NCBI GenBank assembly: GCA_038373885.1
Contig: JAWZYV010013563.1
Coordinates: 288,501-352,500, forward strand
Reading direction: 5' to 3'
From: Cheiracanthium punctorium
Lineage: Eukaryota; Arthropoda; Arachnida; Araneae; Cheiracanthiidae
DNA: 64,000 nucleotides
The translations under genes were made by a program, and so were the position numbers. This document shows, piece after piece, positions 1 to 64,000 of the stretch (the stretch's first letter is position 1; every line of letters begins with the position of its first letter). The notes under the pieces are model-generated. The model did not search any database, was not told the DNA's origin, and was given only the letters and a program-made list of their open reading frames with translations.

Positions 1-3000
1 TAATTGCTGCAACCTTAAAAAGAAAAGAGAATGAAGCTCACAAAACCGGTTCACGCTTGACAATGTTTTTATTCCTTTCAGAACATTATTCTTTTCCTTG
101 AAATTATTTATATGCATGAGTGTAGGCAAGGGCAAACATTTCAGATGAATAAAATTTTCCTTCCATTCAAGCCTGATTATGATTAATATTGTCGCTTCTG
201 CACAAGACGCTGACTCAACTTAATGGCATTTGCGGCTGAAATTTCATTTTTTTCTTTTTCTTGCATAATCCCACGTTTCTTTTTCCTTTTTTTAAAGGGA
301 TGGCACAAACGTATACTTGCCATCGTTGTAACGTAATTAAGATACGTTAACAGGCACAGCCGTTAAAAAATTACAGAAATTAACCATCCTTTAACTAACT
401 GCGACAGTGATAGTGGAAAACATTCAAAATGCTGAATTAACGTCAGAAATACTAACTGCCAGTAAAATGATGAGTCAGCAGGAAGATGAATGACACGAAA
501 TTTTTTTAAATAATTTCTAGAAAATTAATTTGAATTTAGTTAATAATTTTTTTTTAAATACCCTTCAATTTTTCTCTTTTTAAACGACTGCTGGTGCATT
601 CATATTAAAAATGGAACTTTTCCCATTCATTGATTTTAATTGGCCAGAATTTTAATTTCCAATGACTGAAAATAAGCAACTAAATCAATAAAAATTTTCT
701 GACAGTGAAGTAATAAAAATTTTCATATCATTTTTCTATTGCGTATTAGATTGCACCAATTTCAGTAGTACTTAATTTCAGCGGGAAGAAAGCGTTCCCT
801 GCAGGCAACAGCAGCTTACACAAGTATTCAGTTACATGACTTGAAATCAATAACTAATAATCTGAACCTAAAATGTTAATCTCCCTCATAATTCGCATAA
901 AAAATAATAATCAATAAATTTACAAGATAATACACATTTTGCGATCTTCCTACCCTTTCGAAATAAATACCACTCTGAAGTTATTAAATTACTAAGACTC
1001 AGACTATGCAATTCCAAAATCCGTTTTATAAACGTATAATTATTGCACTTTTTTTTTCAAACACTTCCTGCATTTCATCATGGCAGGAATAATCAATTAA
1101 AATAATGCATTTAAATTTAATAAAACTATCAATATGACTAAGCCACGAAAATTAAACACGATTCGAATAAAACCTCCATTTATTAACACGTAATTTGGAC
1201 ACTCGAATCCCATTCAGAAAAATCCACATACGAATTAAAGAGGCATAAAAATGAGGAAAATTTGACGGCAGGAGAGAGAGAGGAAAAAAAAAAAAAAAAC
1301 AAAAAAAAAAAAAAACCACGAACTTTCTAAACAAATGGCTACGCTCCATTTAGTTTAAAATATGACTTCTTGTTTTCTAGTAAAGTATTCCTACTCATAG
1401 AGATAGCAGTAAATAACAGAATGACCAGCGATGTGTAATGATATAGGTGATGAAGAAAACAGGAAAAGAAATATCATAAAGATATTTAATCATTTTTGAT
1501 GACGCCATTGACCAAATATTCTGATGCAATTACATTTTATACTTTGAATTACTTCATTAGCATGCATTTGATGTAAAAAAAAAAGTATATTACTATTTCA
1601 TTTCATCTACAGTAAGGAATGCGATGATGCAAAGTAGGTGATGAATTAATTATCTTTTTTAATGAATGAGCTGTCGAAAAATGTAGTCGCAATAAAAACC
1701 GAGAGAGTAATCGAAAATTTTTGATCCCCAACAGTTTTTCCGTTATTTTATTTTAACTACAACCTTCGCTAATGTATACATATTTTCTGAAGGTTTCTAA
1801 TGTGCCTTTGAAAAGTATGTGGCGCAATTTTTCGAGTTATTTTTCCAGAGTTTAAACTATTTCATCACAAGACATGCTTTATGACACGTTATCAAATTGG
1901 CGTGTTGTTCAGAGAAAATTGCTCTAAATACACTTTTTTTTTGAAGGAATGTGGAACTTTTATAAATACACATTAATGTTTAAAATGCGTTTTTAATTTT
2001 ATTTAATTATTTATTCATTCATTTATATTTTGTTGATAATCTATTTTTATATTCATAACCAATTTTAAAATTAAACACCGTATCTCAATAATATCCATTT
2101 GAATTAAAAGTTTAAAAGCAAATAAGTATAAATAGGTAAAAAAAATTTGTGGTATATAAAAAATACCCAAAATATTTTGTGTGCAGTTTGAATACAAAAA
2201 ATTACAAAATTTTCTCTTTAGCAAGGAAATTAAATTAAATACATTTACCACCCTCTCCTTTGAAGGATTCGGAGAAAAAAAAAATCTCCAAATCAAAGAC
2301 CATTCAAAATAATGTTCATATTCAAGTATTAATAAAAACTAAGAGTTGTAAAAATAAGATAAAAGTTTTGATCATGAATTTTTTTCCATGTAGATGGTGA
2401 AAATACATTGTTAGTGTTTGAACTTTTATACTGATAAGAAATCAAGTGATATTTAGATATAAAAAAGCAAAAGGAAATGCAATCTTCCTATCGCAAAAAC
2501 TCTCAACAACTCTTGAGATACGATGATACATTTACTATGTTATGGAGAGTTATCGTCTGTAAGAGAAATGAGTTAACAATAAAAGAAAAAGAATACTTAC
2601 ATGGCGAAAATTCTGCCAAACTGCACACACACAAGGATACAATTCCAATATACAATATAATTTACGGGTTTCAATTGGCTTTAATTTTGAAAACAAATAC
2701 TACGTGTAACAGCTTTAATACCTGAAGTTTTATTAAGACTGATAAGAGATTACAAAATAGCTGATTACTACATTCCCTGCATGCCATTAAGAAGAACTTT
2801 GATCACTTTTAAATGAAACTGCAATAACCTGGAAACAACGAAATCTCCGGTCATCTATTTCATATCCAGATAACAAATAGATCATACGATACATTATGAT
2901 CTTTATTTCATTTATTTTTGGTGGGTGAAGATAATAGAAATTGAAGCATTAATAATATGTAAGCATGAAAATTTATAGACTACGACTACGTGAATATTTA

Positions 3001-6000
3001 TGAGTTTATTTTAAATTATTTGCAGCACGAAAGGGACACGAGAAAATTACAGAAACAAATGGTTTACGTTAAAATTATATTTAAATTATATAAGAGGGGG
3101 GTATAATTAGGTGGATAATGGGTAGTCTAATTATTTAAAAAGTTACATTTAACTAACTTAGATGAAACTACTCATATTTATCCGAAAATCATACAATCCA
3201 TTAACATATTTCCTCTAGGATTGCTTGCCAGGTAGCTAGATCAGTCATCATAAGTTTTTGAATTTCTGTAGGAAGGTATTTAAAACATGAGAAAGCGTTT
3301 AAAAATATATTCATATTTACCTGTGATGAGAAACGCATGCAAATTCATATATTTTAATAGATATATTTTCAATAAGTTTGATATTTCATTAATCAAAAAA
3401 CGGAACAATTTGTTTAATTTAAAAAAACCCAAAACTCTTAAATAAAATCAATTCTCACTTGCTTTAATTAAAACTTGTGAATTTACGGTCTGTTCAATAG
3501 GAAACATTCTATGAAAATATGGCAATGCCTTTTTTTCGCGTAAGTTTTATTAATAAAAACTTATTTAAAAAGTTTTAAAGTTGCCACCTAGAACTAACTC
3601 CATTTTATAAACATCTGGAATATTTTTCTTTCAATTACGAAACGGATGCTTTAAATACCTATATTTTATCACTAGCAATTACATGGTTATTAACTGAGCC
3701 AACATACTGTTATTGATAACTGATATATCATTGATGTAATACGAAAATACACAAACTGAAAAAAGAGGGGATGACGCATTAAAAAAGTAAGAAATAAGTC
3801 ATATTTTCATGAAATCTGTTTATAAAAAAAAAAGGAAACGAACTAATCAGTTTCATCCCCCCTTTTTATGAAGAGCACGGTCATCTGTGTTTTGTATGAG
3901 ATTAAAAAGAAACAACAAATAACCATAGCCTAAAAAAAAGGCAAACAGGCATCTTGGCGGGAGTGAGGACAAAGCGAAAGCAGCATTTTGGCGCCCATCC
4001 AAACAGAATGCTTGATTTGATGGAAGCGGTGAATGGCTTAAAGAGTTGGAAATAACTATGGCGTAACGAGACTTAGCTTATTTGGCAATTAAAAACGCCA
4101 ACTTTCTAGGTGGAGGAGGGTTTAAGTATATTAATTCTAATACGCTCTCGGAACTAAAGAGCTTTTTGAACGAACAAAAGATTATAATAATTGATTTATT
4201 GTTTTTAAGATAAAAATATTAAATTGGCTATTGAATTTTCACAGCATTGGATATCTATGTTTATTTTAAATAAGCTATGTTCGCTGTAAATTTATGAATA
4301 ATAAATGATTTAGATAAAATATTTTTAATTCGCATATAATTTTACAATTAATTTATTTCAAGGCAATGCTTAACGTGAACATAAGGGGGTATACCACATC
4401 TAATGAATCAAAATTAGATTATTAATAATCTACTGCACCATCATCAGACTTTTTAATCTGATTTCAACCTACATATTTTATAATACTTCATAATTATTGG
4501 TAACTTGTTCGCTTATAAATGCCTTAGAAATTCATTTAGTCAGATTAAAAATATTTTGTTTCAAGTTATTACATATAATTAATTAAAACTGGTTAAATAA
4601 TAATAGTAATAATAATGTACAATTTCATAGAACGTATATTTTGGGACCTCCTCGCATTTTTTTACTGGCTACGTGTCTGAGAATATAAAAAAAGAATTCT
4701 TTACAAAGTACAAGTACAGATCTCATAAGGGAGACGTTTATTGAGGAACTAATACTTCAAAACTGGCAATAAGTAGACAATATTTAGTCTTAGCGAATAT
4801 TCTAATACTTAAATAGTAGGACGCATGAAAGTTGCTTTTCAGCATTTAAGAAGTAATAGTTAATAATTTTTTATTAATTACATTTGCATATACCTCCAAA
4901 TAATTAAACAGTCCTTAATATTCAAATATAACGTTTATTTATTTTCTCTTATATTCAAAATACATAGTTACAAATTCTTGTAAGAGCAATTCGTTTTATT
5001 AGAGCAATCGTTGCAAATATTCATCACTTATTAAACTGAATTCTTTTCAGAGCAGAAAAATAAATAAATTAATAAATATATTTCAGACAAGCGATTTAAA
5101 TTTTAGAGCATTTCTAATTCTAAAACAATTGATTTATATATAATAATAATAAAACAGCAATGTAACTTTTAAACTCGTATATGTATATTAATATAATTGT
5201 TAAATGAGTATAATCTCCAGCAAAAAACAGCCGCATGGACATTGTACATTAATCAGATATTGATATAATTAAAAAAAAATTTCTTTGATGGTGAGTCTGG
5301 TCAAAAATGCATAAAAAGTAAAAAATATTTTTAAATCTCCCTACATCTGTTCGTCTTTTTTAAATAAGTAAACCTTTCTTTGTCCTCTTCAAACATTTAA
5401 TTTCATTATTTTGAAATATTTGGATGAATGAAATAAATTATTAACAAAGGCATAATTTCACCTCTTGATTATATAATCAATTCCCCATTCAAACTGTTAT
5501 TACGCCAAGCCGAATAAGCTACTGAATGTGGCAACCTAACTGCGCCATATCCAATACCACTAGTAGCGTAATATATTTACGGAGAGGAAAGCAAAGTAGG
5601 GGGAGGGAAACGAAGAAAAGTAGAGTAACCCTTGGTTTGCAATGCAGCTGCTGATGCAGAGGGAAATAGAATCATATAAAGATAAGATTACTTTATTTTG
5701 GATAAAAATGAAAGCTGCGTGTTAAAGAGAAAATATACCCGTACGGTCTTAGTGTCAACAAAGAATAGATATGCTTTCGATATTAGTCTTTATATATTCA
5801 TGTGAAAATGTAATCGGTATTTTGGTATATATTACAGGAAAAATACAAAGAATTAAAGCTATAAATGCGAACAAGGTACAGTTTTGACACAAAATGCTTT
5901 AAAAGAAAAACTAATACGGAACACTGTATATTTTGGGGGGAATTTTCTTAGGGATTTAGAAAAACTGAAGTAAATAAAATGAAACCATAAAGTACTGTTA

Positions 6001-7814
6001 TGTATTTGTATAAAATATGATTTTACAACAGTCTTAATTTATAAATCAGTAAAATGATGTTATAAAAATTTATTTCTGCAGGCGTCAACGTTCCTGGATT
6101 TTAATATCAGAAAATAAACATATTTATTTGAAATAAACTTACCAATAATACGATTGTTCGGAAAACGAAAAATCTTTTGAAGAATGAAGGCACTCTAGAT
6201 TATTCTTTCAACTAGAAATTCTCAAAGAAAAAAAGCGCAAAAATGAAATTAAAATAGCATGTATTATTATTATTATTATTAATAATGAAATATTTTATCA
6301 TTACAATACAGTGGTAGGTGAACTGGGAGCCTAAGTTAAAATACGCAACTATCAACTTTTTTTTCTGATCTTTTAATTAAAAGCGAATTAGTCGTACTTG
6401 TAAAAGTGAAAAATTCGAATATTATCCAATACATAGCATTTGCAATTACCAACAGGGAGTCCTAAATGCTCCATCAGTCTTTAATAAATTCCATTTATAA
6501 CATGGCAATACGTTATCAGATATCCCCTACTTAACTCGTCTTTGGTGGAAAGAAAAGAAATTGCCTGAAGGGGAGGGTGCGAAACGGTGAAAGGGAGGGA
6601 TAGTCATCATTCGTCTTGAGTAGCAACCAAAACGGAAAGGGGAGGGGGGGGTGTTTTCCACTTTTTTATTATGTTAGCGGAACGAACGAAGCAGAATGCA
6701 GAAAAGCATCTTGAATATGAGGGAAAATGGGCGACTGCACGGCAATTTAGCGTTGCACTTGTAAGGAGCAAAACAAAGCAATGAGCGCAAAGTGATATTA
6801 GTGAAATAATTACAGATTTTGTAAAAATATTTACGCTGCATGCTGAAAAAACATGCATACGACAGTATTTTTAGCGGAATAAAAATATATATGAAAATGT
6901 CAGTATTCAATTTGAAATATTAAGATATAGCATATAATGCACTTTTCGCGTAAGAGTGGTATGGTATAGTCGTTATTATTCGATATTTATGGAACAGAGT
7001 AAGGACTTTTTATTGAGTATCTGAGTTGTAAATTCAGTATGCATCTAGATTATGGTTAGTTCTAGTTAATTTTAGGTACTAGTTAATTTTATGAATATCT
7101 TTTTAACCCGTAAATGCCTAATGTATTATATAATAAAAATATTAGAATGTTATAATCTGCATGGTATTGGGGGGAGAATAAATAACTTCATTGGCAACCA
7201 AAAATAAAGAGAAATTCCAATTTAGAATATTACAAAACATGCATTTCCGATAACTCAACCACTGCACTGATATCACTAGAGTATTTATCTAATGGCAACG
7301 ATATGAGATAAACAAAAACAGGAAAAAATAAATAAAGGTATTTTATCAGCAGTAATTTACTTGCGAAAGGCCAACTTTTATAAATAAGAAAATCGGATTT
7401 ACAAATTTTCCCAAATACATAGTTTTTGATGATTCAAATCATTTCTAATTTTAAGATGAAATACAACTAATTGCAATAATAGCTGTTCTTTTAAAAGACA
7501 TAAGATAAATCTTTCGAAGTGAAGATAAAATGAAAATTCGCTCGCTATCTTGCTTATCACATTTTTAAACTCTTGTTTTCTCTTTTAAACCTTTTATCTA
7601 TGCAACTTTACGTTCGTTAAACATTTAAGTTCAAGATACTGCTTTCTAATAGTGCTGCCAATGTTATTTTTCATGAACTATTTTAAAATACGATGTGAAC
7701 AATTAGAAAATTTTCCTGGCGTTAATATCGCACAAAAATAGTGTATAAGGCGAATTTTTAAATTGAAATAAATAAATAAATAAGTTATCCCAAAAATTTT
7801 ACGCTTGCGACACG

Positions 7815-7993
7815 CAGAGCCTGATTATGACACAACAGGGGCCCTGGGCGTTGATGAATTTGGGGGGCCTCACCTATGAAATTTGTTTTATTTTTCAAAA
7901 AATTTTGATATAAAAAAGAGTATTTCAGAACAACATTTGAAATTGGGGGCACCGGGCAAAGTCTCGATTTGCCCATGTGATAATAAGGCCCTG
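7815..7993. mobile_element. hAT-type MITE with decayed 8-bp target duplication
   Basis: A 179-bp element begins CAGAGCCTGATTATGACA and ends with the near inverse of it (TGTGATAATAAGGCCCTG), 14 of 18 positions pairing. The flanks are gcgacacg and acgacaag, an 8-bp target duplication with two differences. hAT transposons make 8-bp duplications and usually start with CAG, so this fits a non-autonomous hAT copy. The interior is G-run-rich and codes for nothing. The short open frames on both strands here are shadows of the repeat. Confidence 0.6.
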
Positions 7994-9166
7994 ACGACAA
8001 GTACTTCCAATGAAATTCATTTAGTCAAGTTTGTAATAAGGCAACCCGACGATTTTTTGAGGGGGTGGGAGGGGTCGCCAGTATATATAAATTCCTTATT
8101 ATACAGTGATTAAACGAAATATATAATTTCTTTATTCAACAGTCTTCATAAATAATCAGATCATGATCATGAAGACAAAATAATAATAATAATAATTCTG
8201 TGCAAAGCGGAAATACTTTCTGATCACCGGTCTTCTCCTAAGTTTTAAAATTATTACTCACTTACACCCATTTATAGGTGGGTTTCATAGATAGGTGGAA
8301 GAGATACCATTAAACATGTGTTTCACTGTACAAATATAGCAGTTTTTAATTTTATTTTTAAAGGATGACGCGAAATTGCAATTTTATATTTAAGATTTTA
8401 AAACAGGTAAAAACTGGATCGGCACTGCTTGTGTGGTGGCACGTTTCAAAGGATTTCGGTTCGTTCAATACTGTCATCTCTATAATAAATCTTCATCTTT
8501 TACAACTATACCATTTAGCATATGGGAGCCAGAAAGAGAGGTTGAAATTGACCACCCAAGTGGAAATGACTGCAGGCGTCAATTCGGACGGTGCAGACTC
8601 AACTGAATTATAATACTGTTCTCTACGGAGGGAAAGGGGGGAAAAATTAAGCATTTGATAAAAGTGGATAATTTCAATCTAAAATTATTAAGCAGCATCA
8701 GAGAAAAGATCACGTGATTCTACACTTTCCCAAAAGAGTAAAAGATTAGGCCGGGGAATAAGAGGTGGGAGGGGAGGGGGACGATAAACCGAACCAGTGA
8801 GCAAGGTGCTTACGGCTGTTTCTCTGCTTTTCTCCCCACGGGGTAGAATAGAAAGAATAGTATCTGCAGCAGATTTGTCCCCGCCCCTCTCAAAAACATA
8901 CAAACAAGGAATGACATTTTTAACACATGCACACACATGGTATGACTAGGATGAGTTAGTAGTAAAATAAGCTCTTTTGATAAAAGCTTGACTAACATAG
9001 AAAACTGCCATTAAAAAATAAATAAAGAATCATGGGAATTAAGAATGTAAAGTAGGCATTCTACATTGAGCTTAATAATCGTTAATATTTAATACTTTTT
9101 AAAGTATCATCTAGCGTAAATTAAAAATGATTAAAAAGTTTGCAGCTTTTTCTTCAGAATATACAT

Positions 9167-9170
<4 letters not shown>

Positions 9171-9206
<36 letters not shown>

Positions 9207-9238
9207 AACATATATATATATATATATGTTTATATTAT
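9171..9238. repeat. (AT)n microsatellite followed by a 40-bp perfect palindrome
   Basis: An (AT)n run of about 30 bases leads into a perfect palindrome at 9199-9238, whose arms aatataaaca and tgtttatatt flank a second (TA)n run. It could extrude as a cruciform or arise by replication slippage. No transposon ends are visible around it. Confidence 0.85.
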
Positions 9239-10911
9239 CAGTGCATTAGCTAAGACGTACGCTCGTTTCCTTTCAATTATCAAACGATTTTTAAGAAATG
9301 GCCTTCAGAATCCATGAATGACAGACAAACAAAGAAGCATATGTAAAAAAATAATGACGCCAACCGTTATTTTTGATAAGGTCATTTTTTGTGAAGGAAT
9401 ATAACAAACAAATGATCCAACATACATTAATACACTAGCGGATATTAAAACTTAATAATATCGGTCATGTATGTTTCATACAAAATGTATGCACAAATGA
9501 GTTATCGTCAATATTAATGTATTAGGGGAGCGCGGAAAAAAAACTACTGTGTAAAATTCATGCATAGATTATTATAAAACACAACAAAATTTTCATTAGA
9601 TGCAATCAAAGAAGTTTAAGGATTGTTTAATGGTATGATATAATAACTTAGTTTAAAATTATGATAAAGCATTTCTAAAAATAAAAACATATCAAGTTTA
9701 TTATAAACGTAAAGGATTTATAAAATCTATTTTTAAAGGAAACTTTAAGATTCATACATAAATAAATACTTTAAAACCTAGTGGTAATATAAACGCTTTG
9801 AAAAGTATTCATCCCACAATTTAAAATAAATGCATTCCATATCAGTAATGCAACGGCTCAAAAAGAAAAAAAAAGAAGAGGGGCACAAAGAAAAAAAAAA
9901 TCAGATTGCGCATTTTTTCTTTTATTGAAAAAGAAAAAAAATAAATGACTAAAAATTTTGAGATGGGGAATTGTAAGTGGTTGACCCATACAAAGCTGAA
10001 GCTCGATTCGAAGTGGGGTTACCGAGTTACATAGCAGGTTTCCATGATTTCCTTTTCATCCTTTACTGTTTTTCTATCATCAATGCTAGTTTTTCCCCGG
10101 GATGGAACGTACCGTTTAGCAAACTTTTTCAGCGTGCGAAAATTCACAAGTAGTAATTGTATTATTTTCTTAAATAAAAATTTTTAATGTTCGATTACCA
10201 ATAATAGTAAATAGAGTATACTAAAAAATATATTTTGTAATTTTTATCCAATAACTTTTTCATTGTACATACTGACAATTATATATTGCAACATTTTACT
10301 GACATCATTGATCACTAATGCATGATGTATTTATAAATTAATTAATTACATAACCTGAGTAATAGCCTCAGATATACGCAAACGTTTCGATGCACATTTG
10401 TAAATGAAGCATTAATCAAATTTAAACTAACATTAGTAAAACAGAAAAAGCATAATCAAATCATTAGTGAAAGTTAAGATAAAAAACAATTTTACATTTT
10501 CAAGCTTATTTGATTACCCTACGGCAAACTAATTACTATGCGGTTATTAGAAATTTAGATAAAACGATGTTTTCTTCACCTTTTTATTTTTCTTAACGGT
10601 AACTTAACTACTAATACTTTACAACAATAGATAGATTAAAAAAATAAATAAATAAAACCTCAAAAGTTAAGATAAAACTTCTTAAGAAAAAAGTTTTAGA
10701 CGATTAATTCCTAAAATAAACTAATAAAAGTTAAAATATTTATAGATTTCAAATAATTATTAATGTTCGCCAAATCAAATTAAATTAATTTTTTAAACTG
10801 TAGAATAAAAAGTATTTTAAAAATTGAAGTTTAAATAAAAAGAATCTTCTACATCTATGACACTTTGACTGTAACGAGGATGATCTATCCAATAAACTAA
10901 ACAAAATAACG

Positions 10912-10938
10912 ATGCAGGACAATTAAATTGCCCTGCAT
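10912..10938. repeat. 27-bp near-perfect palindrome
   Basis: The arms atgcagg and cctgcat close around an AT-rich centre; 25 of 27 positions pair. It is an isolated short palindrome with no known function that I can assign. Confidence 0.6.
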
Positions 10939-12710
10939 GAAAAGTCAATGGAAAGAGCCACGAACTCCGTAAATATCTTGTGGCAACCCTTTAAACTTAA
11001 AAAGACAACAAGAAGGAAACTACTCAACACGGCCGTAACAGCGTATTACAATGCTATGATACACAATCGCTCAATAATGCAGAGCAGAATAATCAATATT
11101 GCAGCGAATATAAATATACGCCGGGCGAAATTTCTAATATATTGCTCGAATCCACCTGAATCAGCGATATTGATTTTTTGATACTGTCCTACCTCTTGAA
11201 AAGCGCCATGATGAAGGAAATGTTGCGAAATGTATTTTTATCTCCTTGAAGGAGCGCTGAGCAGCATATGCTGAATAACATAACATACTCATGTCTGAGT
11301 TATTTCTACGAGGGGGAACTCGTTCGTAGCATCATTCTTTTTAACAATGACAAGATAAAAAAGAAATGCTTAACAAAATGTTAAAATATCTCTTGCGCTC
11401 CAGCTGCACACGGTGAAAACCTAAACAAAATAATTGAGCGACAATACAAATTATGCGTTATCGGGATTGCAATTCATGAATTCTCTTTTTTATGTTTTCC
11501 GCAGAGCACAATTATTGCTTTCTATTGATAAAAATTGAGTTATTCTTACGGTATTTTACTAACATATAATAATTCCTTTATGCGCAGTTTTTCCGGCTGT
11601 AAAGAAATAAAATTCTGTTTATTTTTCAGTAGCAACGATGCACTTCCTACTTCAATACAAAGAAACTTAATTTTCTTATTGTTTCTAATAAAGAAAATTT
11701 ATTTTGCACAAAAAAAAAAAAAAAATTAATAGTAAAAAAATATCCTTTTACTTTTTTGATATTTTTTAAAGTTATCAATTGTTACTAAAATTAATATCAT
11801 ATTTAAATCATTATTACTGACACTTGACGGGGAAAGGACATTACACTGAAAATAGTTGCGATTTAAGGGTTAAATAAAAATTGATGCAAAAATAGGGAGA
11901 AAAAAAAAGTTTTACTTAAAAATTTTACAAAAAAGTGCACATTAACTTGTTTTTCAGTTAAAATACCAAAATTAAAACATAAATATATAGTAAATCCTTT
12001 TATAAAATAATTTAGACAAATTAAAACACAAAGTATTTATGGTAAATTAAAGAACATTTTAAACTCAAAAGTAAATAAGTGTCTTTGATTTTATGAAATT
12101 TAAAATGTTTTAAATAAATTAAATTTATATGAATCAGTAACTCAAATTCCACAAACAATAATAATTAATTAAATTTACCTATAATACATAAATTTTAAAT
12201 ATTTATTTTACAATAGCAAATTTGTTTTAAATAGATTAAATTTATATGAAATCAGTAACTCAAATATTGCGAACAATGATAATTAATTAAATTTTTCTAT
12301 AATAAATTTTAGAAATATAAAGAAACATTAACATAATTATAAGAAGAAATTTCGGAGTGATTAATTCATACTTAATTTACAATGTTAAACAAGGATTATT
12401 TCTTAATTTAAATATAAGTCATATTTTAGGATCTTTTTTAATCCAGAAACAAATTTAAGAATATTTTTCTTCCAAGCGACTAATCGATGAAACATTTACA
12501 AGTTTCAATATACATAAGTAAAAATAAATGCTTCTTTTCTTTAAATGATAAATCGAAGTTGCTTAAATCTTGCCAATCCTACTGTTTTCAATATATGTAG
12601 CATATGCACTGCACGTGCACAAAAACATGCAAAGTAATTTCTCAAATGCAACTGTCGCACACACAAAGCACTTAAACGGAAATCGCAGAGTGCGCTAATT
12701 GAAATAAATT

Positions 12711-12716
12711 ACTCAC
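12711..12716 (-). other. splice donor GTGAGT of ARID5B-like exon
   Basis: Read on the minus strand, the exon ends CAC CAC GGA GAG and continues gtgagt, a consensus 5' splice site (GAG|GTGAGT). It falls exactly after the conserved HHGE residues, where similarity to the ARID5B family stops, and leaves the frame in phase 0. The open frame continues past it only into a short non-conserved tail. Confidence 0.85.
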
Positions 12717-12989
12717 CTCTCCGTGGTGGGACAGCCTCCCTTCAGGCGTCTGCTCCGGAAGAAAGTACAACCTGAGGGCTGACAACTGTTGTTCATTATT
12801 CCTGTTAGAGCACAGTAACTGCAATTCACCAATGCAAGGATCCACCTCCGCGGAAATCCGCACGAAGAAAAACTCTCCCAAATTCAGATCCTTCGATATT
12901 CCATCTTTAGTAGTATAACGAAATCCACGGTAGAAAGTAAACGTTCCGTGGTGACCGCACGGGGAACCTGTGAACTGAGAAAGCCGCAT
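12717..12989 (-). CDS. ARID5B: ARID5B-like protein, first coding exon (partial gene)
   Basis: This exon encodes 91 residues that closely follow the N-terminal BAH-like region of vertebrate ARID5B, a DNA-binding subunit that recruits histone demethylase activity (PHF2) to chromatin in the nucleus. Matching blocks in order are GSPCGHHGTFTFYRGF (residues 8-23), NLGEFFFVR (36-44), IGELQLL (53-59), LYFLPEQTPEGR (74-85) and HHGE (88-91). The family match is from memory of the human protein. The ARID DNA-binding domain itself must lie in later exons outside the window. I chose the ATG at 12,989 because the frame upstream has no other ATG before a TAG at 13,016 and because it places GSPCG near the N-terminus, as in ARID5B. 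The exon ends in phase 0 at a GTGAGT donor at 12,716. An upstream coding exon is not excluded. ARID5A, which I recall as lacking this N-terminal block, is a worse fit. Confidence 0.85.
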
Positions 12990-13110
12990 TTGAAATTCGC
13001 TGCCATACACATGCTACAAAGTCCAGCACTCGACTGAAGCGATCAGAGAAAAGGAACAACGTTAGCCAGCTTCAACACACCCCCCCCTCCCTCCCTCCCG
13101 CAATTCCTCT
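12990..13110 (-). promoter_or_regulatory. 5' leader and core promoter of ARID5B-like gene
   Basis: Upstream of the ATG, in minus-strand sense, TCAGTCG occurs with its A at 13,035. It matches the arthropod initiator (TCAGT) and would give a 46-nt leader. A G-T-A-T-G at +28 to +32 matches four of five positions of the downstream promoter element. No TATA box is obvious at -30. A homopurine tract lies at 13,078-13,100 (CCCCCCCTCCCTCCCTCCC on the plus strand). An alternative reading is that the pyrimidine-rich run ending in CAG just before 13,035 is a splice acceptor and the leader has an upstream exon; the sequence alone does not decide. Confidence 0.4.
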
Positions 13111-16100
13111 TCCACTCCACTTTACTAGTCATTTCTTCTTTTCCCTCCCCATTCTCTGTGACGCTACGTAACAGTGATTAAAATTCAGCTCTATAGATTA
13201 CTTGCTATTCATATTTCGCAATGCAGAACGTTTTCCTTTGTCATTGAAGTAGAGAAGCACGTAACTTCCAAGCTATAAATGCTTCTAATATCGTTTATTC
13301 AAACATCTAAATTGAGCTAGTATCCGTTTGAGGTGATAAAATCGCTAATCCGGTTAATAAGTAGGATAAAATATAAGAAATGTTAGAGTGAAACCTTTCC
13401 AGCGTCAAATAATATCTTGAACTCAAAAAATACGTATAAATATATACATTTATTATTTTAAAAAATGCTAAAATAAATAAATGCTAAACTCGCAAATATT
13501 TAATGCCGTAAATAAAAACAAATAAAAATAAAGTTTTAAAAAATTCAATTTAAAAAAATCAAACAGCTAAAAATATTAAAATCAAAATGTGATAATCATT
13601 TAATTATGAATTTAATTAACAACAGTGATTAACGTAAATACAAATATAAACAATTGTTTTCTACATCGATTAAATCAATAGTCGATAGATAAATATTTTT
13701 AATGTTTGTATATATCATATGATGGACATTTTTCGAATATTTTCCGATAAAATATGATATAAAAGAAGTTCAGTGATGTGTTAATTTTTTTTTTCTGTAT
13801 GTTTTATTATTTTGGTGACAAAAATAAATAAATAATACGTTAGTAAATATACACAGAAATAACAATAAATGAGCTATGAATTACAAAATTAAACATACAC
13901 ACACAAAAAAAAGAACACTAAACACAAAGGCACATTTAATTTAATTCAAATTAGGTTACGTAACAAATAATTACATGAGATCTAATATTATGAAAAGCGT
14001 AAATTAGTGCATAATTAATAATCATTACTCCATTAAACTAAACGCTGTAAAAATTTTAACGTTTAAACAAAATCTGTAGTTATGAAAAAAGTGTGATTTA
14101 GTTTTTTAATAAAGCCATATTTACTCTCAATAATAAAAATTTTAAATCAATTTTATACTATTTGCAGTTACATCACTACTAATGTCTTTTAATAGTTTGA
14201 AACGAAATATAATTTGATGCTTTTTCTCTTCACAAAATAAATTTGTCTAAATCTACGTAATCCAAGAAAAATCGATAAAACGATGGGAGCGCAAATATCA
14301 TACTGCGAGCTTAAATGCGTGATTCTATTCAAAATAATTCCATCTATTTACATAATGATATACAACATGAACTATCATAACTATCACAATAGAAGGCAAA
14401 AAAAAAAAAAAAAACTATCTATATGGATCATAATTTATAAAAAAAAAGGTATATTTACCTGTGGCGGTTGTGCTTCCATTAGATTAAAATATTCTATAGT
14501 TGCATTTATGAAATCTAATGATTTTAAATAAACTGAAACATGAAATCTGGTTACATAAATAACAACTTAAATACTGTATTCGCACGAGAAGACACAAACA
14601 TGGAAATATGCATTTATAAATCCGATACTGCAAGCACGAAGAAGCATTTGACGTGTGAAGAGTCGTCCAGCGCTCCGAAGACCACAAAGATAAATAAAAA
14701 CAAATTGCAAACAATATCGGCGGAGGGCTAGCGCCCGTTCGTTCTGTCAGTTATCAATCCCAAGATGCTTTGCACAGACGAAATCTCTCTTCGCTAGATA
14801 GAATGAAATAAGGAAACCATCCTTGGCGCATTCAGTGCCCGCCAAGGCGATTAATTGTTTTAATAACTAATATGCAAATTATCATAAATATTTGTAATCG
14901 TCGTTTCGTTTATTGAAATAGACATTTCTGAAATTTCATACTAATTACATCAGTCACATTGCTCTTAAACTTTAATAATTCAATATGTTGGTAATAGGTT
15001 TACACTAATAAAAAAATAAATAAATAAATAAATTGAAAACCATCCTGGGGTATTATTTCTTAATTTTACCTAGTTTCAAATAATATTTTTTTAATTGTTG
15101 TTTGTTTAATTGCGTCATTAATAAACTTAAAATGATTATTTTTGCAATTTTTCATTCTGTATTACATTTAACGAAAATATTTAGCAAGGTGTAATAAAAT
15201 AATTTGGCACGAAGGATAAAATAATACCTGTACTTAATAAATGATATATTATATATATATATATACATATATACCAATTATTCTATGCATTTATAATATA
15301 CTTTTTTATGGTCCATTTCTGAAAGCATCAACAAAATGTTATTTATTTATTTTTAGTATTTCAATGCTCAAGAAAGTTTTTAATGTATAATAAATAGAAA
15401 AGTCAGTTAAAAAATCAATATTTTCAAAATTTGGGCTCCTGTGAAGTCATATTTTTTTTTTAAACAATTTAAATAATCTTTTCAGTAAATAATTATTATT
15501 ACTGGAACATTCTTCGAAAGCTATTACTTTCGTATTTAAAACAAGCAATGCTTTGCCAATTAGCACTTGTTATGTTAGAAACATAATTGGCATAATAGGA
15601 AATGTAACACGATTTCTTCGTTCCACCAGGGGGCGGCAGTGAACATTTGGGGTAGTCTTTGGTAGAATTATCATCAATATCGAAATAAAAGGAGGGGGTT
15701 GGAGGAGGATGGAGACGGACAAAAAAGTGGGGATTTTCGGCTCTTACGTAGGGATTTTATCGACTGGCGATGAAACAGCTTTCTTGGCATCTTTTGAAAT
15801 CGGGTATTAGCAATTTTGTTGTAAGCTGAAAGTACGGAAGGGAGAAAAAATACGTAGAGGAAGTTAATAAAAAAGCAAATAGATACGGTTGTTTTCATTA
15901 CTTTTTCCTCAAAGAGGATACATTTTTATCTCTATTAAGATATTTGCTTACATTTTTATTTATTAATAGAAGTTAACATTTGTGCTTTATGAACAGATTT
16001 TTAATAATATTATTCACAAAAGAAATATTTTAATCTGTTTTGAGGGGGGCTTTGACAAATTTAATTTAATTAAACAGATGATTAAATGAAGGTAAATATT

Positions 16101-17640
16101 TAATAATATATATTTTTTAAACATCTATTTAATAAAGCTTTATAAATATAGTAATCGATTAACAAATTATTGAACAACAACTAAATTAAATATACTTTTG
16201 GCATCAAATAAATACAGCGGTAGAAATAGCTCATTGATGTTTTTTTTTAAATTATTTATTCATTTATTACTAACGCTAACTTTTTATTCATACAATATTT
16301 AGAAAAATAAATAAAGATATTTGATGTTCACATTTTCATGTTAACATCTATATTGAATCTCATTTATGAGGAGGAAAGCCTGTATTTCCTATTTATTAAA
16401 TTTAGACTTTAATATTATTATTATCATTATTATTAGGTATACATAATCTTCTATAAAAAGATATGTTTCTATATCTGTACAAATATATTACATTTAAGTA
16501 AAGATTTATAGAAATTTGGGCAAAACAAAGAAACTGAATATGGTAATTTAATAATAATTAATGGTAAATTAAAATAAATAAATAAGTAAATAAAATAAGT
16601 AAGGACTTGGCACGTATGCTTTTATTTTATTTTTTAAAAATCTCAAATTTACGTACTAAGCGACTTAAGTATTGCAATTTTTATGACTTGAAAAAAAAAT
16701 TGTTCATAAATAAATAAAGAGATGTACTTATAGACATGAAATGCAATTCGTATTTTAAGGAAGGGGAGGGGGAACCAATTACAATGATACACATTGTACG
16801 TGTATTCGGTTAAACTATTTGTAGAAATTTTTGAAAATATTACTTTTAGTGAAACTTTCTGAGAGGTAACTGTCGATATATTTTAATTAAGCAGTAAATA
16901 AATAATAATAATACAAAACAGAAGATGCGGATTTATTAATCCTTGATGCCATAATTTGTTAAATTAAATAAAATTTAGGTAATAAATATCATTTATTTTA
17001 CGAATACCATTTTACAGAAATCGCATGTAGACTTATGTAGAATTTTCTCTCATTATTCTTTACAATCTCATTCGCTGTCTCACTCCCGATTACTATACTA
17101 ATCAGGGGTGTTATGCTCTCCAATATTTATCTATTTATTGAAAAAATTATCAGGAGTTGTAAATCACGCATTCGCTGATTTGTTTCGTATTTATTTATTC
17201 ATTTTATATATATATATAAATACACGTATTTTTAATAGCTGTGCATGTTTTGATTTTCCAACCATTTATAATTTTGCTAATTAAGTAAGGCTAACTTTAG
17301 AATTTTAAGTTATTTTTTAAACATTATATTAAAAAATTATTATTTATTAATTATCGATAAAAATATAAAAAATTATTACTAAAACAATAAGTGCATTCAT
17401 TATGAATTATGAATTAATTTTTAATAATATTTATTTAGAATCGAATAATATTGACTTTTAATAATTAGCATCATACACTGTCAGATTGGTTCTATGTTTG
17501 ATTGCAATATAATAAATGATAATATAGATATATATTTATTTATTTTATTTGTATTTAGCGTTGAGGATACGTTTTTCTAAAGAACTTTTTTGGTGGGAGG
17601 GGGAAATTTAGAACTGAAATGAAATGAAATGTATTGTTAC
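13111..17640. other. upstream flank of ARID5B-like gene, no gene seen
   Basis: AT-rich non-coding DNA. The open frames are low-complexity. A less AT-rich island at 14,560-14,850 contains a short hairpin with arms ccttggcg and cgccaagg near 14,820-14,846 and could be a regulatory segment, but nothing proves it. There are poly-A tracts near 14,400 and a short (AT)n run near 15,250. Confidence 0.5.
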
Positions 17641-17727
17641 GGCCAATTATCTGCGTGAGGGATCTAGGCCAAGGGGATTGCCCTCCGTGGGGGACTTTTT
17701 AAGGGATCCTAACCCGTATTTACGCCA
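17640..17727 (-). repeat. SINE tail fragment, same family as the copy at 58.1-58.3 kb
   Basis: On the minus strand this carries the block ggttaggatcccttaaaaag followed by tcccccac and ggagggcaa. It aligns with the body of the SINE near 58.15 kb (gttagaactccttaaaaag, tccaccac, caaggcacc). The tRNA-like head is absent, so the copy is truncated. From memory, a similar block (gggttag...aaaaagtcc...ccacgaaggcaa) belongs to a SINE frequent in orb-weaver spiders. That memory needs a database check. Confidence 0.55.
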
Positions 17728-20700
17728 GGATTGAAATTTACTTCTACACTCTAACACATACGCTAAAGGTGTTATTTCAATTATAATATATTAAAAAAAC
17801 ACTCTTTTGTATTAATGTTGCTTTTTGACGCAAAATCTAATCAAGTGATTGAGCGAAAACTTTAATAAAACATGGTTTTTCAAGTTGGAATAGACAAAAG
17901 ACGACTGTAGTTTAAAAACTTATGCAAAACTGGTGACTGATAATGCATTTAGACTAGCACGTGCGAGATATAATAATAAGAAATAATGCAAATTATGTAG
18001 AAAAAACCTTTATATGCCTGGGCAAGTAGAATAATTACTAGAATTTTCCGAGAACTAAGAATTTTCTGGAGCAATATAATTGTTTCATTTAATAATGTAT
18101 AACTTTAGGAAAATGTTCAAAGAAAATGCACAAAAGGAACGGAAAAGATGGACGAATTAATTCGTGGTATTCCACTGTTTCTTGGAAGTTAGAAGGTTAG
18201 AAAAATGGGAGTTATTACGCAGAGAAAGGTTCGTTTATACATGCGTTTAATATCTCTAAATTGCAACGATCCTCTGTGCTCCAGATTTCATCTCTCTTCT
18301 CTCTCTTTCTCGATTGTTAACTGGAAACGTTTGAAAAGTAGTTTGTGGGAGATTTTATTTTTCCTTCTTTCGAAAAGGAACAGGTTTTTCGGTGTAAAAC
18401 TGTCAGTTTTCAGGTTTTATTGTTAGAAGCAGATGGGTAAAAATCAGGAAGTAGCAAAAAGGGCTTTGCAGTTCACTATCGTTAATAAATAAATAAAATA
18501 AAATAAAATAAAGTCGATAAACTGTGTCGTTACACCTGTATCAGATAAAGTACCAAATAAATTAATTATTAGTCAAGAGAAACTTTTGTTCTTTCTTAAT
18601 CGAAAGATGTGGATCTAATTGCAAAAAGGGAAACCTTCTATTATCTTGGCTGGATGGATAAACTAGTAACGTCGAGGAGTGGATAACGTTTTACATGTTA
18701 TTAAGTGTTACAAAACAATTTTTGAGGTGCGAGCGTGTCAGTAGAATCAGTAACAGTTCTTCGATTTATTTTCACGCATCATTACCTCCGTATGTGCGAT
18801 AACTGGCATCTTTTGAAAAAGTAAAAAAATGCTTTTTAAATGCCAGATGAGGAAAGAAAAATTATTCTACAAATATTTTGAAGAGGGGGAATTATTTAAA
18901 CAATTTTAATCAACTTTTGTGTTAAGAAAATGCTAAATTTTTTAAGACAATAAATGACAGCCTCAGAGATGAGAGGGAAATGATTTTTATTGGAATTAAA
19001 ATTTTTAAGTATCCTACTGTTAGTTTAAAATTTCTGCTGTATATTCCAGTGAATTATTGTACTCTTTTTTGCAAATGTTTGTCATATGTGAATCATTACA
19101 GCGCCATTTATGGTTTTTCGATGCGCTGATCAACTTTCGGAAAAAAAAAAAAAAAAAAATGAGTGTTGCCAATTGTAAAATTTTGAATTTTTTTTCACTG
19201 TAACCGTAATCGTGAGAGCTATATTTTTTTAAGACAATCCCAATCTCGAGTGCATACCTCTGAATAACAACTATATCTAAATTCATCTAAAATCCCATCT
19301 CAATCGGTTGAACGGAACGTTGGCTACAGAGCCATGTATCGGGAAGGTTTTTTTATGACCAGCCTACATAGTAATTAATTATTTTTTTATTAAATTATAA
19401 ATTTAAATTTGCAATTAAAAAATGAAAATATCTAATTACATTATACACGCGGATATTTATACTTAGAAAGGTTGTCATTATTTTTAATTGTTTTACAAAG
19501 ATGAGTTAAAAAGATTATTTTAAAAAAATTACTAACTGTTATTTTAAACACATTCGATATGGGTGTACGAATCACATTTCAAACATATCATAAATTCTAA
19601 TATATTGTTCGTATCTTATTTTTAACTGTGCACGATAAACAATTCACCTATATATAGCACTTTCATATTATTCAGAATAACAAAAAAAAAAGGAAAACAA
19701 AAATCCTTGGCTGTTTCATTACCTTTAGGCAAAGGCAAACGATGTCCAATGACGTATTCTGCATGCAACCGCTAGTTAGATGTTGCTTCCCCCCTTCCCC
19801 CCCACCTGAGCCTCTTTCATAAAGTGAGTGGGTAAAAGATGATGCGATAACAACAGAAGCTACTTTGCATATCGCATGCTTCAGTGATTCTGATTCATTT
19901 GTTGTTAGTTTACTTCGCGCAAAATGGCATCAGCAGTTAATCTTGTTCGCCATTGTAATGTGGGAAGGGAGATCATTCTGGCACATTCGCAAAGGGAATC
20001 TATTTGTTTATTTACTCATTTACTCATTTATATTCTTTTTGTTGTTTTTTTTAATAAGTATTGTGATTATTTTTTTATTTCCTTGTTATATCCGGTGTTA
20101 AGTTTAAGTAAATAAATAAATAAGCAATATGGTTAATAAAGTGATACGAAATAATTTTCTGTGAAAATACGTGCAATTCAAGCAGAAAATTACTGTTGCT
20201 TTGAATATGATTAGCAAAAACGTTAATATTTTACTATCATAACAATATCCTACATACAATAGGAAACAGGCGGAAGCGAAGATTTCAAAAGGAAACTCTA
20301 AAAATTCTTCAATAAAAAATAAAAACGGGAAATAATTTAGCATCATCTTGCCAGCGTTTGCATTAAGCATTTAATAATGTGTTGCTGAAGGGCATGTTAA
20401 GTAATATAATTTGAATAACTTCTGTATTTGAATATTTATGTGTGTTTATATGAGCTAAGGAAATAATTCAGATTATCATTATTCAATATTGTACAGTTCC
20501 ACGGAATTTAGCAGCTCGAAGATGAAAAACAAGCATAATTGATCAGGGGAATGCTTATTAAATAAAGAGTTATTATTTTAAATAACAAAACCACTTTCAC
20601 ATTACAAATAGTCATTCATCAGCTTACTTAGCTTCAGTTGGTCTAAAAAATTATTTGATTAAATTTAATAATACTTTTTTATAATGATCCTACTTATTTA

Positions 20701-20918
20701 AAAAAAGAAAAAAAAACGGCTTACATTTTTCTAAGATACTTTTTTTCTCCAAAAAGTATATTGTAATAATGTTGCATTTATTCGCTGAATGCCTTGCATT
20801 AAACCTATACAGGAGCTATTCTAATTCGGTGGTTTACATTTTAGGAATAAACTTACATATTTACAATAGTAAGTATATATAGGTACAGCATTAACTATCT
20901 CTTTTCAATTTATCCAGA
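17728..20918. other. no gene seen
   Basis: AT-rich DNA with short simple repeats, such as (AAAAT)n at 18,485-18,512 and poly-A at 19,141-19,159. A block near 19,290-19,330 (atcggttgaacgg...gctacagagccatg) reminds me of LINE 3' ends in other arthropods, but no coding remnant accompanies it. Open frames here have no recognisable domain. Confidence 0.5.
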
Positions 20919-20972
20919 ATATTAACTAAGTACACGCTATTAGCTAAGTATATTAACTAAGTACACGCTTAA
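20919..20972. repeat. 31-bp tandem duplication
   Basis: The 20-mer atattaactaagtacacgct occurs at 20,919 and again at 20,950. It is a two-copy tandem with no coding content. Confidence 0.8.
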
Positions 20973-21029
20973 ACCAAACGAGCGAAATTCGTTCAGTCGG
21001 AGCGAATTCTCACTCTTTTCCGTCATGAA

Positions 21030-21370
21030 AGTGCACTTTTTCTTTAGGAACGTTTTTCAATCACTGAGCGGAGGGAAATATTCGGAGCGATTTTCGCTCC
21101 TTTTTGATTAAATAATTTCGCTCCTTTTTCATTACTTTTTAACATTAAAAGGAGCGTTTTATAGGAAACACTCCTTTTAGAGCAATAATGTAAGGTATGA
21201 TTTCGTCCTTTTCCTGATTAATTTTTAATCTCAGAAAGAGCATTTTGAAGGGAACGCTCTTTTTTGAGCAATGTTTAAAAAGTGATTTCGCTCCTTTTTT
21301 TATTAAATCTTTAATCTCAAACAAGCTATTTTCTTAAAAACACTTTTATTTTTCTTCTGTTTTATTTTAT
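21030..21370. repeat. 85-bp degenerate minisatellite with internal dyads
   Basis: Units begin atttcg(c)tcctttt at 21,115, 21,200 and 21,285, exactly 85 bp apart, with a more diverged unit or flank to the left from about 21,000. Each unit carries GGAGCG/CGCTCC-type or AGAGC/GCTCT-type inverted pairs, so each could fold. The spacing and the divergence between units point to an old tandem array. No open frame runs through it. Confidence 0.75.
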
Positions 21371-22227
21371 TTAATCTTATTCTGATTATTTGTACCTGTA
21401 AAAAAACCATCCATGCCGATGATTTTGTATCCTTAATGAGAAAAACAACAACAACAAAAAAAAAAAACCATGAGTCTTTAGTTTGTGCTTAACAACGTTT
21501 CTATAAAGCAATGAATTGGGGTATTTTTAAATGATATTTAAAATTGATGAAAAGCACTTGGAAAATGTTTTTCTGTATATCAGGACGATTCTGCGATTAC
21601 TAATATAAAAACAACTGTGTAAATTAATAGTATGAATTGTACTAAAATATTCTTATTAACAGAAAATTTTAAGTACGTACTTGCATTAATAATAAATATT
21701 ATTTTCTTATCAACTCTAAAACAACAAAATACATTTAACCTTCTAATGCCTATGCTAGCAAATATGCTACCGCCCTTTTTATTTTTGAAGAAAAATGTTT
21801 TGAAATGTAATTTTGAATCATAAATCATTAACTGTACCTTTAATTAATGGCAGTACAGTATTTTAGGTCCTCAGATTTAAGCGACAGGTTAAGCCAGATT
21901 AGGTCCTCAGATAAGCCAGCATTAATGGATGAAAAATATAAACTATTTTAGAAGTAACCTGCTTATACTCTTTTGTTCTACTTGCGGCATGTTTTACTAT
22001 CAAGCTTTTCTACCATTTTAATAATATTTAATATGAAGAAAAATTAATAATTGCTATTTACGTATAAGTAAGAAAATACAAGGTTTTTTTTCACTGGATA
22101 CAAAATAATGTAAAGTTTATTTACAATGTTTAGAAGAGTAAATTATGATGCTACCATTGAAAAACATTTAAAAAAAAAAACTTTTTTTCCACACTTTTTT
22201 ATTATATTTAAGCTATTTGACTTATAA
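21371..22227. other. no gene seen; flank of the Naiad element
   Basis: AT-rich DNA with the motif taggtcctcaga repeated about 47 bp apart near 21,870-21,915. The left limit of the retroelement is not visible. The A-run and T-run at 22,170-22,200 may mark a truncation point. Confidence 0.4.
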
Positions 22228-24660
22228 AAAAAACCAAAATTTAATACTTGTGACTCCAACAAATGCAAAACTTGTCCCTACGCTTCTTCTGATTTAATAG
22301 ATAATAGTAGATCTTACTATCAATTCTGTAAAATATATAATTGCATTTATAAAATTAATTGTACCTCTTGTAATATGGCCTATATAGGTCAAACACGTAA
22401 TCCGCTACACCTGCGAATTAATTTACATCGCAGTAATGTAAAAAAATTTTTCATCTGATCATTCGGCAAATGTTGAATATGCTCATTTCCATACCCATGG
22501 GTTTGAAAACATTAAAATAGAAATACTTGCCATCCAACAACAACATAACGAACGACTTTTTCTGGAAGATCATTTAATAAATGATCACAACACCTGTTAT
22601 CCTTACGGACTCAACCAAATATTACATAATAAACATCTTCATTACTACTCCGAAAACACTAACCCTACAAAATATATGCCTATTTATTACAAACTTAATC
22701 TGAATAGATACAAGAAAACTTCTCGTTTCAAGAGAGGCAAGTCCTCAAAACATATTCATTTTATTTTATCAAACAGTGCCATAAAGTCTGAACTTCAACT
22801 TCTAAATGATACCTACATAAATAATTTTAACTGGATACCTGTAAGAACCTTTGTCTTCTCTATTAAAAAGAAGTTGATTCACAAATATCTCAAAATCTTC
22901 TACACTTTGACTCTGTCTGATCACTTTAGTCATTTGTTTTATGATCTTATGATTGTCCGAGCAAATGCACTTAAACATGACATAGTAAAAAACAACTACA
23001 AACAGTCTACATTAAATACTAACTTTGTCATACATTATACACATCCTTCTTTTCGATCAATAAACTTTAATCAACTTCTTTCTAAACACAGTGACTTATT
23101 TCCAATTAATGACCTGCACATAAAAAAATCCTTTAAATATCCTATACCCATGGGTAGAAAAATATTCAACTACAATTCTTTTTGTAAGAATTTTTCACCG
23201 GATGATTCCTTTGATTGTTTATGTACCAGTGATCATTATCGTTCATTTGTTAATTCCCATTATGGACACATAGTTACAGGTGACCTTAATATAATAAAAG
23301 ATTTAAAACTAAGACAACTTATGAACAAAGGCACTAAGTATAGACTACCATCTAAATATAATATAAATGATATTATTGCACAGTTTACCTATGATATTGA
23401 CTATTATATATATAACACTTCTCTAAAATTCAATATTCCTACTGCCTTTTTTGATATGTGGAAAATTAAAGTATTGTCTTCATTAAATAATATATTAGCT
23501 AAATCTTTTGCATCTCCAAAAAAACTATATCTATCTGATCAGATTAACTATTTGCAGCAATACTTTGTTATTACTTATGTTGATAAATCGTTTAATAACT
23601 ATGCAATTATTTGTAAAAAATTATATCATAGTCTATTATCTAATTCAATTAACAACAATTCTAACTTTAAACTCACTAATACCACTGAGTCCATATTTAA
23701 TAAAAAGATACTAGCCTACCATAAGCTACTTAACCTGAAACATGATAATCTTAATTATCCTTACTTAGTATTAATCCCTAAATTTCACAAAACTCCAATT
23801 AAGTTTAGAACTGTAACTATTGGATGTAATACTTACAATAATATAGCTAGTAAATCATTACTAAAAATACTAACTTCCCTACATAATTTATATATTAAGG
23901 CTAATTGCAATTCCATATCAATTAGTAATAGTTATGAGCTAAAAAACAAAATTAAAGATTTACATTCTATATCTTCCATATCTACTTATGACTTTAAAGA
24001 TCTATTTAATAACATACATTTAGATGATCTCTACAATACTATACTAGATCTTTTTAACAATAGCATAAATAGTCTAAATCTACCATCGCAATATTCTATT
24101 ACTTATATCAAAAATCTACTTAGGTTTATATTATACAATAACTATATTCTACTCTACACAATAATAAACTATACAAACAGGTCTTAGGTTTACCACAAGG
24201 TGGATCTACTTCAAGTTATTTAGCTGATCTTTATCTATTTAATTATGAGAAACACTATGATAACTCCTCACTTATAATATATAGGTACATAGACGATATT
24301 ATTGTTATAGCTACAGATAACTATATACACACAGATAAATTGCCTATTACCTATCCTGATAATTTAGAATTAATTAAAAATCCTCTAACTAATAACTGTA
24401 CTAATTTTCTTGATTTACAACTAATAATAAATAAGGACAAGAAACTCATATTTAACATATATAATAAAAGAGATGATTTTCCTTTCAATGTAATTAGTTT
24501 CACAGATTTTACCTCATGTATGCATATATCTGTATTTAGAAATATCATAGCTAATCATCTATATAGAGTACTGTCTCTTTGTACAAGTAATTATAAGTCT
24601 GAAAATATATCTTCACTGTATCATATTGCTTTAAGATACAATTACCCTAAAAATTTTTAA
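22228..24660 (+). pseudogene. Naiad-type Penelope-like element ORF (GIY-YIG nuclease + reverse transcriptase), two frameshifts
   Basis: Three reading-frame segments join into one roughly 800-codon protein. Segment one (about 22,228-22,449) holds a Cys-rich lead-in (CDSNKCKTCPYAS) and the GIY-YIG motif as CIY at 22,342 and YIG at 22,381. Segment two (about 22,450-24,170) completes the nuclease (FLEDH...YGLN), then has a linker with the CxC motif CLC at 23,216-23,224 followed by GHIVTGDLNI, then reverse transcriptase motifs ending with motif A (YDFKDLF; catalytic Asp codon at 23,990). Segment three (about 24,171-24,660) has motif B (GLPQGGS at 24,187-24,207) and motif C (YIDD at 24,286-24,297). 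Nuclease before RT, linked by a CxC domain, is the layout described for Naiad/Chlamys elements; canonical Penelope elements have the nuclease C-terminal. Breaks: one extra base in the A/T run at 22,438-22,451; a two-base gain or one-base loss near 24,140-24,170; no start codon; a stop at 22,225; and a stop shortly after YNYPKNF. The copy is therefore dead as it stands. Confidence 0.85.
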
Positions 24661-25357
24661 ATTCGATTCTATTTCCTAGTTGCAATTAGCATTAATATAA
24701 ACATGTGTCCTTTCTGGGAATTCTTGGTTGGAGAGGTTGGGGTTTGGTAGCTGGCTTGCTTATAAAATTTATTAAAAAAAAAAAACTATAAAATTCTGGC
24801 TTTTTAGTACATGTTTTATTGAAGGGAAAAAAAATGTACAAATGAACTAATGATCACAGGTATCATCTAAATATAAAAGCTCTTCTTTTAATTAGTATAA
24901 TCTCAGAAATATCTCTAGGCATATAATAGACAGCTATTTAAGCAGTTAGATGTAATCCTTTAAAATATCATAACCTAATATATATTATGCCAATATTTCT
25001 TCTTAATTAATAATTTTTTAATTTATTTTTTTTTAAACTTAATTTACTGTATTCTTATTATTATTTTTTTTTTACTAACTCTTACTTTTTACTTATTGTT
25101 CAACTTTTCTCCAATTTTTTCTGGCAACGTATAATTTTCCAGCTTCAATTGGCAACAGCTCCATGGTTGCGCCATGTTTTCAGGCTTAATGCTTCGGTTG
25201 CTACTTCTCCATTTTCTCTTCATAATTACATTTTTTCTGGGTATGTCTTTACTATTACTTTTTACTTCATAACAGGATAGCCCCCTGCTAGTTACATATT
25301 TAGCTTTCTTTGTGCTAAGTAACTGCATTGAAATCCTGTTATTTCGTTTTTTATCTT

Positions 25358-25411
25358 GGTAGCAAGTATTCGGTTCGTGGGGCCTGAAGATTTTAGCCGA
25401 TGCTTGCTACC
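25358..25411 (+). repeat. stable hairpin in the Naiad 3' region
   Basis: The arms ggtagcaagtattcgg (25,358-25,373) and ccgatgcttgctacc (25,397-25,411) pair with a nine-base perfect end and one bulge, around a 23-base loop. It lies between the RT stop and the terminal microsatellite. The loop includes CCTGAAGA, reminiscent of the CUGANGA box of hammerhead ribozymes, but the GAAA box is missing. It may be a 3' recognition hairpin for the element's own reverse transcriptase; that is inference. Confidence 0.6.
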
Positions 25412-25612
25412 TATTGTTTTACTCCATCCAATTCCGTCTTCTTTTTCTGATTTACCAATGTTTGGATTTCAATCTGCTGCTTTTGTCTGCTTATTCCTAT
25501 CTTTACTTAAGATTTTGAGTTCATTATTTTGCTCAACAATCATTCCATGGATATTTAGAATTTTGTATTTACCAAGTGGATGCTACGTTGATTCGTAAGT
25601 TATGCTTTTTAC

Positions 25613-25616
25613 TATA

Positions 25617-25656
<40 letters not shown>
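25613..25656. repeat. (TA)n microsatellite followed by poly-T
   Basis: About 13 TA dinucleotides are followed by 17 or so T residues. It is the likely right border of the Naiad insertion. Confidence 0.85.
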
Positions 25657-27554
25657 CTTGGGATTTCTCATAGTGGGCATAAGAGGGTTAAAACAGTTCA
25701 TAAGAGGTGAGGAGGGATAGTTTGTACAACAATTTATTTAATTTTAAAAGTTCATGTTTTATAATTTGAGGTAAATACAAGATTCCGAATCCAGAGTGGA
25801 TTAACGGAAGAGAGGGGGGGGGGGGGAGAGACTAAATGTTCTTGAATGTTCGTGAAGGGCGGAAGCAAAACTGCTTTTGAAAGAATGGGAAATAAACAAA
25901 TCCAAATGGGTGAATTGGTAAAAGATATTACTGAATCAATTAATTTGTTAAAGATTTACACACAATATGCATCGAATGGTTATCAATCTTTTTTTATATC
26001 TTTAATAACAATAACGTACTATATGTCCATTCTTTTCTTTTTTTAAATAAAGTAAACACTCTCAAAGTGTTTCAAACTGTTTATACTCGTAAGAGATAAA
26101 ACAAAAATACACCCATGAAACACAAGCCTTATAACGTATATACAATAATTATGTATTTTAAAGCAATTTTTTTCATAATTTATTTAAACAAAAGTTCAGG
26201 TGTCTTACAATAGTGTTCTTTTACCCTATAACTCTTTAAAAAATTTCACCTTACTTATTTTTAATACTTTAAGCCTGAAATATCAAAAATTACTTCATCC
26301 TTAAAGGACACCAAAAGACACAGCTTACCAGTTATATGCACAAATTGTATGTTCCTGAAAATGTAATTTTTTTGAGTTTGACGGAGTCAGTTTAAAAATT
26401 ATGCTAGTTCCTTAATTATGGAGAAAACATAAATAAGGAAAGAGAAAATGACCTTCATTCATCAATTAAAGCAATCTATCCTTAAAAACAAACAACAAAA
26501 TAACTTTTATTAAAACAAACAAAATGCATTTTACATTCATTCATTGCAGCACAACTAAGTATTACATTTCTTAACTTACAATGACAACTACGGTAAAAAA
26601 TTAGAAAAATTCTTGATAGAAAATAATTTAACAAATAGTTATATATAAAGCAATAAATACTTGTAGTAATAAGGATCTACTAATAAAAAATGTAAATAAA
26701 TAAAAAATTCCCACTAGATCCATGCTAAAAATGAATTCAAAGACAGAAAATTAATGTACTACAATTAAATTTAAAACTATTATTCTATAAATTGTAATCT
26801 GTTAAATTTTGCACTCAAAATTATTTCCGTTTAATTCAAAATTTAATTTTCTATCAAGTGCTATTATATTTGGTAAAATTCATTTGTAAATATCGCATGT
26901 GAAATTCTCTTTAACACAAACATAAAAAAGTTATTTGTTAAACATATAGTAACATTAACATAAGTATATATTGCATAGAGAGCAAATATGTATCGACAGT
27001 AGCATGATATGAAAATTCTGTAAAATCACTCAATTTTCAAATATAGCAACAGAAATTTATCTTTTTCTTCCTTATTCCAGTTACTGGGAATAATTCTGCC
27101 AACATTAACAGTGCTGAGAAATTTTCTAGAAAAAAATGTATAGGAGGGAAGGTACCACAAATTTTCAGTTACAATTTCTCTTTGTTACTGCTAACAACAT
27201 CAACATATTTATAACACATATTCATTATTTAAATCAATATATGATATGCAGAATGTGTATGGATAGATAAAATATTATTTATATCATATTTAATAAATAT
27301 AATTCAGATTCATACTGTCTTCTGTCTGAAGGATTTATCAAAACACAAATGTTTAGTGTGCACAGATAAATTAAATATTGAAAATTATAAATTTTCTTTA
27401 TCCAAAGTGCACTTCAAAATCATTTAATTGAAAGATCGTTTGAAAATACTCATTTCATACAAATTAAATAAATACATCGATACTAATACCTAATTGTGAG
27501 AGCTGTAGAAATATTATAAATAATTACTAAACAATTTAAGTGGTGTTGATGCCA
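25657..27554. other. no gene seen
   Basis: AT-rich DNA with no recognisable protein, RNA gene or transposon end. A G-run lies near 25,814-25,826. Confidence 0.5.
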
Positions 27555-27560
27555 CATAAA

Positions 27561-27762
27561 CAGGCCTCTCAATTGGTCCTCTTTTTTGTAAATTCCTACC
27601 TTCATCAAAGTTTTATTTATATAGCCTAGTATTTTAATGGTTTGATAGACGAAACCTTAACATCTAAAAGAACATTTAACAACTGTTGAAGAAGCAGAAC
27701 ATTTTACTCTATTATTTATAGAGGTAGGAATTTTAAAAAACGAGGATAAATTGAGAGGCCTG
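27561..27762. mobile_element. MITE with 42-bp terminal inverted repeats (CAGGCCTCTCAAT) and 6-bp flanking duplication
   Basis: The arms at 27,561-27,602 and 27,721-27,762 are inverted copies with a handful of mismatches, beginning CAGGCCTCTCAATT. cataaa lies immediately outside both ends. The element is 202 bp with a roughly 118-bp non-coding centre. CAGG ends suit hAT, but an 8-bp duplication cannot be read. Six-to-seven-base duplications are known for Dada elements. Superfamily is left open. Confidence 0.65.
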
Positions 27763-27768
27763 CATAAA

Positions 27769-29255
27769 GAATAGCTCATTATTTATTTCTAACAGTAACG
27801 AAAAAATAAATAAGTAAAATAAAATAAGCAAGAATTCATAAGCACTATTTTGACTTATCTTCATTTTAAATGTAGTTATAAATTTTCTTTTAGCAAACGA
27901 ACTACATTAACAAATAATGATCATCAGGAAAAATATTAAAGTAAGGATAATAAATAAATAAAGTAGACTATATTTCTCTTCGCTATTTTTTAAGGTAGTT
28001 TTTTAATAGCACAAAGTCTACGCAAAAGGATCCTGCAATATGAGAATCTGATGTCAAATAAAAAACAAATTACACATAAAGTAATTAAAGTTTTCGTGAA
28101 TCCCACATTTAAAAAAAAATTAAATTTCTTAGAATTTTTTTTTCATTAAAGGAAGATAAATCACTATTTATAACAAAACATATAGTTTCTCTTTATGCAT
28201 TTTCTCTAATTATCTCGTAACCCGCGAAAATGATAAAATTTTATTTATTTGTCAAGCTTTTAAAGCCATTACACTGAAAATTGTTCTGTTTCTTGCAAAA
28301 CTGAAGAAAAATCACAGGAGTGATAGATTTACAGGAAACGAGAGAATGGCCTGGTCTTCTGAGGAGGTTATAACTTCGCAGTATTGCTGCAGTATAGATG
28401 GTCAGTATTTTTACCTCATAATTAGGTAAGTGTTGTTTGTAAATTATGAGTGATTTCTCACGGGAATCTTCTAATGGTTTTTTCGAATTTTGATGAACAT
28501 TGGCGTTATCTAGAAAATATTTCCCGTATTAAGTAAAAAAAAAAAGAAATAGTGGCCAATATTCGTGCAATATTGCATCAATGCTTGTTTCGTTATACTG
28601 ACAAGATATTCACGAGACAGACTCGCAAAGATATTCCCGACCAAGCAATAGCAACACTTGCCAATTTTCTGACATTAAATAAAATAATAATAAATAATAA
28701 TAATATGCAGGCTAGAGAGTTGAACACGTCTTTTGCTCGCTTAAAATATTTCTGAAGAGAAAAAAAAAAATAATAATCTTATTTCAAGCATTTAAGCGGT
28801 TAAAGCACTATTGCGCTTGCAGTAGAAATAGTATTAATATGACACGACTCGAATTGCATCGATGTTTGATACGGAGAGTTTCTCCATGAAATAGCAACAT
28901 CTATATTGATTCTGTGGACGATCAATATTGATTTGAACTGCTGTAAGGAAACGTTACCCGTAAAATCAGCATCCGTAAACGTTAACAAAGGATTATAATC
29001 CTATAACGTAGTTAACTGTTGCGCATTTGACAAGTTAAAGGTCATTGCCACTGGCAGTAAATGCACGCAAGGAGGACAGTTCACAACTAATTAAAAGTGT
29101 TATGGCCGATCCACTGATATTTAAGTAAGGAAATGTCTGTAATTTTGAATGATCTTCAAATATTCGAATCGATCGAGTTAAACAGGAGCTCATTAGATCA
29201 GTGTAGCAGTGTGTATTGCTACATCTCATACGTGCAGTGGCGGATAGAAATATAT
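27769..29255. other. no confirmed gene; one weak exon-like segment
   Basis: AT-rich until about 28,240, then a less AT-rich island to 29,230 with several short chance frames on both strands. A segment at 28,346-28,425 starts with ATG and runs open to a GTAAGT donor-like site; it is discussed under findings and is not called a gene. Confidence 0.4.
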
Positions 29256-29263
29256 ATGTATAT

Positions 29264-29439
29264 CAGTGGCATAGCCAAGGGGGGGATAGGGGGTCAAAAA
29301 CCCTCCCTGCCCTGTCAAAACCCTTTGCCATTCAAAATGTATGTTCTTCACTCCCTTATCACACACACGTATATTTGTGAGTTGCAGTAGTTGTGTCGTA
29401 ACCCCCCCCCCCCATGAAAAATTTCTGGCTACGGCACTG
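29264..29439. mobile_element. hAT-type MITE, CAGTGGCGTAGCC family, copy 1
   Basis: A 176-bp element starts CAGTGGCATAGCCAAGG and ends CTGGCTACGGCACTG. The flanks are atgtatat and ttgtatat, an 8-bp duplication with one difference. G-run and C-run blocks near the two ends are inverse to each other. The interior (attcaaaatgtatgttcttc, actcccttat) matches the MITEs nested in the composite elements at 41.9 and 51.7 kb, so all three are one family. No coding sequence. Confidence 0.85.
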
Positions 29440-29447
29440 TTGTATAT

Positions 29448-32400
29448 ATATCTATATATACTCGTAGTTCCTTTTTAAAAAATGCTTTTTGATCTGAACA
29501 AAATGTAGAGTAAAGCAAAATGTTTCGCAAACGTGTGTTTATGAGGGACGGTCTCTAATTTATACAAAAAGCTCAGGGAAGCCAGTCCTATCCAGGATCT
29601 GCAATAGTTGCGAGTCTTACGCGAAACTTTGATAGACAAGAAAACAGTAGAAATGCAACTTTTTAAATCATAATCATATTTAACAACCCCGAAAGCACTT
29701 GCATACATTAAATTTTGGAATACACTCGATACACTGCTTTAATAAAACTAAATTGTTCTAATACTTAATTTATCTTAATGCGACATTTCAGAAAGTTATA
29801 TCTGTTATGAATGTGCTCACTCAATAATTTAGACAAAACAGATGGTAATAAGAAAATTATCATAAAACAGCTGGAAGTCAACGGGCGCTTAAAAAAAAAA
29901 AAAAAATGTCTGCACTCAATACATTCAATCTTTGTCCGCTTAGAATAAATAACTTATATTCATTTTTTATTATATACCGAATTCGGAATTGCATTTTCTT
30001 CTGAAAACGTGCAAAAATTTTTCGCATTCGAAATATTTCGTATCTTTGGGAACTTCCTCTCTTATATCAATGTTTCATGCAGAGGAAATCGTTTTATTCG
30101 TGAAAAATAAGATTAAACTGAATAATCTGGAATAAGTATTTTAAGAGAATTGGAATCGCAATTTTTCCTTGAAAGCCTGATAACTGTGACGTCAGTGTGA
30201 CGTAATTATCACTTGCGACACATAATTTAAAATTTCAAGCGGATCGTACATATGGTGTAGATTTTATTACTTTTTTCTGCTTAACTTTTTAATCTTTTTG
30301 AAGTAATGGGGTGAAAGTTTTATCTTCAAGTGTTTAAACCGGAATTGCTACAGAGTCAGTGAGTCGGGGATCGGCGTAACTATATAGAAGGATTAATAGA
30401 CAATAAAAGGCCTACAACGGTTTAGAATTTCAAATTCGAGAAATGACATGAATTTTTAAGAGTTTTAGGGTTTGTAGTGAAATTTTGTGCCGTCAAATTA
30501 TCAATATCTATACTAGAATCCAATAATGTACTTTTAAAAGTAAAAAAAGTTAAACGGATTTTAGGGTAGGATATAAGGCGAGAATTTAATTAAATTTAAT
30601 GTAAGATACAAAACCTATGATAATGATAACTGCGATCATTCAGATTTAAAACTTCCATTACTTTTCCCCCTCTTTCTTTCTTCTAAATAATAGCACCAAT
30701 AGGTTCTTATATGGTTGAATAGATAGATCCAAAATAAAATCCAAGTACATACATACATTAATCCATGTTAAAAGTATTAACTGAATATATGCAATTATTT
30801 TGTAAAATTGGGTATCCAAGAGTTAGCCATATACCGCAATAAATTTGTTTGAAAACAAGAAGATTGAGTCGAGGAAGGAAGGGGAAAATTACACTTCTAC
30901 GTATCGTGATTAATAGTGCATGTAAAGCCAGTCTACTTTACAAGTTTTTCAGTTAGAGAGCATATTTTTTTCTAATATGTTTTCAAAAATTAATTAAAAT
31001 ATGTACTACGTATGCATTAAAAAATAAATTATACGTTAATCATGGAATTTTACTCAATGGTGGTAACCCACAATTTCTCCCCCAGTTAAGAGTCGGTTCT
31101 TGAAATTTGGCCACCGGTGTGCAGCTATTGGCCGGCTGACTCTGTTAAACTAAATGAATAAAATTATAGTGTAAGTATGTTACGCAAATTAAATTATTAT
31201 TATGTCCTAAAAAAGGAAAAACGTACGTAGAAAAAAAGTCATGTCGTATTGCAAGAAATAAGTTTGGGATGATTTACTGTGCGTGTCCAATGATGCGTAA
31301 TAGTCCGATAGAATTATGCAATAAGTGAGTATTATTTATATAGTGCAATATAATTAATTATGCCTGAACATAACAGCAATTAAAGTCTTAAAATAAAATA
31401 AGCCCGATAAATGAAAAGAGTTACGAAACTTAAGAAGAAATGTAATTTGAGTTTTTTCATTTTAATGCCGAACAAAAGTATTACATAATCAATATTATAC
31501 TTAACAGAGCATTTGTATATGCATTTAAGACTATTTTAAGTAACTAAAAACTAGGTATTAGGTTTTCTAAACCTTGATGCAATCAAGAATCAATAAAAAA
31601 TATCTCTATTGAGATATGTCATTTGATTGACGTTAGTTGCCAGTGAAAGAAGGCTTTTAAACTTTTAATTTCAGATTATTATTTTGTATCTATAAGGGCA
31701 GATAAATACATCATTAATTAGAGCAGTGATCACCAATTATTTTTCCAGTGGGTCCATTTCAAAACATTGTCTAACTTCAATTGCCTAGTAAACTTAAACC
31801 TAGCCCCCCCCCCAAAAAAAAAGGCCACCTTCAACTATGTTACTAACTACTCCACTAACCTAGGCTACTTCCTTAGTACAAATTTTCTTTGGAATCGGTT
31901 GCTATCTTACGTGCTAACACTTTCTTGCATCAATTCCTCGCTCATTAGAAGTAGTTTAAGTAGGCAGTAACCTTAAAAAGAGGTTGTAGAATGAAGCTTA
32001 TAATTATTATTATTATTTATTATTATTTGAAAATATATAATTTCACCACAGTCCTCGAAAAACTGTCGGTCTGCCATTTGTTGACAGCTGACTTAAGAGG
32101 ACACTTCCAAGGGAAAAAAATGTAAAAGAAAAATTAGATAAAAAGTTAACACAATGCATTGGGTTTATTATGCTATTGTTTCACTCTAAATATACATTAT
32201 ACTGTTAAATTATTAAGTGTGTCATATTGCTTAACCTATAATTATGCTGGCTTTGGAGATTCCTTATTTGATTGGTTTCAAACGTAAAATAAATATTAAT
32301 GATGATACTAATATAAGTACTAATGTTGATGAAAGCTAGAGCAAAATAAAAATAACTGCATTTATAATTCTTTGTTTTGCTCTTTTCCCCATTTTCTTAA

Positions 32401-33331
32401 TTTTTTTTTTTTTTTTAAGATTTGAAATAAAAAAAGGGTTAAAATTAAATTTATATTTAATGAACATTCGAAAAACAATTTTATATACTTTGAAAATCCA
32501 TCGAGAACTACGCAAAATTCAATTCATGATTTTCAAGAAAGTTTAAAATATTTTCAAGGGTCGAACACATATGCTTTTCGCGTGTGGAACAAACAAGTAT
32601 GCAAATGTCAGGCATATCAAACAATGCAGCTTCCTATTTCCCCCAAACAGAAATACCTAAAATCATGGCTTTATCAGATGTTCAGTTATTACACTCTCGA
32701 TAAGAACATTCTGCGGCCCAATATGTAAGGAAGATTTCCTGATAAAGGGAATTCCAAGAATGAGGGCAGGGAAAGAGAGAGAGAGAGAGAGAGAGATACG
32801 GTAGAAGTGAAATCTTGCGCCCGCCGCTATAGAAATAAATACCTCTGACCTTGAGGGCAAAAAATTATTCAGCCAGATTGTGTGTTGTTTTCTGTAATGT
32901 CACAAGAAGGGTTTCATTTCGCTGTTTCGTTACTAATTAAGAAGGAATACCATATTTAAGAGCCGCGATTGTTGTCTAAATGCTGATTTACAGATGTTTC
33001 TCTTTGGAAATGTTACTCTTGGTTTATTTATTTTCTTTTTCAAAGTGTAGTGGTAATACTTGAAAACATCACGAAGGAGGCGGGCTGGATTATTGAGTCG
33101 TTATCAGTAAAAGCACGTTGAAGTGGGAAAGGTAGAAAATGTGTGTTAATGTATTATATCATAAAATATGCAGAGACGTATGTATGTCAAAGACGACCGA
33201 CAGACGTGAGCTAAGAACTTTATTTGATCAGCATATTAAAATTGTTTTCAAATATTTTTATTAGCTTTTCATACCGACGAAATTTTCCGATGATAACGTG
33301 GGGTGGGCCGTTTATTTAAAGGCAAAGTCTC
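29448..33331. other. no gene seen; possible truncated hAT end near 31,725
   Basis: Mixed AT-rich DNA. At 31,725 cagtgatcaccaa looks like one end of an old hAT element, but no matching right end is found. A less AT-rich island at 30,040-30,380 has no ORF. Confidence 0.4.
32774..32796. repeat. (GA)n microsatellite
   Basis: About 11 GA dinucleotides. A simple repeat of the GAGA type; no promoter features are recognisable next to it. Confidence 0.9.
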
Positions 33332-33334
33332 TTA

Positions 33335-33968
33335 GGGGGCTTCCACTAATTACGTAAACACTAGAGGAGGGAGGGGTGTGTGTGTGATTTAACCAAATAT
33401 GAAAGTTTGCGACAGGGAGGGGTTAACAACACTATTATGTTACAATCGTATTGTTATTAATTTTTTCAAATTTTGCTTACCAATTGCCGCAGTTTGTTTA
33501 TTGTTCGAAACATTTCCACCATTATAGCAGATTTATACTCAAAAGATCTGAATCCAGAATAATTCCGGTCAGTGCAGCTTACTAATCCAAGCAACACACT
33601 TACGTCGAGAGAATGAACTATGAACACCTTTTAAACTGCTCTGAACTAAATACACGTTCAAAGAACATTGTTGCCTCGAACAAAGTGCCTCGGTAAGCAA
33701 AGCAAATAAAAAAGACAGAATATGGACCGTTGTTGACGCTCTTCACCTTTGCTAAAGCTACAGGGCTGGCCACAGCAAAGTAATTTTAAAAAGGGGACGT
33801 CCAATAAAATTATGTTTTGTGAATTAAAATTTTATTTTGCAAGTGATTACTAAGGTTGTTAAGTTACGAAGATGGAGATGGGGGTATCAGATCTTGTAGC
33901 AAAGTGTGACATGGGGGGGGGGGTCAAAATTTTCCGATTAATGTGTTACGTAATTTATACAAGCTCCC
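33335..33968. mobile_element. PIF/Harbinger-type MITE with TTA duplication
   Basis: A 634-bp element starts GGGGGCTTCCACTAATTACG and ends with the inverse of GGGAGCTTGTATAAATTACG, about 18 of 23 terminal positions pairing. TTA lies directly outside each end (33,332-33,334 and 33,969-33,971). The TWA duplication and G-rich ends fit PIF/Harbinger. Similar ATTACGT-containing ends are common in arthropod MITEs. The interior has no transposase. Confidence 0.65.
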
Positions 33969-34378
33969 TTATTGTATTAACGTATTTTTTTAAATTTAAA
34001 TTATTTTTTATAGCAAAAAAGATTTTTTTTTTTTATTAAGATAAAAATAAACCACAGGCCACTACACAACACAGGCAAACACAAAATGATGATTGATAAG
34101 CAAATAATTAAAATGTTAAAATCAACTTTAAATATATATGATTTTATTATTACTAAATAATTTAAGTTTTCAAAAAGTGCAGCTAATTAAACAACTTAAT
34201 TATACAGACTGACATATGAGTAATGCATCAAATTTTAAATAAGCAGAGTAGCTTCAAACTTATCCTTTAAGTGCATTAAAACGTGAACGTATAATTACTC
34301 AATAGTGCGTGTTTGCGTATGTGTATATGTAGCCAAAACCTTTGTGCAAGTTTCATGCACAGTTTTATGATACACGTA

Positions 34379-34557
34379 CCGTGTTTACTCGCGCAACAGT
34401 CCCACCTTCTTTACCAATTTTTCATGGTGAAAATCTTGGTGCGACTATTATACGGGGAAAATTTACTACATAATATTTTAACTCTAAAGCTATTTTTTCT
34501 GCTTCAAAACGGGGGTGCGACTATTATGCGAGGGCGACTATTACGCGAGAAACACGA
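34379..34557. mobile_element. Tc1/mariner-type MITE with TA duplication, copy 1
   Basis: A 179-bp element starts CCGTGTTTACTCGCG and ends CGCGAGAAACACGA, with TA immediately outside each end. The subterminal motif gcgactatta recurs on both sides, and the interior cttcaaaacgggg is shared, in inverse, with the copy at 59.8 kb. The short open frame across it is a repeat artefact. Confidence 0.7.
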
Positions 34558-35340
34558 TAATCAGGAACATAAAGAACGTGTGGAATCAATTATAATCCTC
34601 TAATTTAATCTCAATATTTAAAAATGTGAACTAAAGCCTTAGAATTTGAAAACATATAAGCGAAAAGAGATTGAACCATTTTCAGTAATCATTTGTGAGA
34701 GTTATTTATAATTTAGTATTTTAATAAAATAGAGCTACCGTTTAACTGAAATATTAGGTTTAGTTTTCGAAACAGAATCATAGCTAAAATTTGACCTGAT
34801 ATAAAAATAAACAAAAATTCTCCCAAATACAATGTGTAACACGGTGCAAACTAGTGGAACTAATTTATCTCTACCAGTTTAAATAGGTATAGTCAAAGAT
34901 AGCCTCATTATTTTCCGATAAATATTTTAAGTCTGTAAACACATAACCCATCAAAAAAGATTTTAAACGCCTTAACAACACTTGTTTGATTGGTTACGAT
35001 TTTGACATGTCCTCTAACTCGACCGAGAAACGATTTAATCGATTAGGCAAATGTCAAATCAAACATCTACCTGTTGCGAGAAAGTGCTTTGATATTGTAA
35101 AAACCTTTTAAAGTTGTTTGCTATCTTGTTTTCCACTCATCCATTACTGTCCAGATACGTTATTTTGCTTTTTGTCTAGATTGAGATCACGCACGCCTTA
35201 TCGGTTTTGAGAGTTTACAGGATTTAGATTCAAAGTTGAAAACTCTTTGTTTTGCTGATTGTTTTCGTTTACAAATTCTTCTACCAGCAGTCAGATAAAT
35301 CGTTTTTTGAACAACAATTACAGGATGCAGTACTCAAGTT

Positions 35341-35591
35341 CAGTGGCGGATCCAGAAATTCACTTTTGGGAGGGGCTAAATTTTGAAAAATGCTTATTTT
35401 ACCCCAAACAGTATATACAATAAAGCAAAATTTTAGTCTTAACCAATGTAAAAACTTTTGGGAGGGGCTAAGTGATTAAAAAAGATCACTTTATATATTC
35501 AAAGTGCGTAATGAAGCAGAATGTTACCCTTTAGCAATCTCTTTTGGGGGGGGGCTGAAGCCCCCTAGCCCCTCCCCTGAATCCGCTACTG
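35341..35591. mobile_element. hAT-type MITE, CAGTGGCGGATCC family
   Basis: A 251-bp element starts CAGTGGCGGATCCAG and ends CTGAATCCGCTACTG. The flanks are ctcaagtt and ctcaagtg (8 bp, one difference). Internal blocks ttttgggaggggcta repeat as direct copies about 100 bp apart. Non-coding. Confidence 0.85.
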
Positions 35592-35951
35592 CTCAAGTGA
35601 GTACATTAACATGCTCACTGCCGGACTAAAAAGTATGCTAGTAGAAGCCAAATTTCTTATTTCATCAATAAAAACAGTTTTTAATAATAAATGAATCATG
35701 TGAATAGTAAATATTTCATCTATATTTCTTTCAAACTGAGTGATTTTCGAAAACTCATCTAACTATTCACAAAATCGAAACTGAAAATTTAGCTTACTTT
35801 CGTAACTAGTACAATGCGCTGTCACGGGATCCGCAGCGAATGTGTTGATATCCGGAAAATGAACTACATTATAACGGGGATGATTTCTCTTTGAATTTTC
35901 GATGTTTCAATAATTTTAAATAAATTTTTGTCCTTCAGCGAAGATTATATA

Positions 35952-36103
35952 CATTGGTAGGCAATGGAAAGGGGAGAGAGAAATATTTTAGCCCCTTCTT
36001 TAAAAAAGTAGATTTTATAGTACAAAAATTGGAAATGGTGGACTGTAAGAGAGCTAATGTTCCCCCATACAATTATCCAAAAGACTACAGAGTTACGCCA
36101 ATG
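35952..36103. mobile_element. small hAT-type MITE with CATTGG ends
   Basis: A 152-bp element starts CATTGGTAGGCAATGG and ends AGTTACGCCAATG. The flanks are attatata and gttatata (8 bp, one difference). The ends pair only over about six to eight bases, so the call rests mainly on the flanking duplication. Confidence 0.55.
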
Positions 36104-36111
36104 GTTATATA

Positions 36112-37203
36112 TTTGTAAGCTTCAACAGCTGATATTTGGTGCACAGCAACTCCATAATTTAATATATTCTAATTCTAGAATAGCCTTGTACAGAATGTCA
36201 TGATAAATTTTTCTATAAATCATGACTGTTTTTTTAAAATCTTGAGTAGTGCAAAATGTGGTTAGATTTGAAGGGTTAAAGTACACTTTTTTCTACGTAT
36301 TTCATAAGCTTTTATAGGGTAATAAAAGCTGAACAAAGCAATGATTTCATTTTTATGTTTAACACATAATTTATCACAAAAGCTTTAGTTATTTCTATAA
36401 GCGTTGTTAAATTAGCACGTCCTGACACACGTAGAGTTTAGAGAAAAAGTACTTGCGAAGTTCCAGTTACTCGGGTATTAAAATGTTCTGTTCAAAGACA
36501 AATAGCCAACTTTTCGTGCTTAAAAAAAAATTCCGAGAGTGTACTAAATTTTTATTTTAACGTTGAAAAGTAAAAACAGAAGGTAAAAATGTTAGTTATT
36601 CTCTTTTCAGTGCACACTTCAAATTCCGAATAACAGGCCTCATTCGCATAATAATCCTGTTTTAAAGGAAACTGGTTGAGGGTCATTCATATATCAAAAT
36701 GTCATGCGAGTAGCAGATCTTCGTATGAGCGGATAGAGTTTCGCGGCGAAGTTACGACTCGGTGGGAGGCGTCAGACATTTGAATTACTGCAAGGCAATA
36801 ATTACAAGCACCATAAAAAGGGAACAGGTGAGGCGCCGGGGCATCAGAATTTGATCTACTATTTCAGAATACTGAGACTCGTAAGGTCAAAATAGTATTC
36901 TCCCTCCAGTCATGACCTTCTTTCATGGGCTTTGTTTTTTTTCTTCTTCTAACTTCAGAACATTCCAAAGATCGAAATTTCACTTTATCTAGCGTGGGCA
37001 GAGAAGTCAGTGAAAGGTGTTTTAAAATCTGTTAGCAATGCTTGTAAGCATAAATGCACAATGAATCTTACATGAATGAGAAATCTTAGTAGGCTTAGTC
37101 ACCACAGTGGATTTAATTATGCCACTAAGTAAGTAAAAAAGTATGCAATTGCACGTTTATTTATTTGTTTTTAAAACCTTTTTATTCAAGGGCTTAGAAC
37201 TTT
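36112..37203. other. no gene; less AT-rich island at 36.66-36.96 kb
   Basis: No ORF or transposon. The island contains homeodomain-like sites (aataattacaag, ccataaaa) and could be a conserved non-coding element, but conservation cannot be judged here. Confidence 0.35.
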
Positions 37204-37211
37204 ATTAAATT

Positions 37212-37545
37212 CAAGGGCGTAGCTATAACTTTCTCATGGAAGGGTCCATTCTTACTATAAAATTTGATTGACGGTAAATTTTAATATAAATTTTTTAAAA
37301 TTATTTATTGTAAATATTGTTTCGTACTGAATTATAAAATGTACAAATTTAACATAATTTTTTAGAATTTTAATATAAGTTTTCAAAATTTATGTATTAT
37401 TTAAATCTGTTTTACTTTATATTACTTTGAGTGATGGATTCAAAGGTGATTATTTTGCTATAATTAGCGTGTATGCTTAGACTAAGGGGTGGCGTCGAAA
37501 CCCCATAACCAACACCCTCCACACTACCCTTTATACACGTCCGTA
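37212..37545. mobile_element. possible hAT-type MITE with decayed ends
   Basis: A 334-bp segment starts CAAGGGCGTAGCTATAAC and ends TTTATACACGTCCGTA. The flanks attaaatt and atgaagtt agree at six of eight positions. End pairing is weak and needs gaps, so the limits are uncertain. Confidence 0.4.
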
Positions 37546-39281
37546 ATGAAGTTCAACTAATTCGCATTTTCCAACGACTACTTTGAGAGAAAAATGAAAA
37601 CCTAAATGACACATTCATTTTACACTCTATTGGAAATCAACGGGACAAAATTTTGAAGGAAAAATAACTAAATGAATAAATATTGAAAATAAACATTAAA
37701 AAATGTGATTAAAACTAAATGAATAAATATTATAAATGTGATTAAAACTTAATAGGCTGTATGGGTATAACATTCATATTTATCAACTTTTTGCGAAGTA
37801 TATGAATGCGTAAAAATATTTGTCGATTGCGTGGGAAAATTTCCAAGTGTAAAAAATTTTAAATGTTCCTTGATCTGACTAGTTTAGCTTACCTTGTGTA
37901 CTCATTAACATAAAATAAGTGAGATCATATTAAAGCTGTAAAGTCCTTTTTACAGATTTCATCTTAAGCTTTGAAATAATTACTGTTACAAAAAATAACA
38001 TGAAAAATTTCTTTAGAAATTATAAGCAATGTATAATTATGTAGATAATTCTGTCGGTTTCGAAGATAGTTTTTATCAGTATACATCAAGCATTACAGGT
38101 GCAACAAAAATAATAAAAAAAGTTGCCATTTAGCTCTCTGAAGTATATATAATGCGCTTTATGCATTTATATGAATTAATCAAATAACTGTTTTTAACAT
38201 CAGTTAATTAACCAAAAGTTAATTTAAAAACTTCATAGAAAAAATATTCTACAAATTTCAAGAAACATAAATCCCTGCGTGGTGTTGAAAATTAATTTGA
38301 ATATAACTTTAAGGCTTTTATTTTGAAAATAATTTAAATAACTTAGTTTATTTATTTTAATAAATTAAAAATTCGGATTTTTTTTTAGCAGTGAAGAATG
38401 CAGGATAGAGAACTTGAATAGAGTATGTTCAAATATATTACGCATTTGTTGTGTAAAACGCTGAATCACTCCAACATTCTAAAGTAACTTTTTAAATTAT
38501 AAATATTATTATTATGTTACAGAACAATTTGTCATTATAAAACACATAAATTCAAATATTTTTTTGCAACTGAAATAATTTATACCACTTGCGTTTATTA
38601 CTCATTATTTCTGTCGTGAGGTCATCAGTTCTGTCGCTTAACTCTGAACGATTTATCTTTTCTAGTAGCCTCGATATTACTCGTCAGCATGATGTTACTC
38701 AAGCAATCAACCCATTGTCATAAATTAACTCCGAAGAATTCATGCTGCGGGAAACACGGGATCATGTTACGCTCGCTTTGAGCAGGGATTCTTGTTACTT
38801 TTCAGTAGGGAATTTTCGACCGAGGTTCGAGTTCAGGCGAGATTATCAAGTGAAGTAACTCATGAAACACCTCCCCATCCACACATAGGATTCTTTGACA
38901 ACCGGTGATTATGTTATTTTGTAAGATCATTTGTTCCATTCTGAAAAGCTCCCAAGAGGCCGGTGCAAAATTCCCATATGTAAAGGTGGACCCAAAGGCA
39001 ATGTGTTTTGAGGTGATTTGAAGCAATCCATAGTCAGCACTCACCATTGACCTTTTAGGGATTTATACATCCTATTAACGTTAGCGAGAAGAAAATGTCA
39101 GAGCTGAAAAGCCATATTTACTTTAGAGACTATTTTAAAACAAATATCTGTATAAATAATATTCATAATCACCATATTAATGAAATATAATGAAATGAGT
39201 ACAATATATTTAATTATTTATTATTTTATCTAAGTTTCCCCATTTAGAATTGGACAAGATCAGTTAACAGAACAACTATTC

Positions 39282-39340
39282 TTTATTTATTTATTTATTT
39301 ATTTATTTTATTTTATTTTATTTATTTATTTTTTTTTTTT
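39282..39340. repeat. (TTTA)n / (TTTTA)n microsatellite
   Basis: About 59 bases of imperfect TTTA and TTTTA units ending in a T run. Confidence 0.9.
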
Positions 39341-39636
39341 GAGTTAAAAAACTTTTGATCAAGGTGAAAAGAGATTTCTTTCCCTCGCGATGATGTAATT
39401 ATTTTTTTACAAATACTGAACAATACTGAAAAAAAAAAGCACGCAAAATTCTACATTGAAAGAATAGATTATTAATGCAGCAATACTCTAAAAACAATGA
39501 ATGTTCCGAAGCTTATAAGTGCTTGAATGATAAACATACAATCAGTCAAACCCATATTAATGAATTGCAGAAACAAATACCGTTTGTTTTGGCAACATAT
39601 TACATTCTATAATCAACAATACCAATGTGAAAAATC

Positions 39637-39661
39637 TTTTTTTTTTTTTTTTTTTTTTTTT
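39637..39661. repeat. 25-base poly-T tract
   Basis: Uninterrupted T run. It may be the tail of a minus-strand retroposed copy, but nothing recognisable lies next to it. Confidence 0.85.
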
Positions 39662-40381
39662 GACTTCTTGTGCTAAACGTTTCCTGAAAAGCGCCCATAA
39701 ACCTGGAAGTTATTTATCTTTTATAGACCGATTTCCGCTGTTACCTTAAAATACATGCAAGTATAGATTGCTTGAATAAGCGAGTAATTTATTCTCAGAT
39801 GAGCGAGCCTTTCTTTATATCTGTTTCAGTATTTATTATTCCAGCCTCAAGGGTTCACCTGGAGCTATCGGATGGTTTGGAAAACAGGACACCCTTCCTG
39901 AGTACACTGCAAGTGTCATTAATTCACTTTTTGAGTGCTGGCTACCTACCGCTATCAATAACAATTTTGCAGTGATACTTATAAATAGAAGCCAATATAA
40001 CTCAATTGACCCCAGTGTTATTCCTTTTAAAATCGATATCAAGAATAATTATTAATAGTCAGAGAATATCATACACAAATGCTTAAATATTTTTTGGATA
40101 CTTTACCTAAAAAATCACAAACTTTCAAGTAATTAGTAAAAGTGTACCTTCAGTTTCTTTTTTAATAAGTTATTTTCCTTCAGCAATATGTACATGAGTA
40201 TTTTGTGCTAAAAGAGTTCACAACGCTAGTAAAATTACATTTTCTGTTAAGAAATTCGTCAACTGTGTTACAGAAATGTTTATGAATATGCAGTTGCCAT
40301 ATTTTATGCGATCCTGTAAAGAGTTGTAAAAGCTATACATAGAAGCTATGGCTAACATGAATAAATTTCACGGCTAGCGAT

Positions 40382-40895
40382 TAGAGATGAGTTCGGGCTC
40401 ATTTTTTGAAGCTCGAGCCCGAGCAATATTATTTAAGTCGGAGCCCGAGCCCGAAAGTTCAGCTAAAGATAAAAAAAAATTCAATTACTTCATTGATAGA
40501 ATACGATAAATTTTGCCGTAAAGACAAATGTAGTTGCAAACTGCCAATGCACTTTCTAATTCTTTGTATCATCTTTTATCAAAAAATGTCGGATATCGTG
40601 ACTAACTAAGGAATATAAACCGCCGTTCTAAAATACCCAAAGAGCTTCACACACCTTCTAGGCGCCCGTGCCGCTATTTTTATTTGTTTTTTTTTATTTA
40701 TTTATCTTTTATAAGTACTTTTATTTTCCTCACGAATCACTTTTTAAAATCTGTTCCAAGCAGTATGTTCAATAAAGGAGAAATTTTTCATGAGCCCGAG
40801 CCCGAACACAATTGTGAATTTCAGAGCCCGAGCCCGGTTCGGGCCCGGGCTCGGACTCGGGCTTTCGGGTTCGGGCTGAGCCCGTCTCATCTCTA
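40382..40895. mobile_element. hAT-type element with GCCCGA-rich ends
   Basis: A 514-bp element starts TAGAGATGAGTTCGGGCTCA and ends TGAGCCCGTCTCATCTCTA. ctagcgat lies on both sides as a perfect 8-bp duplication. The subterminal regions are packed with GAGCCCGA/TCGGGCTC hexamer-type repeats on both strands, such as those near 40,412-40,456 and 40,790-40,878. Repeated subterminal motifs are transposase binding sites in hAT elements. The middle is AT-rich and codes for nothing, so the copy is non-autonomous. Confidence 0.85.
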
Positions 40896-40981
40896 CTAGC
40901 GATGCATATTTTCAGCCTATGGACGGACAGACAGACAAACCAAAAACATCATTATTTTCCCACTTAGTTGTAAAGTGTAAC

Positions 40982-41026
40982 AATAAATAAATAAATAAAA
41001 TAAAATAAAATAAAATAAAATAAAAA
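40982..41026. repeat. (AAATA)n / (AAAATA)n microsatellite
   Basis: Imperfect AAATA, then AAAAT units over about 45 bases. Confidence 0.9.
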
Positions 41027-41720
41027 AGTAAAAACCACCTTCTTTGTATTTGAAGATTTAACTATGCTGAAACTCTATTATCAACACCAAAAATTTATTT
41101 TACGCCATGTTCGATTTAGAAAAACATGCAAAAACACATATCCTAATAAGAAATACATCATTCTTCCCTTTGTATTTGTTTTCTTTCCCTGGTTATCCAT
41201 AGGCGTAGAGTTATATGGGCCCGTGGGGTTCGAGCCCCCCACCCCAATAAATTGTGAATAGGAGCTGAGCCCATCCAATAATTTACCACTAAATACAGAA
41301 AACTAATTTATACTAACATAAAAAAAAGTATTTCACGCCATTTACAAACGTTTAAAAAAAATCCTTTACTTGTACTATTAAAAATTTTCTTCTTTTGATT
41401 TCAATTATGATTTAGTACTCATTGTGACGCCACGTAACACCACAATGTTACTATAAGCTGCCCTCGCCAGGCTCTGGTTAATGAAAATTAGATTATGCAA
41501 TGTAAAGTATGAAATGAAGAAAAGTTCAGATGTGTCTAAAATGCACTATCTCATCGAAAATGTTTTTTTTTCCTCCTTTGGATTTTTTACTTTGCTTCTA
41601 TTTTTAACATAAAACATGGTAGAAAGATACTAACATGGATACTTACCTTACATAGGTGTAGAATTCTATGGACCCATAGAGCTCGAGCGCTTCCAATAAT
41701 TGACACTTATATATAGTAAG

Positions 41721-41902
41721 TCATAGCTGCCAACTACTACGGAATATAATTAACTACTTTTTGTAAACAGTATATATTTAATTATCTTTTTCAAAATAGT
41801 AACCAGCTCGCGCGCGCAGCATAAAAATTTTGCTATATTTTAAGCCGAAAAATCATGTAGGAAAAGTGGTTAATTATATTCCGTAGTAGTTGGCAGTTAT
41901 GA
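41721..41902. mobile_element. nested palindromic MITE with 41-bp arms (copy 1)
   Basis: The arms at 41,721-41,761 and 41,862-41,902 pair at 39 of 41 positions and start TCATAGCTGCCAACTACTAC. gtaag lies outside both ends, a possible 5-bp duplication. The centre is about 100 bp with a gcgcgcgc block. It would fold into a long hairpin if transcribed. Confidence 0.75.
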
Positions 41903-41923
41903 GTAAGTTATTTGTACGTGAAT

Positions 41924-42088
41924 CAGTGGCGTAGCCAGAAATTTTTCATGGGGGGGGTTACGGCTTCTGCAACTCACATATATGTATACGGGTGTATGAT
42001 AAGGGAGTGAAGAATATACATTTTGTATGGCAAAAAATTCCTCATGGGGGGTATGACCCCCCTAACCCCCCCCTTGGCTACGCCACTG
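41924..42088. mobile_element. nested hAT-type MITE, CAGTGGCGTAGCC family, copy 2
   Basis: A 165-bp element starts CAGTGGCGTAGCCAG and ends TTGGCTACGCCACTG. The perfect 8-bp duplication acgtgaat is at 41,916-41,923 and 42,089-42,096. It sits inside the composite element. Confidence 0.9.
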
Positions 42089-42162
42089 ACGTGAATATAT
42101 GTGGTTGTGGGGCCCAGCCCCCCCCCCAATAATTTTGAAAACTTTACGCTTATGTGGTTATC

Positions 42163-45100
42163 TTGAATAATTTTTATGCAAGAAGATAAACAAGAATTTC
42201 CCGAATGAAAAGCCATTGATTTTTTGATTATACAATTAGCAAATTTTGGTGCATACTTGCGTGAATATATTTTTAATAACTTGGTTTTATGCAATATTGT
42301 ACAATATACATTTTAAAAATTGCAAATCAACATTTAATTTTTTACACCTATTTTTTAACGAATTTGATCTTCCAAGTTAAGCTTTTTATTAAAAAAGCTT
42401 TCATTTAACTTTTAAAATACACAATACTTTTTTTTTTTTAAACTCAGACCATCACGCTAAGACACAATGCCCCTCTCTACAACGTTGTGCATAAAGGGTC
42501 ACTGTTCCTTTAACTTACACCAACTTCAGCTTAAAAATTTACGAGGTTCCAGTATCGACTTTCTAAAATGTGAAAACGCAAAGCGAAAGACAGCTTATTG
42601 TCATTCCAGTTACGGGAAGGTGTGATTTCAGACGAGGTCATTCACAAAGAAACCACTCGCTCCTTTTAGGGCGCAGGCTTATCTGGCGCTCAAGATCACT
42701 AAAAAAAAAACTTGTAAGGATCGAATCAACGCGATTTACCAATTAAAAAACGGGACCGAATTACATTGCTCGGAGAATCGCTCTTGCACATCATTGTCAA
42801 CCGTAAAACAATGAGGGGAAACACTGTAACGTCTTCCCGTTTCTTTTATCATCCGAAAAGGGACCCATCGGTGATACAGCGAAACAAGATTCCACACGCG
42901 ATATGTTCGGTTCCGTATAGTTCCAGGCAATCGTTTTAGCAACGATGTGTAAGGTCAACTGTCATGAATTTCTAGCTTCGGGCGGACACTTAATTCTGGA
43001 AACCGATCGAGAGAAACAAAAAAGAAATCTGGTGTATCGGGGTGTTTGATGAGAGTACCAATTCACTTGCAGTGAAATGCGTGACTTGCAAACTCGATTG
43101 ACGAAGAAAGCTCGAAAGAGATTCATAGATTTTATTTGTCTTAGCAAGACGGTTAAGACGATAAGTACACTGTAAGTCAGCGATAAATCTAAAATTTTTT
43201 ATGCAAATGGATTTCAGGGTAAAAAAGTTTTATTTATTTTTTGTTTATTTCTTAACAGTAGCAGTGATAGTGCTTTGGGTATTCTAGAGGGGGGGGGGAG
43301 CGCATTAGAGAGCATTTTATTGAAATTTCCAATACATACATATATCCACTATCATTTAAAAAGGAATCTTATAATGGCGCCTGCCATGCCATCCATGCTA
43401 TAACAAACACGTACAATCCTTTTATATATTTTAGTGTTTGTTTTGAATATCTTATAATTATGAAAATTGTGGAGCCGAAAAACTTTTAACCCCCTCGTCA
43501 CCCTGAACCTCATATGAGGCTCCTATTTCAAATAGCAATATTTAGAGAGAAAACAGTTGAATTTAGTATTTTTTTCTTTCAGTGATATCAATATCATTAA
43601 TTCACGTAGAAAGTATATGAGGCTCTTAACTAGATGCATAAATCGTGCCTAGATTGCAGTACTAGTCAATTTAGATCATTTTTTACAGTTTTCGCTTCAT
43701 TGTTTCAGGAGAAAAATTAAGAAAATATTTAAGCTGCTTTTTTACCGTTTTTTTTTCTTTTTAAGGTAAGTATAGTTTTTTTTTTCTTATTCCTCAACCT
43801 TTACCTAATATGTGCATCCTTTTAAATTAATTTTAGCATAACAAAATGCTTCGAAAATGCAGAAATTATTATTAGAAAAATTATTATTATCGACATTAAT
43901 CGACAAATATTAATCTACATTAGAAAAAAATATTTTTGCATGATTTATAATAGTATTCAGATGCATTAAATGCTAGACAGATTTGTTTTCTCTGATTTTT
44001 CATAATTCGGTGACGTGAGGGTTAAAGTATGGGTCCATAGATATTAAAATCAAATTCTAGCTCATTTATTTATTTATTTAGGTTCGATGTACCAAGATTG
44101 TGTTATCTACACCTGAACGTTATGTTTGCGGTTTGTTATATACTTGCGGTATTAAACCGGTGTAAATGGTTTCACTAACCAATTTGTCTATGCTAATTGT
44201 AGCCGTAATAAGGTTGATGTCACATTCATTTGTTCGAAAATAACTAAGCATTAAAGTGCTACACATCCGTAAATATATTGAATAAATGAAAACTAAGAAA
44301 ATATGAAGACCTGAAATAGGCAGCACTCTTTTCGGGACCCTAGCAGTTTTCAAACAGAAGTAATAACAACATTTTAAATCTGCATAAGTACATCACGTCC
44401 GATTTAAAATTAGTAACACGCATTTAAAAATATATACAATGCACATGCACTTAATTGCATTGTAAGATTTTCAAAACTCCGAAAATCGGAAACTTGCAGT
44501 TTCCTCAAAAAAGGGGCCAACTGTCAGACTTGTTTCACTCGAAGAGGTATGTTTCAATATTATGGCCAACGTCACGTTCCCCAGAAAAGTATCCAACTTA
44601 GAGAGATGGCCAAGTTATGGAGCCGTTCAAATTGGGAGATTCCCACGGTAGAAAAATTTTACTCTAATGATGGCCGAGTACTTTTTATTAAGAACAACAG
44701 CAACAAATTATTACATAAATAAAGTTTTTAATAAGCCTCGAATCATTTAATGCTGTATTTGTACAAAGAGAAGCTGTTTTTTCTCCAAACTCTTAAGAAA
44801 TCTAAGCAAGCATAACTAAAAATTCCATTGAATTTCTGTGAAGAAGTCTGGTAATTGGTGAAAATTAGCGAAAAATAACTCCAGAAGGGACCATTTTGGG
44901 TATTATTTATTTAAAGACAAGCTTCTCGCACAATATATTTATTATTTTCAAAATATTCTTATACGTTATGGATAAGTAATAAAAGATTAAAAATCAGCTA
45001 AATGTGCATCCATCACGATTTATGCTTATAACAGTTTACCAAGGGAGAATAATCAGCCAAATATCTCAATTTTAATAACTTCAATAAACGCCTAATGCCA

Positions 45101-48100
45101 CAGACTCAGCGTGATCAAAAATTTTGGGAAGCAGAAATATTAATCTCATTCCAACGATAAGTAGTAGAATTCGAAAAAGACAATGCCATTTTGTGCTCAT
45201 GGAATGGTTGGATGTGCATGTTACAGATTAATCTCATATAATTTGAGTTATGAAATTGAAGTTTATGGAATTTTTAAATTCTGAGCTGAAACGGTAAAGA
45301 TACGTTATCAGTGAGATAATTTACGATGAACGCAATAATTCCATTTCTTCAAGTGGCATTGATTCGTGTTGTGTTTGCTTAAGAAATAATATCTTATCGT
45401 CACGAATAAAAAAAGACAATCTTTCATACAAAATGTATTGTTTAGTTATTTAAAGGGAAATTGCGTTTTTGGGTGATATGATACGGATTAAAAAAAAAAA
45501 AATAATAATCTCTATTAAAAAGTTTCTTTAGGAAACATTGATATCTATTCAAATACCCAGCTGCATTAGAAATACAATCTAATCTTTCCAGAAAAGTAGC
45601 ATCGAAGTGTAGTTTTACATTTTAAAGATTCTTCTTTTAAACAATAAAAAGAAAGAGGAAAATTCCACTAATTTTCAATTCATGCATGTTCGAAACATAT
45701 AAGATGCGATGCTTAAAAAACATACCATACAGAAGTTAATTTGCAATACATCTAAGGCTATTTTCCGGATATTATAAAATAAGCAGAAACCGTTAAAATT
45801 GATTCTACGTGAGAGAGTACTGTGAGTAACATGACCCTATAATGTACTAACCTTATTTAGATTCTCAAACAATAACATGTAAACACAATTTTGAGCACGT
45901 TACGGGTTAAAATATACTGAGAACAAATGATTAATAAATGAACTTTACAGTGGAAGCAATTACTTTTTTAATTATCCTTACGGTTGTATAATGATGCTCC
46001 TCAGTATTAAGAGCACCATAGAATGCTGATTTTAGAAATGACCCGATGTAAAAACTGTTGTAATGTTTACAAAATTATGCATAGAAATTTCTTCATGAAA
46101 TAGTCAAATTAAAAACGTTGAAAATCAAAATAAATTGCTTTTCTTCATAATTCTAATCAGAAGTTCTTAAAAGTGTAGAAGGATATACATATACTTGAAG
46201 GGTAGAGAAAAAAAAAAAAACTTCCAACCAGATATTTTTCTCGATTTTTCAGTTTTCTCGATAAACCAAATGTAGAAGTTCTTTTATGTTTACGTCATTT
46301 ATTACAAAGTGATGAATAAGTCTCATGTAAAATTAGAAATAAAATTTTCGGCAGCCATTAATTAAAATGAAATCACGTGATTCGCGTGTATGGAACACAT
46401 AATTTTCCGCCCTCATATCAGTGATACCATGGGAAAGGCAATGGTGACGAAAGAAAAGAAACCACTTTCATTATTGCATAAAGAGTAAAAACTTTAAAAG
46501 CGTGAGAAAATATTCAATGAAGCGAACAAAATTTTACCTTTTTTTTTTTTTTTTATATAAATCGAATGATAATAGGAACTCACCACGAAAATTTCATCGA
46601 TTGACTACGCTAACGACCTCAAAATGGTAGATGATTTACGTTTTATGTCCGACTATAAATATTTAGTTTCTCATTCGATTTTTTTCTGCCTGGAACTTTA
46701 ATGCACAATAAATATACGAATGCATCAAATGCTGTTGATAATATAGATGGATTTCTTTCTCGAAGGTAATGGTTAACTATCGGCCAAGAACAGATGAAAA
46801 GTTTTTATATTCGGTCTACCGGAAAGTTCTGTCCGTTTTTCGTATGCCAATATCCTAGCCGAAACTACTGAAGCTAATAATAAGAAATTTGGCACGTGTG
46901 TGTGTGAGATTTTTAGCGTAGGTACTACAATGCAGAGCATTTTCCAAAATTCGTAACCTATGGGAAGTAGGGGGCCAAGACATTCTTTTCACATATCCTG
47001 CGTGATCTCAAAAAAGAAAAGAGATTTCCACAAAATTCTTGCTGTGAAATACAACACTCGCGAATACCTAAAAATCAATTTCAGAACTTTTCGAATAGAT
47101 TCCTCTAAGAAAAAGTCGATGTGAGAAAAGGGGAAGAACGGCCATTTTTCTTGAAAGAAAGAATATATATATATAAAATTCTCGCCTTAAAATTTAACAA
47201 ATATGAGACCTATAGTTAAGCACGGTTTGTTTGCAATTCAATACTTGTTGAAAATTTATTTGTTTGAATTTTATGTAAAACAAGGACACTAGTTTCCGGT
47301 ACACCTAATATTTAACAGATGAATACATTTCTACTGATCGAAAAAAGATGCGAAAACATTAACGTATAAATCGGGTTACATCCTGTATTTATATTTATTT
47401 ATTTTAGCGATGTTATAACCAGTTTTTACTAAACGACCGCTTACAGCAGCATTTCCCAGTAAATGACTCCTTCCACATTTAAAGTTTTCATCAAACGACG
47501 TCTTCTGCCACATCTAAAACGCTCATTAAATAACCCAATTTATCATTAAACGACTAATAATTGGGAAATGGAAACTCGTTTGTAAAGGAACATTTTCAAT
47601 CTGCTGTTATTGCTGTGTTTACAGAACATACGAAAGCAAATATTAGCCGGTTCCAATGTTTTTCTTTAGGTCACTTACCGCTCTCGTTTTCACTTATAAT
47701 GTGGCTGAATAATTTAAAATTTCTTGCTGTCAAACGTGCAAGGAAAAAAAAAAAAGCAAATACACAATATTATCTGTTATATTTAAGGCAATATTAGGAA
47801 ATGTAATTATTCTTCAGTATTTAATAAGACAGAAGGAATAACAAGACGTGATTATCTTTCTGTGCAGAAGGTTAAATTAATGACGCTGGTCTACGGGTCA
47901 TAAGTTACCTGTTCTTATTTTTAGATCTTGATCTTCTTTCTCACTAAAAGGATATGACCTGAAAAATTCAGTTCAGGATCGTGCTGATTTCTCCGCTCAG
48001 GGGCAGGGGAAATAAGTCCATATGTATGAGAGCCGTTCAAGTAATTTCATTCATGATGTTAAAATCTTGGCTTTTCAATATATGTAATGACATTAAAAGG

Positions 48101-49701
48101 AGATCTGTATGCTTCGTGTACTTGCAGTCTTATTATGTAAAATTAATTTTGAATACGGAGCGTAAAAAGAATTGCTGAGAAGTAGTAAACCCGTGAGGAG
48201 ATTTTTTTCCTTCTTGTACGCTTGGTTTTATTTGAATAATTTCTGTTGAACAGCTATTTTATTTCATTTTATATTTTATAATATATTTACCCAATTGAAA
48301 CAACTAACGATAGAAAAAATGTTATGTTTTACTTTTATGCTTTTAAAGTTTCTTTTACTAATGAGCCTTCGAATACTTTCAATAAAAGCATATACAAAAA
48401 AAAAAAAAAAAAACTATTTTGGATTATTCGCTTTAAAAAGTTAATGAGCATATAATTGAAGAAAACCTTTTCCTCTTTTTACAGGCCTGTATCTGTACTT
48501 TTAAAAAATACCAAAGCAAATGTGCATAAATGCCCCTAAGGGTTATTTTTGAAACAAAATAATGCACACTGAAAATAACGGTTCCGTTTCAAAATAAATT
48601 TCTTTTCTGCGTAAATTTCTCTTTTCCTTCTGTGCAATTCTAACATACTAATAGTCTAAAAAAAATATCCATAGTGTAGTAGAAAACCAATACGTGTTTA
48701 AATCTAACTCGGTTACATGTAGTATGCAGTATCAGGAGATATAAATATAATTACTAACAGTATTTTCAAGCTAATTAATTGTAATTAAGAAAGTGCCGAT
48801 ATAATAGACAAATCACAATGGATGAATTAATCTTGTATAAGTTTACAAAAATAAGAAATTACATTAGATTTAAATAAAATTTTAATATGGTACTTATAAA
48901 AGTCCTTAAACATACAAACTCAATTTACTAAAACAAAACGATTGATACTTGAGAATTTTATTCTTCCTTGAGCAATTATTATTTGGTTTATATTCTATAA
49001 TTTGTTTTATTGAATTGTAACTCTCATTAGATATTGTAAGATTCTTGCTGAGTGACATTCTGATGCCTTTCGAGTTTCCCAATTTTAAAATTGTTCAAAA
49101 ATTTCTTGATTTTATTAAAAAGAGTGGCTTTGTAAGCGCTGACTGAAGGCTCCTTTCGAGCAGTGCTTTTTCTCATGCCCATTTGAAATCGTACGGTTTT
49201 TATTCCAAGAATTTTCGCCGGGAGATGTTCACTGTAAAGACCACCCATGAACAATATTTTCTTCTCTTCTTCTTCATTTTATTTTATTTTATTTTATCTT
49301 TTTTTTTTTTTTCCAACATGCAAGTTATTTTACTGCTTTTATTCTACTCTCAGAAACTTCATGAGCTGTTTTTTCGTAAAATAAACAAATAAAAAAAAAG
49401 CAAAATGAATAAATTTCCTTCTTTGGTACCTTGCTTACATTTTGTTTATTTATATGTTTTGAAAGTCGTCTCTAAGAATTGGAGATAATAATGATCATTT
49501 TGGCCCCTTTGAAAAAAACCACCCAAAGTCAACTTCGAGAAAAGTGTTTCTCGTTTCTTTTCCGTTTAATACTTTTTTTTTTTTTTTTTTGGACAAAGCA
49601 AAAAAGGGTGTATGGTTTCAGTTTGCCTGTCTGTCCATCAGTGGGGGATCTAAAAAGGGGGAGGGGCGGATAAATGGATCAAAGCCTCTTCCTAAGAGCA
49701 A
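42163..49701. other. no gene seen over 7.5 kb
   Basis: Less AT-rich islands at 42,440-43,160, 44,340-44,680 and 46,370-47,140 contain only short chance frames. A vaguely periodic segment at 47,420-47,560 repeats 'aaacgac' and 'cacatctaaa' motifs roughly every 50 bp. No transposon ends or RNA genes were recognised. Confidence 0.45.
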
Positions 49702-49705
49702 TTAA

Positions 49706-50134
49706 CCCTTTGAGGCGCAACCCTTTCCCAATGCTGAAAAAAGGGCATCCGTTGCCATCGCTCGACTTAACTACCAGCAAGATGGCGGACGATCGAAACG
49801 TTCATCGCCGGCCACAGATCTAGAGACCCTTTTTTGACGACAGCTGGCTGTGCGAGTTAAGTCGAGCGATGGCAACGGATGCCCTTTTTTCAGCATTGGG
49901 CAATCGATCCGGCTGTTCTCGCGTTCTTCCATTTTTCAGCTGATGTCAGTGCTGTTAAAAAGAATCGTGACAATTTTTTTTACGGGAAATGACGTGCTAA
50001 AAAGTAAAGAATTCTCGTGGAGCTATGTCACCCGCAACTATTTTTATAGAAAGCAAATCTATTCTTCGTGACTGGCAACAGTCAAAACGTCAGAGTTGGG
50101 TGTTCCCAGAGTGGGATCACTGCGTGTTAAAGGG
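49706..50134 (+). mobile_element. piggyBac-type MITE with long internal hairpin, copy 1
   Basis: Starts CCCTTTGAGGCGC and ends with the inverse of CCCTTTAACACGCAGTG. TTAA lies at both borders (49,702-49,705 and 50,135-50,138). TTAA duplications with CCC/GGG ends are the mark of the piggyBac superfamily. Inside, arms of 45 bp at 49,727-49,771 and 49,856-49,900 are perfectly inverse. A second copy in opposite orientation is at 55,617-56,075. No transposase. Confidence 0.85.
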
Positions 50135-50201
50135 TTAAATTCACGGTTTAACTTACGTTTAACATGTTCTGTTCGTCACCATCGTTGAAGAGACGTAACG
50201 T

Positions 50202-50341
50202 AGAAGATTCTCCTTCTTTGAATTTCCCAGAATGGTTCTTTGAATGGTCCGATGGAGTCCAGCGTTTCACTAACACAATTCCATTTTTACAGGCGAAAAA
50301 TTCGAAGAACCATTCTGGGAAGTGACTGTGTTCAAAGGAGG
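50202..50341. repeat. imperfect fold-back element next to the piggyBac MITE
   Basis: The core arms ttcccagaatggttctttgaa (50,224-50,244) and its inverse at 50,301-50,321 pair at 20 of 21 positions. Pairing continues outward with gaps (ctccttctttgaa / ttcaaaggaggag). Further out, ggtttaac and ggttaagc at about 50,153 and 50,384 may be the true ends. No flanking duplication is clear. Confidence 0.65.
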
Positions 50342-51655
50342 AGAGTTTTCTCCGTCAATTTTCTTCAATGATGAGAGCAAACCGGTTAAGCGTTAAAAAT
50401 TAACAGGTAAAAAGAGATAAAAAAAGAGTGACCCATGTTTGACTATGTGCTTTGGTAAACTTATTGACCCTTCTTTCAAAACTTTCTGAATATGCCCCAA
50501 AATTTACCTATTGAAAATGGTGCATACTATAGCATGAATAATACTAAACTACAGAACGCATTACTAAATAAAAATTAAGTCTTGTTAAAATAATTTAAAA
50601 CTTCAATACTAGACATTTGCAAAGGGATTATAATATTCAACATAAACCTTATTTAAGGCACATTATAAACTTAAAGAGTAAAGTTTAACTCCCTCTAACT
50701 CCCTATCAGCACTTTAACACATTGTATATGTATTTTTTCTCTGATAAAAAAGAAAAAATATATAAAAATTGAAACTAGTTGATAACAGAAAAGATACAGT
50801 AACTGACTTAAGCGGGATTTTTAAAGCAAATAATGCGTCAAGATAACGCTTGCATAATCTATAACAGGAGGGAAAAAAAAAAAAAAAATTCCACAATCTT
50901 CTTTATTATGAAAATGGTGAAATAATGAACATAGATAATAAATAATCTTTTCCCTCCCTTGTTTTGTTTTGTTGTTGTTGTTTAAGAATGTTTATATTAA
51001 TTTGTTTTAAGAAATGACAGTGAATTTTATTATTAATTCTATGTCATTAAAAAATAAACCGTTAAAAAAGAACGGACTTCTCCCTCCCCGCAATCCTCTT
51101 CAGCGACAACTCAGTGTAATCAGGGCACTTTTATAAAAAAGCATTTTTGAATTTGTTTGATCTGAAAGTCAACTAATTTCAACAATTGCATTGTAAAAAT
51201 TTTGTATGTCAAATGCTTTAGATTGTCGTGCTAGAAACATTTCCACAGGAAATTTGCCTATAATTTGGTTTGCCTATTGATTGTAGGGAAACTTATATAT
51301 TTTACTTATATGTACTATACTATGGTTTCCATAATAAATAGTGTAACTAGTATTTTAAAACTTAAAAAAAATTATTTACCGAGAAAAATTTTTCGAAAAT
51401 TTTTGGAAATCTGAATTTTTTGGGGGGAACTTCCAATTCTCATAAACAGTTATTACTTTGCGATTTTATATCGACGACGCCCAAAAATTGCAAAATTATT
51501 ATGTTAAATCCGAAATTGAAATAACTTTTAAAAATTTCTTTACTACTATAATGGATTTTTTGGAGTTTACCACCCCCATAAATAATTACTTGCATAAGCG
51601 TAAAGTTTTCAAAATTATTGGGGGGGCTGGGCCCCACAACCACATATATTCACGT

Positions 51656-51824
51656 CAGTGGCGTAGCCAAGGGGTGGGTTAGGGGGGTCATAACCCCCCC
51701 CCATGAGGAATTTTTTGCCATACAAAATGTATATTCTTCACTCCCTTATACACCCGTATACATATATGTGAGTTGCAGAAGTCGTAACCCTCCCCCCCAT
51801 GAAAAATTTCTGACTACGCCACTG
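51656..51824. mobile_element. nested hAT-type MITE, CAGTGGCGTAGCC family, copy 3
   Basis: A 169-bp element starts CAGTGGCGTAGCCAAGG and ends CTGACTACGCCACTG. The duplication attcacgt/attcatgt (one difference) is the inverse of acgtgaat around copy 2, so this is the same ancestral insertion carried along. Confidence 0.9.
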
Positions 51825-51845
51825 ATTCATGTACATATAACTTAC

Positions 51846-52027
51846 TCAAAGCTGCCAACTACTACGGAATATAATGAACCACTTTTCTACACAATTTTTC
51901 GGCTTAAAATAGAGCAAAAGTTTTTTGCTGCGCGCACGAGCTGGTTACTATTTTGAAAAAAATAAGTAAAAAATAGACTGTTAACAAAAAGTGGTTAATT
52001 ATATTCCGCAGTAGTTGGCAGCTATGA
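51846..52027. mobile_element. nested palindromic MITE with 41-bp arms (copy 2)
   Basis: The arms at 51,846-51,886 and 51,987-52,027 mirror those of the 41.7-kb copy, and the length is the same 182 bp. The flanks are cttac and attac. Confidence 0.75.
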
Positions 52028-53536
52028 ATTACTATATATAAGTGTAAATTATTGGAGGCGCTCGAACTCTATGGGTCCATAGAATTCTACGCCTATGTAA
52101 GGTAAGTATCCATGTTAGTATCTTCCTACCGTGTTATAAGTTAAAAAAAGTAGCAAAGTAAAAATTATTAAGGAGGAAAAAAAAACTTTTCTTCATTTCA
52201 TACTTTACATTGCATAATCAGATTTTAATGAACCAGAGCCTGGCGACGGCAACTTATAGTAACATTGTGTGTTACGTGGCATTGTGTGTTACGTCATAAT
52301 GAATTCTAAATCATGATTGAAATCAAAAGAAGAAAATTTTTAAAAGTACAAGTAAAGTTTTTTTTTTAAACGTTTGTAAATGGCGTGAATACTTTTTTTA
52401 TGTTAGTATAAATTAATTTTCTGTATTGAGTGGTAATTATTGGGTGGGCTCAGCCCCTATTCTCAATTTATTGGGGGGGCTCGAGCCCCACGGCCCCATA
52501 TAACTCTACGCCTATGATTACTTGGTTAATCTACTCTGACGTATACATTCATTACTTGCAAATCTGAGCTTCACAATCCAGGACGAATGCAACTTTAACT
52601 AAAAAGAGTTATGAAAGCAATAAAAGATGAATGTTTAAAAATAAGATATAGTTATTCTAAACTACGTACTTGAAAGATCAAAAGATGAAAGAGAAAGAAA
52701 AGAAAGCAAAAAAATAACCTGTCATGGTGCAACCAGTATTTTTCATGTGAGCTCGAAATCAATAATGCCGTTGCAGGGAATCTTTTAAAATGGGCAAATG
52801 TTTTTGGGCGAAATAATTGAGAGAGAGAGGAGGAAAATATTTGTCTAGACAAGTAATTTGTTTCTTGTTTCGAAAGAGAGCGTTATGTTTAATTAGATAA
52901 GATGGCGCAAGGATTCTTTTGGAATGCACTTTTAATCTTGAAATATTGTATTTTTGCTGTTTTGCGATACGGACGCGTAACAAAGTAGTTTATTATTGAA
53001 TTGCGAAACGTAGAAAAGTAATTATACTATATTTAAATTTTATTTTGTTAGTTCAGTTGAAGGCAAACATGATTTAGCGTTGGTCATAATCTAATGTAAG
53101 ACATCTGTTAGTCATAGCCTAATCTAGATTGAATCGGACTCAAACTCTCGCCGGTTTTCATAAGTTCCTGACCAAATTGGATGTAAAAAAATTATAATTA
53201 AAAAAATAATAATAAAAACGATTACAGTTGTTAAGTTATAATTTTTTTCCTACATTCTAATTGTTGTACGTTTTCTAGTACTAGTAATCAAAGTTTAATT
53301 AGATCTTGTGAAGAAGCCTAATGTATTTTTGAAACGTAAATTAATCCTTTTAGCCCCAGCTATACCGCTGATAATATGGTGGTATTCATACATTTATTTT
53401 CTCTTAGTACCTTTTGAACCCAGTGAGTATAAATAAAACAAATAAAACCCATTCTCTCCCACTCTAAATATGCACTTAAATTTTATTTGAAGGAAGCAAA
53501 GTAAAAATGCAAGGGGGAGAGGGGGGTGGGGGGAGA

Positions 53537-53579
53537 AAAAGTATATTGTCCAAAAGTATTATTGGAACAATATACTTTT
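53537..53579. repeat. hairpin, 17-bp arms
   Basis: aaaagtatattgtccaa (53,537-53,553) pairs with ttggaacaatatactttt (53,562-53,579) with a single bulged base and an 8-base loop. Confidence 0.75.
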
Positions 53580-53598
53580 GAAAAAGTTTTTTATTACC

Positions 53599-53667
53599 TG
53601 CGTCAAGCTTTTAAAATTAACTACTTACCTCATAGAAATAAGTTCCTAACTTTAAAAGCTTGACGCA
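53599..53667. repeat. hairpin, 21-bp arms
   Basis: tgcgtcaagcttttaaaat and two more bases (53,599-53,619) pair with 53,647-53,667 at 20 of 21 positions around a 27-base loop. A related motif, cctcaagcttttgaaaat, recurs at about 53,711. Confidence 0.75.
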
Positions 53668-54582
53668 TTAATACTTCTTTTGACGACATAGTAGAAGTAA
53701 ATAGTTAAGCACCTCAAGCTTTTGAAAATGATATAATATTTTACATTAAAAAAGTAATATTTAATACATTTTCTAAGCACCTCCAAAGATGATCGGTAGG
53801 CTAAGATGCATTTGTGTGTTGCAATACGCAAGAGACCTTGAAAATTTTCTCAAAAATTATTTATATTATTTATTCCATCTTTGAATAAAAAGCTTGATTT
53901 TAAAAACTTTTTTTTCTCCATCTTATATTTATTTTTAATGGTCGGCGCCAATTTATTTTAAATCACACTACTACTCAAGATGTATGAATTCATCTCGTTT
54001 TTTCAATCCTAATTTCTTATTTTCTTTTTTATAAAAGTTGAATAAGATAAAAGTGAGGAAATGAAACCAATTATTCTTTTACCCAACAGCAGTCAACTGT
54101 ACTTTAATATATTTCATAGAATAGATTAACTTGATAACTTAGGTAAAGTTAAGCAAATTTTAATGTACTGATGATAATAATCCAAATTCTTTTTATAAAT
54201 GACGAAAATTGAGCAATTTTAATGATTCTTTTTACAACTTTTTAAAGATTATTTCTTTACAGAGCTTGATTGTATTTTTTGATTGTATATATTCTTACAA
54301 GCGCTGTATAATCATTTAAAATTAATAAACATGAATCATTATCAGTTTAAAAGGAAGGTTTTGCTATTAGCGCAGAATCTTATTTTCATGGGAATGGACA
54401 GCATTTTTACAAGTTTTAGTGATAAGTGTAACAATTTAAAATTAAAGCAAGCATTGAAACACCAACTATACTATTAAAATATCTCTTCGCAGCACAGTAT
54501 GATTCAATTGCTCTGAAGATAAATATATTTTAAAGAAACTACTATAACCGACTAAATATTTATTTTTTAAGTGATTGTGCAG

Positions 54583-55057
54583 CAGTGGCGACTCCTCCAT
54601 TTGAGCACATGAGCACGTGAACTTCCGGAGGAAAAACCAAATACATTAAAAAATTAATTTTAAAACTATATCTATTAAGCACACTTCTAGATTTTTGTGA
54701 ATTTAAAAAGTGAGTTTTACTTTACCCCCAACCCTATACTTTCCTCCCACCCCCATTTACAAACATTAAAATGGGTGTAAAATAAGTGTTTCGGAGCAAA
54801 AGCAATTACATTTTTCAATATTATCCTTTGAAAAAAATTGAAATGAAAAATCAAGACAACACTTTTGCTAAATCTTATCTTGGTGCCGAAATGTAAGACC
54901 AAATATTACTTGTTTTCTTCCAGTTGCATGCGTTATTTTCCTTTGACTGCTGAAGACGCATATATACTTTAACTTGTAAGGTGCGGTGTATCTGCATATT
55001 TAATTTTCAAAATTTATTTTGTGAACCTCCAATTAAATAACCCATGAGCCGCCACTG
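54583..55057. mobile_element. hAT-type MITE, CAGTGGCGGCTC family
   Basis: A 475-bp element starts CAGTGGCGACTCCTCC and ends CATGAGCCGCCACTG. The perfect 8-bp duplication ttgtgcag lies at 54,575-54,582 and 55,058-55,065. The interior is AT-rich and non-coding. Confidence 0.85.
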
Positions 55058-55616
55058 TTGTGCAGTATAACACAAGTGAAAAATTACATCATACGGGAAA
55101 GTTAGTTTTAATGATGCAATTTTCATTCTTAACAAACCTGAGATATGCCTTTAAAAACAAATCTCTGTTTAGAATCCATAGACTGTTATGCACGTATACC
55201 TCACATCTGTAAACGTACAATATGTAAACTGTAACTGCTTTCAAACTGTAACCATACAGATTACGCGGTAATGAATATTGCGATCTATTCAAGCTATTTT
55301 TTATTCTTTAATTGTTATAAAAAATCTTAAAAGCTCCACTATACATAAAAGTTACTTGGAAATAAAAAGAGGGGGGGGGTTAATCTGTAATTAAAAATGT
55401 ATTTATCGAAATTTTTAAAAAAAATTAAAAGAGGGGGGCCACTTACTCTGTTATTAAAAGGGGAAAATACGGAATGTGTTTCGGAGGCACGTCAATTTTC
55501 CGGTCGTTTCAAAATTTGTATTTTCGTGTAAATTGAGAAAATACTTGTACAAAACCCATCGAAAGATTCTTCATTAATCCACCATCTGACAACAGCTCTA
55601 ACAGTTCGTCATTTAA

Positions 55617-56075
55617 CCCTTTAACGCGCAGTGTTTCCGCTCTGGGAACACCCAACTCTGACGTTTTGACTGTTGCCAATCACGAAGAATAGATTTGATT
55701 TCTATAATCATAGTTGCGGGTGACACAGCTCCACGAGAATCCTCTACTTTTTTAGCACATCATTTCCCATAAAAAAAAATTTCACGATTATTTTTAACAG
55801 CACTGACATCTGCTGAAAAAATGGAAGAATGCGAGAACTGCTGGATGTATTTCTCAATGCTGAAAAAAGGGCAGCCGTTGCCATCGCTCGACTTAACTAC
55901 CGGCAAGATGGCGGACGATCGAAACATTCATCGCCTGCCACAGATCTAGAGACCCTTTTTTTTGACGCAGCTGGCTGTGTGCTCGCGTGTGTCCGCCATC
56001 TTGCCGGTAGTTAAGTCGAGCGATGGCAACGGCTGCCCTTTTTTCAGCATTCGGAAAGGGTTGAGCCTCAAAGGG
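55617..56075 (-). mobile_element. piggyBac-type MITE with 60-bp perfect hairpin, copy 2
   Basis: Starts CCCTTTAACGCGCAGTG and ends with the inverse of CCCTTTGAGGCTC, with TTAA at both borders (55,613-55,616 and 56,076-56,079). It is the 49.7-kb element in reverse orientation. The internal arms at 55,857-55,916 and 55,991-56,050 are perfectly inverse over 60 bp around a 74-base spacer, longer than in copy 1, whose right arm has lost about 20 bp. Each arm of this copy includes gcaagatggcggac, which resembles the YY1/Pho site. Confidence 0.85.
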
Positions 56076-56079
56076 TTAA

Positions 56080-58100
56080 ATTAACAGTCTGTTTTTTAAA
56101 AGCGCCGGAAGTTTAGATAAAATACAGTTAATATTGAGATTCATATGTGGGACAGGGTTATTCGACGAATAACCCCGGGGGGGGGGGAAATGCCTCGGGT
56201 TTTTTCAAGAATACAATTTGTTTAAAAAGTGGAGGAGGGCGTTTAATCGGGAGGGGCGAATTAACGGTATATCACGGTAAGCCGCCAGTACTGCGTGATG
56301 ACGAAAATATTGTTTTTGCAAGCTCTTTCCGTACCGTTCTGGACGAGATCCCATTCCACTTATTATTTACTCAGGTAATGGGCACAAAGAGGAAATATCA
56401 GGCGCAGGTGAATTTGGCCTGAAGTAGCGCAGCTGCTCGCTAGGCAAATACTAAATTCCGTTTATACTTTAATAAATGTTTCGATGTTTTACAGTAAATA
56501 ATGGCTGCAATTAATGCGAAAATGGGTGACATGCAATAAATTTTCGGCGCCAGGTGCGATATATTTGTTGCATTCTCTACCTTTTACGCAAAATATTGTT
56601 AACACAGAGAGTGGAAAATAAATTACAATAAACTGATAAAAGTATCGCATCTTTAGTTTGAAAAATGATAACTCGTAAGCTTGGAATTTCATGGGAAAAA
56701 GTGTCAGAAATAAATTTTACACAGTAAAATTGAAGTGCAAAAGTTTCTACTAAATGAGAATCACGAAATAAGCTTCCGTACATTAATTAATTATAAAAAT
56801 ATAAACATCTGACTCTGGGGTTCAGATGTTTATAATGAAACTACTTACACATGACATGAATATACTTATGCATGACATATACTTATACATGAATACTTAT
56901 AAATATATTAAAGTTACGTTGTATATATTTTCCGATTTTATTGTTTCTGAATTACACTTTCATTTATCCATGTACTTCGATAAATTATTTTTAGAGTGTT
57001 TAATTTTTAATTCAGGATTGCGTAAATTCGAACTGCATGTCCGATCATAAACGAAGAAAAGTTCACGATTAATGTTTTCGTAATATGCTTATACACGTCT
57101 AGTTCAAGCACGTATTTAGGAGGGGAGGGAGGGGGGAGTTCCGGACCCCCTCTCCCCGAAATTTTGATTTTTTGTTACTAAAATGATAATGATATAGCTT
57201 TTTAGTGAAAAATTCTGCCTTTTTTACCGTTTGGACCCCCTCCGAAATGTTTTTATGGAAACGTGCCTGGTCTAATTAAAAGTAAAAAAAAAAAAAAAAA
57301 AAAAGAAAAAAAAATGTTACTGCAAATTATAAGGTAGAATTTGAGTTTAATCACATAGCAATCTAAAAGCATTTCTGTTTTCATTTCTTAATGTATTTAT
57401 TTATATAATTAACATTTGAAAAATTACTGCAAATTGTGCGGCAAAATTTCAGCTTAATCATGTAGCAGTCTAAACGCACTTTAATTTTTTAATTAATTTA
57501 TTTTATTTCTCTAAGCTTCCAATATGTAACAATACAGATGGTATAGTAGGGATCTATTAGAGTAAATTGTTACTTTTTAAGTGCTTAAAAAATATTTAAC
57601 TTTTAAGTAAAACTTTTTAAAAACAATTGCGTAATCATACTGTTGAAAGAAATATAATTTGTTGACTTTAAATTATCACCCCTTTTATAACATGATAAAA
57701 TAGAAAAAAGAGAGTCTGAAATTTTCACTCATTAGTTTAATAACGTATTCAATATTTTAAAAATCTGTAAAAAAAGGGGGGAGATTAAGTGACATAATAT
57801 GTAATTAAAAATGTATCTGTATATATTTTTCAAAAGAAAATCTTAATGTTATTTTGATATATTCAGGAGAATGCCCTCGTCATATCTGCATTCCAAAATC
57901 TAAATTTCAAATAAAAATTCTAGTGGTGTACTGTATAAACAAATGCATTCAAAAAATTTTAAGCCAATTAATAATGCAATCAACAGTAAATTTAAGAGCA
58001 ACGAAGATTCATAGTGTAGAAGTTTAAACGGTTTTATGTACTTTAATAAACGGAATATTTCAGTTGCCGTATATTAAGGGGAATTTGTGTATTGTGCTTA
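56080..58100. other. no gene; G-run-rich repeat fragments and one hAT MITE
   Basis: A 19-bp palindrome (ggttattcgacgaataacc) lies at 56,156-56,174. Blocks with a G-run followed by gtaattaaaaatgtat occur at 55,370-55,405 and 57,777-57,825, suggesting another dispersed repeat whose ends I cannot define. The MITE at 57,105-57,269 is listed separately. Confidence 0.45.
57105..57269. mobile_element. hAT-type MITE, CAGGCACGT family
   Basis: A 165-bp element starts CAAGCACGTATTTAGG and ends TGGAAACGTGCCTG. The flanks are gtctagtt and gtctaatt (8 bp, one difference). G-run and C-run blocks lie near its left end. Confidence 0.7.
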
Positions 58101-58109
58101 AGGCAAACC

Positions 58110-58330
58110 TGCACGTGGAGAGGAGTATTTGAGTAGGTAATGTGGTGCCTTGAGTGGTGGACTTTTTAAGGAGTTCTAACGAGTATTCACGTTACATCTC
58201 AAGAAACCCGTTCAAAACCCCAGGCCGTTAGATCGATAGCCGTTCGGTATTCCAAAACCATGACCCTTCGCACTTCAGCCATCTACCATACTCAGTGGCT
58301 TATCCACTCGGCCGTAGCGTGGTTCAGTGG
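58110..58330 (-). repeat. tRNA-derived SINE
   Basis: On the minus strand the head reads ggccgagtggataagcc near 58,312, which matches the A-box region of Leu/Ser-type tRNAs. A degenerate B-box-like ggttttggaatacc follows about 70 bases on, near 58,250. The body (gttagaactccttaaaaag, tccaccac) matches the tail fragment at 17.7 kb. The intact cloverleaf is lost, so it is not a functional tRNA gene. I recall a similar body in spider SINEs. Confidence 0.6.
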
Positions 58331-58502
58331 AAAAAACAGGATTTTTTCAAGGGGGGTTGGTGGTTCATTATTCCGATTACTTATATATAAACATACACAT
58401 AATAATATATACACACACACGTAAGTGAGTGTGGTTCAATCGTGCAAATTCACGCTTTCCATAACAAATTATTTTTCTAAACAAAACTATTTTCAATTTC
58501 TG

Positions 58503-58733
58503 CATTGGCGGATCCATAGACGGGAGGGGGGGGGGGGAGGGTCACATGGGGGCACGTGTCTGTGGACTTGCAAAGAGGACCACTTTCACTTTTCCAAGAG
58601 TTCTGTTTGTTATGTACACTTTTCCCCCCCAACATGTGAAAAAAAATGTAATCATTTGCCTAATTTTTTTCATCACACTTAATGTCAAGGGGGAGGGGTT
58701 AAACCTCCAAACCTCACCTTGGATACGCCACTG
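58503..58733. mobile_element. hAT-type MITE, CAGTGGCGGATCC-like, old
   Basis: A 231-bp element starts CATTGGCGGATCCATAG and ends CCTTGGATACGCCACTG. The ends are inverse over about 12 of 14 positions. No target duplication is readable (aatttctg versus gtggggcc), so one flank has changed or the limits are off. Confidence 0.6.
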
Positions 58734-59138
58734 GTGGGGCCGATACTAAGAAGGAAAAAAAAAAAAGCATTCGTTTTGATAATTAATTACTTAACTATAA
58801 GAATAGCAACGAACGACTACTGAAACAATAATAACCGCAGCGAATACTTATATCCGCTTTGCTGATTCACGAAATCGCAAAACAATCTGAGCGATGACCA
58901 AGAGTCCGAGAAACAACATTGTTCGAATTTTCCCAAAAGCGGAAATGCAGGAAATATTAAGTAAGGCAGGAAACTTCAAGGAAGTGCCTTCCGCGAAGTT
59001 ATCCTCTTGCATCTACCACCAAATGCAGTGCTTTTGGGAACGATGATAAAGTAATTCTGAAATTAAATATGATGCGAAAGTTCATTATGTGTCCGCGAAC
59101 ACTGAAGGCCGTGATTTACTGTTTAGCGATTCCATTCA

Positions 59139-59156
59139 GTAATTACGTGTAATTAC
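59139..59156. promoter_or_regulatory. two GTAATTAC homeodomain-type sites, 10 bp apart
   Basis: GTAATTAC occurs twice with start-to-start spacing of 10 bp, one helical turn, within a less AT-rich island (58,800-59,240) that has no ORF. TAATTA is the core of many homeodomain sites. A regulatory role is inference. Confidence 0.3.
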
Positions 59157-59759
59157 GCAAAGGAGCTGATAAATTATAATTTCGTTGCACTTAAAATGAA
59201 GATTGAACGGTTATCGTATTCAAACACAAATTATTTATAGCAAAATTATTAAAAATGCCTTTCTTTTCATGTAGTTGTGGTATTCGAACACATTACGTTA
59301 GTTTTTTTTAATGTGCAGTTTTTGATCTCCATTTTTAGATTCCAGAGATTTATTAAAGCATTATCAACTGACTACAACTTCTTAATAAAATATTCAAAAA
59401 AATGTAAAAGTACCATACAAAGTTTGTTTGAAATAAAACCAAAATAAACTGAATGCTTCTATCTAGCAATTAAAAAAGGACGTTTGAGTCAAAATAGATT
59501 ATCTATTTCTTTCTTATACTTACATAATATTAATACGCCTAGACAAGAAAACCGAGCAAAACAGTTAAAATAAAACGGAATAATAATTTTTAAAAAATCA
59601 CATAAATTTGTAGGTTATTGTAATTAGTTGTAGATTTCAATAGGCAGTAGCTGATATTGGCCTGCTCAATATGTAAAAGCTACAGCAATAGTACTTATTA
59701 ACGGGAAGTACATGACGTGAAATTTCAGTTGTTTTTAATGACCTATATTTGTATAAATG

Positions 59760-60109
59760 CCATGTTTATTCGGTAATAGTCGCATCCCCGTTTTGAAGCA
59801 GAAAAAATCGTCAAAATATTTTCCCCGCGTAAAAGTCGTAGTCACATATTTGACTTTCATTTATGTCTATAAAAATATTACTATATTAAAATGCCTGTCT
59901 TTTGTGTACAATTGACGAAAAGATTATTTAATATACGGCAGATAAACTGGAAACATTTGGTAAGTTAGTTATTTTATTTTAATACCAGTAATGTTTTAGC
60001 ATTAGAGTGTACAATATTATGTAGTAGATTTTCCCGTAAAATAGCCACACCAAGACTTTCACCACGAAACATTGGTAAAAAAGTGCGACTATTACGCGAG
60101 TAAACACGG
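59760..60109. mobile_element. Tc1/mariner-type MITE, copy 2
   Basis: Starts CCATGTTTATTCGGTAATAG and ends CTATTACGCGAGTAAACACGG, matching the ends of the 34.4-kb copy. TA follows the right end, but the left flank is tg, so the duplication is decayed. It is about 170 bp longer than copy 1 because of an AT-rich central stretch. Confidence 0.6.
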
Positions 60110-61744
60110 TACAATAGATATTAGTGTTACATACTAAATATGTTTTTAAGTATAATTCATTCATGTAACAAGTATATATAAACTTAAGTCTGCAATATAA
60201 ACTTAATTTATATTACAAAGTTACAGATAATTAAACATCAAATATATAATATAAAAAGTGTCTTTAAAAATAATTGAATATCAAATATATAATATAAAAT
60301 GTTCTTTATAAATAAACTTAATTTATATTAAAGTTAAAAATAATTGAATATTTTTATTTTAGTATAAAGTGAAGTAAAATATCTTCAGTGAAGAAAAAGT
60401 AATAACATGTTTGTGCGGGTTTTCATGAAAATAAAGAAACGCTATGCACACGCGTTTCTATTGTGGAAAAGTCCGACTACAATTATTTATCTTACAAATG
60501 GTAAGGAAGGCCTGTTTTTAAAACGGCATTTTCAAAAGGAGAAGAGCTGGGAGAGTCCAGGTAACTTTTGATGCATTTTCTGTAAAAATTAGCTTTTACG
60601 AGTCTCCGAGGAATAAATAGGAAGCAAACCTGTCAACCATATGTTTATACACCGTGGGGGAAATTTCGTACTACAGCAGTTTCCCCTGAAAAGAAGACGA
60701 ACAATCGAATGTTGTCAAATACCATTCTACCAGCGTCACGTTTCTTTCACAAATACCAACAATGGATTTGTCGCACAGCATGCCATTAAAGCAGGTAAAC
60801 TCCAAGGATAATACACGGAGGAAAAAAAAAGGGGGGGGGGTATTGAGATCAGTATCTTGCTAGTTGTTTTTGGAGGTGAGTAATCCGTGAGAGATGTAAA
60901 AGTGAGAGATTAAAGTTGCCTAATGAATCATGGAGAAAGCCTAATACAATAAATGTTAGAATTCGATGGTCAATGTTACGAGAAGAATTACAAAAACACG
61001 TCTTTCATTGGATGGCAGGGATATTTAATTATGAATTAAATAAATACAGCTTCCAGTGAGAGAATATTTCATGAAAATATTGTCTTTAGAAGCAATTTTT
61101 AAAGTAAGATTATAGGAGCATGGATAGTATTACTTTAATTTGTAACTTATCCTTAAATTGTCTCCCTATAAAAATACCCGAATATTTGCAACACAACACA
61201 GTAAATCTTCCGAGAATTTAATACATCTTAGAGTTCCCGCAATTGCTCCCCAGAAAAATGTCAAAATTAGAGAGGCGTCCAATTTAAAATGTTCCCCTTT
61301 ACAATATCGAAGTACATTGGGGGAGGGGGGACTTGCAGAATATAATGTATAAAACATCATACATTCAAAAAGTGTCCCAATAAAAGGAAGAGAATAAATA
61401 CATTTAATTAAATATCCCAAAATTAAGTATTAGTTTATTTAAATGCCTTTATTGGAAAATACCGAATTTCTTTGCACAGTTTTTTATCAGATATTACATG
61501 CATATTTTTAATCGCACATCTAGGCCACAAAATAAAAATTTTAAAAATACTAGTTCAAGTTTTTTCCAACCCCCTTGCAAAATTAAGAATTGAAAAAAGT
61601 AAGCTTGTCACTGGCGAGGATAACAAATTGATCAAAAATTTGACGTTATATTTGCCAACTATATCAACCGCATAAATGAAGGTAGTGGTGAAAACACTTG
61701 TGCCAGATAAGCTTGAAACATGTGCAGAAGATAATGAATAAGTA

Positions 61745-61763
61745 AAAAAAAAAAAAAAAAAAA
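61745..61763. repeat. 19-base poly-A tract
   Basis: Poly-A directly before the hairpin at 61,770. It could be the tail of a plus-strand retroposed fragment of unknown source. Confidence 0.8.
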
Positions 61764-61769
61764 GAAGCA

Positions 61770-61841
61770 TAAGAGCACCAGTACAAAAATTAATTTAACA
61801 ACATTACTATTAAAGTATTAATTTTTGTATTGATGCTCTTA
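61770..61841. repeat. hairpin, 25-bp arms with two mismatches
   Basis: Arms 61,770-61,794 (taagagcaccagtac...) and 61,817-61,841 pair at 23 of 25 positions around a 22-base loop. The shape and size resemble a pre-miRNA, but a small MITE remnant is as likely. Confidence 0.7.
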
Positions 61842-62063
61842 TACGTTGTGTATTGATGCTTGTTTATGAACTGAACAAGATGTCTTTGATGAATTAAATG
61901 TGCTAGCAGATGTGTCCAACCCTCCTGTTTTAACTTCAATTTATGCGCCCTATGACCTATCCGTCATAACCAGAAAACGAAGGAACAAGTTACTTCGCTT
62001 CAAATTGTGGACCAAAATATCCCGTTTCAATGTTATTATTAATATTATATTGACCGTCTAGGG

Positions 62064-62465
62064 CAGGGGTGGTGAGTGTGCCATTGATAGCACGCCACAC
62101 AATATTTTGGGCACGCCACCGATCAAAACGGTTTGCATTTTAATTAAAAATAACAACGTTCACTATGAAGTATCACGATCGAACGGTCACTAAGTCAAAA
62201 TTATTTGACGGCACGTGTATGGCCTCATCAAGGGCAGATTAAAGGGGGGGTGCGTAGGGGGCGACCGCCTCCCCCCGAGACAAAAGAAATTAATGTAAAA
62301 GAACCTATTTTACTTCCATAAAATGGGCGTATATGTCAATATTCTAACTAACCGCCCCCCCCCCCCCACTCTACCGACAAACTTGCATAATTCGCCACTG
62401 GGCCTCATATTAAACATTTCTTTAGAAAAAATGGCACGTTAATCCACAAAGGTTCGCCACCCCTG
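62064..62465. mobile_element. hAT-type element with another hAT MITE inside
   Basis: A 402-bp element starts CAGGGGTGGTGAG and ends TTCGCCACCCCTG. The perfect 8-bp duplication gtctaggg lies at 62,056-62,063 and 62,466-62,473. CAGGGGTGGCGAAC is a familiar hAT end type. A second element is inserted at 62,229. Confidence 0.85.
62229..62400. mobile_element. nested hAT-type MITE
   Basis: A 172-bp element starts CAAGGGCAGATTAAAGG and ends GCATAATTCGCCACTG. The perfect 8-bp duplication ggcctcat lies at 62,221-62,228 and 62,401-62,408. It is younger than its host element. Confidence 0.8.
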
Positions 62466-62477
62466 GTCTAGGGTAAC

Positions 62478-62560
62478 TACATAAATTGAACTTCAACATT
62501 CTTGAAATTGAACTTCTACATAAATTGAACTTCTACATAAATTGAACTTCAATTTCTACA
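62478..62560. repeat. 18-bp tandem repeat, about three units
   Basis: Units of ctacataaattgaactt, two of them adjacent at 62,516-62,551 and a related one at 62,478, with a variant between. Confidence 0.75.
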
Positions 62561-64000
62561 TTTACTTCTGATTTTATTTATTTTGCAAAATATTTTTCTA
62601 TGTATTTTATAATTGCTAACACAGTAACAGCAAGTACGTTCAACGTACGAAATAGCCGTAAGTTTTTTTTGCATGTCTCAGAAAAAACAAAAAAAACAAC
62701 TAATGTTTATCAAACTAACAGGTTTCTATAATTCTCGGACATCAGCTCATCATCAAAAGCTATTAAGCAAGTTTACCTTGTAGAAACAAAAAATAAAATA
62801 ACGACTTGCTCAGAAATAAAAATAATAAATCCGAATCGTACAATTACGCAAAAACTCAAAAACCAAAGAAAAATTTTCTTTAGATACATCGAAATTATTT
62901 ATTTAATCTCATTTTTATTCGCTTGAAATCAAATGAAGGTTTTGACCTGCATTACAGTTAAACCTCATTTTATCCTCAAACCGGCTCTGAAGTTGCTTCT
63001 TTATGGTCTGCTCTTTTACTTTAAATGACCGACAAACGACTGTAAAACATCCATGCGATTGTGTTGAAAATTGCCCAAGCATAGAAAAAAAAAGTGGGGG
63101 GGGGGGAATTCCCTACGCTAGGGGAAAAAAAAAAAATCCTTTAACCGTATCTTTGTTTTATTTCGGAAAAACACAGATCCCTCTTCATTCTTGGAACGAA
63201 CAAAAACCATGCCAGATTGAGAATTGCGTATTCATGGCTCTAAATTATTGTTTATTATGTAAAAAATGGTTGTTTGCATGGATTGAAAATTGAACAAGAT
63301 AAACACTCAAGGTAAAGTGAAGTGAAATGATGAAGAGAACTACCGAACTGGTTCCTTTTGCTGTCACTATCGGATGAGGAAAAAGGTATCCTCCCAGTGT
63401 GTAATAAATAAAAGTATTTAGTGTGGCGGGCAGATTTTTGACATTTATTTTTCGGTCTCTTTTTAATAAACCCGACTTCGCTCGTTTAATTTCTGTCATT
63501 TTAATTTAAGTGCTTGCCTTTTGTGGAATTAGAACTCTTCCTTTCTAACTCTTATTTCCATTTATTTCATTAGAACAGTTCAGGGCTCTATTTAGAGAAA
63601 GGGGGGGGGGGGAGAACCTTTTTTTTCCTTTGCAGCTAAAGCAGAGGTAAAATTAGGGAATTTTTTTTCGTTAAGGGTGGGGATATTATTTTATAACCAT
63701 GTATTTTTATAATCATGGGGTGGAACAATGCTCGTCATATGATTTTTGAACGCTCCTTACAAAATATGTCAAACTGAACAATTTTCATAAAGTTTGCCCA
63801 CAAGTGTTGCATAATTCTCACAAGTCTGCATATTGTAAAAATGGCGTATAGACTAGCGTGTGAATATACATTGCCATAATATTGCTGAAGTAAATTTTTG
63901 CTTTTTAAAACTGTTTACAAGCATTGCGATGAAAATTTGATACTTTTTATTAAGAGTCTGCTCTTGTGAAAATCATACAAAATTCGTACAGTTTAAAAAA
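62561..64000. other. no gene seen
   Basis: AT-rich DNA with G-runs near 63,096 and 63,601. Open frames of 84-96 codons on both strands have no recognisable domain. Confidence 0.45.

Follow-up and report, generated by a model that had tools for sequence, protein, structure and literature searches.

Penelope-like elements (PLEs) with a permuted order of catalytic modules, the Naiad/Chlamys clade, were reportedly described by Craig et al. in 2021. Members of this clade combine an N-terminal GIY-YIG nuclease, a CxC linker and a telomerase-like reverse transcriptase (RT), lack a C-terminal nuclease, and occur in many copies in a large genome; Chlamys is reported to favor (CA)n. For Poseidon, a PLE of Anolis, the enzyme has been shown to cut AT-rich DNA and to start reverse transcription inside the RNA, at a site without homology to the DNA that was cut (PMC11167929). 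We identified a PLE copy at positions 22237-25639 of the window (the whole stretch of 64,000 nucleotides analyzed), in the permuted order of GIY-YIG nuclease, CxC linker and RT. As the permuted clade is already known, this copy is itself ordinary. What is new here is that copies of a sister family in the same genome are located in (TA)n microsatellites.

The window element and its genomic relatives

The coding part of the element is spread over three frames. The first (22228-22458) encodes a Cys-rich knuckle and the CIY and YIG motifs of the nuclease; the second (22442-24184, 581 codons) continues with the remainder of the nuclease, CLC at 23216, GHIVTG at 23264, a DK motif, PKFHK at 23777 and YDFKD at 23987; and the third (24142-24660) holds GLPQGGS (motif B), YIDD (motif C) and the thumb. 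All motifs named in an earlier sequence-only reading of this DNA were recovered, in the order it gave and close to where it had placed them. Given the length of the 581-codon open frame at about 27% GC, and its other copies in the genome, it is not a chance occurrence. Pfam searches of the window detected RVT_1 (E=1.2e-8) and GIY-YIG (E=0.0011; 19.6 bits, below the cut-off of 22.6); in L026, a copy with 98% protein identity to that of the window, the GIY-YIG match was just over the cut-off (6.4e-5, 23.6 bits). The features are as follows:

22237..25639, + strand: 5'-truncated permuted (presumably Naiad-type) PLE including its 3' (TA)n, from matches to other same-genome loci
22240..22446, + strand: first-frame segment with the Cys-rich knuckle and the initial portion of the GIY-YIG nuclease (CIY, YIG, R, H)
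22446 (approximate), + strand: first frame break, in 0/5 other aligned copies
22447..22624, + strand: second-frame segment completing the GIY-YIG nuclease, up to and including Glu and YPYGLN; extent set by comparison with L013 and L026 and by the I-TevI match to the P0002 model (86-186)
22892..23701, + strand: linker domain in the nuclease-RT interval, from a confident structure model (of 22745-23701)
23216..23224, + strand: CxC motif (CLC), both Cys 53/53 in A3
23267..23269, + strand: His within GHIVTG, invariant (53/53 in A3), the third putative zinc ligand
23612..23614, + strand: Cys within AIICK, invariant (53/53 in A3), the fourth putative zinc ligand
23777..24657, + strand: RT with motif A at 23987, B at 24187 and C (YIDD) at 24286, then the thumb; two frames
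24148..24152, + strand: second frame break, in the RT motif A-B interval, in 0/5 other aligned copies
24661..25612, + strand: 3' untranslated part of the element, by homology to L003, L026, L027 and L028
25613..25639, + strand: (TA)n, 3' end of the element (target microsatellite side)

Matches to the window copy began at 22237-22240 in five of the seven aligned same-genome loci (at 22717 and 22875 in the other two), and the longest ended at 25628 (L026) and 25632 (L028), with (TA)n from 25613. On account of these match limits, the interval of 22228..24660 proposed earlier, which takes in the three frames, proved incomplete: the element continues for about 970 bp more on its 3' side, and its 5' end is missing. 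Of the tandem, pseudo-LTR arrangement general to PLEs, the window copy represents one truncated unit.

The division of the element into three frames stems from a pair of small length differences, one near 22446 and one near 24150. Both are private to the window copy among six aligned copies and the catalytic residues are kept, in agreement with the proposal of an element disabled by two frameshifts with its catalytic residues retained. Its supposed relative youth also held up, since it differs by 1.6% from its nearest copy, L026, which is open across the compared stretch (747 codons); divergence from L003, L004, L006 and L008 is 7.0-7.8%. The window element is thus very probably a copy of a Naiad-type PLE that inserted fairly recently, is truncated at its 5' end and is now dead.

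Some further features were noted in the window and in this nearest relative. L026 has an interruption of about 1.5 kb (6142-7647) approximately 200 bp past RT motif C. About 1 kb upstream of the element, window positions 21091-21299 hold tandem and inverted repeats around TTTCGCTCCTTTTT. A 113-codon open frame on the reverse strand (12675-13013) reads like a conserved host exon and may be ARID5-like; Pfam gave nothing for it at E<=1, and its PDB matches were not convincing (best E 0.71). The translations of 41977-42312 (reverse strand) and 51582-51953 (forward strand) have the stretch SVKFSKLLGG..LGPTTTYIHVSGVAKG in common, and therefore seem to be copies of one repeat; neither gave a Pfam match.

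A search of the genome (2.53 Gb in 15,171 contigs), in which 75 of 4857 candidates were scored, found at least 75 places on many contigs that match the 581-residue query. At least 8 of these, including the window, form the window's own subfamily, with 82-100% identity to the query. At least 67 further places show 62-65% protein identity, most with open frames of at least 700 codons; we term them the sister family, a label that covers all 67 scored places, part of which were examined individually. An 884-codon open frame was present in 16 of 17 fetched sister loci, and L010 had one of 817 codons. Across 16 sister loci (120 pairs) the median dS was 0.017, the median dN 0.0033 and dN/dS (ratio of means) 0.19, with 0 to 23 residue differences per pair of proteins. 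The low dS, together with this dN/dS, therefore indicates that the sister family is young and its protein constrained, now or until lately. Such purifying selection would also be expected if this were not a mobile element but an RT gene of cellular origin or one that has been domesticated (an rvt-type gene, for example); however, the scored places on many contigs, the tandem and truncated copies, the TA-flanked insertions and the broken copies, that of the window included, leave this reading with next to no credibility.

Placement among Penelope-like elements and likeness to telomerase

The homologue set comprised 40 proteins from a search with the middle piece of the window element, and more from a profile search. 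One profile-search match, P0064, has its nuclease at 738-821 of 835 residues, which is the canonical order, and its own search supplied our canonical set (the best 120 of 1134 matches), which as the product of one query represents part of canonical PLE diversity. Using a fixed pattern for the nuclease, we found it in the N-terminal half of 36/36 pattern-matching permuted homologues (62 examined) and in the C-terminal half of none of them, whereas it lay in the C-terminal half of 93/93 pattern-matching canonical proteins among the 120 matches listed. Likewise, CxC..H was seen in 42 of the 62 permuted proteins as against 0 of the 120 canonical proteins listed. The intact sister protein of L013 has GIY-YIG at 96-181 and RVT_1 at 582-755, in that order, and no C-terminal nuclease was detected in it. 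A separate observation concerns P0058, a protein of the permuted PLE type found on a public contig, which continues into a ubiquitin carboxyl-terminal hydrolase domain (2.5e-27), either as a fusion or as a gene-prediction artefact.

An RT tree was built from 86 rows (54 permuted proteins, the 2 window pieces and 30 canonical proteins from one query). It separated permuted from canonical sequences at 100/100 on a long branch (1.94 as printed). Both RT pieces of the window, entered separately, fell on the permuted side and grouped with the sister protein at 100/99; an RT of Trichonephila clavipes (P0029) was placed inside the window element's subclade. Because the tree was made without named Naiad, Chlamys or telomerase rows, the name Naiad, as applied to the window element, is a putative one based on architecture.

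The RTs of both kinds of PLE are related, as hhalign joins the permuted and canonical sets across the RT region only (probability 99.8, E 2.7e-30), and to this extent the element could be read as a canonical PLE (Penelope/Poseidon/Neptune), or else as a chance neighborhood of GIY-YIG and RT fragments from two insertions. We regard either as very improbable, given the 100/100 split from the 30 canonical rows, the absence of a C-half nuclease motif from the 36 pattern-matching permuted homologues, the single 884-codon frame of 16/17 fetched sister loci, and the presence of both domains in order in L013, the one locus scanned. Thus, the RT did not group with the C-terminal-nuclease PLEs sampled; and as sister copies hold nuclease, linker and RT in one open frame, these are not two separate insertions.

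A Foldseek search with a close full-length homologue gave telomerase for all of its first 17 matches. The telomerase reverse transcriptase (TERT) was the nearest solved fold, with most rows spanning approximately 350-870 of the model, and the RT and thumb accordingly have a TERT-like fold. Frames, L013 domains, tree and Foldseek concur on the claimed combination of an N-terminal nuclease, a CxC linker and a telomerase-like RT; these comparisons support the assignment of the window element to the permuted type, as first read.

The linker (22892-23701, within the confidently modeled stretch 22745-23701) weakly resembles telomerase RNA-binding domains (TRBDs), and a TRBD-like linker is only hinted at by this model. 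The invariance of its CxC, His and Cys (53/53 in A3) suggests a putative zinc site, and these residues may bind one zinc within the linker, a possibility that we rate somewhat short of probable.

(TA)n tracts at sister insertions

The sister unit is about 4.63 kb long (L014), and internal tandem junctions were found in 12 of 17 sister loci, corresponding to 10 of 15 distinct arrays. The upstream copy in these arrays is mostly 5'-truncated, which corresponds to the pseudo-LTR arrangement known from PLEs. After the unit's TA run comes CTATTCTG at internal junctions, and (TA)n at the 13 outer 3' ends of the first sample that have the 3' motif; the motif was absent from the outer 3' ends of L016 and L020. 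In a second sample of 20 copies the 3' motif was present in 18, and a TA-rich tract came after it in every case, that of L047 being short. The outer 3' ends of sister copies therefore mostly coincide with the internal TA run of the unit.

On the 5' side, a TA tract of at least 9 bases lay within 45 bp of 16 of the 20 visible sister junctions, and one of at least 12 bases at 12 of 20. The first sample contributed 15 of these junctions and the second 5; among the others in the second sample, 10 gave no match and 5 ran on. The background for tracts of at least 9 bases was 342/63,955 window positions (0.5%) and 1321/41,004 outer-flank positions (3.2%). TA tracts flank both sides of most sister insertions with readable edges, and in each of L027, L022 and L043 a single (TA)n tract is shared by two related elements arranged tail to tail. 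In the window copy, (TA)n is present at the 3' end but absent from the 5' end.

This arrangement suggests template-primer annealing at the target. The element protein would cut a (TA)n microsatellite, and the freed TA end would pair with a TA run of an RNA made up of several units, much as telomere ends pair with the RNA of telomerase. Reverse transcription would then begin at this TA run, inside the RNA, and would often stop early, leaving a truncated upstream unit. We give this scheme, inferred from the junctions, about an even chance. Its main rival is expansion of TA tracts after insertion, in which the element would enter AT-rich sites of any kind and duplicate a short TA stretch that later grew by slippage, (TA)n being a by-product without microsatellite targeting. 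TA tracts mutate fast, and the window is AT-rich. A preference of PLE nucleases for AT-rich DNA is also reported (PMC11167929). On the other hand, long TA tracts (at least 12 bases) are present on the 5' side too, tail-to-tail elements occupy one tract at three loci, and the ends with the 3' motif, in both samples, all fall at one particular TA run within the unit; we consider such a by-product unlikely, if still to be reckoned with. Extending the annealing scheme, the sister family, and with it the kind of element to which the window copy belongs, may use (TA)n as telomerase uses telomere ends; the CxC linker would be a diverged, zinc-bearing counterpart of the TRBD, and linker, RT and thumb would together form a telomerase core that is mobile and preceded by a nuclease; this broader picture is a speculative one, which we hold to be doubtful.

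Two results merit further study, the junctions at TA runs and the putative zinc-binding residues. Since the sister family in this genome is young, open-frame and constrained, its tandem junctions are clean and its target can be defined, two questions are testable on one natural enzyme: whether PLEs, like telomerase, choose their target through pairing between their RNA and a repeat in the DNA, and whether an RNA-binding domain, beyond the RT, is common to PLEs and telomerase.

Comparison with known systems

With respect to the GIY-YIG nuclease domain of I-TevI, the element differs in the Cys-rich knuckle that precedes the nuclease and in the joined RT. It resembles Poseidon of Anolis (PMC11167929) in the pairing of GIY-YIG with a telomerase-like RT, the tandem units with pseudo-LTRs, the AT-rich targets and the apparent RNA-internal start. 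Poseidon has its nuclease at the C-terminus, in contrast to the N-terminal position here, and carries a hammerhead ribozyme (PMC11167929). Such a ribozyme in the pLTR is found in many PLEs, though not in all, and we obtained no match to one in L013, L014, L026 or L009 (E<=1) or in the window (gathering score). Further, the start site in Poseidon is non-homologous to the cut DNA (PMC11167929), whereas the TA-run start proposed here looks homologous. TERT provides the nearest solved fold, and a TA-run template matched to the end of repeat DNA would be telomerase-like; unlike TERT, however, this element has a nuclease and mobilizes its own RNA, and exact TTAGG or TTAGGG arrays were absent from the loci examined. 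In architecture the element is like Naiad/Chlamys, with which it shares the N-terminal GIY-YIG, the CxC linker, the telomerase-like RT, the lack of a C-terminal nuclease and a high copy number in a large genome. It departs from them in that the window copy is broken and 5'-truncated, and in that its sister copies favor (TA)n, as opposed to the (CA)n reported for Chlamys.
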